Below are positions 1-64,000 of a stretch of DNA of 64,000 nucleotides, one piece after another (within the stretch, counting starts at the first letter, position 1; every line of letters begins with the position of its first letter). The position numbers and the translations under genes were made by a program. This DNA comes from Pseudothermotoga elfii DSM 9442 = NBRC 107921 (GTDB taxonomy: Bacteria; Thermotogota; Thermotogae; Thermotogales; DSM-5069). Under the pieces are notes generated by a model that made no database searches, was not told where the DNA came from, and saw only the letters and a list, made by a program, of their open reading frames with translations. The DNA is taken from the NCBI RefSeq assembly GCF_000504085.1, contig NC_022792.1, positions 186,001 through 250,000 on the forward strand, written 5' to 3'.

Positions 1-1385
1 CTCAACATCGTTTGTAGTGTTTGCAAATCTCTTGATTCTAAATAGATACGAACTATCGGTTCTGTTCCAGAAGGTCTTACGAGCAGCCAGCTACCATCTT
101 TGTCAAAAAAATATCTCATTCCATCGACAGAATCTTCGTCAACTATCTTCAGATTGACCAGGTAATCTTCAATATTCTTAAATTTATCCAGAAACTGCTT
201 TTTTTCCTCATCACTCTGGAAATCTATATCTATTCTTGTATTGTTAAATTTTCCATATTCTTTTTCAAATTGTTTTCTTATTTCAGAAAGACTCTTTTTT
301 TCATAGGCAATCATTTCAAGAACCAGTAAACATGCGAGTATACCATCTTTCTCGGGAACATGATTCGCTATGGATAAACCACCACTTTCTTCTCCGGCTA
401 TTACTGCATTCTCGGACATAAGTACAGTTGCGAGAAATTTGAATCCAACAGGTGTTTCGAGAACTTTTTGTTTGAATGTATGAGCCACAGCGTCAACGGC
501 ATGAGAAGTGGCTATTGTTCTTGCCACTGGACCAATTTTACCTTTATTCTTGTATAAATGATAGGCAAGAAGCGCGATAATCTCATTGGGTTTCACGAAT
601 TCGCCATTATTGTCAAGTATGCCGAATCTATCTGCGTCGCCATCGGTAGATATCAAAACATCCCAGTTGAGATTTTTTATCCTGCTGGAAAATTCTGACA
701 ACCTTGTTTCATCCGGCTCAGGTCTTCCACCACCGAAATATGGATTTCTGTAATTATGGACAACATCCAAATCTGAACAAATCGTCTGACACAAGTCATC
801 TAAGTATCCGATGGAAGATCCGTACAATAGATCTGCAATAACTCTCAAACCAGCAGATTTAATACGTTCGATATCGATTAATTCTGATAGCGCTTTAAAA
901 TAATCCGGTTTTGGGTCGATAATCTCAAAAAGATCTTTTGAGCTTGCTTCACGAAGATTCATTAGAGGTATTTTCCGTTCATCTATTTTCTCAATGAGTT
1001 TTTCTATCTCACTTGTTACTTCTGTTGGAGCAGGAGAACCATCTGATGGATTGAATTTTATTCCACAATACTCCGGTGGATTATGCGATGCAGTGATGTT
1101 TATCCCGCCATCAAGCTTATAATGTCTTATGGCGTAAGAAACAACTGGTGTTGGAGTTGGATTTTCGGGCATCAAAACCTTTATACCATTTGCCGCAAGA
1201 ACTTCAGCAACAAGCTGTGCATAGTTTTCGGTCATAAAACGGGTGTCACGTGCCACGATCACTTTCCTGCCGCCATTTTTCTTCAAATATTCAGCAATAG
1301 CTTGTGTTACAATTTTCACGTTGGAAAATGTAAACTGATCACCCATAATAGCTCTCCAGCCAGAGGTACCAAATTTAATCTTCAT
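1..1385 (-). CDS. Phosphoglucomutase/phosphomannomutase (3' end cut by window edge)
   Basis: Alpha-D-phosphohexomutase, which moves phosphate between C1 and C6 of hexose phosphates through a phosphoserine intermediate in the cytoplasm. About 461 codons are visible from the ATG at 1385. The N-terminus (MKIKFGTSGWR) is typical. The catalytic serine loop TASHNPP places Ser near residue 100, the Mg-binding loop DGDADRFG is near 245-252, the sugar-specificity loop GEESGG is in domain 3, and the phosphate loop RPSGTEP lies close to the left edge. Probably only the last few residues are missing. The start overlaps the end of the upstream exoribonuclease gene by 11 bp, so the two are likely co-translated. 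The family is sure; glucose versus mannose preference cannot be read from sequence. Confidence 0.93.
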   Translation of the reverse strand, partial: MKIKFGTSGWRAIMGDQFTFSNVKIVTQAIAEYLKKNGGRKVIVARDTRFMTENYAQLVAEVLAANGIKVLMPENPTPTPVVSYAIRHYKLDGGINITASHNPPEYCGIKFNPSDGSPAPTEVTSEIEKLIEKIDERKIPLMNLREASSKDLFEIIDPKPDYFKALSELIDIERIKSAGLRVIADLLYGSSIGYLDDLCQTICSDLDVVHNYRNPYFGGGRPEPDETRLSEFSSRIKNLNWDVLISTDGDADRFGILDNNGEFVKPNEIIALLAYHLYKNKGKIGPVARTIATSHAVDAVAHTFKQKVLETPVGFKFLATVLMSENAVIAGEESGGLSIANHVPEKDGILACLLVLEMIAYEKKSLSEIRKQFEKEYGKFNNTRIDIDFQSDEEKKQFLDKFKNIEDYLVNLKIVDEDSVDGMRYFFDKDGSWLLVRPSGTEPIVRIYLESRDLQTLQTML

Positions 1386-2436
1386 TTTCTTGCCCTCCCA
1401 GCCAAAGGCGTCTTTGAAGGTGCCTATCATAATCTGTCCAGATTTTCTCGTTCCCATTTTTCTTACCCTTTTCCTGCAAATATCTGAATCTTGCAAGCTT
1501 TGCATCCATATTTTCGAGGGAATGAATAACAAAAGCCTCAGCTGTTTTTGGAACCACAGGCGACCCCCATTCAATTTCACCATGATGAGAAAGAATTATA
1601 TGTTCAAGGTGAAGTAATTTACTTCCGGTTAGACCAATTTTATAAGCGACTTCTCTGATTGCCTCGACTCCAAGTACTATGTGTCCTTTCAACTCGCCTT
1701 CAGTTGTGACTTCAAAGCCTTTCTGAGTTACTCTGTATTCTCTGACTTTTCCAATATCGTGAATCATCGCGCCAGCGAGCAGAAGATCTTTGTTTAGCAT
1801 AGAATCATACACTTGCCAGATTTTCTTGCACGAGCTCACAACATCTACAGTGTGTTCAAGCAATCCTCCGATGTATGCATGATGTACACTCACCCCTGCT
1901 GGGCATTGAACAAACAATTTGACAAACTCTGTATCCTCAATGAAAATCTTTTCCAGCAACTTTTTCAAATCAGAATCCGAGATTTCTTTGACAAAGACTA
2001 TCAATTTCTCATACATTTTATCTATATCACGCGATGTTACTTCCAAAAATCTGCGAAAATCGTATTCTGAATCATTCAAATTTTTTATAGAGTCAGCAGA
2101 TTTCTCGAGATTCAGCTGTATATGATCTTCAAAATAGACTATCCTTCCCCTGGCAACCACTACATCTCCATCGTTTATTTTCAAGAAATTCTCATCCGCG
2201 TTATACCAGTCTATTGCCCTGATACTACCTGTTTTATCTGATAAAGTCATGAGGAGAAACTTTTTCTGATCCCGGGCCTCTTGAAGTTTTCTGCTTGTTA
2301 CCTTAGCTATGACTTGGACATTTTCATTTACTTTGCTGCCTAAGTCCTCGAGGTATGGAAAATCAGGTTCCTTACTCGGCTTGAGTTCGTTAAAAATTTC
2401 TTTTGGAATCCTATCTCCAAGTTTCACGATATTCAC
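1375..2436 (-). CDS. YhaM-like 3'-5' exoribonuclease (OB fold + HD domain)
   Basis: Predicted nuclease acting on RNA or single-stranded DNA 3' ends. An OB-fold segment spans about residues 38-112, followed by an HD domain with H195, the H226-D227 pair (MIHDIGK) and a downstream SHHGEIEWGSP block that is characteristic of the YhaM family. The length of 353 residues is slightly above YhaM (about 314). The GTG at 2436 has no spaced ribosome site. A second GTG three codons in (2427) sits 10 bases after GAGGAG and is the likelier start. The gene lies between the importer operon and the phosphohexomutase and overlaps the latter. The family call is firm; the in vivo substrate is inferred from the family. 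Confidence 0.88.
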   Translation of the reverse strand: MNIVKLGDRIPKEIFNELKPSKEPDFPYLEDLGSKVNENVQVIAKVTSRKLQEARDQKKFLLMTLSDKTGSIRAIDWYNADENFLKINDGDVVVARGRIVYFEDHIQLNLEKSADSIKNLNDSEYDFRRFLEVTSRDIDKMYEKLIVFVKEISDSDLKKLLEKIFIEDTEFVKLFVQCPAGVSVHHAYIGGLLEHTVDVVSSCKKIWQVYDSMLNKDLLLAGAMIHDIGKVREYRVTQKGFEVTTEGELKGHIVLGVEAIREVAYKIGLTGSKLLHLEHIILSHHGEIEWGSPVVPKTAEAFVIHSLENMDAKLARFRYLQEKGKKNGNEKIWTDYDRHLQRRLWLGGQENED

Positions 2437-2523
2437 GCTCCTCGTAATTATTGTACAACACGACTTTGATTATCTATTAATTTGCGTTAAAAATACAAAA
2501 TACGAATACTTTTGGAGGCTATC

Positions 2524-3498
2524 TTACCTGTGGGCGGTTTTATGGTATAAAAAACATGCAACGAGGTGATCTTTCTCTACTTCTTCTAATTTCGGTCTGA
2601 GACGATTGCACTCTTTTAACCTCAGGTGGCACCGATCAAAAAAAGGGCATCCAGCAGGTGAATTAATCAAGGAGGGGACCTCACTCGCATCTAATTCGAA
2701 ATTCATTTTTTTTGCAGGATCCGGTATTGGTACCGAATTGAAAAGTAATTCTGTGTATGGATGGAGCATGTTATTGATTACCAGATCAGTCTTACCCATT
2801 TCAACTATTTGACCAAGATACATTACAGCTACTCTATCACTTAAAAATTTAATAACCGAAAGATCGTGAGATATAAACATATATGTCAATTTTAAATCTT
2901 TTTTCAGTTTTTTCAGAAGATTGATGATCTGTGCCTGCACAGAGACATCGAGTGCGGACGTGGGTTCATCGAGTACAATAAATTTTGGTCTGGTGATTAT
3001 CGCACGTGCAATTGCTATTCGCTGCCTTTGACCACCGGAAAATTCGTGTGGGAACCTGTTCATGTGCTCTTTTTTTAACCCCACACTTTCAAGTGTGCGA
3101 ACTATTGTTTTTTTCTCCTCGCTTTTTGGAACTGTTTTATGAATTCTGATCGGACGGGCAAGTGTTTCATAAACAGTCATTCTTGGGTTAAGCGACGAAA
3201 ATGGATCTTGAAAGACTATTTGAATATTTCTCCTGTATTTCTGGAAATCTTTTTCGGGTATATCTGTTACATCGTTGCCATCAAAAAAAATTTTACCACC
3301 ATCTGGTTTTTGAAGCTTTATAACAGTTCTTCCGAGCGTCGTTTTACCACATCCTGATTCACCAACTACCCCGAGTGTTTCGCCTTCTCTAAGAGAAAAA
3401 GAAACTTCATCAAGGGGTTTAATTTGAAAATACTTACCAAAAAACCCTTTTTTCACCGAAAAAGTTTTGACTAATTTTTCTACTTTCAGGATCTCCAA
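2524..3498 (-). CDS. Dpp/Opp-type ABC importer ATPase, DppF/OppF-like
   Basis: One of two ATPases powering the importer encoded at 2524-7864. Visible motifs are Walker A GESGCGKT near residue 44, ABC signature FSGGQRQ, Walker B with catalytic Glu (VLDEPTSALD) and switch His (ISHDLS). The C-terminal extension with spaced cysteines (CPFFDRCHLRLKEC, then ACF) is normal for OppD/OppF-type ATPases. The length of 324 residues is usual. It overlaps the upstream dppD-like gene by 13 bp and is the last importer gene. In Thermotogales many transporters of this family carry oligosaccharides rather than peptides, so the substrate is left open. Confidence 0.93.
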   Translation of the reverse strand: MEILKVEKLVKTFSVKKGFFGKYFQIKPLDEVSFSLREGETLGVVGESGCGKTTLGRTVIKLQKPDGGKIFFDGNDVTDIPEKDFQKYRRNIQIVFQDPFSSLNPRMTVYETLARPIRIHKTVPKSEEKKTIVRTLESVGLKKEHMNRFPHEFSGGQRQRIAIARAIITRPKFIVLDEPTSALDVSVQAQIINLLKKLKKDLKLTYMFISHDLSVIKFLSDRVAVMYLGQIVEMGKTDLVINNMLHPYTELLFNSVPIPDPAKKMNFELDASEVPSLINSPAGCPFFDRCHLRLKECNRLRPKLEEVEKDHLVACFLYHKTAHR

Positions 3499-4487
3499 TT
3501 TTCATCACCACCATCATATGGATTGAAGCAAGCAACTTTGTGGTCAAAACCCGTTAATTCTGGTACATGTTCATCACACAGACCTTTTATAACTCTCCCA
3601 CATCGCGGATGAAAACGACAGCCCACTGGTGGATCTATTAAATCAGGAACTGTACCTTCAATTGCTTTAAGTGTTTCCAGCTTGTTTTCGACAGATGGAA
3701 TAGCATTTAAAAGCCCTCTGGTGTAGGGGTGTAAAGGTCTGTTGAATATTTCGTACACATTGCCGGACTCTACTGTATATCCTGAATACATGACTACCAC
3801 TCTATCGCAAATTTGTGCAACAATACCCAGGCTGTGTGTGATGATTAAAATGCTTAATCCAAGCTCTTTGTTCATCTTCTTGAGCAGCCCAAGAATTTGC
3901 GCTTGAATAGTAACATCCAAAGCAGTAGTTGCCTCATCTGCAATTAGCAGTTTTGGATTACACACCAGTGCCATCGCGATCATTACTCTTTGCCTCATTC
4001 CTCCAGAAAGTTGGTGTGGGTATTTGATCATTAAAGATTCAGGGTCCTGCATTTTAACCAGTTTAAAGGTTTCGATTGCCTTTTTGAAAGCCTCTTCTTT
4101 ACGAATTTGCATATGAGCCATTATTACATCGCAAATTTGTTCTCCAATTGTGAAAGTTGGATTCAATGAAGTCATTGGCTCCTGAAAAATCATGGCTATT
4201 TTTTTGCCTCTTATATTGCTCATAGCTTCTTCTGAAAGATTGTCAATTTTTTGTCCATCGAACCAGATTTCTCCGTTAAGATACCTGGCAGGAGGCGATG
4301 GTATCAATTTCAATATACTCATCGCTGTAACAGATTTTCCGCTCCCAGTTTCACCTACTATTCCAACAATTTCCCCTGTATTGATAGTTAAATTAACATC
4401 TTCTATAGCCTTTACAACACCTTCTTCAGTGTTGAAGTAAAGTTTAAGGTTTTCTATCTTAAGTAATTCATTCATTTTACTACTCAC
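3486..4487 (-). CDS. Dpp/Opp-type ABC importer ATPase, DppD/OppD-like
   Basis: Partner ATPase of the same importer. It has Walker A GETGSGKS, signature LSGGMRQ, Walker B LIADEATTALD and switch His in ITHSLG. The C-terminal cysteine-bearing tail (CRFHPRC...LC...CF) is typical of OppD/DppD. The reading frame opens with GTG at 4487 overlapping the permease stop (GTGA), but an in-frame ATG at 4475 lies 7 bases after GGTGAG and may be the real start, giving 329 residues. The gene overlaps both neighbours, which suggests tight stoichiometric expression. The family is sure; the substrate is unknown. Confidence 0.93.
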   Translation of the reverse strand: MSSKMNELLKIENLKLYFNTEEGVVKAIEDVNLTINTGEIVGIVGETGSGKSVTAMSILKLIPSPPARYLNGEIWFDGQKIDNLSEEAMSNIRGKKIAMIFQEPMTSLNPTFTIGEQICDVIMAHMQIRKEEAFKKAIETFKLVKMQDPESLMIKYPHQLSGGMRQRVMIAMALVCNPKLLIADEATTALDVTIQAQILGLLKKMNKELGLSILIITHSLGIVAQICDRVVVMYSGYTVESGNVYEIFNRPLHPYTRGLLNAIPSVENKLETLKAIEGTVPDLIDPPVGCRFHPRCGRVIKGLCDEHVPELTGFDHKVACFNPYDGGDENWRS

Positions 4488-5332
4488 CTGTCCTTTAAAC
4501 GAGGGTTAAGAGCGTCATTGAGCCCATCACCAAAAAGATTAAAACCCATAACTGTCAGAAAAAGCGCCAGACCAGGGAATATACCAAGATGAGGGGCTAT
4601 CTCTATGTAGACTCTCGCCATCGCAAGGTCAGTTCCCCACTCGGCTTCAGGGGGTTTAACACCCAATCCAAGAAAACTTAATCCAGATATTGTCAGCACA
4701 GCTGTTGCCATTCTGAGTGTTGCTTGAATTATTATTGGTGTTATTGCATTTGGAACCACGTATCTTATCATTATTGAAATATTAGATTCGCCAATAGCTT
4801 TTGCTGCTTCAACATATTCGCTATTTTTAACGCTCAAAACTGATGCCCTCATGACCCTTGCAAACTGTGGAAAAGAATAAATAGCGATAGCCATAATAAG
4901 ATTAGATTTTCCTGGTCCTAATGCTGCAACAATCGCTATTGCGAGCAGTATATCCGGAAATGCCATCAATATATCCAGAAATCTCATCAATACCTCATCA
5001 ATCGCTCCTCCAAAATAACCTGCAAATGTTCCAGCAGTTGTTCCTATGAAAATAGCAATCAAAACTGCAAAAAAAGATATTGAAATAGAAGTTCTTGCAC
5101 CGTAAATAACTCTACTCAATACATCTCTTCCAAAAATATCTGTACCGAAAACATGCTTTAAAGAAGGTCTCTGGAGACTTGAAAGTAAATCCTGTTTATA
5201 AGGATCGTAAGGAGCTATTAATGGTGCAATTATCGAAACAGTTATCATCAATATTACTATAAACATTCCAAAAAGAGCTCCTTTGTTTTTACTTATTCTT
5301 TTGAACATGACTAATGAACTTTTTTTTGGCAT
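4484..5332 (-). CDS. Dpp/Opp-type ABC importer permease, DppC-like
   Basis: Inner-membrane permease of the importer. It has a short cytoplasmic N-terminus, a first hydrophobic helix (about residues 20-42), a periplasmic loop with the DPY and GTDIFGRD motifs usual for DppC/OppC, then further helices. The EAA loop that docks on the ATPase (EAAKAIGESNISIMIRYVVP) is near residues 177-197. The length of 282 residues is normal. The gap to the upstream permease gene is 2 bp, and the downstream ATPase overlaps by 4 bp. Clear family member. Confidence 0.93.
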   Translation of the reverse strand: MPKKSSLVMFKRISKNKGALFGMFIVILMITVSIIAPLIAPYDPYKQDLLSSLQRPSLKHVFGTDIFGRDVLSRVIYGARTSISISFFAVLIAIFIGTTAGTFAGYFGGAIDEVLMRFLDILMAFPDILLAIAIVAALGPGKSNLIMAIAIYSFPQFARVMRASVLSVKNSEYVEAAKAIGESNISIMIRYVVPNAITPIIIQATLRMATAVLTISGLSFLGLGVKPPEAEWGTDLAMARVYIEIAPHLGIFPGLALFLTVMGFNLFGDGLNDALNPRLKDR

Positions 5333-5334
5333 AC

Positions 5335-6261
5335 TTACCCCCGCCTCAATCTTGGATCTACAAATACATAAAGAATGTCAACAATCAGGTTAACCAGAAC
5401 AAAAGAAACTGCTATAATCATTATTCCGACCTGAACAGCAATATAATCTCTGCTGAAAATTGAATCCACGATATATTTGCCAAGTCCAGGCCAGCCGAAC
5501 ACACTCTCTGTAAGAACAGCCCCGCCAAGAAGATAACCAAATTGCAATCCTATGACTGTGATAACCGGTACAAGAGCATTTTTGAGAGTGTATTTGTATA
5601 CGATTTTTCTCTCAGGCAGCCCAAAAGCTCTGGCGGTTCTCACATAATCTTGATTGAGAACTTCAAGCATACTCGCACGTGTCATTCGAGCTATTACTGC
5701 AGATGTTGCTAAGCCGAGAGTTATAGCAGGCAAAATAATGTGCTGTATACCTCCTTTTCCTCCAGAAGGAAGCCATTTAAGCACGACCGAAAAAATTATT
5801 ATCAAGAGAATACCGAGCCAGAAAATAGGCATTGAAACACCTGTTAGTGAGAAGATCATTGCAAAATTATCTACCCAGGTATTACGTTTTACAGCAGAGA
5901 TTATTCCAAGAAAGATACCTGCTAAAGATGAAATAACAATACTCACAGCTGCAAGTTGAACAGTATTTGAAAATCGCGGCAAAATTTCTCCAAAGATAGG
6001 TTTTTCAGTCTTAATTGACCTAAGGTCATTTATCAAAACTCCCCTCATAAATCTGATGTACTGTTCGATCAATGGCTTATCCAAACCATATTTTGTACGT
6101 ATTACCTCTATATCTTCTTTCGTTGCTCCTTCACCAGCTATTATGCGTGCAGGATCACCAGGAATCATGTGCATTATGGAAAATGATATCAATGAAACTC
6201 CAATGATCACCGGTATAAGTAAAAGCAATCTACGACTAACAAATTTAATCATTTGAGACAC
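5335..6261 (-). CDS. Dpp/Opp-type ABC importer permease, DppB-like
   Basis: Second permease subunit. It has the N-terminal helix with the usual R-R-L-L-L-I-P pattern, the periplasmic PGDPAR motif and a central EAA loop (RTARAFGLPERKIVYKYTLKN). The length of about 305 residues is normal. The frame opens at GTG 6261, but the ATG at 6252 is 8 bases after a GGGG run and gives the conserved start MIKFVSRRLL, so 6252 is preferred. It is separated from the binding-protein gene by 43 bp holding a strong hairpin, which probably sets lower expression of the membrane genes. Confidence 0.92.
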   Translation of the reverse strand: MSQMIKFVSRRLLLLIPVIIGVSLISFSIMHMIPGDPARIIAGEGATKEDIEVIRTKYGLDKPLIEQYIRFMRGVLINDLRSIKTEKPIFGEILPRFSNTVQLAAVSIVISSLAGIFLGIISAVKRNTWVDNFAMIFSLTGVSMPIFWLGILLIIIFSVVLKWLPSGGKGGIQHIILPAITLGLATSAVIARMTRASMLEVLNQDYVRTARAFGLPERKIVYKYTLKNALVPVITVIGLQFGYLLGGAVLTESVFGWPGLGKYIVDSIFSRDYIAVQVGIMIIAVSFVLVNLIVDILYVFVDPRLRRG

Positions 6262-6274
6262 CCCGCAGGTAAAT

Positions 6275-6297
6275 GGGGTGTGATAACATCACACCCC
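6275..6297 (-). promoter_or_regulatory. Intercistronic hairpin between binding protein and permease genes
   Basis: A perfect 10-bp inverted repeat GGGGTGTGAT / ATCACACCCC with a 3-base loop. No U-run follows on the minus strand, so it is unlikely to be an intrinsic terminator. It is more likely an mRNA-stabilising structure that leaves the abundant binding-protein message protected, as seen in other binding-protein operons. The structure is visible; the role is inferred. Confidence 0.6.
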
Positions 6298-6304
6298 TTG
6301 AAAA

Positions 6305-7864
6305 CTATTTTTCAATCCACGCATAAGTCATATTAAAACGTTCTGTAGGATAAATTTTGAGACCTCTGATTTCTTTTCTTGATACTGTCGCAATTTTCAT
6401 TTCGTAAAGAAATAACCACGGTGCATCCTGAAGGATTATTTTTTGCGCTTCGGCATAATATTCCATTAATTTCTCTTCATTAAGTTCTTTGCCTATTTTA
6501 TCGATGAGATCATCAACTTCCGGGTTTCTGTAGAAGAAATTATTATACCTTGCTGTACCTTCAGGATTTCCCATTTGGTTAACAGAGTGAAAGAGTGGAA
6601 ACAGTACCCAGTGACCTTCGGCAGTTCCTGGTGCCCAGCCAAGCAGGAACATTTGATAATCCCAATCTTCAGGCTTGTTTGAAAGTATCTTTGCTACATA
6701 GGTCCCCCATTCCATAGGTTTTACATCTAAGTCTATCCCCACTTCACTCAACATCCCCTGTATAGCCACGGCGGTTTCGTAGTCGTTCAAATACCTTCCT
6801 TTGGGTGTGATTAATTCCAGTTTTAGATTCTCGTATCCTGCTTCTTTCAGAAGTTGTCTGGCTTTTTGAGGGTTATATGGATAACCGCCAGTTGAAGTAT
6901 AACCATAGGTGATACTCGACAGAGGAGAATCTGATGGACGCGCCATTCCTCTCATTATGATACTGCACAGTTTTTCTTTATCCACAGCGTAATTTAATGC
7001 CTGTCTGACTCTAACATCGTTCAGAGGTGGAACTAAACTGTTCAACCCTATGTAAATTACTCTTACCGTGGGTATCGTTATTACATTAAGTTTAGGATCT
7101 TTTTCGAGTGCAGGAACCAGAGCTGGAGGTGGATTATACATAACATCAGCATCACCTGCTCTAACCTGCGTAACTCGCGAAATGTCCTCAGAAACGATAG
7201 AGAAAACAAGACTATCAAGATATGGTAATCCTTCGCGCCAGTAATTGGGATTCTTAACGAGTTCTACTTTTTCCCCAGCTTTCCAGCTTTTAAACATAAA
7301 AGGTCCTGTGCCAATTGGATTTTTACCAAATAATGCTGGATCTGATCCAAATTCGTCGATGGCTTTGGGAGAAATTATCCATGCGGCAGAAGATGTAGCT
7401 AATCGATACAATATCGGCGGATATGGTCTGAACAGGATGATTTTTACGGTGTAATCGTCAACTACCTGCACTTCTTTAATGATACCTTTGAACATACCAA
7501 CATTTCTCAGAGAAGAACCAAGGACGTAATCAAAATGTTTCTTGACGGCATAAGCGTTGAAAATTTCACCATCGTGGAATTTTACACCTTTTCTAAGGAA
7601 AAACACGTAGGCGGTCCCGTTTTCTTGAATTTCCCATCTTTCGGCAAGAGATGGAATAATTTTGAGATTCTCATCTACGTCTATTAACCCTTCAAAAATG
7701 TGACTGGCAACTATGTTACTTACTGAATCTGGAATATTTGGACCAAGCAAAGTTGTGATGTCAACCCCGATGAGGAATCTCAACGTTCCACCAAGATTTG
7801 CCGCGAAAAAGGACGTAAAAAGAAGTAAAATGCACCAGGAAACGGTTTTTCTCAATAAATTCAC
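6305..7864 (-). CDS. Extracellular solute-binding protein, family 5 (Dpp/Opp type)
   Basis: Periplasmic receptor of the importer. It has a cleavable signal peptide (hydrophobic to about residue 22, ending FFAANL), then the family 5 fold with typical segments ERWEIQENGT, FFLRKGVKFHDG, NPIGTGPF and RQALNYAVDKE. The length of 519 residues is normal. The frame begins at GTG 7864, but the GGGGG run abuts it. The TTG at 7855 lies about 6 bases after GGGGGTG and gives a compact signal peptide, so it is the likelier start. It is first in the five-gene importer operon and preceded by a good sigma-A promoter. The substrate (peptide or oligosaccharide) cannot be read. Confidence 0.92.
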   Translation of the reverse strand: MNLLRKTVSWCILLLFTSFFAANLGGTLRFLIGVDITTLLGPNIPDSVSNIVASHIFEGLIDVDENLKIIPSLAERWEIQENGTAYVFFLRKGVKFHDGEIFNAYAVKKHFDYVLGSSLRNVGMFKGIIKEVQVVDDYTVKIILFRPYPPILYRLATSSAAWIISPKAIDEFGSDPALFGKNPIGTGPFMFKSWKAGEKVELVKNPNYWREGLPYLDSLVFSIVSEDISRVTQVRAGDADVMYNPPPALVPALEKDPKLNVITIPTVRVIYIGLNSLVPPLNDVRVRQALNYAVDKEKLCSIIMRGMARPSDSPLSSITYGYTSTGGYPYNPQKARQLLKEAGYENLKLELITPKGRYLNDYETAVAIQGMLSEVGIDLDVKPMEWGTYVAKILSNKPEDWDYQMFLLGWAPGTAEGHWVLFPLFHSVNQMGNPEGTARYNNFFYRNPEVDDLIDKIGKELNEEKLMEYYAEAQKIILQDAPWLFLYEMKIATVSRKEIRGLKIYPTERFNMTYAWIEK

Positions 7865-8015
7865 CCCCTTTTGGTATATTTAGCCAAAATTCTATCATGG
7901 CAAAATTATCTTGTCAAGCTTTTTTACTAAATGTGTAGAAATAATAAACATCGAAGAGGAATATTCAGGGAAAATGGGGAGTTTCGATGGGCAAAAATGG
8001 TTGAAGTGTGGCTAA
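7865..8015 (+). promoter_or_regulatory. CRISPR leader region with candidate array promoter
   Basis: 151 bp between the importer operon and the first repeat, AT-rich on the promoter side. A candidate plus-strand promoter is TTGTCA at 7911-7916 and TGTAGA at 7934-7939, 17 bases apart, which would start transcription near 7946, about 70 bases before repeat 1. This end is taken as the leader because, read on the plus strand, each repeat ends in ATTGAAAC, the usual 8-nt crRNA 5' tag of type I-B and III systems. No repeat decays at either end, so repeat degeneracy cannot confirm the polarity. Confidence 0.5.
7889..7917 (-). promoter_or_regulatory. Sigma-A promoter of the importer operon
   Basis: On the minus strand TTGACA (7917-7912) and TAGAAT (7894-7889) are separated by exactly 17 bases. 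The -10 ends about 25 bases upstream of the first start codon. Nearly consensus. The -35 overlaps the inverted candidate -35 of the CRISPR leader. Confidence 0.75.
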
Positions 8016-8080
8016 GTTTCCATCCCTCTAAGGTTCGATTGAAACACCGCTGGAAATCTAGATGCCGCGAAAAACGTCCT

Positions 8081-8346
8081 GTTTCCATCCCTCTAAGGTT
8101 CGATTGAAACGAAAACACATGGGGGTATAAATCATGGTTATAACTCAGTTTCCATCCCTCTAAGGTTCGATTGAAACTCCCTTTCCAATAGGGATTCTTT
8201 CCAAATATCCAAAGTTTCCATCCCTCTAAGGTTCGATTGAAACGAAAACACATGGGGGTATAAATCATGGTTATAACTCAGTTTCCATCCCTCTAAGGTT
8301 CGATTGAAACTCCCTTTCCAATAGGGATTCTTTCCAAATATCCAAA
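8081..8346 (+). repeat. Tandem duplication of two repeat-spacer units
   Basis: The 133-bp block 8081-8213 (repeat 2, spacer 2, repeat 3, spacer 3) is repeated exactly as 8214-8346. Spacers 2 and 4 start GAAAACACATGGGGG; spacers 3 and 5 start TCCCTTTCCAATAGG. This is best explained by unequal recombination or slippage between repeats near the presumed leader end. Confidence 0.95.
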
Positions 8347-11300
8347 GTTTCCATCCCTCTAAGGTTCGATTGAAACTCCAACTCCACCATTTCGAGTTAC
8401 GCTCACAGACGGTGGTTTCCATCCCTCTAAGGTTCGATTGAAACCTTCGCATGCTTCATTTAAGATGTTGTTTAAATCTTGTTTCCATCCCTCTAAGGTT
8501 CGATTGAAACTAATGGCGCTCGATTTGCTGAACAGCAGGTATTTCAAGTTTCCATCCCTCTAAGGTTCGATTGAAACTTGTGGTTGTGAGTTGACAAATC
8601 CCGACTTTGAAAAGTTTCCATCCCTCTAAGGTTCGATTGAAACATGCGTATAAGCAGCGGGAAGATCTTCAGGATTTGCGTTTCCATCCCTCTAAGGTTC
8701 GATTGAAACGCGACGAAGATGGCGAAGAGAGGAAGGCCAAGAAAAGAAATGTTTCCATCCCTCTAAGGTTCGATTGAAACATCCTGCAGTGAGTTTCCTG
8801 TTTTTACGTTATCATCGTTTCCATCCCTCTAAGGTTCGATTGAAACCACCATTCAGCGTTATGTTTGCCGTTAAAATAGTGCTGTTTCCATCCCTCTAAG
8901 GTTCGATTGAAACACTTCTGTTGCAAATTTTTCCAACACGCCTTCCCATGTTTCCATCCCTCTAAGGTTCGATTGAAACTGTGTTGCGTTGTGAGGAACA
9001 CAATAGATCTTCCCATGTTTCCATCCCTCTAAGGTTCGATTGAAACAAGCTTACGCTATATCTTACAAACTTCAAAAACTCGTGTTTCCATCCCTCTAAG
9101 GTTCGATTGAAACAATATCGTTTGAATAGGGAATATGTCTTTCTTCGCAGTTTCCATCCCTCTAAGGTTCGATTGAAACAAATAGTTCTCTCGGCTATTG
9201 TTTCGTCAGGAGGTTGTTTCCATCCCTCTAAGGTTCGATTGAAACAAGAAGAAACTCACGGTTTTCACATCGGTTTTTCAGTTTCCATCCCTCTAAGGTT
9301 CGATTGAAACTTTCGTCTGCAAGGTAAGAAACTTCAATCGCGGTTATGTTTCCATCCCTCTAAGGTTCGATTGAAACCTTGAAAAAAGAGGGTACAAGGT
9401 TACAAAGGCCGAGGTTTCCATCCCTCTAAGGTTCGATTGAAACTGCATCGGTATTCCTCCTTTCAAGAAGCGAGAGAGTGTTTCCATCCCTCTAAGGTTC
9501 GATTGAAACGCAAGGATTTTGGGATGATTTAATGTCCTGGTTAAAGTTTCCATCCCTCTAAGGTTCGATTGAAACGTATTTAGCAAACACATTATATTCA
9601 GTTCCATTATGGTTTCCATCCCTCTAAGGTTCGATTGAAACTTGTTGAAGAGATTGAAGAAATGATGGATCAAATTTGGTTTCCATCCCTCTAAGGTTCG
9701 ATTGAAACGTTACACTCTCAAAGTCATAAATATTATTTATTCGAGTTTCCATCCCTCTAAGGTTCGATTGAAACCAGAAATACTGTTTCTCATACAGAAA
9801 TTTATGCTCAGTTTCCATCCCTCTAAGGTTCGATTGAAACCATTAATCACACGGATTAAAAATATTGCATATACAATGTTTCCATCCCTCTAAGGTTCGA
9901 TTGAAACGACTCAAATTACAGAGAGTCAGAAGCTTGATGCAACAATGTTTCCATCCCTCTAAGGTTCGATTGAAACATTGTAATTGGTAGTATATCTGAA
10001 GCATCGGCACGGCTGTTTCCATCCCTCTAAGGTTCGATTGAAACCGGGTGCAGTACAGGGATTTGAAGGAGATTTGCTCCTGTTTCCATCCCTCTAAGGT
10101 TCGATTGAAACCTAATACACTCTATGGAACTACAACCAGTATATACAAGTTTCCATCCCTCTAAGGTTCGATTGAAACTCTGGTCAAAAGGAACTCCATA
10201 CTCTGACTGGGCAAGTTTCCATCCCTCTAAGGTTCGATTGAAACCGACGCCTCTCAGATTTGGGAGGATACTGTTGCTGGTGTTTCCATCCCTCTAAGGT
10301 TCGATTGAAACAATGAACACAATACCATCCCTCAACTTTTTCAAATCTGTTTCCATCCCTCTAAGGTTCGATTGAAACTGAGCCTGGACTTGGCTCAAAG
10401 TTTCAAGCGCAGTTGTTTCCATCCCTCTAAGGTTCGATTGAAACTTGCCATATGGAGTCGATATCTTGATCATTTGACCATGTTTCCATCCCTCTAAGGT
10501 TCGATTGAAACCCGCACAAAGAAGGAATTATTGAACTTGCCGTACCAGTTTCCATCCCTCTAAGGTTCGATTGAAACACCTTTAGTTTTATTGGAATATT
10601 ATCTAAATATGTTGTTTCCATCCCTCTAAGGTTCGATTGAAACTCCACTCCAAACAGGCTGCGGACTTACTTAAAGATAGGTTTCCATCCCTCTAAGGTT
10701 CGATTGAAACTTCAAAAGGCACTTTCTCGGCATCGATACCGATGCTGTTTCCATCCCTCTAAGGTTCGATTGAAACTCGCGCTATCATCAGTGTTTTTTC
10801 TGGTATCCGTACTAGTTTCCATCCCTCTAAGGTTCGATTGAAACTATTATTAATACTATAACCTCTGTTATGAATACCTCGTTTCCATCCCTCTAAGGTT
10901 CGATTGAAACTTAGCATTATTGCTATAATGTTTTCTATTTGGGGCAGTTTCCATCCCTCTAAGGTTCGATTGAAACACCATACCACTTGCCAGTACCAGA
11001 AAGCGAACCAAAGTTTCCATCCCTCTAAGGTTCGATTGAAACGTAGTGCCGAAGAGTTGAATTGGAATACTAACACTTGTTTCCATCCCTCTAAGGTTCG
11101 ATTGAAACCATAAGAAAACCCATACTTATTCACAAGATATTCACAGTTTCCATCCCTCTAAGGTTCGATTGAAACCTATGCAATCTCTGATAAGCTTTAT
11201 CATTCTCCTCAGTTTCCATCCCTCTAAGGTTCGATTGAAACTTTTTGCAGCAGCTGCAGCAATACAGGGTGCGCGCGGGTTTCCATCCCTCTAAGGTTCG

Positions 11301-12737
11301 ATTGAAACCTCTGCCGATCGGATTGCTGCTGGCTCTTTGTCTGTGTTTCCATCCCTCTAAGGTTCGATTGAAACCCTTACTGCCAAAGGTACGCCTATTA
11401 TGATTCCAAGGTTTCCATCCCTCTAAGGTTCGATTGAAACACCATTGTACTACTAAGTGACCTCACAACAAAATCATGTTTCCATCCCTCTAAGGTTCGA
11501 TTGAAACTTGGTACGACTCAGAAAGAAGCTTAGAAAATTCGCGTTTCCATCCCTCTAAGGTTCGATTGAAACTTCAAGCATCACAAATTGGAAACTACGG
11601 AAGTAAGCGTTTCCATCCCTCTAAGGTTCGATTGAAACCGTAGTTGCCTTTTTCTGTTTTGACGATCTGCGCGTGTTTCCATCCCTCTAAGGTTCGATTG
11701 AAACAAGAAGATAAAAGAAACAGCAGAAAATGCAGAAGAAGTGTTTCCATCCCTCTAAGGTTCGATTGAAACGTATTTGCCGCTTGATCTCTCCAAAAAC
11801 CTTCTCTTGTTTCCATCCCTCTAAGGTTCGATTGAAACGACGGTTGCTCTCTCACAAGAGCAAATCGCAGAAATGTTTCCATCCCTCTAAGGTTCGATTG
11901 AAACAGGTTGCCTTCAATGTAATTGTCTGCACGTTTTCTGGTTTCCATCCCTCTAAGGTTCGATTGAAACCCATAAAAGATTCTGTCGGTAATGTATATG
12001 AACAGATGTTTCCATCCCTCTAAGGTTCGATTGAAACAAGTTGAGAAGGGAGCGTTAGTTGAGGTACCAATTTAGTTTCCATCCCTCTAAGGTTCGATTG
12101 AAACTCCCAACAAATTGCTTACACTCAAAAGTGTTTTGAAGTTTCCATCCCTCTAAGGTTCGATTGAAACCATTTAGCTCAGCTGGTGTTAGCTTAAGCA
12201 TTTCTAAGTTTCCATCCCTCTAAGGTTCGATTGAAACCAAAGAGGTACTTTTAAGTTGGTAGCGAAGAAGTATGTTTCCATCCCTCTAAGGTTCGATTGA
12301 AACAATCTAGGCAAAAGTTTTAAAAGAAATCCCAACCACAGTTTCCATCCCTCTAAGGTTCGATTGAAACCTTTTCCAAATGCGAAACTTATCTTACTTG
12401 GAGATTGTTTCCATCCCTCTAAGGTTCGATTGAAACATTTCCCCTTGTCGCTTGGTTTTGCGACGCGGTACTGTTTCCATCCCTCTAAGGTTCGATTGAA
12501 ACTATATCGTCTCTTACATTTGTTGTCCAGTATGCTTTGTTTCCATCCCTCTAAGGTTCGATTGAAACTGAACACGATGAAAATAATAATCCTACACAAT
12601 ATTTAGTTTCCATCCCTCTAAGGTTCGATTGAAACTGCAAAATTCAGTTGCGCCAGATAAAGGCACACGTAGTTTCCATCCCTCTAAGGTTCGATTGAAA
12701 CAATTAAGGCTAATGCAAGCCAAAGCTTCCTGCTTTT

Positions 12738-12900
12738 GTTTCCATCCCTCTAAGGTTCGATTGAAACCCAAACAGATTGGTTTAATGTTTCAACAATGTT
12801 TGATGTTTCCATCCCTCTAAGGTTCGATTGAAACGAAGTTGAGTATTATAAAAGAAAGTTAGAAAAGAGGGTTTCCATCCCTCTAAGGTTCGATTGAAAC
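12738..12900 (+). repeat. Two-spacer block repeated 1.8 kb away in the array (copy 1)
   Basis: Spacers 72 (12768-12804) and 73 (12835-12870), with the repeat between them, recur exactly and in the same order as spacers 99 (14556-14592) and 100 (14623-14658). The flanking spacers differ, so it is not a simple large tandem duplication. Confidence 0.95.
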
Positions 12901-13002
12901 TATGAGCAAAACAACAACGACAGCACCAAGGACAAGTTTCCATCCCTCTAAGGTTCGATTGAAACCCATTTGGAAGAGGAGGTGTAATGAACGAATTGAG
13001 AT

Positions 13003-13134
13003 GTTTCCATCCCTCTAAGGTTCGATTGAAACTCTATACCTATTCGAGTAACAAAGGAGGTATGAATAGTTTCCATCCCTCTAAGGTTCGATTGAAACTC
13101 TATACCTATTCGAGTAACAAAGGAGGTATGAATA
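13003..13134 (+). repeat. Adjacent single-spacer duplication
   Basis: Spacers 76 (13033-13068) and 77 (13099-13134) are identical; both begin TCTATACCTATTCGAG. A one-unit tandem duplication. Confidence 0.95.
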
Positions 13135-13796
13135 GTTTCCATCCCTCTAAGGTTCGATTGAAACAATAAAACTAAAGGAGGTTAATATGAAAGAAATATA
13201 GTTTCCATCCCTCTAAGGTTCGATTGAAACTAGTAATTTCATTCTCAATGAATAAAAAGGAGGTGAGTTTCCATCCCTCTAAGGTTCGATTGAAACAGAG
13301 TCTACGAGTGGGTATGCAAAAACTATTCCAGTGTTTCCATCCCTCTAAGGTTCGATTGAAACAAAGCAACATGTTACCATTGCAGGGAACCACATTATAG
13401 TTTCCATCCCTCTAAGGTTCGATTGAAACTAAAAAATCGGTAGCGGGGATAGTTTTCATTCCTCAGTTTCCATCCCTCTAAGGTTCGATTGAAACAAGTT
13501 TTGTGCTGATTATTGATTGATGTACTAACCTGTTTCCATCCCTCTAAGGTTCGATTGAAACAGGAAAGACTTGCGATAGTAGAGGGAATATTGACTCGTT
13601 TCCATCCCTCTAAGGTTCGATTGAAACTTGCATACGCAGAAACATATTTCGGATACAACTTATAGTTTCCATCCCTCTAAGGTTCGATTGAAACACTATC
13701 GAAGTTTCTAGGTAAACTTTTTATGAACCAGTTTCCATCCCTCTAAGGTTCGATTGAAACTCGCTTTTTCTTTCTCCACACTTTCTTAAATAGGAC

Positions 13797-13926
13797 GTTT
13801 CCATCCCTCTAAGGTTCGATTGAAACGTATTCACACTATTCATTTTATCACCTTCATGAAGGTTTCCATCCCTCTAAGGTTCGATTGAAACGTATTCACA
13901 CTATTCATTTTATCACCTTCATGAAG
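13797..13926 (+). repeat. Adjacent single-spacer duplication
   Basis: Spacers 88 (13827-13861) and 89 (13892-13926) are identical; both begin GTATTCACACTATTC. A one-unit tandem duplication. Confidence 0.95.
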
Positions 13927-14525
13927 GTTTCCATCCCTCTAAGGTTCGATTGAAACGAAAGCAAGCGGCACTAAAAGCCATAGCCGAAGCCAGTTTCCAT
14001 CCCTCTAAGGTTCGATTGAAACTCTGTTCCAAAAACATTATTCATAGTTCAAGCAATTGTTTCCATCCCTCTAAGGTTCGATTGAAACTTAACGCAGTAT
14101 ATGAAGCTATTGCAAGAAAAAGAGAGTTTCCATCCCTCTAAGGTTCGATTGAAACGCAGGCATAAGCACCTGCCCTTCGGTCTTTGAAAAGTGTTTCCAT
14201 CCCTCTAAGGTTCGATTGAAACTATAGTTATAGGAAAAATTGGCGAAGAAAATTACATGTTTCCATCCCTCTAAGGTTCGATTGAAACCACAAACAAGCA
14301 TGACGGCGGTATATGAGTATGACCCAGTTTCCATCCCTCTAAGGTTCGATTGAAACCGATACTCTCAAAACCACCGAGTATCTGGAAGAATTGTTTCCAT
14401 CCCTCTAAGGTTCGATTGAAACCAGGCAATGCTGACGTTATACGGTATCTACTCAGGCGCGTTTCCATCCCTCTAAGGTTCGATTGAAACTGGTATTCGT
14501 GAGATGATAGTTTCTGTTTTGGGTA

Positions 14526-14688
14526 GTTTCCATCCCTCTAAGGTTCGATTGAAACCCAAACAGATTGGTTTAATGTTTCAACAATGTTTGATGTTTCCAT
14601 CCCTCTAAGGTTCGATTGAAACGAAGTTGAGTATTATAAAAGAAAGTTAGAAAAGAGGGTTTCCATCCCTCTAAGGTTCGATTGAAAC
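14526..14688 (+). repeat. Two-spacer block repeated 1.8 kb away in the array (copy 2)
   Basis: Exact second copy of the 12738-12900 unit, offset by 1788 bp (27 repeat units). See copy 1. Confidence 0.95.
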
Positions 14689-16809
14689 TACATCTATTGG
14701 ATCGTTGTTGATAGCTGGAATATAAGTTTCCATCCCTCTAAGGTTCGATTGAAACTCGGGTATCACGATCCGGTCGGGATCAGAATCCGAGTTTCCATCC
14801 CTCTAAGGTTCGATTGAAACGAAAGATCACCGCAAATGGAAGGATCATTGACGTCGGTTTCCATCCCTCTAAGGTTCGATTGAAACATGCACGTGGCTTG
14901 ATGCAGATATCCCAACCAGCGCTGTTTCCATCCCTCTAAGGTTCGATTGAAACACACCACCTCAAAAGTTACTCCAAGATTAATTTATTGTTTCCATCCC
15001 TCTAAGGTTCGATTGAAACATTTGAAGGTGAAAACATGAAATTCGATTTAAACATGTTTCCATCCCTCTAAGGTTCGATTGAAACAATTCACGATAACGG
15101 ATGATCCTGAAATTCTGCAGTGTTTCCATCCCTCTAAGGTTCGATTGAAACAGAAATTGTGAACATAGGCTCGCACAAAAAAAGGGGGTTTCCATCCCTC
15201 TAAGGTTCGATTGAAACCTTTTGAGCATCCTTACTGCTAAAGGTACCCCTATTAGTTTCCATCCCTCTAAGGTTCGATTGAAACTACCATTATCCAGAGA
15301 TTCCGGGATTTTAAAAAATAGTTTCCATCCCTCTAAGGTTCGATTGAAACTTAGCACTGTTTTGATTTAGTAAGAACAACTTACCTGTTTCCATCCCTCT
15401 AAGGTTCGATTGAAACAAGTTACATTTTGCAGTACTTCAAAATCCTGCTCTGAGTTTCCATCCCTCTAAGGTTCGATTGAAACTCCAAGCCTAGCCGCCT
15501 ACCTATGTCATGTATCGCTGTTTCCATCCCTCTAAGGTTCGATTGAAACCTGGCTATACCAAGTTTTGTAAATATGCTCAACCAGAGTTTCCATCCCTCT
15601 AAGGTTCGATTGAAACGAATTCCACGGCCTTTTCTCGTATTTCGGATATAGTTGTTTCCATCCCTCTAAGGTTCGATTGAAACCAGGGTTTAGAAGTGCT
15701 CAAGAATGCACATATTGAAGTTTCCATCCCTCTAAGGTTCGATTGAAACTTGATCAACATTGCGACGCCTGAAGTTCCAATCATGTTTCCATCCCTCTAA
15801 GGTTCGATTGAAACATGGAGCTTTACAGTGCGCGACGTGTTGAAAGAGCTGTTTCCATCCCTCTAAGGTTCGATTGAAACTTTGGGCGATATTTGAAGGG
15901 GGTAGAAAAATGACGAGTTTCCATCCCTCTAAGGTTCGATTGAAACGTATCCGATAGACAAGCCATTTAGTGCGCCTTGCTTGTTTCCATCCCTCTAAGG
16001 TTCGATTGAAACAAGAAGAGCAAGCCGAGCCGCCAGAAGAAAAACATAGTTTCCATCCCTCTAAGGTTCGATTGAAACAATTTACCCCCTCTGATGAAGA
16101 TTATGAGTGGTTTTGTTTCCATCCCTCTAAGGTTCGATTGAAACCTTTCTTAAACAGGACTAATATTGTTTCAGCTGGCGAGTTTCCATCCCTCTAAGGT
16201 TCGATTGAAACTACTTCTGTTGCAAATTTTTCCAACACGCCCTCCCATGTTTCCATCCCTCTAAGGTTCGATTGAAACTAGATGCTGCCGCGGTTATAGA
16301 TTTCTTTCAAAATAGTTTCCATCCCTCTAAGGTTCGATTGAAACTGTGCTGGCGACATTTCTTTACCTAATTCTTCTGCGTTTCCATCCCTCTAAGGTTC
16401 GATTGAAACAAGGTAAAGTGTTAAATGCACGAAATAAAGAGCTAAGTTTCCATCCCTCTAAGGTTCGATTGAAACCTAAATACGAAGACAGAATACAAGT
16501 TATAAAAGCATAGTTTCCATCCCTCTAAGGTTCGATTGAAACCGGGTTAAAATCATCTGTGTTTATTCCATATGTACTTTGTTTCCATCCCTCTAAGGTT
16601 CGATTGAAACCAAATAATATACACAAGTCCAACAAAGGGATATGATTGTTTCCATCCCTCTAAGGTTCGATTGAAACAAAGGGACATGTGTTATTGGCAA
16701 GTACCGAGAGGTGGTTTCCATCCCTCTAAGGTTCGATTGAAACTGAAATTGATCCAGAAACAAAGGAACTAACTCTGTTGTTTCCATCCCTCTAAGGTTC
16801 GATTGAAAC

Positions 16810-17236
16810 CCATAAGATACTGAATAAATAATAATCCCCAGAAACAGATTTGTCAATAAATATTATACTATATGGCATACGGGAATGTATAAAGGCAAGC
16901 ATTAAAAGCAGGAAAATTTATAAAGGCACATAGTAAAAAATGTACGGGGAAAAATTACCTATTGGAGGTTTTAGAAAAAAAGGCGATTTTGGGGGTGTTT
17001 GTTAACAAATCTTAGAAATTCAAGTGAAATGTCACAAGGTTATTGAATACAATCTTAATAAAAATTATTCAATCCACAAATTGCTATTCTATATAATAAT
17101 TCACAAGTTTAGAATTATTTAATTTATAAATCTATCAATCACTTTTCTTGAGTAATTCTCATCTATTATGCCAGGTTTTTCATGTATTTGTTTCTTCACT
17201 TTTGCAAAATGATGAATTAATAAGTGTTAAGTTTAA
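16810..17236. other. AT-rich non-coding spacer between CRISPR array and cas3
   Basis: 427 bp with no convincing gene. It holds two copies of TATAAAGGCA (16888-16897 and 16919-16928), 31 bp apart in the same orientation, then a very AT-rich stretch. This is the array's distal end if transcription runs left to right, or its leader if the opposite polarity is right. No clear terminator for cas3 was seen. Confidence 0.7.
17119..17226 (-). pseudogene. Possible remnant of a coding sequence 3' end
   Basis: A 35-codon open stretch bounded by stops and without a good start reads like a real protein tail (HHFAKVKKQIHEKPG, then IIDENYSRKVIDRFIN). It lies directly after cas3 on the same strand. The family was not recognised. 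It could be the eroded end of a gene once downstream of cas3 or lost from the array flank, or it may be chance in AT-rich DNA. Confidence 0.25.
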
Positions 17237-19471
17237 TCAAAAAATCATCAGTTCCTGACTCCTTTGAAAACCAGTGTATTCGTCATACCAATAATTGAGG
17301 TTATCTTTTGTAACGAGCAAAAAACCATTTTCCATCAACAGAGCTCCTCTTAAATCTTCGCTTTTCAACGGTACATCTATCGTATAGAGAGACATCTGTC
17401 TTATTAATTCTGAAATCTGTGCCAGTTTTTCAAATTTTTCCATTTTGCTGTTCAGGGTCTCATTTAATTTTTTTCTCAAAAATTGCGCAGATTCATCATA
17501 TTCTATAAACACCGGGACTGTATCATATCTTTTTTCTATCAATTTGAATTTTGAGGATATTTCTTCAAATTTTAATAGCCGAAGTTGTTCTGTTAGATTT
17601 TCACGATCAGTATTTCCCCTTTCTTTAACCATATTGAAGTATCTTGAGACGATCTCTGGGAATTCTTTTTCCTCGAATTCTTTTTTTGATGAGAGCAATT
17701 CCCTTGTCATATCAAGTAGAAAATGATCGTACACATATGAAGCAAAACTTCTATTTCTTTCTTTGTCAATGGCACGATAAATGTGTGCGGATGAAATAGG
17801 AGTTTCGAAGTTCCTGTTGCATCTTCCTGCTACTTGAATAACGCTGTCTATCGGGCCTTCATCTCTTATAATTTTATTGAAAGAAAGATCCACACCGGCT
17901 TCTATTACTTGAGTACTTATGCATATTATTCCTTGATTTTTCAATTTCTTAAGTCCGCTGACTCTTTCTAATCTTTGCTTGGGAATAACGTTTGAAGATA
18001 GATAAACTAATTTGCTTATATCAATGGTTGATCTCAGATGATTAAAAAGCTCTTTAGATTGTCTTATTGTGTTCACAACAACAAGTAACCTTTGATTTTT
18101 TTCCAAACACTTGTTTGCTTCTTCTTCCACTTGTTTCATGAAAGATGGGTAATCTATTTCTCCACAATAATGAATTCTGGTTCTGTTGAGCTTTGAATTG
18201 TAATTTTTATTTATGAGCTCTCTGGTTTTTGTTATGATCATAGGTTGGGTAGCGGTAGAGAATATTATTTTGGTGCCAAATTCGCTGAGGCAACTTAGAA
18301 TATCAGCCAGAGGATTCCAGTATTTGTGAGGAATCGATTGAACTTCGTCAAGTATTATCGTCGCGTTGAGAAGTTTATAGAAAAACGGCACTCTTTTACT
18401 TGTTAGAAGTGATTCGAATAAACCTACAAAGGTTGTGACTACTATCTGAGAATGCCAGCTTTCTATCAGAACCTTCTGAATAGCTTTTTCGCCGTATATG
18501 TCTTCTTCGTATTTTGGATTAGCCAGATGATGATAAGGTAGTATTGTACTTGCATCAAATTCTGTATCTTGCATTATTTTCTGAAAAGTTTCCACAGTCT
18601 GGTCTATTATGTTTATGAATGGTAAAGCATAGACAATTAGAGATTCATCTGATAAAGATAAAGCTACTTTCAGGTTAGCCAGAGTTTTTCCAAGACCAGT
18701 AGGAGCTGTGATTGAGTATATTTTTGAATCATCTAAATATTTGAGCGAGTTGTCCAGATCAATGTGAAATTCCTTTCTCAGAGAATAAAGTGGATTATCT
18801 TCTGGTATTGCGTGCATGTATTTTCTCAAGTTTTCAAGCGTCAATCGAGTTTTTAAAATTAAGGGAGTATCATGCAATGCAGCATCTTCATGATCTGAAG
18901 AAACCAGGATGGAAAGCAGCGTATGTACAAAAAGATAATCTTTCAGTGAAAAAGGTCGGAAAAAATTGAGCTTTGCTACGTCTTTTTCTAATTTACCGTA
19001 AATTTCACTAATTTTTGGAGTTACCTGAGTATTCAATTTTGATTCAACCCAGTCAATGAACTCTTTTGGAATAGAACTCATCTGTTTTTCAAGAGCCTCG
19101 AGATTTTCTCCAAAAGCCTGAAAATCTTTCATTGATTCATGATGACATCTTACGACAAAATATGCAAATGATGCATACTTCGGTTCAAATCCTGTATTTT
19201 TTGCTATGTGGTAGGTAATGATTGAAGAAAGGGGGGCATGACTTACATGCACCCCTTTTTTCGAAGATGTTATATATTTTTGGAATCCTGAAGATGCTTT
19301 GGCAAAGTCGTGGCAAAGAGCACATATCTCGATTAGTTTTATAGCATCTTTCTCAGTTATACCAAAATTGTTCCATTTGATTGAATTTGCTTTTTCCAGA
19401 GCTCTTTTTTTAACTCCATTAATATGGTCCAGCAACAATCTTTCCGGGTGTGACTTTAATCCATCCAGCAT
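17237..19471 (-). CDS. cas3: Cas3, type I-B HD nuclease-helicase
   Basis: Effector nuclease recruited by Cascade that unwinds and degrades target DNA. The N-terminal HD domain shows H16, the H54-D55 pair (LCHDFAKAS) and HH near 110-111. The SF2 helicase follows: Walker A TAPTGLGKT at about 255-263, DEVQ box (LDEVQSI), SATQP motif III, TQVIEAGVDLSF and QVAGRCNR motif VI. The length of 744 residues is within the I-B range, and HD and helicase are on one chain. Its start overlaps the cas5 stop by 16 bp. It is the last cas gene, nearest the array. Confidence 0.97.
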   Translation of the reverse strand: MLDGLKSHPERLLLDHINGVKKRALEKANSIKWNNFGITEKDAIKLIEICALCHDFAKASSGFQKYITSSKKGVHVSHAPLSSIITYHIAKNTGFEPKYASFAYFVVRCHHESMKDFQAFGENLEALEKQMSSIPKEFIDWVESKLNTQVTPKISEIYGKLEKDVAKLNFFRPFSLKDYLFVHTLLSILVSSDHEDAALHDTPLILKTRLTLENLRKYMHAIPEDNPLYSLRKEFHIDLDNSLKYLDDSKIYSITAPTGLGKTLANLKVALSLSDESLIVYALPFINIIDQTVETFQKIMQDTEFDASTILPYHHLANPKYEEDIYGEKAIQKVLIESWHSQIVVTTFVGLFESLLTSKRVPFFYKLLNATIILDEVQSIPHKYWNPLADILSCLSEFGTKIIFSTATQPMIITKTRELINKNYNSKLNRTRIHYCGEIDYPSFMKQVEEEANKCLEKNQRLLVVVNTIRQSKELFNHLRSTIDISKLVYLSSNVIPKQRLERVSGLKKLKNQGIICISTQVIEAGVDLSFNKIIRDEGPIDSVIQVAGRCNRNFETPISSAHIYRAIDKERNRSFASYVYDHFLLDMTRELLSSKKEFEEKEFPEIVSRYFNMVKERGNTDRENLTEQLRLLKFEEISSKFKLIEKRYDTVPVFIEYDESAQFLRKKLNETLNSKMEKFEKLAQISELIRQMSLYTIDVPLKSEDLRGALLMENGFLLVTKDNLNYWYDEYTGFQRSQELMIF

Positions 19472-20148
19472 ATGTTTTCATCAAGCTCCTCTATTCTGAA
19501 AATGTTTGGATGCTTGATAACCTCCAGAGGCCTGGCATTCTTTTCGACCCAGTATGATGCGAAAGCAACAGGGTGCCTTTCATCGTCCATGTTAAGGACC
19601 ATTTGTTCTCTAAGTAAAATAGAATTTTCTTGCGGCTGAATACGAATTCCATCGGTAATTTTTAGAACCGAATGCACCACCACTGGAGGAAAAACTGATT
19701 TTGCCTCGAAAACGCCAACGTGGCTGATTTTTGCTATAAATTGAGCCTGACCAAGATATGGAGTGAAAACACATGTGTTATTTTCGAGATGGTTTCTCAA
19801 TTGGTCGAATTGTGAAAATTCAGAAACGTAGATTCTATAAACAGGTTCTTTGATCAATTCAAGTATAATCTGTGTTCTCTGATTTTTGCCTGATTTTGTT
19901 TCAGCATAATTAACACCCATCGTTGTTTTTCTGATAGGAACGAGTACTCTAAGGGCTATGTGAGCATTATCGAAAATTCTCAAGTGTTTACTGAATTGAG
20001 TAGCCTCATTTTGTATACCCATGATAGCTCCAAGCAAACCGCATATAGATGTCCTTGGAGGAAAGTTATAGGATGTTGAACTACTTGTTGTGTAATTTCT
20101 CCTGAAAAGCGCATATTTACCCTTTACATCGAAAACAATTACCTTCAT
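19456..20148 (-). CDS. cas5: Cas5 (type I-B, Cas5h)
   Basis: Cascade subunit that caps the 5' handle of the crRNA. The N-terminal RAMP strand and loop are visible (MKVIVFDVKGKYALFRR, then YNFPPRTSICGLLGAIMG), with later glycine-bearing strands. The length of 230 residues is typical of Cas5h. It overlaps cas7 by 4 bp (ATGA) and cas3 by 16 bp, so it is co-translated within the effector block. Confidence 0.95.
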   Translation of the reverse strand: MKVIVFDVKGKYALFRRNYTTSSSTSYNFPPRTSICGLLGAIMGIQNEATQFSKHLRIFDNAHIALRVLVPIRKTTMGVNYAETKSGKNQRTQIILELIKEPVYRIYVSEFSQFDQLRNHLENNTCVFTPYLGQAQFIAKISHVGVFEAKSVFPPVVVHSVLKITDGIRIQPQENSILLREQMVLNMDDERHPVAFASYWVEKNARPLEVIKHPNIFRIEELDENICWMD

Positions 20149-21029
20149 TGTAGTGCCACTGCCCTTAATCCAAGATTGTCAAGCTCGTTTTTCAAGATTA
20201 TATCTTCGCCGTTTTTCACCAGTTTCAACCTTCCATCTTCTTTGTATTCAATGTGGTCTATTTTTTCTTTATTTTGACTTAGTTTTGTGAGTAATTCTGA
20301 TATATCAAGTTTGATTTGAGCAGTATCTCTTATACTCTTTTCTTCGATATCACTCAACAACTTTATGTAGGAATCAAGTTCGCCTATGTGATAATTGATA
20401 CCTTCTTTATAAACAACTCTTAGCAGTAATCTTGGGTTGTGTTCCATTTTTGAGCGGGTTATAAGATTTTTAGTTCCATTCCACATTGCGTTGAGAAGCT
20501 TTTTAATATCTTCTTCAGTTAATTTTGTTATTTTCGCGGCGTTTTCATTCGCTATCCCATAAAAGCATATGAGGGCGTACGGAATCAGGTATTCTTCTCT
20601 GAAACTTCTCTGCTGGGCCTGCTCTCCGCTTGTAAAAGCAGCTGTACCCTGCTGAAAAACGACTTTTACTGCGTGTAATGATGTGCCGGGTCTGAATTGA
20701 ACAGGGCCTGTGAAAGATGTGTCGGCCTGTTTTGATATGGGTATAACTGCCCCAAAAAGCCTGACATCGATGCACTTCAGTGCGTCTGTTTTATCCTTTA
20801 TACCAAGTTCTCCGCGCCTTTTATCTGGATTAACTGATTCACCCGATACCCATATGATTTCTCCATTTTCTTGCAATTCATCTCTGATTGTTCTTTTTAG
20901 CCGGACGTCACTTACTATGCACTTTTCCGTTTCCTCGTCTATCCTTGGCTTGTTCTCGTCGAGTGGATCTCCATTTGGGTTTGCCCATTTGACATCATAT
21001 AAAAACAGTATTTCAGATCTGCTGTTCAT
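20145..21029 (-). CDS. cas7: Cas7 (type I-B, Csh2 family)
   Basis: Backbone subunit of Cascade that polymerises along the crRNA. The core opens SRSEILFLYDVKWANPNGDP with the Csh2-type DENKPRID segment, then VSDVRLKRTIRD. The frame is open upstream to 21086, but the ATG at 21029 lies 9 bases after GGAGG and begins the conserved core, giving 294 residues. It overlaps the cas8b end by 17 bp. Csh2 is specific to I-B, which supports the subtype. Confidence 0.95.
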   Translation of the reverse strand: MNSRSEILFLYDVKWANPNGDPLDENKPRIDEETEKCIVSDVRLKRTIRDELQENGEIIWVSGESVNPDKRRGELGIKDKTDALKCIDVRLFGAVIPISKQADTSFTGPVQFRPGTSLHAVKVVFQQGTAAFTSGEQAQQRSFREEYLIPYALICFYGIANENAAKITKLTEEDIKKLLNAMWNGTKNLITRSKMEHNPRLLLRVVYKEGINYHIGELDSYIKLLSDIEEKSIRDTAQIKLDISELLTKLSQNKEKIDHIEYKEDGRLKLVKNGEDIILKNELDNLGLRAVALQ

Positions 21030-22740
21030 ATTCTTCAACCTCCTCGTATTTTTTGAAAGGTTCTTTTCCTGCATACGCCAGACCAAGTGTAAAGATGAAA
21101 TTTAGCTCATCAATAGTTGTATTAGATTTTGAAGATTGCAGATAATATTCCGCCGCTGTTTTTAGTAGCTCATCACTTTTTTTCCCGTAAGCATCATATT
21201 GCTGAAGTTTGTTTCTAATATCGGCCAGAAGTCCCATGACATCTTGCATATTCATCTTCAATCCTTTGAATTTTTTAAAAAATGGCGTTGCTTGCCTTTT
21301 AGCATACTGGACAGATAACACTTTACCTGCCAGAACGCCTGTCAAGAACACAGCCTTTTTCCATGGTAGATTGAAAAACTCCGGATAACTGTTGAAAAAC
21401 TGATCAATTTCACTACTGCTCACGATGTATTCCCCCCTTCGCAAATTCAACACATTTATTTGGTTCAGATGCAGGATAGCGGCAAAGCTGACGTATGTCA
21501 ATTTTCTCCACCATGCACCTTCGGTTATAGCAGATTTTCTTATTTTCCTCATGAAATACCACAAAAGCCTGGAATAGCTGTATGGCTCTTCCTGAAAAAT
21601 ACTTTTCACAAGTGCAAGATAATCTTTTCTCGACTTATCACTACCCGATGGTTTTTCGTAAAGTTTCCACAACATTCCAAGAGAAGGTTCTGGAAGGTCA
21701 TCGATCTTAATTCTTCGTTTTGAGTCATCAATAGATTGAACGATTTTTTTCAATCTTGTTGGAGAGATTTCTGTCAAATGAAGTTCTATTCTCTGTTGAT
21801 TTTGGTTTAATTCCATGAAAAGAAAGTCATAATGCACGGTCGATTTTTCTTCGGATAAAACGAGCTCTATTTCACGTTCGGAGTTTGCAAAATCTTTCAA
21901 TTTTTTAGATGTATCTGCTATTCTCTGGATTACATTCTTGAGGATCTCTTCGCTATTTTCTTCAATAATCGATGGAATCACCCAGAGAGGGTTTTGGTTT
22001 TTCAGAAAGTTGAATGACAATTCCTGAATAACCTTGTTTGCACCATTTTGAAGCTGAGATTTGCACTCATCGCATATCGGTAGTACTTTTATTGAATCAT
22101 CTTTTTTCAAACTTGGGCAGAAACCGGGCTTGTCAAATGTGGCAAATTTGAAAACTTCATTTACCGTTGCTGAAACAATCTTCTTTCTTCCACAAAATGT
22201 GCATATACCCTCTTCGCCATCTTCGACCGATTTTTTCAGAATGTTGTCGATAAAGGCTTTTACAAATTCACCATGTTCAGAAGGAAAAAGTTCACTATCG
22301 TGCCTGAGAAGTTTGACAGTTAAATAAACGCCTTTAAGGTTTTTTTGATCAGTCAGAAGTTTTTCTACATCAAGCACGATACTTTCAAATTCGTCATTTA
22401 TGCAATTTTCAAAATCTTTCAACATCGGGTGCTTGAAAAATGATTTGAGTTTGAGTATAGCTTTTTCAACACCTTTTCGGATTTTTTCAGAGCCATCTTC
22501 ATTTTTAAAAGTTATGCTGACAGTTGGTGATTTTCCTGATACATTGCCTTTTTGGTCGTAGTAAAGAAGTTTTTGCAAATTTTCAGGAGGCTCGATGATA
22601 TGTGAAGAAATGTACTGAACAGGTGGCCCAAGATCAAAGTAAAGCGTTACAAGCAAGTTTGACTTGAAAGTCTTGGCGAAATTTTCGAAAAGCTCTTCCT
22701 GCTGATAAAGTTTACCTATCTTGATAATCTTTGTGAGCAC
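21013..22740 (-). CDS. cas8b: Cas8b (Csh1/TM1802 family), type I-B large subunit
   Basis: Large Cascade subunit expected to recognise the PAM and recruit Cas3. 575 residues. A zinc-finger-like cysteine set (CTFCGRKK near 186, GFCPSL, CDECKSQL near 225) is typical of the TM1802-type Cas8b. The start is GTG at 22740, preceded by a seven-G run 5 bases upstream. The gene is 11 bp after cas2 and overlaps cas7. Sequence conservation in this family is low, so the call rests on position, size and the zinc finger. Confidence 0.92.
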   Translation of the reverse strand: MLTKIIKIGKLYQQEELFENFAKTFKSNLLVTLYFDLGPPVQYISSHIIEPPENLQKLLYYDQKGNVSGKSPTVSITFKNEDGSEKIRKGVEKAILKLKSFFKHPMLKDFENCINDEFESIVLDVEKLLTDQKNLKGVYLTVKLLRHDSELFPSEHGEFVKAFIDNILKKSVEDGEEGICTFCGRKKIVSATVNEVFKFATFDKPGFCPSLKKDDSIKVLPICDECKSQLQNGANKVIQELSFNFLKNQNPLWVIPSIIEENSEEILKNVIQRIADTSKKLKDFANSEREIELVLSEEKSTVHYDFLFMELNQNQQRIELHLTEISPTRLKKIVQSIDDSKRRIKIDDLPEPSLGMLWKLYEKPSGSDKSRKDYLALVKSIFQEEPYSYSRLLWYFMRKIRKSAITEGAWWRKLTYVSFAAILHLNQINVLNLRRGEYIVSSSEIDQFFNSYPEFFNLPWKKAVFLTGVLAGKVLSVQYAKRQATPFFKKFKGLKMNMQDVMGLLADIRNKLQQYDAYGKKSDELLKTAAEYYLQSSKSNTTIDELNFIFTLGLAYAGKEPFKKYEEVEEYEQQI

Positions 22741-22751
22741 AAATACCCCCC

Positions 22752-23015
22752 CTAATAAATGATATCTACTGTTCCTTTTTCATTTCCGAGCGTTTTTAGA
22801 TCAAAAAAAGATTTATTTTTTAGGATATAGATTCTTACGGAATCTTCTGATTTGTCAATGCTTCTTTCAAGCTCCAATTTAAGTTTTTCAAACTTTGCGA
22901 TTGTTATCTCGCCTTCTAAAACTGAGTTTTGAACCCAGTTTAAATATTTCCTGCAGACTTTCAGAACTCTCGCCACTCGTTTTTCTCCCACATCATATGT
23001 GACTATGAGATACAC
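22752..23015 (-). CDS. cas2: Cas2
   Basis: Adaptation subunit that forms the Cas1-Cas2 integrase. The ferredoxin-like fold opens MYLIVTYDVGEKR with the conserved Asp at residue 8, and the QNSVLEGEIT strand is typical. The length of 87 residues is normal. The GTG start at 23015 has GGTGAT 5 bases upstream. It lies 6 bp after cas1. Confidence 0.97.
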   Translation of the reverse strand: MYLIVTYDVGEKRVARVLKVCRKYLNWVQNSVLEGEITIAKFEKLKLELERSIDKSEDSVRIYILKNKSFFDLKTLGNEKGTVDIIY

Positions 23016-23021
23016 AGTAAA

Positions 23022-24005
23022 TCACCCAAGATAAGGACTGTAAGGTTCGTCTTCCAGAATGTGTTTTTCAATTTTATATGCTTCCGTTCTGATCAATGTT
23101 CTAAAAGATACTTTTCTTTTCAAACCTGAATGGTAAATGGTATCTTTAAGCTTTTCTTCAAAGGATTGAACAAATGTTCTTCGTGCATTTTCTTTTAGTG
23201 ATATTCCGCCTGTTATTTCGTGAAAATCAGATTTTTTGATCTGCTTTCTATTTATCAGTGTAAAAATCAATCTGTCAACGATAATAGGTTTAAAGATTTC
23301 TGAAATATCAAGGTTCAAAGTGAATCTTCTGTCGTTTGTTGTGTGAAGGAAACCTATCCTGGGATCAAGATGGGTTTTATAAATCTCTGAGAGTGTCGTT
23401 GTGTAAAGAAGGCTGTTGCCGAAACTTACAAGAGCGTTTAATTCATTCTGAGGGGGTCTTTTGCTACGATCTTCAAAATGAAAATCACCCGATTTGACGA
23501 AATTGTCAAAACAATGATAGTAAATCTCACGTGCATTCCCTTCTAAAGCCATTAATTGTTCAACAGAGCTGCATTGTTTTAAATTTTTAATATGTGACTC
23601 AATCGCATTTATAGTATTTGAGAATCGGCCATTTTCGTTGTATTTCTTTATTGTGTTGATGATATTTTTTAAACTTCCTTCTACAAACAATCTTGCCAGC
23701 TCCAGCCTTTTAACTGAATTTAAATAAAATTCAGCTTGTCGGAGTATGATCATTCCACTGTTCAGGAATTCTCTTGGATAATAGGTTCCAACATAATAAC
23801 CATAGCGGTTAAAAAAATGAACGATGATATTTTTCTGCGTTAGAAACTCGAGTAATCTTTTGTTAATGTCCACTTCTCCAAAAATTTTTATTTCTGATAC
23901 GTTCTCGACAGGTATATGCTTTTTACCTGACTGAGTTTCAAGCATGATGGTATTTTCTTTACGCTTGAGAGTGCCATCTGAAAATATATACACTGGTTCA
24001 GCCAC
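23022..24005 (-). CDS. cas1: Cas1 integrase
   Basis: Catalytic subunit that inserts new spacers. The N-terminal beta domain is followed by a helical domain with the metal ligands in ALEGNAREIYY (Glu), HLDPRIGFLH (His) and DISEIFKPIIVD (Asp/Glu). The frame stays open to 24062, but a GTG at 24005 lies 5 bases after GAGGTGA and starts the conserved MAEPVYIFSDGTLKRK block. This start gives 327 residues and a clean 10-bp gap after cas4 instead of a 47-bp overlap. Confidence 0.96.
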   Translation of the reverse strand: MAEPVYIFSDGTLKRKENTIMLETQSGKKHIPVENVSEIKIFGEVDINKRLLEFLTQKNIIVHFFNRYGYYVGTYYPREFLNSGMIILRQAEFYLNSVKRLELARLFVEGSLKNIINTIKKYNENGRFSNTINAIESHIKNLKQCSSVEQLMALEGNAREIYYHCFDNFVKSGDFHFEDRSKRPPQNELNALVSFGNSLLYTTTLSEIYKTHLDPRIGFLHTTNDRRFTLNLDISEIFKPIIVDRLIFTLINRKQIKKSDFHEITGGISLKENARRTFVQSFEEKLKDTIYHSGLKRKVSFRTLIRTEAYKIEKHILEDEPYSPYLG

Positions 24006-24015
24006 GAATATCACC

Positions 24016-24516
24016 TCAGGACCAACAAAATTGTTCGTAGCCACATTTTGTGCAGAATGCATTTCTGATCTTTTGTGGTATCTTTGGGAGAGAAACCAAT
24101 TTTTCTACATTTTCTATAGCCTGGTTCAGATCTTTTATCCCCTGATCGTCTAAATTGATATCTATTTGCTTTTTTTCTTTCGGAATCATTATTTTTCCGG
24201 CAGCGTGAACCCCACGCTTTTTGAGCTCACTTAGATAATACAAAAGTTGTAGCCGCGCTCCCTTCAAAAATTTGGAGGATTTTTTTATTTCACCGACAAC
24301 AGTTACCTGCCCCTGGCTGTAGATCATATCAATCTTTATGCCAGGAAGTGCTATTTCCCTGATTTGATTTTTTCTATAACTTTCTGCGTGTATCAATCTT
24401 CCAATCTCTATAAAAGGATTTGATTGTTCAGGTTCTATTTGATGGGCTATGAGCCATGCTTCTCTTTCGCATACGGTAAAACTGAGTAATACGGTCCCTG
24501 TAATCATTTTCGACAT
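24016..24516 (-). CDS. cas4: Cas4 exonuclease
   Basis: RecB-like nuclease that trims and PAM-selects prespacers for Cas1-Cas2. 166 residues. One N-terminal Cys (VCEREAW, about residue 17) and three C-terminal Cys (FCTKCGYEQFC) match the four Fe-S ligands. The nuclease core has GRLIH and VVGEIKKSSK (Glu-x-Lys). It is placed directly before cas1, as expected for an adaptation partner. Confidence 0.95.
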   Translation of the reverse strand: MSKMITGTVLLSFTVCEREAWLIAHQIEPEQSNPFIEIGRLIHAESYRKNQIREIALPGIKIDMIYSQGQVTVVGEIKKSSKFLKGARLQLLYYLSELKKRGVHAAGKIMIPKEKKQIDINLDDQGIKDLNQAIENVEKLVSLPKIPQKIRNAFCTKCGYEQFCWS

Positions 24517-24523
24517 TCCTTCG

Positions 24524-25285
24524 TTAAAGATTTAAATTGTTGTCATTTTTGCAGACTTTAACCATACCAAAACCAAGGCTATTCTTTTCACCAAAGCCAG
24601 CTTCGTAACCAACTTTAATGAGACCAGGATCACCTGTGATTAAAAATGGAAAAACTGTACCGCGCACAAAGGTATTTTTAATCTGTATTAATTTAGTTAT
24701 TCTACCTTTTCTTTGAATGTAATTCCAATCAGGTTGTATATAAACTTTAGAGCTGATTTCTTTTCCAAAGAAAGCGGAGTACTTTTTAATCAAGTTGACA
24801 TTAATGGCGTTCTGAAAGAAATCATCTTCCGGGGTCAGGTATTTGTGAGAAAGTTTTCCTTGATTTTCCACAGGTATGCTGACAACCAGAGGGGAAATCA
24901 GGATGAATTTCATCTGGTCTGTTATTTTTGGTTCGTCAAGCACTCTGACTTGTAAAATATTGAATAATACTCCTTCGAGTTCGATAAAAGGGTTTTCGAT
25001 AATTGAAGAAAAAAAGTTTCTGATGAAATCTTCACTGAGTGATGAGATGTACCATTTTCCTTTTCCTTCAGAGATTATTATGGAGCCATTTTTAACATGA
25101 GAGTTTTCAAAGAAGAGTTGCGAAAAAGTGAACATTCTGAAGCCATTGAATCCTTCTTCATGGAGAAAAGAAGCAAAATTCTCATCTGTATATTTAAGTC
25201 TCTTATATACAAAAGAGCACAACATATATTGATAATTGATAGGTATGAAACTGTTAGCTGTCTTGAAGACAATTTCCAGTCTCAT
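24524..25285 (-). CDS. cas6: Cas6 pre-crRNA endoribonuclease
   Basis: RAMP nuclease expected to cut each repeat 8 nt before its 3' end and leave the ATTGAAAC tag. Two ferredoxin-like halves; the C-terminal glycine-rich loop GFGEKNSLGFG is diagnostic. The frame opens at 25306, but ATG 25285 follows a GGGGGG run by 4 bases and gives MRLEIVF, the usual beginning of Cas6. It is first in the cas operon. About 253 residues, typical length. Confidence 0.94.
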   Translation of the reverse strand: MRLEIVFKTANSFIPINYQYMLCSFVYKRLKYTDENFASFLHEEGFNGFRMFTFSQLFFENSHVKNGSIIISEGKGKWYISSLSEDFIRNFFSSIIENPFIELEGVLFNILQVRVLDEPKITDQMKFILISPLVVSIPVENQGKLSHKYLTPEDDFFQNAINVNLIKKYSAFFGKEISSKVYIQPDWNYIQRKGRITKLIQIKNTFVRGTVFPFLITGDPGLIKVGYEAGFGEKNSLGFGMVKVCKNDNNLNL

Positions 25286-25306
25286 TAAACCCCCCACAGC
25301 TTTCAA

Positions 25307-25348
25307 TCATATTTTAAGTTTATCACAATTTTATGTATTTGTTTCACC
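25307..25348. other. AT-rich segment upstream of cas6
   Basis: Short AT-rich stretch between the mobile-element remnant and cas6. It must hold or follow the cas operon promoter. Several TATGAT/TAAAAT-like sequences are present on the minus strand, but none has a well-spaced -35, so no promoter is called. Confidence 0.4.
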
Positions 25349-25516
25349 TAATTTATGACAGAAGTTGCCCACTTTTATAAGTGGATGATGAATGTCGCCT
25401 GGCAATTCCTTCCCCTGTGGCATAGTCAGCATTATAAGGAAGGAGCTGAGGAAATACAATGAAGGAAATTGCCTTGACCACGAAACCAGCACCTCTATAG
25501 GTGGGGGTAGTTCACC
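25349..25516 (+). mobile_element. IS200/IS605-like remnant or PATE-type element, possible TnpB 3' end / omega-RNA region
   Basis: About 168 bp upstream of cas6. Near each end is a short hairpin: CCACTT-TTAT-AAGTGG (25369-25384) and CACCT-CTAT-AGGTG (25490-25503). A central 12-bp stem with one bulge pairs 25401-25412 with 25461-25473. TTCACC occurs just outside the left end (25343-25348) and at the right end (25511-25516), as expected where IS200/IS605 target and right-end cleavage sites resemble each other. A short frame (25392-25526) containing PCGIVS and NEGNC could be an eroded TnpB C-terminus. No transposase is present. The assignment is by structure and memory of the family, not by alignment. 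Confidence 0.45.
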
Positions 25517-25522
25517 AGGTTT

Positions 25523-27328
25523 TTAGGATTCATTTTCCTCCAGAAGAATTCCGTACTGATTTGTGAAAAGTTCGTGGTAAAATCCTTTGCTTTGTAAGAG
25601 TTCTTCATGTTTGCCTATTTCCACAATTTCACCGCCTTTCATGACAATTATTAGATCTGCATTTTTAACAGTGTTTAGCCTGTGGGCTATAATGATACTT
25701 GTTCTTCCTTCCATGAGTTTCCACATAGCAGTCTGTATACTTTTTTCTGTTTTTGTATCTATATTGCTTGTGGCTTCGTCCAATATGAGTATCTTTGGAT
25801 TTGCCAGAAAGGCCCTGGTGATGGAAAGGAGCTGTCTCTGGCCCTGACTTAAATCTTCTCCGTTATCTGTGAGAATAGTGTTGTACCCGTGTGGAAGATG
25901 TTTTATAAAGTGATCAGCATGTGTCAATTTTGCAGCTTTTTCTATTTCATTATCGGTTGAATCTGGGTTTCCGTATCCTATGTTTTCTTTGACAGTTTTG
26001 GAAAAAAGTATAGTGTCCTGCAATACTATACCAATGATAGACCTGAGAGACACTCTTTTTATTTTCCTGATATCTACACCATCTATGAGTATCTGGCCCG
26101 CGTCTACATCGTAGAATCTCATCAGCAGATTTACTATAGTGGTTTTTCCGGAACCAGTTGGACCAACCAGCGCTACTTTTTGTCCTGGTTTTATGTGAAA
26201 GCTGATGTTTTTGAGGATGGGAACTTCTTTATCGTAAGAAAACCATACGTTTCTAAACTCTATTTCACCCTTTGCTTCGCTAATAATTACAGACTTTTCA
26301 TCATCGTTTTCTTCCTCAACATCCATGATTTCGAATATTCTTTCCGCACTTGCAAGAGCCATTTGTATCATATTGAACTGATTTGAGAGTTCGTTCAATG
26401 GTCTGGTAAATTGGCGTGAATAGCCTATAAATGTGGCAATTGTCCCAACTGTAACTATACCTTTCAGGGCAAACCATCCACCAAAGCCACTGACCATCGC
26501 GAACCCCAGGTTGTTTATCATGTTCATAATAGGGCCAAGTATTCCTGAAAAAATCTGTGCTTTTACCCCTATTTCTCTCAAATTTTCGTTTGATTTATTG
26601 AATTTCTCTAACTCTTTTTCCTCGCGCGTGAATATTTTTATCACAGAAAGACCTGATATATCCTCTTCTATTATGCCATTGAGCTCTCCAAGCACACGCT
26701 GATTCTCATAAAAATACCTTCGTGTTCTCTGAGATATAATCCGGGTTGCCAGAAGAGTCAGGGGAATCACAGAAAAAGTGACCAGAGAAAGCAGTATATT
26801 AACCTTAAGCATCATAAATGCAGCTCCGGCAAGTGTGATGATTCCTGAAAAAGTTTGAGTGATGCTGTTTGCAAGCACGTTGTTTATATTGTCTGTATCA
26901 TTTACAATTCTGCTGATGACATCTCCATGAGATGTCTTATCGAAGAAACCTGTTGGAATTCTTTGGAGTTTTTCAAACAACTCTTTTCTCAAATCAAAGA
27001 CAATTTCCTGCGAAAGCTTAAGCATGATCTTACCCTGAATCCAGAAAGATAAAGAAATAATGGCATAAAAGCTGCCCAGAATTAGCAAGTACCTGAAAAG
27101 TTTTTCGAAAGCCATTGGAATAAATACCTCGTCAATAATTTTTCCTATAAGATAAGGAGTTACGACATTCATCAATGAGGATAAAACTACAAAAAGAAAT
27201 ACCACTATTAATAGGATTGTATGAGGTTTCAAATAATTTAGAAATCGCTTTAAAGTACCTCTCGGGTTTTTTAAATCAGGCTTATTCACCGGTATTTCAT
27301 GTGGTGGTCTTCTCACTATTTCAGGCAT
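25523..27328 (-). CDS. Heterodimeric ABC exporter subunit, TM288-like
   Basis: Half-transporter with six membrane helices (about residues 35-335) and a C-terminal ATPase. Walker A is GPTGSGKT, Walker B ends in catalytic Glu ([10 protein letters not shown]) and the switch His is present (IIAHRLNT), but the signature is altered to LSQGQRQ. This is the pattern of the subunit that brings the intact Walker B/His and the weak signature in TM287/288-type exporters. 601 residues, close to TM288. Its start overlaps the partner gene by 8 bp. Probably a multidrug or lipid-like exporter; the substrate is unknown. Confidence 0.92.
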
Positions 27329-29054
27329 CGTTAATCATTCCATTTCCAAGTTGAGATTCATATATTTCTCGATACGCTCTGCAATTTCTAAGTAAATCCT
27401 CGTGAGTACCAAAACCAACCATTTTTCCTTCCTGAAGGGTTAGTATTCTATCTGCAAGCAGTGCCGTCGAAATTTTCTGAGTTATGATGAATGTTGTACA
27501 CCCTTTTGTATATTCTCTCAATCCTTCCAGGATTTTTCTCTCAGTTATGGGATCAACAGAGCTTGTGCAATCGTCCAGTATTAGTATTTTCGGCTTTCTC
27601 ACCAGCGCGCGGGCTATGGAAAGCCTCTGCTTTTGACCTCCGGAGAAATTCCTTCCACCTCTTTCAACATATGAATCGTACCCCTGCGGCAAATTGATGA
27701 TAAAATCATGTATCTGAGCTATTTTAGCTGCTTTGATTACTTCTTCGTCTGTTGCGTCTTCCTTTCCCCATTTTAAATTTTCTTTCACAGTTCCTGAGAA
27801 CAGATTCGTTTCCTGAGGAACTGCGGCTATGTATTTTCTGAGATTCTGCAATTTTAATACTCTCACGTCGGAATCATCAATCTTAACATCGCCAGAGGTG
27901 ACATCAATCAACCTCGGTATAAGGTTCATGAGTGTGGTTTTACCAGATCCTGTCTCTCCCAAGATTGCTATAACTTCTCCCGATTTTACAGAAAAGTTCA
28001 CGTTTTTGAGAACGGGGCTGGTGTCTCCAGAGTATCTGAATTCAACGTCTTCGAAATCTACTCTTCCTTTTATTTCAGGAACATATAAGGCATTTTGAAG
28101 TTCATGAATTGCCGGTTGTTCATCCAGTACTCCTAACACTCTTTTGGCAGAAGCGCCTGCTCTCACAACAAAATTGAGAATATTTCCTATCATCATGAGA
28201 GAAAACATGATCTGCATCAGATAGTTTGTATAAGCTATGATGTTGCCAACTTCCATCTGGTTTTTCTTAACCAGAACTCCTCCAAACCAGAGAACTCCAA
28301 TTGTTCCTGCATTTACTATGAAGATGAAAACAGGAAGAGCAAAAACTATAAGAGAGAAAGCTTTAATCATAGAATTTTTCAGCAATTCATTGTTTTTGTG
28401 AAAATTTTCCTTTTCATATTCTTCCCTTCTAAAAGCTCTAACTACTCTGACGCCCAGAAGATTTTCCCTTACCACGGCGTTCACTCTATCTACGCTGTCC
28501 TGGATTTTTCGAAACAGCAGGTCACCCTTTTTCGTGAGCCATAAGAAAAGAAAAATTATCGGAGGAATCAAAAAAATAAATATCGAAGAAAGATGTGCAT
28601 TTATAGAAATTGCCATCAAAATACCACCAATGAAGAGAAGAGGTCCCCTGACAACTATTCTCAATAGCATCATGACCAGATTTTGAAGTTGTGTAACATC
28701 ATTTGTGAGCCGCGTGATCAGCGAGGAAGTATGGAATTTATTCACATTAGTGATGGAAAAGCTCAGAACTTTTTTGAAAAGATTTCGTCTGAGATCGGCG
28801 CCAAAATTTTGACTGGCATGGCTGGCAAAGATAGTGCAACCGATACCACCAACGGCACCAATTAAAGCAACAAGAAGCATGAAAATTCCTGTTTTCCAGA
28901 CAAGTTGTAAATTTCCCCGAGCTATGCCTTCATCGACAATACGGGCCAGAAGGGTTGGTTGTGCAAGATCACATATTACTTCTATAACCATGAAAAGAGG
29001 TGCTAACACAGTTGAAAGCCAGTAAGGTTTGAGATATCTCAAAAACACTTTCAT
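27321..29054 (-). CDS. Heterodimeric ABC exporter subunit, TM287-like (degenerate site)
   Basis: Partner half-transporter, 577 residues. The canonical signature FSGGQKQ is kept, but the Walker B catalytic Glu is Asp ([10 protein letters not shown]) and the switch His is Gln (ITQKIST). Walker A is GETGSGKT. Together with the downstream subunit this predicts one hydrolysing and one degenerate ATP site, as known for TM287/288. Six membrane helices precede the ATPase domain. The ATG at 29054 follows GGAGAGAAT. First gene of the pair. Confidence 0.92.
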
Positions 29055-29154
29055 AATGGATTCTCTCCTTGACTTTTAAGTGACATCTGAAGAATTTTAA
29101 AAGGTCCTTTATTCATTATAAAACCCGGTTTGCTTTTGAAAAAGCACTTAAAAG

Positions 29155-29183
29155 TTGAAAAATTGTTGATTTTTGTCGATAAT
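29155..29183 (+). promoter_or_regulatory. Candidate sigma-A promoter for the 29203 gene and isoaspartyl dipeptidase
   Basis: TTGAAA (29155-29160) and GATAAT (29178-29183) are 17 bases apart. AGGTG at 29191-29195 gives the ribosome site before the ATG at 29203. The two plus-strand genes downstream are only 3 bp apart and probably share this promoter. Confidence 0.6.
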
Positions 29184-29202
29184 ATAAATGAGGTGAAAAT
29201 TT

Positions 29203-29415
29203 ATGCGTATAGGACCTGTTGATTCAACGGGCGTATCTTATGAATCTGCGTATGTACCACAGAAACATTCACAGACCCAGACTCAAATTCTTGACAAAGA
29301 TCAAATGGTTCAGTTGTTGAGTTTTATGTTTTACCAGAAAAATGGCCTGGATGTGAAATTGGTAAGGATAGCCGGTGAGTTGTTCAGCAAATCTCAAATG
29401 AACATAACGGTGTGA
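29203..29415 (+). CDS. Small protein of unknown function, 70 residues
   Basis: Supported by a promoter, an AGGTG ribosome site 7 bases before the ATG and a 3-bp gap to the next gene. No signal peptide, cysteine or membrane segment. The N-terminal half is polar and Gln/Ser/Thr-rich (QKHSQTQTQ). The C-terminal half looks helical and amphipathic (QMVQLLSFMFYQKNG, then VKLVRIAGELFSK). No family recognised. The context does not suggest a role beyond co-expression with the dipeptidase. Confidence 0.75.
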   Translation: MRIGPVDSTGVSYESAYVPQKHSQTQTQILDKDQMVQLLSFMFYQKNGLDVKLVRIAGELFSKSQMNITV

Positions 29416-29418
29416 TTT

Positions 29419-30570
29419 ATGATAAAGCTCGTTAAAAATGTGGAAGTATTCTCACCAAATTTTCTCGGTAAAAAAGATATACTCATCGCTGGCAGCAAGA
29501 TTGTGGTGATTGAAGATTTCATAAATGTAGATTCTTTGCCAGTTGAAAAGATAGACGGTTCTGGTTTGATAGCAGTTCCAGGCTTTATAGATTCACATGT
29601 GCACATTGCTGGTGGTGGAGGCGAAGGAGGATTTAAGACCAGAACACCAGGGATTGTGTTTTCGGATCTTGTAAAAGCAGGTATAACCACTGTCGTTGGT
29701 TGTCTCGGTACAGATGGTGTAACAAGAAATTTGAAAGATCTATATGCAAAAGCGAAAAGCTTGGAAGAAGAAGGTATCAATACTTATATATATTCTGGTT
29801 CCTATAGAGTTCCGCTAATCACTTTCACAGGAAATCTTATAGAAGATTTTATATTGATAGATAAAGTTATAGGTGCTGGTGAGATAGCAGTATCCGATCA
29901 CAGGTCGAGTCAGCCATCTGTAGATGAATTGAAGAGAATTGTCGCAGATGCGCGAGTGGGAGGAATTCTTTCAAACAAAGCAGGCATTGTGAACATACAT
30001 GTTGGTGATGGCAAATCGATGCTTGATATATTGTATGAAGTTGTTGAAACCACAGAGATACCAGTTACGCAATTCTTACCAACGCATATAAACAGAAACA
30101 AAAAGCTCTTTGAAGAAGGATTAAATTATGCCAAAATTGGTGGGTTCGTTGATTTCACAACAAGTGTGGGGGATCTGCTTGAAGAAGATCTTCAAGCGTG
30201 GAAAGCCGTTAAAATTTATATAGAGAACGGTTTTGAGAATCAGGTTACAATGAGTTCAGATGGGCAGGGCAGCTTACCAAAATTTAATGAAAAAGGGCAA
30301 TTCATTGGGCTTGGGATCGGGAAAGTTTCATCTGTTATGGAGCAATTCAAATCTGCCGTGAAAAATGGTGTTCCTTTTGAAAAAATTCTCAAAGCTATTA
30401 CACAAAATCCCGCAAAAATCCTTAAACTTTCATCAAAAGGTGTAATAGCTCCAGGAAAAGATGCAGATATATTGTTGTTCAACAGTGATCTGAACTTAGA
30501 TAGCGTTCTTTGTATGGGAAAATTGTTGATGTCAAAAGAACAAATCCTTGTAAAAGGAACTTTCGAATAA
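29419..30570 (+). CDS. iadA: Isoaspartyl dipeptidase (beta-aspartyl peptidase), M38 amidohydrolase
   Basis: Metal-dependent amidohydrolase that cleaves isoaspartyl dipeptides formed by protein ageing, a reaction useful at high temperature. The metal-binding DSHVHIAGGGGEGG segment (about residues 59-73) with the glycine-rich IadA-specific run, the conserved SDHRSSQPS loop, the FLPTHINRN block and SSDGQGSLP near residue 280 are all IadA features. The C-terminal PGKDADILLF strand belongs to the composite beta domain. The length of 383 residues is normal. Cytoplasmic, no signal peptide. Confidence 0.92.
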   Translation: MIKLVKNVEVFSPNFLGKKDILIAGSKIVVIEDFINVDSLPVEKIDGSGLIAVPGFIDSHVHIAGGGGEGGFKTRTPGIVFSDLVKAGITTVVGCLGTDGVTRNLKDLYAKAKSLEEEGINTYIYSGSYRVPLITFTGNLIEDFILIDKVIGAGEIAVSDHRSSQPSVDELKRIVADARVGGILSNKAGIVNIHVGDGKSMLDILYEVVETTEIPVTQFLPTHINRNKKLFEEGLNYAKIGGFVDFTTSVGDLLEEDLQAWKAVKIYIENGFENQVTMSSDGQGSLPKFNEKGQFIGLGIGKVSSVMEQFKSAVKNGVPFEKILKAITQNPAKILKLSSKGVIAPGKDADILLFNSDLNLDSVLCMGKLLMSKEQILVKGTFE

Positions 30571-30679
30571 GATCCTTCCTGTTTTAAAGATTATGATCTT
30601 TATTACAATGCTTGTAATTCCGATTTTAATTGGATATAAGTTATCTATCTTAGAAAAATTGTGATATATTCGATTGGGG

Positions 30680-30844
30680 GTGTATGCCTTCTATTACAGG
30701 TGTCCGAACTGCGGGCAAATTTATTATTCTGCAACAGAATTAAGTGATGATAAATTAACATGCGAAAAATGTGGTACAAAGATAGTGCCTCTCAGCCCGC
30801 AGGAAGTGAAAGATTTGTTGAACAGGAAAAAAGAACCAAAATGA
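30680..30844 (+). CDS. Small zinc-ribbon protein, 54 residues
   Basis: A short frame from GTG 30680 to TGA 30842-30844 encodes a double CxxC zinc ribbon: YRCPNCGQIYY, then LTCEKCGTKI, ending in a lysine-rich tail. The spacing of the cysteine pairs and the lack of alternative frames argue that it is real. The start is uncertain because the G-run abuts the GTG; an in-frame TTG at 30674 is possible. It ends one base before the convergent operon's last gene. The function is not recognisable; such ribbons are often regulatory or nucleic-acid-binding. Confidence 0.7.
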   Translation: MYAFYYRCPNCGQIYYSATELSDDKLTCEKCGTKIVPLSPQEVKDLLNRKKEPK

Positions 30845-30845
30845 A

Positions 30846-31970
30846 TTACACATTCGCTAACAGAATATCAGGCCTTCTTATGATCTGCCCATCTATTTCA
30901 AATTCGATAAAGGGCCAATTGCTTGTTTGCGGATAACTTATTATCTCTAAGCCTTTTTCTGTTATTAAAACTGTATCTTCAGATTTGGTTCCGGTGATTG
31001 TTGGATTCCATGCAACTGCATTTCCAAAACAAAGTGTATAATCTGTCCATTCCTTGGCTATTATTTCTCGGGCATTGTAACCGGTTATTCCTCCTTGATG
31101 ATGCAACATCCATTCATATGGTCTTCCAATTTCAGCATAAGCTTTCCTGATTTTATCCAAGACCTGATTTAATTTAACTCCAGGTTTTGAATTTGTTATA
31201 GCAACAGCGTCCACGTAACAATTTTGCTTGTGTTGTTCGATCACGTTTGTATCTTTTTTAAACAGGACGGATCTTGTTAACGAAATCACCAGGCCTCGTT
31301 TCCGAGCGCAGATACTCACGAAAACTTTGTCGCCAAGTTTAACATTTCTGGATAAATTGTGCCTGTACAATTTTGCGCTCTCTTCTCCACTGACCATGAC
31401 AAAAATAGGCTCTATTCCTTTTTCGATAAGGGCACTGGCCACCATTCCCTGGACTTCAATTTCTCTCATCTCGGGGTTAATTTTTGCCATAACATGGTTA
31501 ACCGATTCATCGCAAAGTTTTCCAAGAGTTCTGTAGGTGTTCAGCTCAAATTCAGTAAGCACATACCGATATTGATCCAGCATGTCTTTCACACAGATTG
31601 TTTCAAATCGTCCTGTATCCGAGGCAAACTTTTTTCCAGATACGAATGGTTTCAAAACATCTGTCATATCTTTGGACCAGATATATTCGGCAAACTCAAC
31701 TTCCGGCAGCAGATCATCGTGAAATTCTTCTTTTCGGAGTCTTTCTTTTTCTATGTTATTAGTAAGTATATAAATATTTTCTTCAGTCAAAAGCACATGA
31801 GCATCACCTGTTTCACTGTTCAAAGTTATGTGGTTTCGTGCTCCAAAAGTAAACCAGGAAAAATTATCGCATCTGCTTAAAATAAGACCATCAAAATCAT
31901 TTTCTTTAATGAAATTTCTGAGAAGCTCAACCCTCTGCCTGAAAAGTTCTTTCAATTTCACTAGCATCAC
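30846..31970 (-). CDS. M24-fold (prolidase/creatinase-like) protein, probably lacking metal ligands
   Basis: 374 residues. A creatinase-type N-terminal domain (about 1-145) is followed by a pita-bread domain (about 150-374). The usual five metal ligands are not all present. The first Asp position reads SICARKRG, the second reads ISLTRS where catalytic members have an Asp (SDxTR), the late Glu position reads VAWNPTI, while HHQGG and a final EDT remain. It may therefore be a non-peptidase relative. It is last in the sugar operon, 31 bp after the second permease. Possible starts are GTG 31970, ATG 31967 and GTG 31961. The family is clear; the activity is not. Confidence 0.8.
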   Translation of the reverse strand: MMLVKLKELFRQRVELLRNFIKENDFDGLILSRCDNFSWFTFGARNHITLNSETGDAHVLLTEENIYILTNNIEKERLRKEEFHDDLLPEVEFAEYIWSKDMTDVLKPFVSGKKFASDTGRFETICVKDMLDQYRYVLTEFELNTYRTLGKLCDESVNHVMAKINPEMREIEVQGMVASALIEKGIEPIFVMVSGEESAKLYRHNLSRNVKLGDKVFVSICARKRGLVISLTRSVLFKKDTNVIEQHKQNCYVDAVAITNSKPGVKLNQVLDKIRKAYAEIGRPYEWMLHHQGGITGYNAREIIAKEWTDYTLCFGNAVAWNPTITGTKSEDTVLITEKGLEIISYPQTSNWPFIEFEIDGQIIRRPDILLANV

Positions 31971-32001
31971 CCAGAAACATTATATACTTTTTCTTGCATG
32001 A

Positions 32002-32853
32002 CTAAACATTTGCAAATCCACTTAAAACAAAACCTCTTACATAATAACGCTGGAGGTACAGGAAAATTATCACCATAGGAACTACTTGATAAACGAGGGC
32101 AGTTAAAATTAAGTGCTGTGTTTCAGTTGTTGAAAAAGCAAGTGACAATCTTGAGATACCAACGGGTAAAGTCATAAGTTTTTGAGCTGTTGAAGTTACT
32201 ATAAGTGGCCACAAAAAGGAATTCCACTGACCTATAAAAGTGAGTATTGCCAGGGTTGCGATAGCTGGTTTCAAAAGTGGCAGGATGATAGAAATGTAAA
32301 TTCTGAACTCAGATGCACCATCGAGCCTGGACGAGTCAAGTAATTCATCGGGAATGGTCATTATAAATTGCCTCATGAGAAAAATACCATAACCGCTAAC
32401 AGCAAAAGGTATTATTAATGATAAGTAATTATCCAGCCATCCAAACAATCTCATGAGATAATAAACAGGTATCAAAAATATGAAGACGGGAAACATCATG
32501 GTTGAGAGCACAAAACCAAACAGAATCTTTCTGCCAGCGAACTTCAGCTTTGAAAAAGCATACCCTGATAGTGAACTTGTGATAATAGTTATGAGAGTTA
32601 CTGACCCCGACACAAGGAAGCTATTTTTGTAGTAATTAAATAAAGGTATTCTCCTGAGCACTTCGACATAGTTACCCCATTGAGGTTTTTCGGGAAGCCA
32701 TTTGGGGACATCAGACAAGAGTTCCTGAGGTGTCATTAGTGAAGCGGAAAACATCCAAAAAAATGGTAAGATCATCCAGAAAGCCCCAAATATTATTATG
32801 GCATATCTTACGATTTCCAACAAAATGCAGGTTATCTTCTTTTTTTTACTCAT
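32002..32853 (-). CDS. Carbohydrate ABC importer permease, MalG/UgpE type
   Basis: Inner-membrane permease. Six predicted helices and the EAA loop (DSSRLDGASEFRIYISIILP, about residues 175-195). The frame is open to 32916, but the ATG at 32853 follows AAAGGAT and overlaps the upstream permease stop as ATGAGTAA, giving 283 residues, the usual length. It pairs with the 32846-33742 permease and the binding protein. No ATPase gene is in the operon, so a shared MsmK-like ATPase elsewhere is expected. Confidence 0.92.
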   Translation of the reverse strand: MSKKKKITCILLEIVRYAIIIFGAFWMILPFFWMFSASLMTPQELLSDVPKWLPEKPQWGNYVEVLRRIPLFNYYKNSFLVSGSVTLITIITSSLSGYAFSKLKFAGRKILFGFVLSTMMFPVFIFLIPVYYLMRLFGWLDNYLSLIIPFAVSGYGIFLMRQFIMTIPDELLDSSRLDGASEFRIYISIILPLLKPAIATLAILTFIGQWNSFLWPLIVTSTAQKLMTLPVGISRLSLAFSTTETQHLILTALVYQVVPMVIIFLYLQRYYVRGFVLSGFANV

Positions 32854-33742
32854 ATCCTTTGATTCCTCCACGTTTGAAGATCCACAGAATAACCAGTGTA
32901 AAAGAGAAAATAACACAGAATAATAAGAATGCTCCGGCTGACGCCCTGCCCATTCTCAATGATTGAAAAGCTGTTTCGTAAACATACCAGGAAACAGTCA
33001 TAACACTTTTTGCTGGTGCGTTTCTCCCCATAGTAAATGGAAGATCAAATACTTGCCATGCCCCTATAAATCCTGTTGCAGTGAGAAAAAGCAAAGTGGG
33101 AGAAAGCAGAGGAACTGTTATGTGGAAAAACTGTTTGAAAGGACCAGCGCCGTCAATTTTGGCTGCATCGTAATAATCTTTTGGAATGTTTCTGAGGCCA
33201 GCCGTGATGATCAACATTGAACCACCTATACCCGACCATATGGCTGCGATGATTATTGAGAAAAGAGCAATATCCGGGTCAGTAAGCCAGTAAACAGGTT
33301 TCATCCCAAAAAGACCCAGTATAGAGTTCAACAGTCCGTTGTTTGGTCTGTAAAGATAGCCCCATATAGTGCCTATGGCAACCTGAGGTGTCACAACTGG
33401 CGTAAAATAAATAAATCTCCAGAGTACAGAAAACCTGGCACCATTGATCAGTACAGCTAATATCAGAGCTATGATTATTGTGGCTGAAACTGTAAGTAGT
33501 GCATAAATAAGAGTGTTTCTAAAAACAGAAACAAACATCTCATCATTCAGTAAGTACGAATAATGAGAAAATCCTATCTTTCTTGCATTAGAAAGCGGAA
33601 CCAGCATATTCCATCTTCTTGTTGAAGCTAAAAGCGAAAAAAGGACTGGATATACGAAAAACATTGAATAGAAAATCATTATTGGGGCGAGGAAAAAATA
33701 CCCCACCCCAGAATGCTGTTTAGCAATTTTTCGTCCTTTCAA
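32846..33742 (-). CDS. Carbohydrate ABC importer permease, MalF/UgpA type
   Basis: First permease of the sugar importer, 298 residues, six helices, with the EAA loop YYDAAKIDGAGPFKQFFHIT near residues 197-216. It lies 18 bp after the binding-protein gene and overlaps the next permease by 8 bp. The family is certain; the sugar is unknown but probably a galactoside, given the GH42 enzyme in the operon. Confidence 0.93.
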   Translation of the reverse strand: MKGRKIAKQHSGVGYFFLAPIMIFYSMFFVYPVLFSLLASTRRWNMLVPLSNARKIGFSHYSYLLNDEMFVSVFRNTLIYALLTVSATIIIALILAVLINGARFSVLWRFIYFTPVVTPQVAIGTIWGYLYRPNNGLLNSILGLFGMKPVYWLTDPDIALFSIIIAAIWSGIGGSMLIITAGLRNIPKDYYDAAKIDGAGPFKQFFHITVPLLSPTLLFLTATGFIGAWQVFDLPFTMGRNAPAKSVMTVSWYVYETAFQSLRMGRASAGAFLLFCVIFSFTLVILWIFKRGGIKGYE

Positions 33743-33760
33743 AACCGATTACCCCTCTCA

Positions 33761-35047
33761 TCAATAAAATTCAGAGAGAATCTTGTCGATCTCGAGTTTT
33801 GCATCTTTCAAAGCTTTTTCTGCTGTTTTTCTACCATTCCATGCTTCAATTATTTCCCTCATTAATATAGTTTTGATTTCTTGGCCCTGAGCGACATTGG
33901 GTTCTTGATGAGTGTGCTCGAGTTCTTTAACAAAAATAGAAGTATATAGATCATTCAATTCTGATTGAAAGAAATTAATATCTGCCTTGTTGGGGGGTAT
34001 AGATCCTATATTCTTAGCCATAAGTTCACCCATTCTGGTGTATCCACCAGATTTATCCAAGGTTAGCCATCGAACAAAATCCCATGCCTGTTTTTTGTTT
34101 TTTGAAGCGTTATCAACTGCTATGAACCATGTGTAACCAGCTGTTGCTGGTTTTTTCAAGTATGGAATAGGGGCGACTCCAACAATTTCTTCATACTGAT
34201 CTTTAAATCCAAGTTTTAGAGATGTTTCGTACCAGGTTGCCATAATCATCATGGCTACTTTACCCGCTGGAAAGTTCCATACACTCGCCGCCGGGTCTGT
34301 TCCGCCATTTTTAAAGAGTTTTAATTCTGCTTCGAGGGTTTCTATTGCCTCCTTTGAATCAAGCAGGCACCTGCTGAAATCATCTTCAAACAATTTACCG
34401 TTGTTACTGTAAAGCAATGCTAAATAAGGATGAACCACTGCTGAATCCCAACCAGAAAGGAATGCAAATCCATATTGCGAAATCGTACCGTCTGGGTTTC
34501 TCTTCGTGAGCTTTGGAGCCATTTCCACTAATTCATCCCAGGTTTCAGGGGGATTGGTGAATCCAGCTTCTTTCAACAATTTTTTGTTAAAGACAAGTGC
34601 ATAATTATCGACTTCGATAGGAACACCCCATATTTTGCCATCAATCGTAGCTCCATCGATTGCAGGTCTCACAAAGTCTGATTTTACTTTTTCAACGATA
34701 TCTTTTGGAACTTGATCCAGTATCATGGAATCTGATAACTGAACACCCCAGAGAGAATACAAAATGTAGACATCAGAGATTACCCCAGAAGTATGGCTTA
34801 TAAGAATGCGTTTCAGATACTCATCGAATGGTACTGATTGAATCTCAATTTCGGTATCAGGATTCAATTTCTGATATTCTTCCACATACTGTCTTAATCC
34901 TTTTACCATGATGTTTCCATTTTCATCTTTGATCCCTTCAACTTGGTAATCAGACCAGTGAACTGCAAGAATGATTTTTGTTTTTGCAAAACCGCTTGTG
35001 ATTATCACAAAAATCGAAATCAAAACAATTAACAAAGACTTTTTCAT
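33761..35047 (-). CDS. Sugar-binding protein of ABC importer (family 1 extracellular solute-binding)
   Basis: 428 residues. A cleavable signal peptide (MKKSLLIVLISIFVIITSGFA) is followed by the family 1 fold with VPIEVDNYALVFNKKLLKEAG and FPAGKVAMMIMATWYE. The ribosome site GGAGGGG is well placed. It delivers an oligosaccharide to the two permeases downstream. It lies 26 bp after the GH42 gene, matching binding of a beta-galactoside or similar glycoside, which is inference from context. Confidence 0.93.
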   Translation of the reverse strand: MKKSLLIVLISIFVIITSGFAKTKIILAVHWSDYQVEGIKDENGNIMVKGLRQYVEEYQKLNPDTEIEIQSVPFDEYLKRILISHTSGVISDVYILYSLWGVQLSDSMILDQVPKDIVEKVKSDFVRPAIDGATIDGKIWGVPIEVDNYALVFNKKLLKEAGFTNPPETWDELVEMAPKLTKRNPDGTISQYGFAFLSGWDSAVVHPYLALLYSNNGKLFEDDFSRCLLDSKEAIETLEAELKLFKNGGTDPAASVWNFPAGKVAMMIMATWYETSLKLGFKDQYEEIVGVAPIPYLKKPATAGYTWFIAVDNASKNKKQAWDFVRWLTLDKSGGYTRMGELMAKNIGSIPPNKADINFFQSELNDLYTSIFVKELEHTHQEPNVAQGQEIKTILMREIIEAWNGRKTAEKALKDAKLEIDKILSEFY

Positions 35048-35073
35048 TCCTCACCCCTCCTATCTAAGGTTTT

Positions 35074-37240
35074 TCACTCGATCAACAAAACAACAGTGTG
35101 ATTACCCTGTATGAAGATATTTTTGATTGATAACGCTTTGCTGCATGCTTGATATTCGAATTTTTGATCAGCGTTGATACATTTCACATTGTTTACCAGA
35201 GCGGGTAGATTATTTGAAGGAATCAGAAGATCAAATTCAATTGCTTCGTCCCCATGATTAAATAGAAATACTATTGTTTTTTCCTCAGAACGCGATATTC
35301 TCACTTCAAGATAATCTTCTTGACCAGAAGTAATTGAAGTTGAGTAATCAGGGTTAATGCCTGCTCTCTGTGCAATTTGTTTTAAGAATTCCAGATTGTT
35401 CCTATTTTCTGTTTTTTCATAGGCAAGACCAATGAGCATACCAACCATTATTGCCAGTCCTGAATGATATTTGTTTTCTACAATAACAGGCTGGCCATTA
35501 AAAAATGCTTTTGGAATGCCTGTTGTTTTTCTGTACACAGTTAAGTATCGATAAGCAGAAAGTTTGCAATCTTCATAATCGATAGCCTGTTCTTGGATTT
35601 CCCTTGTATAGAGTTCCTCACAACCAAAAACTTTTTCCAGACCGGATCCTGGGATTTTTTCTTGCAAAGTTCCGTCTTCTTTCATCCATCCAAGACGTCC
35701 ATCTGCCAAAACTACTCCCCCGCTCCTCACATATTTCTCTATCGCATCAGCACTTTTCTGATCTATAACGATGGAAAATGGAATCATAATGAGATGGTAC
35801 TGCTTAAGATCTTCTCTCAATAAGTCCGATATATGCAGAAAATCCACATTAACACCCATTTGCATCATGGCCTTGTACATGCCAAAAATGTCTTCACGTA
35901 TGATCTCCGCACTTTCAGCCCTTAAACAAGCGAGAGTTTTGTGGGTTTCAATGTTATAAAGTATCCCTACCTTAGCTTGCAAAGCTTTTGCTTTTAAGAA
36001 TAAATTCATGTTCTTAGAAATTATTTCGGAGACTTTTCCAGCCCTGATTACCTTGTTGTTGATTGAACCATCATAATTTGCCAGGCCGAATCCCGATACT
36101 TCATAGCCACAGCTCATAGGAAGCCAGGCATAGTAATTTAAACCCTTAGCATCATGGGAGATAGCGAGCCATGACCATCTTTCAACATCGAATTCATCAA
36201 CTGGAACGCTGAATCTCAATCCTGTAACACCGTGACCAGATTGGAGCTCTCCTATCCAAAAAGGTTTATTTTTACTTTCGCAGGAAGATCTGCTTGCATC
36301 AAGTGCAACACCCATGTGGTGCGGTTTTAACGGCATCCATGCGCCTGTGTGCTTCGGATAGAAAGAAGTTCCCCATATATCTACTTTTTCAGATAGTTTC
36401 CAGTCGTCTGATGAACCATATCCGATACCAGGTATTCCATAAACACTTGAGATCGCTGCATGACTTGATACAGGATGTGATGGATCTATTTTTTTTTATC
36501 GCTGAGGTTTTCCAGAAGAGATCTTCGGATATCTTTTCGATGTTGAATTGAATCCAATCAAGAAGATCCCTAAAACTTGATAAAGAGACATATCGAGGTA
36601 TGGTGATTTCTTCCCAGCTTCCATGTTTTCTATACCAGATTTCGTTCAGTTTTTGAACAGTTTCATACTTAGTTTTGAGCCATTCGATAAATCTATTTTT
36701 TGAATATTCGCAGTAACAAAACCAAGGATCTTTGATGTAGTCTATCCATGACCATTGAACAATATGTGGTTCAGACCATATGTCCCATGCTAAAAATGAA
36801 TCGTGCCTTGATACTACTTTTGCAAGATTCTGCAGAAAGCTTGTAATATGTTTTCTTACCTGCGGATGGTCTGAACAGTATCCAGGAGCAGATTGAGAAT
36901 GTATAGTCAGACCGGATCTGTCAATAAAGAGTGAATCTGGATAATCTCTTTCCACCCAGTTTGGTGCTGAGTCTGTGTAAATTTGAAGTATAGCCTTGAT
37001 TTTCAGCTCATCAGTTATGTTAAGTAATTCTTCTATTGATGAAAAATCCCATACATCAGGCTCCGGTTCAGCAGTAGCCCAATCATACCAGAATCTGATA
37101 GTATTAAATCCGATCTTTTTGATTCGAGAAATCTCTGATTTTATCTCTGATAATCCTTTAACTTTTGCAGTCATGGGAGCCCTGGATTTGTTTGGCCCGT
37201 ACCAGACAGATACTGGGAAGAAATCTTTCAAATTCCTCAC
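35074..37240 (-). pseudogene. GH42 beta-galactosidase, frame interrupted at an A9 run
   Basis: Two frames together make one GH42 enzyme of about 722 residues. The upstream frame (36389-37240) carries the first part of the TIM barrel with the acid/base Glu in WDIWSEPH. The downstream frame (35074 to about 36490) carries the rest of the barrel with the nucleophile Glu in WIGELQSG, then the trimerisation and C-terminal beta domains. The break is at nine consecutive A (36489-36497); eight would restore one uninterrupted frame reading AIKKIDPSHPVSS. Neither half holds both catalytic residues. It is a decayed gene, a sequencing error, or a gene expressed through slippage. It overlaps the upstream SIS gene by 4 bp and is otherwise intact. 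Confidence 0.88.
36489..36497 (-). other. A9 homopolymer, frameshift or slippage site
   Basis: Nine T on the plus strand (nine A in the mRNA), exactly where the GH42 frame breaks. Runs of nine or more A are known transcriptional slippage sites in bacteria. One A too many is present relative to the frame that joins both halves. Confidence 0.85.
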
Positions 37241-38016
37241 CTCTCTTGAATTTTCCAGTAGTGCCTGTTTATTGTTTTTTGATGAAAATCGAAAATTTTC
37301 ACGTTATAATCAACATCGAATCCCTCAACATTTGGAGATACAAATATCTTCAAATCTTTTCCGTGATCATGAAGAATAGCTCCAGTTTCTGCTATAAGGC
37401 TCATTGTGATAGCAACGACTGCTACAGTTGAAGAAGCAGCAATACGCTCTTTTTTTCCTGAAAGTTCTATAAGTGCATCTTCTGGCGGAGTGCAGTTATC
37501 AATGATGAGATCCGCTATATCAGAAAGTTTTTTTCCAGAACTGTGAGAAGCTATAGCAGCAACTTGATTACTTACAGAAACAATTGCAATTACTTTTGCC
37601 CCAACTTTTTTTCCGTACAACGCTGCTTCAACAGGAGCTGCATTGATTCCTCCGTGAGAGTAAATAATTAGTACATCGTCTTTGGCAATTGGTTGGTATC
37701 TTAAAAAACCGTTTTCCACATATCCTTCCTTTCTTTCAACAAGTAATAAACCAGGAGCACTTGCTGGACCAGTAGGGCTAAACCACATTAATCTGGGATC
37801 TATCAGTGGATTAAAACCTATAAAACTTCCATATCTTGGAAATGCGTCCAGAACGGGTAGAATTGAGTGCCCACTTCCAAACAGATGTACCATACCATTT
37901 TTTTCAATGCATTCTGCCATAATATTCGCGGCTTTTAAAATGTTGGTATTCTGTTCTTTTTTTATTCTTTTAAGAATGTCCGTCACTTTTTCAATATAAG
38001 CCTCGAATGCCGACAA
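37237..38016 (-). CDS. SIS-domain sugar-phosphate isomerase-like protein (UPF0309 type)
   Basis: 259 residues. The SIS fold has the phosphosugar loop HLFGSGHS near residue 45 and a second SIS-like segment IIYSHGGINAAPVEAALYGK. The layout matches the UPF0309/phosphosugar family more than GlmS or AgaS. It lies 6 bp after the ROK kinase and overlaps GH42 by 4 bp (ATGA). With a ROK kinase upstream it probably handles a phosphorylated sugar released from the imported glycoside. The exact reaction is unknown. Confidence 0.85.
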   Translation of the reverse strand: MSAFEAYIEKVTDILKRIKKEQNTNILKAANIMAECIEKNGMVHLFGSGHSILPVLDAFPRYGSFIGFNPLIDPRLMWFSPTGPASAPGLLLVERKEGYVENGFLRYQPIAKDDVLIIYSHGGINAAPVEAALYGKKVGAKVIAIVSVSNQVAAIASHSSGKKLSDIADLIIDNCTPPEDALIELSGKKERIAASSTVAVVAITMSLIAETGAILHDHGKDLKIFVSPNVEGFDVDYNVKIFDFHQKTINRHYWKIQER

Positions 38017-38022
38017 ATTCTA

Positions 38023-38907
38023 TCACTCCTTTCTCAAAGAGGTATATTTTGAGCAACCTACGAGTTGCGCATCTTCGCCTAAGGAGGAAACTTTTATAAT
38101 GGGAGGAGTAATGAATGGGCTGGTGAATTTTTTCAATGTTTTAACAGCTTCTTCTTCAAAAACTTTCCAGTTCAAACCAACACTTCCTGAGAGAACTATT
38201 ATCTCCGGGTTTAGAATATTTGTAATTGTTGAAAGAAGATATCCCATTGCGAATGAGACATTTTTAACTACCTCAGTTGCACACGTGTTTTTCTGTAGAT
38301 ACAATCTTAAGACAGATTCACTGGATTCTATCTCTTTTCCACATATTCTGGAAAACATCTTTGCTATAGCTGGTCCTGATATTAATGACTCAATATCTCT
38401 GTATTCTTCTGTCAAAGGATCTTTTATATGAATCCATCCTGCTGATCCTGCTATTCCCTGATTCCCAAAAATGATCTGCCCCTGTGAGAAAATACCAAGA
38501 CCAACTCCTGTACCAATTATCAGATATGCCACTTCTTTGAATCCTCTGGCACATCCACTGCATATTTCTCCAATTAGGCCTGCGGTACGGTCATCTATTA
38601 TGTAAATCTGTACATTTGGAATAAAAGAACGTATTGTCTCTTTAAGTTTAATCCTCTGTGGGAACACGTTTGGTATTAAAACACTCCCGTCTTCGAAAAC
38701 AGCTCCAGCTATTGAAAAAATACAATGTGATATTTCAAATTTTTCGTTCATTTTTTCAAATTCCTGTGAAATGTTTTCGAACAGTTTATCCTGCTTTTTT
38801 GGTGTGGAAAATTTTCTTTTGAGATATATTTTGCCGTCTGAATCAACGATAGCTATTCGTAAATTTGTACCTCCGATATCGCAGGCAAAGCTGTACACAG
38901 TTTTCAC
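38023..38907 (-). CDS. ROK-family sugar kinase
   Basis: 294 residues. The N-terminal phosphate loop is FACDIGGTNLRIAIVD, the catalytic region GTGVGLGIFSQGQI, followed by GIAGSAGWIHI. The zinc-binding CxCGxxGCxE motif found in many ROK kinases is absent; that position reads IKDPLTEEYRDIESL, so it belongs to the zinc-less subset. It overlaps the gntR stop by 4 bp. No DNA-binding domain, so a kinase and not a repressor. The sugar is not determined. Confidence 0.88.
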   Translation of the reverse strand: MKTVYSFACDIGGTNLRIAIVDSDGKIYLKRKFSTPKKQDKLFENISQEFEKMNEKFEISHCIFSIAGAVFEDGSVLIPNVFPQRIKLKETIRSFIPNVQIYIIDDRTAGLIGEICSGCARGFKEVAYLIIGTGVGLGIFSQGQIIFGNQGIAGSAGWIHIKDPLTEEYRDIESLISGPAIAKMFSRICGKEIESSESVLRLYLQKNTCATEVVKNVSFAMGYLLSTITNILNPEIIVLSGSVGLNWKVFEEEAVKTLKKFTSPFITPPIIKVSSLGEDAQLVGCSKYTSLRKE

Positions 38908-39635
38908 TTCCTCAACTGTACCTGTACCGAATATCTATCACTTCTTATTATTGATTCTGTATATTCAATGGGAGTATTATTTGTGTCGTATGCAACTCTT
39001 TCGACTATGAAACCGGCAAATGGCCACTTCGCTTTGAGTAGTTTGCACTCGTATTTATCAAGTATGGTTGCATAATATTTTTCCTGAGCAGAGGAAATTT
39101 TGATTCCGTACTTGAGTTCGAGCAATTTGTATAAAGATTGTGTTAAATCATTCTCCAGAAAATCCGGGGCGATGTACTCAGGCGTGTAAAATGTTTGTAT
39201 CCCGAATGGATCACCATTAGCAAGTCTTAAACGTCTGACCATAATAACTTTTGAACCCGTTTCAAGTTTCAAGGCTTCAGAGATTTTCTCATCTGCTTCT
39301 CTTATACCTTTTTCTAAAATAACAGAGGTTGGATTGAATCCCATGGATATCATTTCTTCTGTAAAGCTGGTGAGTTTTCTTGGTCCCTGACGTATCCTGG
39401 CATCTACTACAAATGTGCCTTTACCCTGCCTTTTTATGAGAAACCCTTCTTCCACAAGTAAAGAAACAGCCTGTCTCACAACAGCAGTGCTGACACCAAA
39501 CATTTTAGAAAGTTGCTTTTCTGTTGGAATCTTTTCACCAGATTTCCAGGTTTCAGATAATATGTTTTTTCTAAGAATTTCTTTAAGCTGATAGTATAAG
39601 GGTTCTGTTGAATATGGATCTATCTTTTGAATCAT
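38904..39635 (-). CDS. GntR-family (HutC type) transcriptional regulator
   Basis: 243 residues. An N-terminal winged helix (YYQLKEILRKNILSETW, then KIPTEKQLSKMFGVSTAVVRQAVSLL) with the GQGTFV wing, then a UTRA ligand-binding domain (PRKLTSFTEEM onward). The frame is open to 39713, but ATG 39635 follows GGAGG by 9 bases and starts MIQKIDPYSTEPLYYQL, as in the family. First gene of the eight-gene sugar operon and probably its autoregulated repressor, binding the palindrome in its own promoter. Confidence 0.93.
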   Translation of the reverse strand: MIQKIDPYSTEPLYYQLKEILRKNILSETWKSGEKIPTEKQLSKMFGVSTAVVRQAVSLLVEEGFLIKRQGKGTFVVDARIRQGPRKLTSFTEEMISMGFNPTSVILEKGIREADEKISEALKLETGSKVIMVRRLRLANGDPFGIQTFYTPEYIAPDFLENDLTQSLYKLLELKYGIKISSAQEKYYATILDKYECKLLKAKWPFAGFIVERVAYDTNNTPIEYTESIIRSDRYSVQVQLRK

Positions 39636-39663
39636 CTCCGTATACCTCCTATTAACTATAATC

Positions 39664-39692
39664 ATTATAATGAATATAATCAATTTTGTCAA
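39664..39692 (-). promoter_or_regulatory. Consensus sigma-A promoter of the sugar operon with overlapping palindromic operator
   Basis: On the minus strand TTGACA (39692-39687), 17 bases, TATAAT (39669-39664): a perfect consensus. The sequence ATTATA-N5-TATAAT (39664-39680) is an inverted repeat covering the -10 and the end of the spacer, a likely GntR operator. TSS expected near 39657, 22 bases before the regulator's start. Confidence 0.85.
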
Positions 39693-39700
39693 GCAATAAA

Positions 39701-39722
39701 AAGGCGACCTCAAGGTCGCCTT
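39701..39722 (-). terminator. Rho-independent terminator of hcp
   Basis: A perfect 9-bp stem AAGGCGACC / GGTCGCCTT with a TCAA loop, followed on the minus strand by TTTTTATT (39700-39693). It lies 18 bp after the hcp stop and directly before the sugar-operon promoter, so it insulates the two. Confidence 0.93.
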
Positions 39723-39740
39723 AAATAAAATTAAAATAAA

Positions 39741-41036
39741 TTATGCCTTCAATATTGCTTTAATATCATTTTCGGGGTCGCTTATTAGTCTCAGATCATA
39801 ATTGGATTGAAGCACATTTAGTATATCCTGATTTACCCATGCTGGGAGCACTGGGCCTATATAGATTCCTTTTATGCCCAGGGCAAGTAATGTCCAAAGT
39901 ATGGCAACTGCTTTCTGCTCCATCCATGTTAACACAAGAGTAAGCGGTAAGTCATTAATGGGTTTGTCAAAAAGCTTTGAGAGCGCTTCTGCTATTTCTA
40001 TAGCAACGATCGTATCATTGCATTGACCAACGTCCAGAAGCCTTGGAACACCATCTATGGTCCCAAAATTAATATCATTTATTCTATATTTTCCACATGC
40101 AAGTGTTATTATTACAGTGTCTTCAGGCAGTTTTTTGGCAAATTCCCTGTAATAATTTCCTTTTTGTGTTGGGGTGTCACAGCCTCCTATCACAAAAAAG
40201 TGTCTTATCTTACCAGACTCAACTAAGGCTTTTATTTTGTCAGCGATACTGGCAACGACACCTGTAGAATATCCTGTAGTCAGTTTATATGTAGAAGGTT
40301 TTTCTTCAAGTTCCGGCAGAGACAGGGCTTTTTCTATAACTGGTGAATAATCATATCCATCTATGTGGGTCACTCCCGGTAATCTTGCTATGGATGTTGT
40401 AAACATTCGATTTCTGTAGCTCTCTTTTGGCAATAGGACACAATTTGAGGTACCAAGTATGGCTGCGGGGATTTCATCAAACAGCATTTTTTGGTCGTAC
40501 CATGCTGCACCAAGATTTCCAGCAAGGTTCCGGTATTTCCTCAAAACTGGGTATCCATGGGCTGGTAGCATTTCTGAGTGTGTATAAACATAAACATTTG
40601 TTCCTTCTACCTGCTTCAACAGTTCTTCAAGAGCTTTCAAATTGTGTCCTGTAACAATTATTGCATGTCCTTTCTTTGTACCAGTTTCAACCTCTGCTGG
40701 TACTGGTTCACCATATGTTTCAATATGAGCTTTCTTTAGCAATTTCATGACTCTTAAATTCATCATACCTGCTTCAAGAGCAAGTTGAACATAACTTTCG
40801 GGGTCAAAATTCACATTTGTAAGAGTAGAATACAGTCCTTTCGATAAAAACGAAGCAATCTCTTCATCTTTATAGCCAAGTTCTCTTGCGTGGTAGTAGT
40901 ACGCAGATATACCATCAAGAATGTATACAAGATTGTCTTGGAGTCTTGTTACAAGAGGAGATTTTCCGCATACACCTGCCCTAACACATCCCTCATTGTT
41001 CAGAGCCTGAGAGCACATGTAGCAAAACATATCCAT
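39741..41036 (-). CDS. hcp: Hybrid cluster protein (prismane), short thermophile form
   Basis: Fe-S/O cluster enzyme acting on nitric oxide or hydroxylamine in anaerobes. The N-terminal cluster motif FCYMC then GCVRAGVCG gives four Cys spaced 2, 8 and 5. Hybrid-cluster ligands are visible as [36 protein letters not shown] and WMEQKAV. About 431 residues, the shorter form lacking the extra helical insertion of the 550-residue enzymes, as in Thermotoga. The ATG at 41036 lies 8 bases after AGGAGG and is preferred over the GTG at 41045. Confidence 0.95.
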
Positions 41037-41119
41037 GTTTGACACCTCCTTGACAGTTTTTTCACTTAACAGCTTACTGAAATTTAGAAATAAGGACAGT
41101 AACTTTTGTTACGAACGAG

Positions 41120-42769
41120 TCAAAGAAAGCTTATCTCGCCTGTATTTTTATTCAAGAAGAAATCACAGGGACCTATTTTGTCGGATATCAATTTTTTTCT
41201 GCCGGCGATAGCAATTCTGACATTGGGATAACAGATTTTTCTAACTCTGATTCTGGATGTATCTGAATACTTGACCTGCAAATTGTGCTTTAAAATTTTC
41301 AGTGTTTCATGGATTTTTCTTACTTCCAATTCAATCCGCTTCTTTTTCTCGGCAGTTTTTTGAAGGATTTTCATCAACTCTTCTTTTTTTGGAATTTCTT
41401 TTGTTTCTGTTGTTTTCGCCCTGGCTGAGCTTTCAATTTCAGACAAAAGCATAATAGATCGCATTGCTTCGAGTAAATTTCTTTCAAGTTGCGCTATTTC
41501 TTTTTCGTTTTCATAATCAATCCCTGCGGCAATCTCAGTTCGAACTCCACTTTCACTGCCAAGCTCTGCTGCTTCCACATTCCCGGAAGTTTTCACTGCC
41601 CCGCCAGCTATAACGCCTCTTCCTTTTACGGTAATGTCACCACGACAAATTATTACAGAGTTCATTATATAATATTCAACAAATATATTACCTTCGCAAA
41701 AAATCTGCGATTCGTTTATAAACTTTGCTGTTAAGTCTTTACTAACTTTTATAATTCCCTTACCTCTTCCAAATATGCCTCCTTGAACTTTGAGTGAACC
41801 TCCGCAGGTAACCTGAATTTCTCCAAGCACTCCCATTATTGAAATATCTCCATCCGCCTTAATCTTAAAAGGTCCCTCTGCATTGCCGCGAATTATCACT
41901 GTAGCGTTGAAATCTATGTTTCCTGTGTCGTATCCCAAATCTTTGTCGATCAACAGTACATTCCTCACACATACCTTCGAATTCTGTACATAAGGTTGTC
42001 CATCACACGTTGCTATAATCTTTGTCCCATCTTCAGATAGTTTCGTGTTTTCGCCAACAAAGTTTTGTAAATTCAAATCTTTTGCTTTTTCCACCTTAAT
42101 TATTTCACCAGTTACTGCTATTCCGTCATAGCTTTCCCTGATGGGAACCTTTACTGCCAGTACATCACCTTCATGACATGTGAAAATTTTGTAAAGTGCA
42201 GCCATATCAACAGAATCTTTTTCTCCAATTTTTTCAAAGATCATTCCAGATTCGGGAAACAGAAACTCAATACTGGCATCACTTCCGTAAATGGGTTTTT
42301 TGCCAGATGCAACCGGAATGTGAGCAAACACTTTGCTTTCATCAATGATTTTTCGCAATGCATCTTCATTTATGCCGTAAATAACCCCGGATTTCTTCAA
42401 TGCTTCCTTGAGTTCATCGAATGTTGGCAAAACTCTCTTCAAACCCGGTACTATGAAGATACTTGCTATCATTTTATCCTCAGATATTTCAACCTGAATA
42501 TGTGGATCTGGATACTTTTCTTCCAGATCACTTAAATCTGATAATGCCGGCTCTATAATCTCTACTACATTTGAGAGTTCTTTCAGAATAGATTCTCTGT
42601 GTGATTCGTGAACAGGTTCAATTATTACTTCCATGTTGGCTGGATCAGCCTTGCTTATTCGAAAAGATACCTTTTCATGCCAATTTTGACCGTAATCTTT
42701 TTCCAGCAAACTGAGAAGTTCTTCAACATTTTCGATTTGGACAATCCTTTTTTGAGGTTTTCTGTCCAT
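41120..42769 (-). CDS. FapA/DUF342 family protein
   Basis: 549 residues. An N-terminal alpha/beta region (1-180), then a DUF342 beta-helix core (about 190-400) with repeated short strands (IDFNATVIIRGNAEGP, KADGDISIMGVLGEIQV, GGSLKVQGGIFGRGKG), then a charged coiled coil (about 415-500). The family is linked to flagellar assembly and cell-surface polymer scaffolds, but the role is not established here. No flagellar gene is nearby. It is divergent from the DMT transporter gene. Confidence 0.85.
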   Translation of the reverse strand: MDRKPQKRIVQIENVEELLSLLEKDYGQNWHEKVSFRISKADPANMEVIIEPVHESHRESILKELSNVVEIIEPALSDLSDLEEKYPDPHIQVEISEDKMIASIFIVPGLKRVLPTFDELKEALKKSGVIYGINEDALRKIIDESKVFAHIPVASGKKPIYGSDASIEFLFPESGMIFEKIGEKDSVDMAALYKIFTCHEGDVLAVKVPIRESYDGIAVTGEIIKVEKAKDLNLQNFVGENTKLSEDGTKIIATCDGQPYVQNSKVCVRNVLLIDKDLGYDTGNIDFNATVIIRGNAEGPFKIKADGDISIMGVLGEIQVTCGGSLKVQGGIFGRGKGIIKVSKDLTAKFINESQIFCEGNIFVEYYIMNSVIICRGDITVKGRGVIAGGAVKTSGNVEAAELGSESGVRTEIAAGIDYENEKEIAQLERNLLEAMRSIMLLSEIESSARAKTTETKEIPKKEELMKILQKTAEKKKRIELEVRKIHETLKILKHNLQVKYSDTSRIRVRKICYPNVRIAIAGRKKLISDKIGPCDFFLNKNTGEISFL

Positions 42770-42884
42770 TGAATCCCCCCGAGTCTTTATATTTTACGGT
42801 TCGGCAGAAAAAACTTTTCATAAATATTATAACTTCAATAAGTAAATTTTTATGCAAAAATTGAAGTTGAGCGGAGGTGTGAAT

Positions 42885-43757
42885 TTGTACAAAATATTTA
42901 TCTGGTTGGTTGTTTTTTTCTGGGGAATGTCTTTTGTAGCCACAAAGGTAGTGGTTTCTTATATTCCGCCAGCTACCGCTGCCTTGATAAGGTTTTTGAT
43001 AGCACTGGTTTTCTTAATTTTTGTCAACAGAAAATTTCCGAAAATTCTTAATTTGCATGGTTTTTTTGCGGGATTCTGGGGTATAACAATGTATTTTTAT
43101 TTTGAAAATGCAGGGCTTGTCCACACTTTTCCAACGAATGCTTCTCTAATAGTCTCAAGCGCCCCAATTCTGCATATATTGTTTTCCCATATTATTCAGA
43201 AGAAAAAAGCAACCATGATGGAGTACATAGCTTCATTCATAGCTTTTTCAGGAGTTGCCGTAGTAATCCTGAATGGAAAATTTGCTCTGAAGATCAATCC
43301 TGTAGGGGATATCATGCTTTTTGGCGCAGCTTCTGTGTGGGTGCTTTATACCTATCATGTCGAAAAAATGCCGAATTCAGATTCATTAGAAGGTGTTGCT
43401 GCGATAACATTCTGGGGAGTTGTTACACTCATTCCTTTTTCTCTGGTTGAGAAGAATAGCTGGGTGAGTTTCAATCCCGCTTCTTTTGTTTCTCTAATGT
43501 ATCTTGGTGTAGTGTGTTCTGGCATAGCGTATGTTTTATGGAACAAAGGCATCAAAAAAGTTGGCTCACGGTACACAACAAATACTATTTATTTTATTCC
43601 AGTGCTCACCAGCATTGCAGAATCAATTTTTTTGAAAAGATTGCCTAATTTGTATACGATATTTGGTGGGGCGATGGTACTGGTCGGTTTATGGCTGTTC
43701 AATTTCTCCAGAAGGAGGCTGGTTTATGAAAACATTTCTGAAGGTGAGGATGAGTGA
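42885..43757 (+). CDS. DMT-superfamily (EamA) transporter
   Basis: Ten predicted membrane helices in two EamA halves. The N-terminal half opens [20 protein letters not shown] and the second half begins near [18 protein letters not shown]. The frame opens at ATG 42852, but TTG 42885 sits 7 bases after GGAGG and yields the standard start just before helix 1, about 290 residues. Family members export or import small metabolites such as amino acids. Its end overlaps kal by 32 bp, so a role around lysine or aminobutyrate metabolism is possible. Confidence 0.85.
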
Positions 43758-44124
43758 ACATGATGCTCACTATGCAGGTGGGCTTGTTGATGGCGCGAGA
43801 ATTCTTCAGCTCATAGGTGATGTTGCTACTGAACTTTTGATAAGATTCGATGGTGACGAAGGGCTTTTCAGAGCGTATGATTCGGTGGAATTTTTGAATC
43901 CTGTTTACGCTGGCGATTTTCTGGAAGTACACGGTGAGATAGTAAGCGCAGGAAACACTTCAAGAAAGATGAGATTCGAGGTTTATAAGATAATAACCAA
44001 CTCAAGGATACCGGGACACGAATCAGCATGTGATGTTCTAAATCCACCGATACTGGTTGCAAAGGCAAGTGGAACCTGTGTTGTGCCAAAAGAAAGACAG
44101 AGGGTGGTGAAAAAAGATGGATAA
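43726..44124 (+). CDS. kal: 3-aminobutyryl-CoA ammonia-lyase (hotdog fold)
   Basis: 132 residues, hotdog-fold enzyme that deaminates 3-aminobutyryl-CoA to crotonyl-CoA in anaerobic lysine breakdown. The core reads [21 protein letters not shown] with the Kal-type HDAHYAGG segment, then [20 protein letters not shown]. The ATG at 43726 follows AAGGAGG by 7 bases; the frame open upstream from 43663 lies inside the transporter gene. It overlaps kce by 8 bp, the pairing known from lysine-fermentation clusters. Confidence 0.88.
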
Positions 44125-44944
44125 ACTGATTATAACTGTTGCAGTTTGTGGGGCAGAAGTTACGAAGCAACATACCCCCTACATACCGGTTACACCTGAA
44201 GAAATAGTCCAGCAAAGTTACGAGGCATTCCTCGAAGGAGCATCGATAGTTCACCTGCACGTTAGAGATGAAAACGGGAACCCCACCCAAAATGCGGAGA
44301 TATTCAAAAAAGTTGTAACGATGATAAGAGAGAAATGCCGTGGTATGATTGTTCAAGTTTCAACTGGTGGAGCTGTATGGATGACTGCTGAAGAGCGACT
44401 GCAATCACTTGAGTCAGATCCAGATATGGCTACATTAACTACCGGAACTGTGAATTTTGGGAACGATGTTTTTATGAACAGCACTCCAATGATTGAAAGA
44501 TTTGCCGAGGAGATGAAAAAAAGAAATATAATGCCGGAATTTGAATGTTTTGATATGGGGCATATCACGAATGCTTTGAATCTGGTCAAAAAAGGGCTGG
44601 TACATGGGCACTTACATTTTGATTTTGTCATGGGAGTTCCAGGAGGAATAGCCGCAAATGGGAGAAATCTCATAGCTATGGTTGATAATCTACCAGCTGA
44701 TGCGACATGGTCTGTTGCCGGTATAGGTAGACATGAGTTTCCCATGGCGGCTATGGCAATAGCGATGGGGGGGCACGTCAGAGTTGGGCTTGAGGACAAT
44801 ATATATGTAAAAAAAGGAGAGTTGGCAAAATCTAATGCTGAGCTTGTAAAAAAAGTAGTGAAGATAGCCAGAGAGATAGGGAGAGATATCGCAAGTTGCC
44901 AAGAAGCAAGACAAATTTTGAATTTGAAAGAAGTGAGAAAATGA
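44117..44944 (+). CDS. kce: 3-keto-5-aminohexanoate cleavage enzyme (BKACE family)
   Basis: 275 residues, a zinc TIM barrel that condenses 3-keto-5-aminohexanoate with acetyl-CoA to give acetoacetate and 3-aminobutyryl-CoA. The zinc motif is [10 protein letters not shown] near residue 46, STGG near 81, then the [18 protein letters not shown] segment. It supplies the substrate of the adjacent kal product. Other lysine-fermentation genes (lysine aminomutases, kdd) are not in the window. It overlaps guaA as ATGA. Confidence 0.9.
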
Positions 44945-46455
44945 AAGTAGTAATCGTTGATTATGGTTCTCAATACACGCAGCTCATAGCAAGAGTGATA
45001 AGAGAACTTGGCTATTATAGTCAGGTTGTTCAATACGATGAACCTCTTGATACCGATGAAGTTGGTGCTGTTATTTTTTCAGGTGGCCCAGAAAGTGTTT
45101 ATGAAGAAAATTCACCGGGTTTGCCGGAATGGTTTGAAAGGTACAATGGCAAAGTTCTTGGAATTTGTTATGGTATGCAACTTGTCGTACATGCCCTTGG
45201 AGGTGCAGTTGAGCAGGGAAAAACAGCAGAGTATGGAAGAACAGAGTTGGAAATAATAAAAGATGACGATATCTTCTCAGGAATAGAGAAACATCTCACA
45301 GTCTGGATGAGCCATGGCGATCACGTTAAAAAATTGCCGAAGACTTTCAAAACTATAGCCAAATCGAAAGATGGAATAATAGCAGCCGCGACAGATGAAA
45401 AAAAATTCTGGCTTTTGCAATTTCACCCTGAAGTTCGCCATACATCTTATGGTAGAGAGATAATTGAAAATTTTCTTTCCAGGGTTTGTAAGCTTGTTCC
45501 AAATTGGAGTCTGGAAGATTTTATCAAGCAGAAAATCAACGAGCTAAGAGAACATTTATCGGGAAAAAAAGTCGTAGCAGCTCTATCTGGTGGGGTAGAT
45601 TCTTCTGTGGCCTGCGTTCTTGTACACAGGGCAATTGGCGAAAATCTGCTTAATGTTTTTGTTGATCACGGTTTGCTGAGAAAAAATGAAGAAGAGGAAG
45701 TACCGAGAATTTTCAGACAAGTACTTGGTTTGAATCTTTTAAAAATAGATGCGAGAAAAGTGTTTTTAGAAAAATTGAGAGGTATTGTAGATCCTGAGAA
45801 AAAGCGAAAAATAATTGGAGAACAATTTATAAGGGTTTTCGAGAAAGAGGCAAAAAGATACGGAGCAACGCACTTAGTGCAGGGGACAATTTATTCAGAT
45901 GTTATAGAGAGCGCAAAATCTGGAAAAAAGACAGCTGCTATAAAGAGTCATCACAATGTTGGAGGGTTACCGCAGCGCATGGATCTTGAAATAGTTGAGC
46001 CACTGAAAAATCTTTTTAAAGACGAAGTAAGAATTGTTGGTGAAATGCTCGGCATCCCAAGATCAATAATACATCGTCAACCTTTTCCTGGTCCTGGACT
46101 TGGTGTGAGAATAGTTGGAGAGATAACCGAAGAAAAATTGGAGATTTTGAAAGAGGCGGATGATGTCTTTATTCAGGTACTAAAAGAAACAGGCTGGTAC
46201 GAAAAAACCTGGCAGGCTTTCTCGGTTATTTTACCTGTAAGGTCTGTGGGAGTGCGTGGTGACAAGAGGGCCTATGATTATGTACTTGCTTTGAGATCAG
46301 TTGACAGTGTTGAAGGCATGACAGCAGATTGGTCCAGATTACCCCACGAGATTCTCGATTTAGCTTCAAGAAGAATTTTGAACAGGGTGAAAGGAATCGG
46401 AAGGGTTGTTTATGACATAAGTTCCAAACCGCCTGCAACAATTGAGTGGGAATAA
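44941..46455 (+). CDS. guaA: GMP synthase (glutamine-hydrolysing)
   Basis: Converts XMP to GMP. An N-terminal class I glutaminase (VVIVDYGSQYTQLIARVIRE; nucleophile Cys in GICYGMQ; His-Glu in QFHPEV), an ATP pyrophosphatase with the P-loop ALSGGVDSSVA near residue 220, and a C-terminal dimerisation domain ending PPATIEWE. 504 residues. The ATG at 44941 overlaps the kce stop; the longer frame from 44896 only reads into kce. Housekeeping gene translationally coupled to a catabolic pair. Confidence 0.97.
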   Translation: MKVVIVDYGSQYTQLIARVIRELGYYSQVVQYDEPLDTDEVGAVIFSGGPESVYEENSPGLPEWFERYNGKVLGICYGMQLVVHALGGAVEQGKTAEYGRTELEIIKDDDIFSGIEKHLTVWMSHGDHVKKLPKTFKTIAKSKDGIIAAATDEKKFWLLQFHPEVRHTSYGREIIENFLSRVCKLVPNWSLEDFIKQKINELREHLSGKKVVAALSGGVDSSVACVLVHRAIGENLLNVFVDHGLLRKNEEEEVPRIFRQVLGLNLLKIDARKVFLEKLRGIVDPEKKRKIIGEQFIRVFEKEAKRYGATHLVQGTIYSDVIESAKSGKKTAAIKSHHNVGGLPQRMDLEIVEPLKNLFKDEVRIVGEMLGIPRSIIHRQPFPGPGLGVRIVGEITEEKLEILKEADDVFIQVLKETGWYEKTWQAFSVILPVRSVGVRGDKRAYDYVLALRSVDSVEGMTADWSRLPHEILDLASRRILNRVKGIGRVVYDISSKPPATIEWE

Positions 46456-46482
46456 AAAGGGCGGGATTCTCCGCCCTTTTTT
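46455..46482 (+). terminator. Rho-independent terminator after guaA
   Basis: Stem AAAAGGGCGG / CCGCCCTTTT with loop GATTCT and a T6 run (46477-46482), immediately after the guaA stop. The complementary A-run on the other side could let it also serve the convergent minus-strand gene ending at 46486. Confidence 0.93.
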
Positions 46483-46485
46483 GCT

Positions 46486-46872
46486 TTAATGTTGATCAGG
46501 TTTTTCCTGCATTCTGAACATATTCGTTCTCTCATTATTAGACACCAGGGCCTTTCTTCTATGTACAGCGCTCAGGGCCAACCTTTTTAAAATCGCTGGC
46601 AGGTCGCTATTGTTTAGAATTTCATTGCCAAGTATTTTTTCAAGATTTGGAGAAAGTTTATAACCATTTTCAGAATCTGGGTCAAAATAAATCTGGTCAA
46701 TGTGATTCCTTGTGATTTCTGGTTTGATTTTGCTCAGAAAATTAATCGCGAATTCAATAAAAACATCAGCTGTCTCTTCAGGTCTTTTTGTGGCGGACAA
46801 CTTTTCGCGATAAGCGCTTTCGATTTCTTTTTCAAATTTGACAAAAGATAAGAATTTTTCGCCTTTTTTCAT
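46486..46872 (-). CDS. Conserved-looking protein of unknown function, 128 residues
   Basis: Highly charged, helix-rich protein without signal peptide or membrane segment. Notable stretches are FVKFEKEIESAYREKLS, ETADVFIEFAINFLSKI and DLPAILKRLALSAVHRRKALV. AAAGGAGG is placed 8 bases before the ATG, which supports translation. It is last in the serS-rsmE run and ends at the shared terminator. No family recognised. Confidence 0.75.
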   Translation of the reverse strand: MKKGEKFLSFVKFEKEIESAYREKLSATKRPEETADVFIEFAINFLSKIKPEITRNHIDQIYFDPDSENGYKLSPNLEKILGNEILNNSDLPAILKRLALSAVHRRKALVSNNERTNMFRMQEKPDQH

Positions 46873-46889
46873 TTGACAGCCTCCTTTCT

Positions 46890-47570
46890 TTATATCTTTC
46901 CGTTTAGAAAACTTGACAATCCGGCTGCCAGAATTGCCGCCGTTTCAAATCTCAGGATTTTTTTTCCCAAGTTCAAAAAGGTGCCCACCTGACTGAGCTG
47001 ATTGATTTCTTCTGATTCAAAATCGCCTTCAGGTCCTACAACAATTCTTAGAGAGCCTTTGAAATCGTCTATTTTTGCAGCACGACCGGATTGGTGAAGT
47101 ACTACTGTTTTCATAGATTCATTTTGTAGAAAGCTCATGTCTCTAAAAATTCTCAACTCTGGAAAGAGGTATCTTACGCTCTGTTTGGCAGCATCTCTAA
47201 TGATAAGGCGTATTTTTTCCTCTTTGTCAATGTAAAGCTTGCTCCTTTTTGTTTTATAAATTATCAGTTCATCAACGCCAAGTTCGACAGCTTTTTCTAA
47301 CAGAAAACGAAGTCTTTCCCAGTTCTGGCTTGCAATGCAAAGTGTGATCTTTGAAAGTTTATTTATCTCGGTTTGTTCGACATTTCTTACGACGGCTTTT
47401 GATTCGAGTTTGCCAAGCTCAATAAGTTCGCAGTTGTAAAGATTGCCTTTTCCATCTGTTACGAACAATTTTTGCCCCACGCTTACCCTGATGACTCTGA
47501 GGTGGCGTGACTCGTGCTCATCAAGAATTACGAAATCTCCAGTTTGTTTGCCGTAAAAAATGTGTGGCAA
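46890..47570 (-). CDS. rsmE: 16S rRNA (uracil1498-N3)-methyltransferase RsmE
   Basis: SPOUT methyltransferase. An N-terminal PUA-like part (HESRHLRVIRVSVGQKLFVTDGKG) and a C-terminal knotted domain with VVGPEGDFESEEI, NLGKKILRFETAAI and the GLSSFL end. 226 residues, normal length. The start is TTG at 47570, directly abutting the serS stop. Firm family call. Confidence 0.93.
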   Translation of the reverse strand: MPHIFYGKQTGDFVILDEHESRHLRVIRVSVGQKLFVTDGKGNLYNCELIELGKLESKAVVRNVEQTEINKLSKITLCIASQNWERLRFLLEKAVELGVDELIIYKTKRSKLYIDKEEKIRLIIRDAAKQSVRYLFPELRIFRDMSFLQNESMKTVVLHQSGRAAKIDDFKGSLRIVVGPEGDFESEEINQLSQVGTFLNLGKKILRFETAAILAAGLSSFLNGKI

Positions 47571-48845
47571 TTATCCCAGCACCTCACAGCCAAGGTACGG
47601 TTGCAGTGCTTTTGGTACATCTATCCTGCCGTCGGCCCTTTGATAATTTTCTATTATTGCTACTAAGGTTCTGCCCACTGCAACGCCAGAACCATTTAAT
47701 GTGTGGACAAAAGAAATTTTTCCGTCTTTTCTCCGGTATCTTATGTTGCCTCTTCGAGCCTGAAAATCTGTATCGTTGCTGCAGGAAGATATCTCTTTGT
47801 ACGAATTATACGATGGTAACCAGACTTCAAGATCATAAGTTTTGGCCGCACCAAATCCAAGATCCCCGCTGCACAATTGAATAACTCTGTAAGGCAATTC
47901 AAGCCTTCTGAGAACTTCTTCTGCGTGGGAAACAAGCGTTTCGAGATCTTCGAACGATCTTTCCGGTGTGGTTATCCAGACCAGCTCAACTTTGTCAAAT
48001 TGATGTTGACGGATCATTCCACGTACATCTTTTCCATAACTTCCCGCTTCTCTTCTATAGCACGGTGTATAAGCCGTATAAAGCAATGGAAGATCTTTTT
48101 CTTCAAGAATTTCATTAGACCTGAGTGCCACGAGAGGAACTTCGGCAGTTGGTATTAAAAATAGATCATCTGCCTCTATTCTGTAAGCCTCTTCTTCGAA
48201 TTTTGGTAATTGCCCTGTAATGGTCATGGTTTCTCGTTTTACTATGTGGGGGAGCCAGACTTCTGTATAGCCGTGCTCTTTTGTATGCATGTCCAGCATA
48301 AAATTTGTCAGAGCCCTTTCAAGTTTTGCAAACATCCCATACATAACAGTAAATCTGGAACCACTTAGTTTTGCCGCGCGATCGAAATCCATAAGACCCA
48401 GAGACGGACCGAGGTCCCAGTGAGCCTGAGGATTATAATCAAATTTTTTCGGATCTCCCCACTTTCGAATTTCTCTGTTTGAAGTTTCATCTTTTCCCTC
48501 GGGTACTGAATCGTCTGGGATATTGGGGACAAGAAGCATCAATTTTTCCATCTGAACTTTTATTTCTTTTAATTGATCTTCTATAGAGTCTATTTGCCTA
48601 CCTATCTTTTTTCCTTCTTCAGTTAGATTTTCTATCTCCTCTGTTTTCCCGGATGACTTTGCCTGGGCAACCATCTTTGAGATGGAATTTCTTTGTGCGC
48701 GGAGCTGGTTAATCTGATTTGTGAGTTCTCTAAATTGTGCATCAAGAGAGAGTAGATCATCAACCATTTTTTTCTCGTAATTTCGCTTCTCAAGTGCTTT
48801 TTTCACAAAATCCGGTTTCTCACGAATTAATCTGATGTCTATCAT
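47571..48845 (-). CDS. serS: Seryl-tRNA synthetase
   Basis: Class II synthetase, 424 residues. The N-terminal coiled-coil tRNA arm spans about 27-105 (rich in Glu/Lys/Gln). Motif 2 contains YRREAGSYGKDVRGMIRQHQF and motif 3 the block NGSGVAVGRTLVAIIENYQ near the C-terminus. It starts 6 bp after the LptA-like gene and abuts rsmE, so it is co-transcribed with envelope genes. Confidence 0.97.
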   Translation of the reverse strand: MIDIRLIREKPDFVKKALEKRNYEKKMVDDLLSLDAQFRELTNQINQLRAQRNSISKMVAQAKSSGKTEEIENLTEEGKKIGRQIDSIEDQLKEIKVQMEKLMLLVPNIPDDSVPEGKDETSNREIRKWGDPKKFDYNPQAHWDLGPSLGLMDFDRAAKLSGSRFTVMYGMFAKLERALTNFMLDMHTKEHGYTEVWLPHIVKRETMTITGQLPKFEEEAYRIEADDLFLIPTAEVPLVALRSNEILEEKDLPLLYTAYTPCYRREAGSYGKDVRGMIRQHQFDKVELVWITTPERSFEDLETLVSHAEEVLRRLELPYRVIQLCSGDLGFGAAKTYDLEVWLPSYNSYKEISSCSNDTDFQARRGNIRYRRKDGKISFVHTLNGSGVAVGRTLVAIIENYQRADGRIDVPKALQPYLGCEVLG

Positions 48846-48851
48846 AGTTCA

Positions 48852-49487
48852 TCACTCCTCCACAATCAGTTCTACTCTTGCATTTGTTGCAGTCATTTTA
48901 TCATCAATTGTGGTTATTTCAACACTGGTTGCCCACATTTTCATGTTTTTGTCGTGATCTATCAAAGTGACATCTCCTTCAAGTTTTATTTTTCCGCTTT
49001 TTCTGTCATAGAAAAAACTTTTAGCGCTCGCTTCTATTTTACCTTTGTATATCTGAACCTGATCTGTGGAGTTTCCCTGAAAAATGTCGTTTTCAAGATC
49101 TATTTCCATAGAATCACAGTTTATCAAAATTGTATCTGTACTTTCTTTATCAAATATTTCTGCTTCTACATCTCCAGACATTGTGCCAGTTTTGAGCTTA
49201 ATATCGTACCTCAATCTGGTAGAGGTGGCGGTACCATCGTCGAAAAACACTTCTGCATTGTTGGCTTCAACTATCCTCCATTCATTCTGATACTTTGATA
49301 CTTTCATCGAATCGCAATACAGATTGAGATTATCTTCTTCTATTTCAACTTTGACATTCCCTTCGTAGTAGGCTTGTTCTTTTTCTGGTTTGACAAATTC
49401 CGAGAAAATGTGCACTGTTTTAGCAAAGCTGAGACCCCAAAAGCTCACACAAATTGCTAATGTTAATAATTTTCTTAAACTGGTCAT
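48852..49487 (-). CDS. LptA/OstA-like periplasmic protein
   Basis: About 211 residues with a signal peptide (SLRKLLTLAICVSFWGLSFA). The body is a repeated beta-strand pattern typical of the OstA/LptA jellyroll (AYYEGNVKVEIEEDNLNLYCD, VEAEIFDKES, GKIKLEGDVTLID). In diderms LptA bridges lipid transport to the outer membrane. Thermotogales have a toga and no classical LPS, so the cargo is open. The ATG at 49487 follows GGAGTG by 9 bases and lies 1 bp after the Omp-alpha-like stop. Confidence 0.8.
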   Translation of the reverse strand: MTSLRKLLTLAICVSFWGLSFAKTVHIFSEFVKPEKEQAYYEGNVKVEIEEDNLNLYCDSMKVSKYQNEWRIVEANNAEVFFDDGTATSTRLRYDIKLKTGTMSGDVEAEIFDKESTDTILINCDSMEIDLENDIFQGNSTDQVQIYKGKIEASAKSFFYDRKSGKIKLEGDVTLIDHDKNMKMWATSVEITTIDDKMTATNARVELIVEE

Positions 49488-49488
49488 T

Positions 49489-50643
49489 TTACTGACCACT
49501 CCATTGAAACAGAACGGCTATCAAGCCAATTGCTACACCTGCCGCTCCTATCAGATAAGCAGTAAGAACACTGCTTTCAAGATTTTTTTGTTTTGTCTCA
49601 AGTTCGCCTATCTTTTTTTGGAGCATGCCAACTTGTGTATCTTCCATTTTCTGCTCTAATTGGGTTAGATTTACATCTATTTCTTCTATTTTTTGATTCA
49701 AACTGGTGATTGAATCTTGAACGTGTGAAAGTTCGTCTTTGCTTGCTAAGGATTCGATAGTCTTCATATCCTGCTGTAATTGTGTTACTCTACTATTGTA
49801 CAATTCCAAATTTTGTTGAAAATCTGTCAGTTGTTTCTTCTGAATTGAAAGATCGTTTTGCAAGCCTTTTGAAAGGGCATCCAATCTTGCTGCAAGTTCA
49901 GTTATTTTTTGATCGTACAGTTTCCCCTGAGCATTCATCTGAACATTGAATTGTTCCGAAAGCTTTTGGATAGATTGGGAGTTCTCATTTACATTTTTAA
50001 GAAGAGAGTTTAAAAGATTCTCACTGTTTGAAAATGATCTTGAAAACTCTGTTTGATTTGCCTGAAGTTCGGCAATCTTCGAACTTAAAAGATTTAAATT
50101 ACTGTCTGTACTTTCTATGCTTTTTTGCAGCGATGATGCGAGTTTTTCAAGAGCTTCTACCCTTGAAAGAACCGGTTCAAGGCGGGAAATCTGGTTTTGA
50201 TGCTGGTTTAAAATTTCCTCAATTTCTTTATGCAACTGCGCATATATTTGCTGAGATAACTTATCTGTTTGACTTTGGAGGCTGGCTACACTCATCTCAA
50301 AATCTTTGAGTCGTTGTTCATAGGTTTTATATGCAGCCTCAATTCCCATGATTTTTGTGGAAAGATTCTGCTGGTTCTTTTCAAGATTTCCGAGCTTGTC
50401 AGAAATATCTCTCAGCTGGAATTTGCTTAAAATATTGTAAAGATACTGTGCAATATCAAATCTCGTTACAAGAAGGCCACCCCTGAAATTTCCATTTTCA
50501 TCCAGATCCATTATTTTGTTCTCGATCATGAAAGAAACGGGTTCATAAATATCGAGAACTGGTGAAACATCTTTGATCTTCACCTCTGCACCGAATATTG
50601 CAATAGCCACAATTAATGGAGCAAAAAAGAGTAATTTTCGCAT
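49489..50643 (-). CDS. Omp-alpha-like toga protein (SLH domain, coiled-coil spacer, C-terminal anchor)
   Basis: About 384 residues. Signal peptide (LLFFAPLIVAIAIFGA), an SLH domain (about 25-85, with ISPV/EPVSFMIE and RFDIAQYLYNIL features), a very long heptad coiled coil (about 85-355, rich in Gln/Leu/Ser) and a final hydrophobic anchor (TAYLIGAAGVAIGLIAVLF). This is the architecture of Thermotoga Omp-alpha, which spans the periplasm between peptidoglycan and toga. The ATG at 50643 is 8 bases after GGAGG. It is clustered with LptA-like and PEGA genes. Confidence 0.88.
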   Translation of the reverse strand: MRKLLFFAPLIVAIAIFGAEVKIKDVSPVLDIYEPVSFMIENKIMDLDENGNFRGGLLVTRFDIAQYLYNILSKFQLRDISDKLGNLEKNQQNLSTKIMGIEAAYKTYEQRLKDFEMSVASLQSQTDKLSQQIYAQLHKEIEEILNQHQNQISRLEPVLSRVEALEKLASSLQKSIESTDSNLNLLSSKIAELQANQTEFSRSFSNSENLLNSLLKNVNENSQSIQKLSEQFNVQMNAQGKLYDQKITELAARLDALSKGLQNDLSIQKKQLTDFQQNLELYNSRVTQLQQDMKTIESLASKDELSHVQDSITSLNQKIEEIDVNLTQLEQKMEDTQVGMLQKKIGELETKQKNLESSVLTAYLIGAAGVAIGLIAVLFQWSGQ

Positions 50644-50658
50644 ATTAGACACCTCCGT

Positions 50659-52065
50659 TCATCGAAAGCCGAGCAACTGTCCAGCAGGCACTTCTATTTT
50701 TTCCTCTTTCTCTCCAGTTTTAATTGAATATACACCGGGTTCTAATGAATAGAATAACACAGGACTGAGGCCAATGAACTTTGAATCAATATAACAAGGA
50801 ACTACCAGCTCACTAAAAATATTCAGATAAGTCCTGCTATCCAGGCTGATTATGTCCAGTGAACCAGATTTAAATTCCTTTGTTTGCTGCTTTGGCGGAT
50901 CTGAATTAATTTCAATTGTGTGAAATCCAGCAGGCAAATAAGTTATCGCTGGAGGAATGTAAGTAACCCCTTCGACAGCAATGCTGTATTTACCCAGTAA
51001 AATGAGAGTTGCGTAGTCGAAATTTATTTTAAGCGATTGGTTTTTAGTGAGATCGACAATCCCGGCCCACTTTTTCTCTCCGAGTTGTGCTTCAACCCAG
51101 TGGATATCCCCCGAGAGTTTGAGCTTTACAGAACCCCTCGAAACTGATTTGCCATCGACAAAAATAACGGCATCTGCAGGGGCATCTATGGTGAGTTCTT
51201 TGATATCTGGCTCGAGTATTACGTGAAGATTATTTTCTCCCTGATCGGGTTGAAAGACGATCTGTTGAGTTTTGTACCCATCTGCGCTGACAGTGATTAA
51301 TTTTTGAGATAAATCCGTATAGAATTCTGCTGGCTGGTTTTTCTGATCTTCGTTGATTTTTACCAAAGCGTGTTGTGGTACAGCTGTTATTCTCAACCGG
51401 GCAGATGGGGTCAACGAAAAATTAAAAGTTTGCTCTTGTTCGTTTTCTACGAAAATTTCTGCTTGAAGGTCGAAGAAATTCTCAGCTTTCAGAACTAACA
51501 TGTGATTGCCTTTTTCGATATTCAATTCAACAGGGGTTTTCCCTGCAAATTTACCATCTATCCACACGTGAGATGGTGGTTTTGAAAGTATTTTGACATC
51601 AGGAATCTTTTTTAATTCATAAAACAATTCTTTTTTTTCCAGTGAGTCTATCTCGATTTTCTCTGTGAGCCTGCAGAAACCATCTTTCTCTATTTGCAAG
51701 ATATACCTTCCGGGTATAATTTCTGTTTCCTTCGGGGTTGTTCCTATAAATTTACCATTCAGAAATATATCAGCTCCAATTGGTTTTGAATCTATTTTTA
51801 ATACGGTGACAGGTGTGAGTATTATGTGATATGTGCCGGGCTGGTCACTTATAAAAATCTGTTTTGAAAGATAACCTGGTTTTGAAAAAGTAATTGTTGC
51901 TGGCAGTGATATTTCAAATGATGCCATACCTGATCTATCTGTCTCTGCAATTATAATATTCCCCTGTCTTATTTCAACATTTCCAGGGTTAGTAACCACA
52001 TTCACAGTAAATGCGCATGATAATACGGCCAGTAAAAGATAGCAAATTGCTATGAACTTCTGCAC
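50659..52065 (-). CDS. PEGA-domain surface/periplasmic protein
   Basis: 468 residues. Signal peptide ending near VLSCAF. At least three clear PEGA repeats (for example SKPIGADIFLNGKFIGTTP near 97, SKPPSHVWIDGKFAGKTP near 160, VVPCYIDSKFIGLSP near the end) and about three degenerate ones (ALVKINEDQKNQ, AVIFVDGKSVSRGS). PEGA modules are found in surface proteins and may bind glycans or proteins. The GTG start at 52065 overlaps the marR end. Part of an envelope cluster. Confidence 0.85.
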   Translation of the reverse strand: MQKFIAICYLLLAVLSCAFTVNVVTNPGNVEIRQGNIIIAETDRSGMASFEISLPATITFSKPGYLSKQIFISDQPGTYHIILTPVTVLKIDSKPIGADIFLNGKFIGTTPKETEIIPGRYILQIEKDGFCRLTEKIEIDSLEKKELFYELKKIPDVKILSKPPSHVWIDGKFAGKTPVELNIEKGNHMLVLKAENFFDLQAEIFVENEQEQTFNFSLTPSARLRITAVPQHALVKINEDQKNQPAEFYTDLSQKLITVSADGYKTQQIVFQPDQGENNLHVILEPDIKELTIDAPADAVIFVDGKSVSRGSVKLKLSGDIHWVEAQLGEKKWAGIVDLTKNQSLKINFDYATLILLGKYSIAVEGVTYIPPAITYLPAGFHTIEINSDPPKQQTKEFKSGSLDIISLDSRTYLNIFSELVVPCYIDSKFIGLSPVLFYSLEPGVYSIKTGEKEEKIEVPAGQLLGFR

Positions 52066-52475
52066 TTTTCTATCGCCTCTTTGAATTTTTGCAATAATTG
52101 CAAAAGCTGGTTAGAATCTTCTTTACCAAGCTCTTGCAAGACTTTTCCAACAAATTCGACTCTTTTTTCTATCACGCTTTCAACAACTTTTTTTCCTTCG
52201 GCTGTTGCTGAGATCATGAAAACACGTTTATCTTTTCCGCGGGTTCTTGAAAGATACCCCACATTCTCAAGCCTTCGAACTATACCGCTGAGAGTGCTTT
52301 TGGCTATGCCCAGCATAGTACTCAGTTCAGTCATCTTCATAGGTCCTCTGAAATAGAGCCTTTGAAGCAAATCAAATTGAGCAGCAGTAATTGGATAATC
52401 TTTCAAAACCAGTCGCCCTTCGACCTTTACCATAAAACAAATGTCCCTGAGAACTTTTTCGATTTCCTTTTTCAA
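52050..52475 (-). CDS. MarR-family transcriptional regulator
   Basis: 141 residues. A winged helix (about 35-100): TAAQFDLLQRLYFRGPMKMTELSTMLGIAKSTLSGIVRRLENVGYL with wing RTRGKDKRVFMISATAEG. Helical dimerisation ends. It overlaps rsmI upstream by 4 bp and the PEGA gene downstream by 16 bp, so it may regulate the envelope genes. No operator identified. Confidence 0.92.
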   Translation of the reverse strand: MKKEIEKVLRDICFMVKVEGRLVLKDYPITAAQFDLLQRLYFRGPMKMTELSTMLGIAKSTLSGIVRRLENVGYLSRTRGKDKRVFMISATAEGKKVVESVIEKRVEFVGKVLQELGKEDSNQLLQLLQKFKEAIEKCRSS

Positions 52476-53152
52476 TTTTCTCCCCCCTTTTTCAGATACA
52501 AAACCACCGTTAATTCTCCTTTCGTCTGTTTGAAAGATTCTACAGCATCACTGATCTTTCCTCGAAACAACTGTTGAAAAACCTTTGTCATTTCCCTTCC
52601 AATGAAGATATCGCAATTTCCGAAAATATCCATAGCATCACTGAGGGTTTCACTTATTCTTGTAGCAGATTCAAAGAATACGAAGAGCATCTTCTTGCCT
52701 TTGATGTCTCGAAAAAGTTTTCTCCTCTTCTTGCCACGTGGCAGAAAGCCTGTGAAAAAAACTCTGGATGAATCAAAACCACACAGTGCCAGTGCACTTG
52801 TCAATGCACTCGGTCCTGGTGTAACATCCAGTTCTATACCACTTCTCCAGCAGGCATCAACAAGAAAACCTCCTGGATCTGCCACGCATGGCATACCGGA
52901 ATCTGTGACAAGACAAAGTTTTTTCCCTTCTTTCAGAAGATTGAGAATAAAAGGTACACTCTTCAACTGGTTATGAAGGCCATAAGAGATTAATTGCTTT
53001 CCATCAATGTTGAAAAACTTCAAAAGTTTTTTTGTTCTTCTTGTATCTTCTGCGATTACCACATCGCATTCTCTGAGTGCCCGCAATGCCCTTATAGTTA
53101 TGTCCATCATGTTTCCAATTGGAGTACCAACAATTGTCAGCTTACCTTCCAA
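52472..53152 (-). CDS. rsmI: 16S rRNA (cytidine1402-2'-O)-methyltransferase RsmI
   Basis: Tetrapyrrole-methylase fold. GTPIGNMMDITIRALRAL at the N-terminus, IAEDTRRTKKLL, then CLVTDSGMPCVADPGGFLVD and TPGPSALTSALALCGF. 226 residues, slightly shorter than usual at the C-terminus. The start is TTG at 53152, overlapping the lipoyl-transferase gene end by 16 bp, with GGGTGA upstream. Confidence 0.94.
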   Translation of the reverse strand: MEGKLTIVGTPIGNMMDITIRALRALRECDVVIAEDTRRTKKLLKFFNIDGKQLISYGLHNQLKSVPFILNLLKEGKKLCLVTDSGMPCVADPGGFLVDACWRSGIELDVTPGPSALTSALALCGFDSSRVFFTGFLPRGKKRRKLFRDIKGKKMLFVFFESATRISETLSDAMDIFGNCDIFIGREMTKVFQQLFRGKISDAVESFKQTKGELTVVLYLKKGGEN

Positions 53153-53874
53153 ACATAGTCACCCTTTCTCTCGAAGGCCTTTTCGAATAATTCACTGTTC
53201 AACGGGAATGGCCTGCAGTATCCAAAAATTTTTTCAAATTCTATCTGTAACGCTTCAGATAATTCGAAAATGGATATTCCATGAAAGTCGAAAAGCCCAG
53301 CCATTTTTCCTTCCAGTTGTTCTTCATCAAGATTCAGACACCTTGCATATTCAACTACATGCTTTTTAAGAACAATTGATCCATGTTGAAGGATACTTTT
53401 ATTTGTCCTCATTTGCGCACTTCCAACTACTTTTTTCCCGTTAATGCATAGTTCATAAGATGAGGGAGCATCAAAACATGCCTGGCTGTTATTTTTGATT
53501 TTTCTTGCTGGCTGAATTTCTGCGTTATAACCAATCGATTTAAGGGCTTTTGATATACATTGGCTAATCTTAAGATAGGTTTCGAGTACTCCTGATTTGG
53601 CATAAATATGGTTTGCAGGAAGAATAACAGCATAAGTTAGTTCATCCCAGTGCAATACAGCCCTGCCACCAGTTGGTCTTAACACGCAGTTTATCTGGTT
53701 TTTTTTCATATAGTCAATGTTCAGATTGATTCTTTTTTGATGTCTTCCAAGTGAAAGTGTTGGTTCTGACCAGGTGTAAATTCTCAAGATGGGTTCTTCA
53801 GGGATTTCTGCAAGTATTGCATCCAGAGCCATATTCAGTTCTCCCGATAAATTCCATGTTTTTAAAACAAGCAT
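53137..53874 (-). CDS. Lipoate/octanoate transferase, LipM- or LplA-like
   Basis: BPL/LplA/LipB-fold protein, 245 residues. Features are SEPTLSLGRHQ, the substrate loop RPTGGRAVLHWDELTYAV, and ACFDAPSSYELCINGKKVVGSAQMR, where the Cys matches the catalytic position of LipM-type octanoyltransferases. A lipoate-protein ligase is the alternative. It is a single-domain enzyme lacking the C-terminal LplA domain. It acts on GcvH or 2-oxoacid dehydrogenase subunits, none of which is in the window. Confidence 0.8.
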   Translation of the reverse strand: MLVLKTWNLSGELNMALDAILAEIPEEPILRIYTWSEPTLSLGRHQKRINLNIDYMKKNQINCVLRPTGGRAVLHWDELTYAVILPANHIYAKSGVLETYLKISQCISKALKSIGYNAEIQPARKIKNNSQACFDAPSSYELCINGKKVVGSAQMRTNKSILQHGSIVLKKHVVEYARCLNLDEEQLEGKMAGLFDFHGISIFELSEALQIEFEKIFGYCRPFPLNSELFEKAFERKGDYVWKVS

Positions 53875-53883
53875 TGTATCGCC

Positions 53884-54561
53884 TCACAAAGGATTTTTGA
53901 GTATTTTTTTTGTCTCTCTTGGATAATTATCAGGCGTTCTGCCCACTTTTTGAAATTGAAGTAAAACCCTTTTTTCTCCCGTTTTGAGAGTATAACTTAC
54001 AATTTCGATCGTTTCGACATTCAGTGTCTTCATAGCATTATGCGCCGCATCGTACTCTTGCTTCCAGTTTGGCCCTTTGTAAAAAAACAGACGTCCACCC
54101 ACTTTACAAAAAGGAGCGCACAGCTCTAATAAAATTCTGAGCTCCGAAACGGCTCGTGCTGTTACGATGTCAAAAGATTCTTTTTTATCCACAGGTAATT
54201 TTTCTGCTCTTGAGCAAAGCAGATTTACATTGCCGATATTGAGCATATTCAAAATTTTTTCAAGCCACATGACTTTCTTCCTGACAGATTCTACCAAAGT
54301 TGCGTTGATCGGAAAGAGAATAGCGAGGATTAATCCGGGGATTCCACCGCCAGTGCCTACGTCCAGTAATTTTCCGGTCAGCATTTTTACAGGAAAAACG
54401 ATATCCACAATATGTTTGTGTATCGCATATTCCTTGTCTCTTAAAGATGTAAGATTAATAGGGGCACTGATGAGCAAGTCAATGTAAGAATCAAGTTTCT
54501 CGGTTTTGCTGTCATCGATTTTAATTCCATACTCTCTGAAAATTTCAGCAACTTTGTTCAT
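53884..54561 (-). CDS. rsmG: 16S rRNA (guanine527-N7)-methyltransferase RsmG
   Basis: SAM methyltransferase of 225 residues. Typical INLTSLRD near the N-terminus, KLLDVGTGGGIPGLILAILFP as the SAM loop, RAEKLPVDKKESFDIVTARAVSEL and GGRLFFYKG. It overlaps the phosphoesterase gene by 4 bp. Confident. Confidence 0.95.
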   Translation of the reverse strand: MNKVAEIFREYGIKIDDSKTEKLDSYIDLLISAPINLTSLRDKEYAIHKHIVDIVFPVKMLTGKLLDVGTGGGIPGLILAILFPINATLVESVRKKVMWLEKILNMLNIGNVNLLCSRAEKLPVDKKESFDIVTARAVSELRILLELCAPFCKVGGRLFFYKGPNWKQEYDAAHNAMKTLNVETIEIVSYTLKTGEKRVLLQFQKVGRTPDNYPRETKKILKNPL

Positions 54562-55319
54562 GGCAGTATGAAACTGGTTTCGCTCAATGGTTTACCCATA
54601 TCATAGCTTTTTCCAAGTGTGAGTACAACCGATAACTCAGCTGGTAATTTTTTCATAGCTATCTTTTCGCAGGTTTTTTTCACATCGTAACTCACTCTTA
54701 TGAATTCATAAGATAGCACGCCTTCATGAATATAGATTAGCAGGTAGCATGCTTTCGGGTTACCGTCTTTTGGCCTCCCTACGCTACCGGCGTTCAATAT
54801 CAATTTTCCTTTGAAAAACTTTGCCATAGGAAGATGAGTATGACCGCTAATTATTACGTCTGCTTCGACATTTTCAATGATTTTTCTCAATCTTTCAGGC
54901 TCTGTGTCTGGAGTGACATATTCAAGAAGTTCGTCCAGGGGGCTTCCATGAACAAGTAAAAATTTTACACCGTCAAATTCTAACTCCATTCTGTGCTTGA
55001 GAGATTTGAGATAATTTTTTATTTCTTGTGAAGTGTTCTCTATGGTCCAGTTTAAAGATATATCTCCCACTTCTGTTTCTCTACCGGGTTTGTAGGAACA
55101 GCCACAACTTGACTTTGAGTATCCCACTGCATCATCGTAGTTTCCAGCTATAGATGGGATCTTCATAATTCGTCTGGTAACTTCTTCTGGATCAGGACCA
55201 TAGCCAACTATATCGCCCAGACAATATATTTGATCTACATCTCTGCTCTCAATATCTCTCATGACTGAATCAAACGCTTCTAAATTGGCGTGAACATCTG
55301 AAATAAAAGCGAGAATCAT
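54558..55319 (-). CDS. Calcineurin-like metallophosphoesterase
   Basis: About 253 residues. All metal-binding motifs are present: ISDVHANLEAF, CLGDIVGYGPDPEEV, GNYDDAV, LVHGSP and ISGHTHLPMAKFF. It resembles the YfcE/diadenosine-tetraphosphatase-like group; a substrate cannot be assigned. The ATG at 55319 follows AGGAGG by 10 bases and begins directly at the first motif; the longer frame to 55352 lacks support. It lies 37 bp after polC. Confidence 0.9.
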   Translation of the reverse strand: MILAFISDVHANLEAFDSVMRDIESRDVDQIYCLGDIVGYGPDPEEVTRRIMKIPSIAGNYDDAVGYSKSSCGCSYKPGRETEVGDISLNWTIENTSQEIKNYLKSLKHRMELEFDGVKFLLVHGSPLDELLEYVTPDTEPERLRKIIENVEADVIISGHTHLPMAKFFKGKLILNAGSVGRPKDGNPKACYLLIYIHEGVLSYEFIRVSYDVKKTCEKIAMKKLPAELSVVLTLGKSYDMGKPLSETSFILP

Positions 55320-55356
55320 ACTATTACTACCTCCTGTATCTATTTTACACAAACGT

Positions 55357-58300
55357 TTAGAACAAACTTATCTGCTCTTTTTCAGGAAGGCCTTCGAGTT
55401 CGACCAGTTTCTTGAAGCTTTCGATATGAGATTTATTCATTTTGGTCCTTCGAACGATATCTTCAAGAGAGGTGAATGGTTTTTCTCTTCTTGCGGCAAT
55501 GATAGATTCAGCAACATTATCTCCAAGGTTTGGAAGTTTGTTGAAAGGTATTCTGAGTTTGTTTTCTTCTATTAAGAATAATCGAGCATGAGATTTATTT
55601 ACGTTAACAGGTAAGAACGAAAACCCTCTCAAAAACATTTCAAGCATAACTTCCAGAGTGGTTTCTTTTGCCCTTTCTCGCACATCTTTGTCGTTTATCC
55701 CGGATAGTTCTTCGAGTTTCTTTTTGACTATCTCAGGTCCATGCATAGCTGCTTCCAAATCAAATTCGTCACCCTTCAAGGTGAAATAAGCTGCATAAAA
55801 AGCGAGCGGATGATGAACTTTAAAATACGCTATTCTGAATGCCATACTTACATAAGCCGTTGCATGTGCTTTTGGAAAAAGATATTTAATCCTCTTACAG
55901 GACTCTATATACCATTCAGGGATCTTCAATTTTTTTAGTTCTTCTTCATCTTCCCGGGAAAGTCCTTTGCCTTTTCTAACGTTTTCCATTATTTTGAAAG
56001 CTTTTGAAGCATTCATGCCTTTTTTGATCAGATAGTTCATTATATCGTCGCGGCAGGCTATGACATCGGAAAGCGTTGCGTGTTTTTGTCTGATCCATTC
56101 CTGAGCATTGTTTAACCAGACATCTGTTCCGTGGGAAAGGCCAGAGATTCTCACGAGTTCTGCAAAACTTTTTGGCCGGGTTTCTGAAAGCATTCCGCGA
56201 ACAAATTGGGTACCAAATTCTGGTATACCCAGTGTTCCAACATCTGTGCCCAGTTCTTCTGGTTTGATGCCCAAAGGTTCAACACTCGAGAAGAGTTTCA
56301 AAGTTTTTTCGTCATCCATCGGTATCTTCATCGGATCAATATTTGTCATGTCTTTGAGAATTTTTATGAATGTGGGATCATCATGTCCAAGTGCGTCTAT
56401 TTTCACCAAATCGTCGTGTATTGATTCGTAATCAAAATGGGTTGTCAGGACCATTGCTTCCTTAGTGTTTGCAGGATGCTGTATAGGGGTAAAGTCGTAT
56501 ACCTCGTATTCTTTTGGAATAATCATCAATCCTCCCGGGTGCTGACCAGTTGTTCTTTTTACCCCGGTTATTGCGTTTGCAAGTCTTTCCGCCTCCGATT
56601 TTCTCACTTTTCTTCCACTTTTTTCTTCATAAGCTCGGACAAAACCAAAAGCTGTCCTCGAGGCTATGGTATTTATGGTTCCAGCACGGTAAACATGTTG
56701 TTTACCGAATAAGGTTTCGATAAATCTATGTGCCTCGTCCTGATAATCTCCCGAGAAGTTCAAATCAATATCAGGTACTTTATCGCCTTCGAAACCCATG
56801 AAGGTTTCAAAAGGTATATCCTGGCCGTTTCTGTTCAATGGTTCACCACAGCTTGGGCAAATTTTTACTGGCAAATCATAACCAGAACCATATTCGTTGC
56901 TTTCTATAAATTCAACATAACGGCATTTGGAACAGAAATAATGTGGTGGAAGCGGATTAACTTCGGTGATACCCATTAGATATGCAATAAATGAAGAGCC
57001 AACAGATCCCCTTGAGCCGACGACATAGCCATCATTCAAAGATTTATCAACCATTTTTTTGGCTATCAAGTACAGTACTGCATATCCATGGTTTATGATT
57101 GCATCAAGTTCTCTGTTTAGCCTTCTCTCGACAAGCTCAGGCAATGGAGTTCCATAGAGTTGCTCAGCTCTTTGCATGGCTATCGTCCGGACCTGATCTT
57201 CGGCACCTTCTATTCTGGGGGTATGTAATTTTTTCTCAAGCGGTACTATTTTCTCGACACTTTCAGCTATTTGATTGGGAAATTCCACAACTACTTTGTA
57301 TGCCTTGTTAGTATCTTCAAATATCTCCAGAGCTGCTTTGAGCATTTCGTCAGTTGTTCTCAGATATGCTGCCGGCTGCTCTGATATATTTTCTTGCTGT
57401 GGAGCCTGAAGGACTTTCCGAATCTTTTCGTCTTCTGGATCGAGAAAATGAACATCACCTGTCATTACAACAGGAACATTAATCTTTCGTGCGATTTCAT
57501 AAAGTTTAATATAAAGTTCTTTCAAACGTTCTCTGGTTAGACCAAGGTCATTTGTTACAGGAAGAAGGTCAAGCGGCATGACTTCAACAAAATCGTAAAA
57601 TGCCATCTTTTCTTCTATTTCACTTTCGTTTGCCCCGGTCAGCATCTCCTGAATTAATTCACCACCAACGCAGGCACTTCCTATTAGTAGTCCTGCACGA
57701 AGGGCTTGCAATTCGCTCTTTGGTATTCGTGGAACACTGTAGAAATATTTAACATGTGCATTGGAGATTAGCTTGTACAGATTTTTTAAGCCTTCTTTGG
57801 TCTGAACAATTATGGTTGTGTGAAATGGTTTCGATTGTCTCAATGTGGATTCTTTTTGAAGAGATTCTATCTCTTTAAATGTGGTTATTTTCCTTTCTTT
57901 TAAGAGTTTTAGCAACTCAAGAAATATTTTTGCTGTCACCTTTGCGTCTTCCGAAGCTCTGTGGTGTGAGAATGATCCTAATTTGAAATGACTTGCCAGC
58001 TTTTCCAGATTGTAGCTTGAAAGCCTGACCAGTTTTTTTGCTAGAGCCAGTGTGTCTATTACTGCCGGCTCCCAATTCAACTTTAAACTTTTTTCTATCC
58101 AGTATCTGAGAAATCGATAATCAAAATTGGCGTTATGTGCTACTAAGGTTGTGTCTTTGCAGAATTCCATGAACTTTGGAAGAACTTCTTCAATAGATGG
58201 CTGGTTAGCAAGCATTTGATCGGTTATTTTTGTAAATTGGACTGTAAATGCATTTAATTTTTCAGAAGGCTTCACAAAACTATGGAATTCATCTGTTATC

Positions 58301-59496
58301 TGCCCGTTTTCTATGGCAACGGCACCTATTTCGATTATTTCTGAGAACATTGGATGAAGACCTGTTGTCTCTATATCGACAATTACATATCTTTCCTGGT
58401 CGATCTCTATATCTTTGTCCATTCCAATAACTACAGGTTCAGAATCGTTAACCACGTAAGCTTCAACGCCAAAAATAGGTTTTATATCTTTTTTTCGGCA
58501 GGCTTCATAAAAGTACGGTATTCCCTGTACCACCCCGTGGTCTGTCAACGCAATGCTCTTCCAGCCCCAAGAAGATGCCCTGTTTACATACTCATCGATA
58601 TCAAGCACACTATCTAAGTCACTGAATTTGCTGTGTGCATGGAGCTCTACTCTCTTTTTTTCTGCAAGATCATTCCTGTTATTTGGCTCTATTTTTTTAA
58701 AGTTTTTAACATGCAGTGTGGGTTCACCAGATTCGTCGTATTTTAAAAGGCCTTCGAAAACCGCCCAATCTCCCTTCTGAAGAGAAGAGAGAATGTCATT
58801 AATAATGCTGTTAAAAGCAAGGCAGGTAAGAGAATCTTTTTTATCAGTTATATGGACTAAGAGAAATCTTTTTCTTCCATCCCTCAGGTCCATTTTGTAT
58901 ATTTCTCCTGCTACTTTTACGTCATCAGAATTACTGGGCAGATTAGAGGGAGTAAGATAATCACTTTTTTGATATCTTTTTCTATTCCTGGATTTCTTTT
59001 TCTGATCTTGAACCTCTTCAACGATCAGATCATGTTTTTCAACTATTGCCTGGGATTCAACAACCTGAACATGAATTTCCAAATCTTTTCCGAGTTGTTT
59101 GCTTATTAAATCCTTTACCTGGTTCATTTTGCTTTTTATTCTGTCTCGACCAAATTCACCAGATACCTTAAGCACAACCTTTTCTCCTTCAACAGCGGCA
59201 GATTGAACATATGGAAAACTCCCGTTGAGTTCCCTTCTCAGTGCATCTACATCTATGGATATTTCTTTAAACGCTTCCACAGGGTAAAAACTGACAGGAA
59301 CCTCAAAAAAGCTTTCCAGTAATTTTCTTAGCTCGTTCGTATTTTTTACACATCTGTCTGTTTTTATCAAAAGTTCATTTGACACGCTGTCAAAAAAAAC
59401 ACTCTCTATTTTGCAATCTTCTTTAAAATCTATGCCGAGTTTACTTAGAAAATCTTTAAGGTTTATCTGCACATGTTCAACCGAGACAGCTTTCAT
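55357..59496 (-). CDS. polC: DNA polymerase III alpha subunit, PolC type
   Basis: Replicative polymerase with built-in proofreading, 1379 residues. Order: N-terminal domains, an OB fold (about 190-270), the PHP domain (ELHAHSKFSDLDSVLD, about 285) split by a DnaQ-like 3'-5' exonuclease (IVDIETTGLHPMFSEIIEIG, about 370; HRASEDAKVT near 515), then the palm with PDIDLNFSGDYQDEAH and a zinc-finger cysteine set (CSKCRYVEF, KICPSCG), then tandem HhH-like C-terminus. It abuts ruvC (stop/start share 59496). PolC as a replicase is shared by Firmicutes-like lineages and Thermotogae. Confidence 0.97.
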   Translation of the reverse strand: MKAVSVEHVQINLKDFLSKLGIDFKEDCKIESVFFDSVSNELLIKTDRCVKNTNELRKLLESFFEVPVSFYPVEAFKEISIDVDALRRELNGSFPYVQSAAVEGEKVVLKVSGEFGRDRIKSKMNQVKDLISKQLGKDLEIHVQVVESQAIVEKHDLIVEEVQDQKKKSRNRKRYQKSDYLTPSNLPSNSDDVKVAGEIYKMDLRDGRKRFLLVHITDKKDSLTCLAFNSIINDILSSLQKGDWAVFEGLLKYDESGEPTLHVKNFKKIEPNNRNDLAEKKRVELHAHSKFSDLDSVLDIDEYVNRASSWGWKSIALTDHGVVQGIPYFYEACRKKDIKPIFGVEAYVVNDSEPVVIGMDKDIEIDQERYVIVDIETTGLHPMFSEIIEIGAVAIENGQITDEFHSFVKPSEKLNAFTVQFTKITDQMLANQPSIEEVLPKFMEFCKDTTLVAHNANFDYRFLRYWIEKSLKLNWEPAVIDTLALAKKLVRLSSYNLEKLASHFKLGSFSHHRASEDAKVTAKIFLELLKLLKERKITTFKEIESLQKESTLRQSKPFHTTIIVQTKEGLKNLYKLISNAHVKYFYSVPRIPKSELQALRAGLLIGSACVGGELIQEMLTGANESEIEEKMAFYDFVEVMPLDLLPVTNDLGLTRERLKELYIKLYEIARKINVPVVMTGDVHFLDPEDEKIRKVLQAPQQENISEQPAAYLRTTDEMLKAALEIFEDTNKAYKVVVEFPNQIAESVEKIVPLEKKLHTPRIEGAEDQVRTIAMQRAEQLYGTPLPELVERRLNRELDAIINHGYAVLYLIAKKMVDKSLNDGYVVGSRGSVGSSFIAYLMGITEVNPLPPHYFCSKCRYVEFIESNEYGSGYDLPVKICPSCGEPLNRNGQDIPFETFMGFEGDKVPDIDLNFSGDYQDEAHRFIETLFGKQHVYRAGTINTIASRTAFGFVRAYEEKSGRKVRKSEAERLANAITGVKRTTGQHPGGLMIIPKEYEVYDFTPIQHPANTKEAMVLTTHFDYESIHDDLVKIDALGHDDPTFIKILKDMTNIDPMKIPMDDEKTLKLFSSVEPLGIKPEELGTDVGTLGIPEFGTQFVRGMLSETRPKSFAELVRISGLSHGTDVWLNNAQEWIRQKHATLSDVIACRDDIMNYLIKKGMNASKAFKIMENVRKGKGLSREDEEELKKLKIPEWYIESCKRIKYLFPKAHATAYVSMAFRIAYFKVHHPLAFYAAYFTLKGDEFDLEAAMHGPEIVKKKLEELSGINDKDVRERAKETTLEVMLEMFLRGFSFLPVNVNKSHARLFLIEENKLRIPFNKLPNLGDNVAESIIAARREKPFTSLEDIVRRTKMNKSHIESFKKLVELEGLPEKEQISLF

Positions 59497-59984
59497 TAAG
59501 AAAACCTCCGTGTAATATTTCTAACTGCACAGTGACACCATGCAATTGCCAGTCCATCGGCTGCGTCATCTGGTTTTGGTAACTCTTTTAAATTCAGCAG
59601 GATTTTAATCATCTGCTGAACATCTTTCTTAGATGCTTTTCCACTACCAGTAACCGCTTTTTTGATTTCGTGAGGTGTATACTCAAACACTGGTATGTTC
59701 CTTTGCGCAGCTAAAAGTAAAACTATTCCCCTTGCTTCTCCAACAGATATAGCTGTGGTTATGTTTCTTGAAAAGAACAATTTTTCCATTGCAATTTCCG
59801 ATGGCTTGAAATTGTCAATCACATTGCTAAGTTCCTCGTACAAAACTTTCAATCTCAATGCTATATTCTGCTGCTTTTCAGTTTGTATAGTTCCATGGCT
59901 AACATGTTGAAAAGAATTTCCACTGACTGAAAGAACCCCATAGCCCAAAATACCAAACCCAGGATCTACACCAAAAATTATCAA
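59496..59984 (-). CDS. ruvC: Holliday junction resolvase RuvC
   Basis: 162 residues. Catalytic acids: D7 in FGVDPGFGILGYG, Glu in IAMEKLFFSRNITTA, and the Asp pair in KPDDAADGLAIAWCH. The basic GSGKASKKDVQ motif is present. The start is TTG at 59984, 6 bases after GAGGTG. First of a ruvC-polC-phosphoesterase-rsmG series. Confidence 0.96.
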   Translation of the reverse strand: MIIFGVDPGFGILGYGVLSVSGNSFQHVSHGTIQTEKQQNIALRLKVLYEELSNVIDNFKPSEIAMEKLFFSRNITTAISVGEARGIVLLLAAQRNIPVFEYTPHEIKKAVTGSGKASKKDVQQMIKILLNLKELPKPDDAADGLAIAWCHCAVRNITRRFS

Positions 59985-60094
59985 CTTCTACACCTCAAAT
60001 CTCTTTGGCAGGCAAAAAACATTATAGACTAATCAAAAAGTTAATGTGGTTACCTGTGGTTTAAGAGTTGAACAAAAAATTCCAAAGTTGTTCG
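59985..60094 (-). promoter_or_regulatory. lepA-ruvC intergenic region with candidate -10
   Basis: 110 bp on the minus strand holding TATAAT (60026-60021), about 37 bases before the ruvC start. No matching -35 at 16-18 bases was found, so only the -10 is suggested. A weak GAACAA/TTGTTC stem follows lepA without a clear U-run. Confidence 0.35.
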
Positions 60095-61906
60095 TCAATG
60101 TTTTTCTTCATCGATTCTTAGAACGGCTAAGAACGCTTCTTGAGGGATACTTACTTGCCCTATTTCTCTTAATTTTTTCTTTCCTTCTTTTTGTTTCTCG
60201 AGTAATTTCATTTTTCGTGTCACATCTCCGCCATAGCATTTCGCAAGCACATCTTTTCTGAGTGCTTTTATGTCTGCTCGCGCAATTATCCTTCCGTAAG
60301 CTTTAGCCTGAATAGGAATTTCGAATTGATGACGTGGAATAAGCTCTGAAAGTTTGTCGACCAGTTTTTTTGCGACAATGTATGCCTTGCTTTTGTGAAC
60401 TATAGTAGATAGGGCATCTACAGGTTCTTTGTTTATAAGTATAGATATCTTCACAACATCTGATTCTTCATATCCTAAAAATTCGTAGTCCATTGAAGCA
60501 TATCCGTGACTTATAGCTTTCAGCCTGTCGAAGAAATCCGTTATTATCTCCGCAAGTGGAACCTTAAAATACATTATCACCCTGTTTTTACCGGCATTTT
60601 CAGTGTGAAGGAGATTGGCCCTTCTTTCGTTCTGGAGGTTTGTAAAAATGTCTCCAACGTAATCGGAAGGTGTTATGATGGAGAGCTTTACAAAAGGTTC
60701 ATAGATTTTCTGTATCTCATCTTCATCGGGAAATTTTGCTGGATCATTCACAAACATTTCGTTGCCATTGCTCAGCAAGATTTTGTATTCAACATTTGGT
60801 GCGGTCAGAATAACGGCAATTTCGTATTCGCGTTCAAGTCTTTCGCGCACTATATCCATATGTAAGAGTCCGAGAAATCCGCAGCGGAACCCAAATCCAA
60901 GTGCTGGTGAGTGCGTCGGTTCGAAAAACAGTGCCCAGTCGTTGAGTTTAAGTTTTTCAAGAGACTTCTTTAATTCCTCATAATACTCCGGTAATCCTGA
61001 AAACATACTTGCGTAAACCATCGGTTTGATTTCTTTATATCCTGGCAGAGGACTATCTGATGGAAAAGCAGCGTTTGTTATGGTATCACCGACTTTAGCA
61101 TGCCCAACTTCTTTTATACCGGCTATTATATAACCGACCTCTCCAGGACCAAGTTCTTCAGTCGGTTTCATAAGAGGTGTGAATATACCTGTTTCTATCA
61201 CCTCATATTTATCCCCAGTTGACATTACAAGTATTTCATCACCTTTTTTGACAGACCCATCGAAGATTCTTACATACACTATTACCCCTCTGTATTTATC
61301 GTATTTTGCGTCAAAAATCAGAGCTTTGAGAGGTTTTTTAACATCTCCTTTTGGAGGTTTGACTTTTTCTATTATAGCGTTGAGTATATTTTCAACCCCT
61401 TGACCTGTTTTTGCGCTGACCTTGAGGATATCGGAAGAATCTATTCCAATCAGATCGATTATTTCATTACAAGTTTCATCTACGTTTGCATTTGGAAGAT
61501 CTATTTTGTTTACTGCTGCCACAAGATCCAGATCATTTTCTATAGCGAGATATGTGTGCGCAACTGTTTGAGCCTCGACTCCTTGAGAAGCATCAACGAG
61601 TAAGATTGCTCCTTCACATGCAGCCATGCTGCGGCTAACCTCATAGGAAAAATCAACATGTCCTGGTGTATCAATAATATTTATCTCGTATTCTTTTTCT
61701 TTGTATTGGTACAAAATTTTCACCGGCTGAGCTTTTATCGTTATTCCCCTCTCTCTTTCGATGTCCATTTGATCGAGAAATTGTTCGTGCATTTGCCTTG
61801 GATCAACACTTTTTGTCAATTCGAGAATTCTATCGACGAGAGTGGTTTTACCATGGTCAATGTGAGCAATAATGCAGATGTTCCTTATCAAATTTACATC
61901 TTTCAA
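60095..61906 (-). CDS. lepA: Elongation factor 4 (LepA) GTPase
   Basis: Ribosome back-translocation/biogenesis GTPase. G motifs are IIAHIDHGKTTL, DTPGHVDFSYEV and NKIDLPNA. The EF4-specific C-terminal domain ends with the basic KCYGGDVTRKMKLLEKQKEGKKK region. The frame is open to 61927, but TTG 61906 lies 8 bases after AGGAGG and overlaps the upstream stop as TTGA, so about 603 residues are preferred. Downstream of the P1 peptidase gene. Confidence 0.96.
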   Translation of the reverse strand: MKDVNLIRNICIIAHIDHGKTTLVDRILELTKSVDPRQMHEQFLDQMDIERERGITIKAQPVKILYQYKEKEYEINIIDTPGHVDFSYEVSRSMAACEGAILLVDASQGVEAQTVAHTYLAIENDLDLVAAVNKIDLPNANVDETCNEIIDLIGIDSSDILKVSAKTGQGVENILNAIIEKVKPPKGDVKKPLKALIFDAKYDKYRGVIVYVRIFDGSVKKGDEILVMSTGDKYEVIETGIFTPLMKPTEELGPGEVGYIIAGIKEVGHAKVGDTITNAAFPSDSPLPGYKEIKPMVYASMFSGLPEYYEELKKSLEKLKLNDWALFFEPTHSPALGFGFRCGFLGLLHMDIVRERLEREYEIAVILTAPNVEYKILLSNGNEMFVNDPAKFPDEDEIQKIYEPFVKLSIITPSDYVGDIFTNLQNERRANLLHTENAGKNRVIMYFKVPLAEIITDFFDRLKAISHGYASMDYEFLGYEESDVVKISILINKEPVDALSTIVHKSKAYIVAKKLVDKLSELIPRHQFEIPIQAKAYGRIIARADIKALRKDVLAKCYGGDVTRKMKLLEKQKEGKKKLREIGQVSIPQEAFLAVLRIDEEKH

Positions 61907-62901
61907 CTTTGCAGCCTCCTTATCCAATTTGTGGGCATAGCCTGCGCTTTTCCAAGAAAACCGTCGGTTGTCTCAGCACAAAAAAGTGCATCACAGATTG
62001 CCTCATATGTGCATTCTACAACTGCTCGAAATAGCAGGTCAAAAAAATCTATGGATTCTTCTGAGTATCCTTTTTCTGTTGAAAAAGCTATACAAATATC
62101 GCCACTTGAATGATATCCCGGTGCACCAAGCATTCCCAATGCCAGAAAAGAGTGCCTCGATAGACGTTTCAACTGTCTTGAGTCAAGTGCTACGTTTGTT
62201 GCAACTATAATTATAATTGATCCATTGGTTTGCCTTTTTAAGATTCCTGTTTTAATGTGATCAGCAGCTTTGGTACCGAGAATATGTAAATCATCAAAGG
62301 CGCCGAAATTAGCAAGAACAAGCACACCCAAGATACGGTCTTTTTTCAGAATTCGTGATGAACTTCCTATGCCGCCTTTGAATCCAAAACATATCATGCC
62401 AGTCCCGGCACCTACTGAACCAAGTTCAAAGTTTTCAGAGGCGGACTCAATAGCTTCTATAACATGTTTTTGATTAACCGAGGGATAAAGTATGTCGTTC
62501 AGAAATCCGTCATTGCACTCACCGACAACAGGATTAAGAGTCCTGAATTTAAATCGAGAGCCCATATACTGTACAATTCCCTGAAAAGCGTATCCGACAC
62601 TTAATGTATTGGTTAAAACAATTGGAGTCTCTATTTGCCCAAGTTCCTCGATCTGGAGAAGACCTATGGATTTGCCAAATCCATTCAAGGTCGAATATGC
62701 CGCCGTGACCGGACTTTGAAAAACATCTTCTGATGGGATTATTGCGGTAACACCTGTTCTTACAATTGTTGGTTTGTCGCTAAAAAGCGTAACGTGCCCA
62801 ACTTTGACTTTTGGGACATCTGTGATAAGATTTTTTGTTGCAGGATTCAGAGTTCCAAAACTCAAGCCAAGCTGGCGAAATCTTTTGCGCAAGATTATCA
62901 C
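61903..62901 (-). CDS. P1-family (DmpA-like) aminopeptidase
   Basis: 332 residues. Ntn-like self-processing hydrolase. The block GSVGAGTGMICFGFKGGIGSSSR (about residues 166-188, here named in full only as its parts GAGTGMICFGFKGG and GIGSSSR) holds the Gly-Ser autocleavage site; VGHVTLFSD and LTNTLSVGYAFQG are other family blocks. Members include D-aminopeptidase DmpA and beta-peptidyl aminopeptidases, and the stereospecificity is not predictable. No signal peptide. Confidence 0.88.
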   Translation of the reverse strand: MIILRKRFRQLGLSFGTLNPATKNLITDVPKVKVGHVTLFSDKPTIVRTGVTAIIPSEDVFQSPVTAAYSTLNGFGKSIGLLQIEELGQIETPIVLTNTLSVGYAFQGIVQYMGSRFKFRTLNPVVGECNDGFLNDILYPSVNQKHVIEAIESASENFELGSVGAGTGMICFGFKGGIGSSSRILKKDRILGVLVLANFGAFDDLHILGTKAADHIKTGILKRQTNGSIIIIVATNVALDSRQLKRLSRHSFLALGMLGAPGYHSSGDICIAFSTEKGYSEESIDFFDLLFRAVVECTYEAICDALFCAETTDGFLGKAQAMPTNWIRRLQS

Positions 62902-62944
62902 CTCTAAGCTATTTTAAATTATTTTATCAATGGGGGCAGTTAAT

Positions 62945-63376
62945 ATGGATTGCGGTTTTGTTTCAACGAAAATAGGCTTTGTGTCAGTCTATGTAGAGAG
63001 AGGCGCGGTAACCAGGATAGAGTTTGCTAAGAAATGCGAAGGAAAAGTGTCAAGCGAGATACTTAAGCAGTTGGAACAGTATTTTGAAGGCAAAAGAAAG
63101 ACGCTGGATTTTCCGGTGAGATTTTCTGGAACGGAATTTCAAAAAAAAGTCTGGAACGAGTTGAGAAAGATACCTTATGGTAAGACAGTCTCTTATGGAG
63201 AACTTGCCAGAAAACTTAACACATCTCCAAGGGCAATTGGTCAGGCACTCAAAGCTAATCCATTACCTGTTTATTTTCCGTGCCATAGGGTAGTAGCTAA
63301 AGGCTCGATTGGTGGTTTTAGTGGGGGGTTAGAATGGAAGAAAATGCTGCTTGAGTTAGAGAGGTGCAATTTGTGA
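62945..63376 (+). CDS. ogt: Methylated-DNA--protein-cysteine methyltransferase
   Basis: Suicide repair protein that removes O6-methyl from guanine. The active-site block PVYFPCHRVVAKGSIGGFSGG and the helix-turn-helix ending RAIGQALKANP are diagnostic. 143 residues from ATG 62945, which follows a GGGGG run by 8 bases and is preferred to the ATG at 62930. Compact form with a short N-terminal domain. It overlaps the following gene as GTGA. Confidence 0.94.
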   Translation: MDCGFVSTKIGFVSVYVERGAVTRIEFAKKCEGKVSSEILKQLEQYFEGKRKTLDFPVRFSGTEFQKKVWNELRKIPYGKTVSYGELARKLNTSPRAIGQALKANPLPVYFPCHRVVAKGSIGGFSGGLEWKKMLLELERCNL

Positions 63377-64000
63377 GAAAAATTTCGTTTTTTACAGGTT
63401 TGTTTGTATCTCTTGGCTTGTTGTGGTTCATATATTTTTCCACTATAAAAAATCTTGATAGCCCGGAATCTCATCTCCCAACTGGATTGATTATTCTTTA
63501 CAATGATGGCTCTCCGGTGATGCTCTCGCGTTGTTTTTGGAAAGATCTGTCACAGGTCCCGCCATCGATAATTAATGCTCTCTTATCTTCAGAAGATAAA
63601 AACTTCACCAGGCATATAGGAATTGATCTTGCAGGTATAGCAAGAGCGACTGTAAGGAATATATCGCAAATGTCCATAAGTGAAGGTGGAAGTACAATTA
63701 CTCAGCAGCTTGCAAGGACACTTTATCTCTCACCCGAGAGATCCTGGACAAGAAAAATTAAGGAGATGTTCATAGCACTCTGGATAGAAAGAGTGAGAAC
63801 AAAGGATGAAATATTGCAGATGTATTTAAATTCTGTCTATATGGGTAACGGCTTATATGGATTTGCGAGCGCTTCAAAATATTATTTTGATAAAGATCTT
63901 TCCGAGCTCTCACTTGAAGAAGGCGCTATATTAATAGGAACTGTCAGATCGCCGGAAAATTTCAACCCGAAAGATAACCCTGATTTATCAAAAAAGAAAG
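63373..64000 (+). CDS. Class A penicillin-binding protein / GT51 transglycosylase (3' part cut by window edge)
   Basis: About 209 codons visible from GTG 63373, 6 bases after GAGGTG. A short cytoplasmic start, one membrane helix (about 5-24), then the glycosyltransferase 51 domain: SSEDKNFTRHIGID (catalytic Glu), GGSTITQQLARTLYL, RKIKEMFIALWIE, ILQMYLNSVYMGNGLYG. This is the lipid II polymerase half. The transpeptidase domain would lie beyond the window, so PBP1A versus monofunctional MtgA is not decided, though the family context favours a bifunctional enzyme. Confidence 0.92.
   Translation, partial: MRKISFFTGLFVSLGLLWFIYFSTIKNLDSPESHLPTGLIILYNDGSPVMLSRCFWKDLSQVPPSIINALLSSEDKNFTRHIGIDLAGIARATVRNISQMSISEGGSTITQQLARTLYLSPERSWTRKIKEMFIALWIERVRTKDEILQMYLNSVYMGNGLYGFASASKYYFDKDLSELSLEEGAILIGTVRSPENFNPKDNPDLSKKK

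Follow-up and report, generated by a model that had tools for sequence, protein, structure and literature searches.

An interrupted GH42-like beta-galactosidase gene of Pseudothermotoga elfii: nine A's that point to a recent break or a miscall, not to an evolved switch

Background

In Buchnera and Blochmannia, single-base changes in poly(A) runs have put genes out of frame that are otherwise intact and normally evolving, and rescue of such genes by slippage is possible (PMC3017870 and work cited there). The GH42-like gene of Pseudothermotoga elfii described here resembles them in this respect. Those genomes are AT-rich and hold over a hundred coding tracts of nine or more A, whereas the whole P. 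elfii genome has six runs of nine (A9), and some of their breaks are conserved between species, whereas the GH42 break is found in one species. In tssM of Citrobacter rodentium, a poly-A interruption is likewise present, and RNA polymerase slippage there restores the frame; its run is an A11, with a measured efficiency of about 20-25% and production of both length variants (PMC4256274), whereas the GH42 run is an A9. An A9 is known to slip in Thermus thermophilus dnaX, on the sense strand of a thermophile as in GH42, where transcripts gain one A or several, each longer form being scarcer than the last (PMC1088944, PMC5009743). The zero frame of dnaX encodes the full product and its truncated product is functional; in GH42 the zero frame encodes the truncated product, and the run is unconserved. 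Slippage on A runs in Escherichia coli and Buchnera yields more insertions than deletions.

A Thermotoga PGK-TIM was reportedly described by Schurig in 1995 (cited in PMC4256274). The corresponding pgk/tpi junction of P. elfii carries the same 17-mer, GATAAAAAAAAATAGAT, as the GH42 tract of that genome. The pgk/tpi tract is order-wide and joins two genes, whereas the GH42 tract does neither; P. elfii PGK-TIM requires one additional A (or a -1 ribosomal shift), whereas GH42 requires a change of -1 or +2.

Gene structure and operon

Coordinates are positions in the window, a stretch of 64,000 nt that spans 186001-250000 of a single-contig genome of 2,169,860 bp; the published P. elfii DSM 9442 genome is AP014507 (PMC10057702). 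The GH42-like beta-galactosidase gene occupies 35074-37240 on the minus strand and loses its reading frame at an A9, which places the split within the interval (36486-36500) given by the earlier note.

36489..36497, minus strand: A9 run (T9 on the plus strand), the point of frame loss; carries the 17-mer also found at the pgk/tpi junction
36389..37240, minus strand: upstream GH42-like frame, 283 aa as written, with the acid/base Glu in WSEPH
35074..36495, minus strand: downstream GH42-like frame, which supplies the nucleophile Glu (GELQSG) and also encodes the trimerisation domain
SAIKKIDPSHPVSSH: predicted peptide across the junction of the two frames

The 283-aa product consists of 250 family residues and an out-of-frame, unrelated tail of 33 codons, and lacks the nucleophile. 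The downstream frame, at +1 relative to the upstream one, is free of stops from 36495 and has its first ATG at 36336. By frame arithmetic, A8 (-1) or A11 (+2) yields a joined frame of 721 or 722 aa, while A7, A9, and A10 lead to truncation at 250-283 aa. The earlier proposal that the halves join only upon loss of one A is thus right about A8 and wrong about "only", since A11 joins them too. Once the frame is joined, E157 (acid/base) and E331 (nucleophile) line up with the catalytic glutamates of the solved GH42 enzyme 9ta3, and the two do lie in different frames, as had been claimed. The residue preceding the acid/base is Ser rather than the usual Asn. The GH42 catalytic domain model PF02449 matches the first half at 107 bits and the second half, taken from its first ATG, at 21.1 bits (cut-off 21), and PF08532 matches the split gene at 63.8 bits. 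The gene has both a domain match above cut-off and both catalytic glutamates, which places it in GH42; no NCBIfam equivalog matched it, and beta-galactosidase activity is a prediction. These two pieces are the sole GH42 match in the genome.

The gene lies in an operon of seven genes in the order GntR-ROK-SIS-GH42-SBP-permease-permease, complete as the earlier note had stated and kept in relatives as well.

39664..39692, minus strand: promoter-like site TTGACA-17-TATAAT, predicted
38904..39713, minus strand: GntR/UTRA regulator, listed ORF
38023..38907, minus strand: ROK-family sugar kinase
37237..38016, minus strand: SIS-domain sugar isomerase-like protein (Pfam SIS_2, NCBIfam NF002805), conserved beside GH42
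33761..35047, minus strand: ABC sugar-binding protein (SBP)
32846..33742, minus strand: ABC permease 1
32002..32916, minus strand: ABC permease 2

The promoter-like site, described before as perfect, matches the consensus at 12 of 12 positions. Because it falls inside the listed ORF of the regulator, and because relatives align from residue 31, the true start of this gene is probably near 39635. The ROK kinase is 46-49% identical to its counterparts in congeners, compared with 71-84% for the neighbouring genes, a divergence that holds in all members of the genus.

Comparison with homologues

The homologues comprise 88 loci, the eight closest (41-65% identical) and 80 from a contig search, in part from the same organisms. 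All three congeners are included; no other P. elfii strain (subsp. lettingae) is among the records. In all 88 loci the enzyme is written in one open frame, two of the records ending within the gene, and none of those in which the junction could be located has a run of seven or more A there (one has A6). Relatives use mixed codons at this point, for example ATA AAA GAA ATC GAT CCA, where P. elfii with A8 would read ATA AAA AAA ATA GAT CCA. Since the junction is written with mixed codons elsewhere, the tract is best described as a putative A8 particular to this lineage, which either turned into A9 or was misread as such. One mark of a slippage gene, a slip-prone stretch of some nine or more A or T where the frames meet, is present here; conservation of the run and of the break, another such mark, was not found in the 88 loci. 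The earlier note had offered the gene as a candidate slippage gene and had itself named uninterrupted homologues with a junction poor in A as half of what would speak against this. That half is what the relatives display, and the idea of an evolved device is not supported.

Archaeal bins (Hadesarchaea, Thermoplasmata, and Heimdallarchaeota) also include contigs with relatives of this GH42, which may reflect either transfer or mis-binning. The operon occurs at Thermotogales-like identity (SBP 83%) on a contig assigned to a Desulfonauticus MAG, and this contig is therefore probably mis-binned.

To date the break, we compared constraint on the gene with that on its neighbours. The P. elfii sequence retains 191 of the 203 columns that are invariant across eight homologues. 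Its 12 lost invariants exceed the 1-4 lost in congeners; this excess vanishes after scaling to the divergence of neighbouring genes. The terminal branch is long (0.355), as are the branches of those genes, and the ratio of GH42 to SBP branch lengths is 3.1 here and about 3.0-4.0 in five relatives. No second lesion besides the A9 was found in the gene. The view that the halves are otherwise undamaged, and that this argues against long-standing decay, is borne out by these results, and we reject an old, decayed pseudogene given the absence of a second break, the retained invariants, the normal branch ratio, and the lack of relaxed constraint. Judged from these alignments, the break is recent on the scale of divergence, or not real, because there is no sign that constraint has relaxed.

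Homopolymer runs and assembly quality

No A/T run in the window is longer than the GH42 A9, and no other reaches nine. Genome-wide, six A9 runs occur in 2.17 Mb and none is longer: those in GH42, at the pgk/tpi junction, in metH, and in an ABC permease, and two that are terminator-like or intergenic. The runs in metH and the permease are both in frame. A8 runs number about 255 (267 eight-base placements, twelve of them within A9). Across the genome, the drop from about 255 A8 to six A9 and no A10 is steeper than the drop that the window shows between lengths 6, 7, and 8, a pattern consistent with selection against runs prone to slip.

Wherever two frames meet near an A/T run of at least seven in the window, the pair was flagged. 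Pfam scans of most of these pairs revealed ordinary gene boundaries, and the GH42 A9 is the sole break found inside a gene at such runs. Most of thirty sampled A8 loci have no such frame pair, and two that were flagged and scanned look like separate genes. With a genome completeness of 99.96 and no other break in the window or at the sampled A8 loci, we reject a generally poor assembly at homopolymers.

The pgk/tpi junction

The A9 at the pgk/tpi junction is at contig positions 1019105-1019113. Among the relatives searched, 43 Thermotogales genomes, P. elfii included, have a readable junction, and all 43 have a run there (A8 in 1, A9 in 33, A10 in 9). The TIM frame relative to PGK is -1 in 34, in frame in 8, and +1 in 1, and both other frames close within eight codons in all 43; a single genome from outside the Thermotogales has a direct pgk-tpi fusion without a tract. 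The tract is kept irrespective of frame, as expected from RNA polymerase slippage but not from a directional ribosomal shift, suggesting that polymerase slippage at this junction makes both PGK and PGK-TIM. Given this frame-independent conservation, an A9 is likely to be slip-prone in P. elfii, in which case a real GH42 A9 would be leaky. The sharing of the 17-mer is probably convergent rather than meaningful, because both sites code for KKID.

Origin of the break

A real, young indel with leaky rescue, rather than a programmed recoding gene, is our preferred explanation, and we give it an even chance. The lineage would have come to write Ile-Lys-Lys-Ile-Asp as ATA AAA AAA ATA GAT, creating A8, and a further A, gained in this species or strain only, would recently have put the single-copy glycosidase gene out of frame. 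The DNA would now encode mainly the 283-aa fragment without nucleophile. RNA polymerase would slip on the A9, and a minor share of A8 and A11 transcripts would restore the 721/722-aa enzyme, so that we probably have a gene broken very recently and still leaky. Three elements of this account are inferred: the existence of the A9 in living cells, slippage at the run, and inactivity of the fragment. Bacterial RNA polymerase slips on runs of this kind, and some rescue is therefore expected if the A9 is real; it may be negligible, because the -1 and +2 changes needed are less favoured than +1. Correct base calling is favoured because the other coding A9 runs are in frame or conserved and no other homopolymer break was found in the window or at the sampled A8 loci.

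The choice between a real young indel and a sequencing or assembly error is close. Under the latter, which we hold to be a serious if somewhat less probable alternative, the gene in the cell would have A8 and encode a normal, unbroken enzyme of 721 aa. Homopolymers of this length are a classic site of error, as the earlier note had rightly warned, the two halves, like the operon, appear to be under full constraint, the homologues are all intact, and the gene is the only GH42 of the genome; against error, the calls at the other three coding A9 runs look right, the remaining runs of at least seven A/T in the window show no break, and the completeness is high. Reversible phase variation, in which replication slippage would switch the gene on (A8) or off (A9) among the cells of a population, could draw on a homopolymer in a coding region between two intact halves. 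It is improbable, given about 255 A8 runs in the genome without apparent role of this kind and a GH42 site at which no relative examined keeps a long run. To our knowledge, a cytoplasmic sugar operon is also not a typical place for a contingency gene, which counts against it as well.

Equally improbable is programmed slippage, with A9 selected for a fixed ratio of full-length enzyme to truncated product. The 17-mer identical to the pgk/tpi junction and the A9 precedent of Thermus dnaX point towards it; however, the tract is unconserved in congeners, the truncated product has no nucleophile and ends in the unrelated tail, and the shared flanks are explained by the coding of KKID at both sites. 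Evolved programmed slippage at GH42 is thus not supported by the sequence comparisons. A variant in which P. elfii newly recruited a 17-base A9 site of the pgk/tpi type for a set fraction of enzyme, so that we see a recoding site at its birth, is a similarly long shot. Least probable of all is that ribosomal frameshifting at the run yields the full-length enzyme. A_AAA_AAA is a known slippery heptamer (PMC3711429), but a -1 shift meets an immediate TAG and ends at 251 aa (the A10 case), and +1 would be needed; a -1 programmed ribosomal frameshift was rejected as going in the wrong direction, the downstream frame being at +1.

If the A9 is real, a young indel of this kind offers a natural test, in a free-living thermophile, of the rescue of a fresh poly-A frameshift by polymerase slippage, with the conserved pgk/tpi junction of identical sequence as an internal standard in the same RNA-seq libraries; public RNA-seq of both P. 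elfii strains is available (GSE226101). If it is an error, the entry needs correcting, so that the only GH42 of the genome is not annotated as broken. The GH42 gene was either broken recently or misread in sequencing, and does not look like an evolved switch, although slipping at the identical 17-letter site of the pgk/tpi junction in the same cell appears purposeful. The GH42 gene itself is ordinary, and the comparison with pgk/tpi is the more interesting by-product. At that junction, one Thermotogales genome (1,860,725 bp) encodes PGK-TIM in frame across an A10, whereas its nearest relatives carry A9 there, and the tract length in this entry may be worth rechecking.
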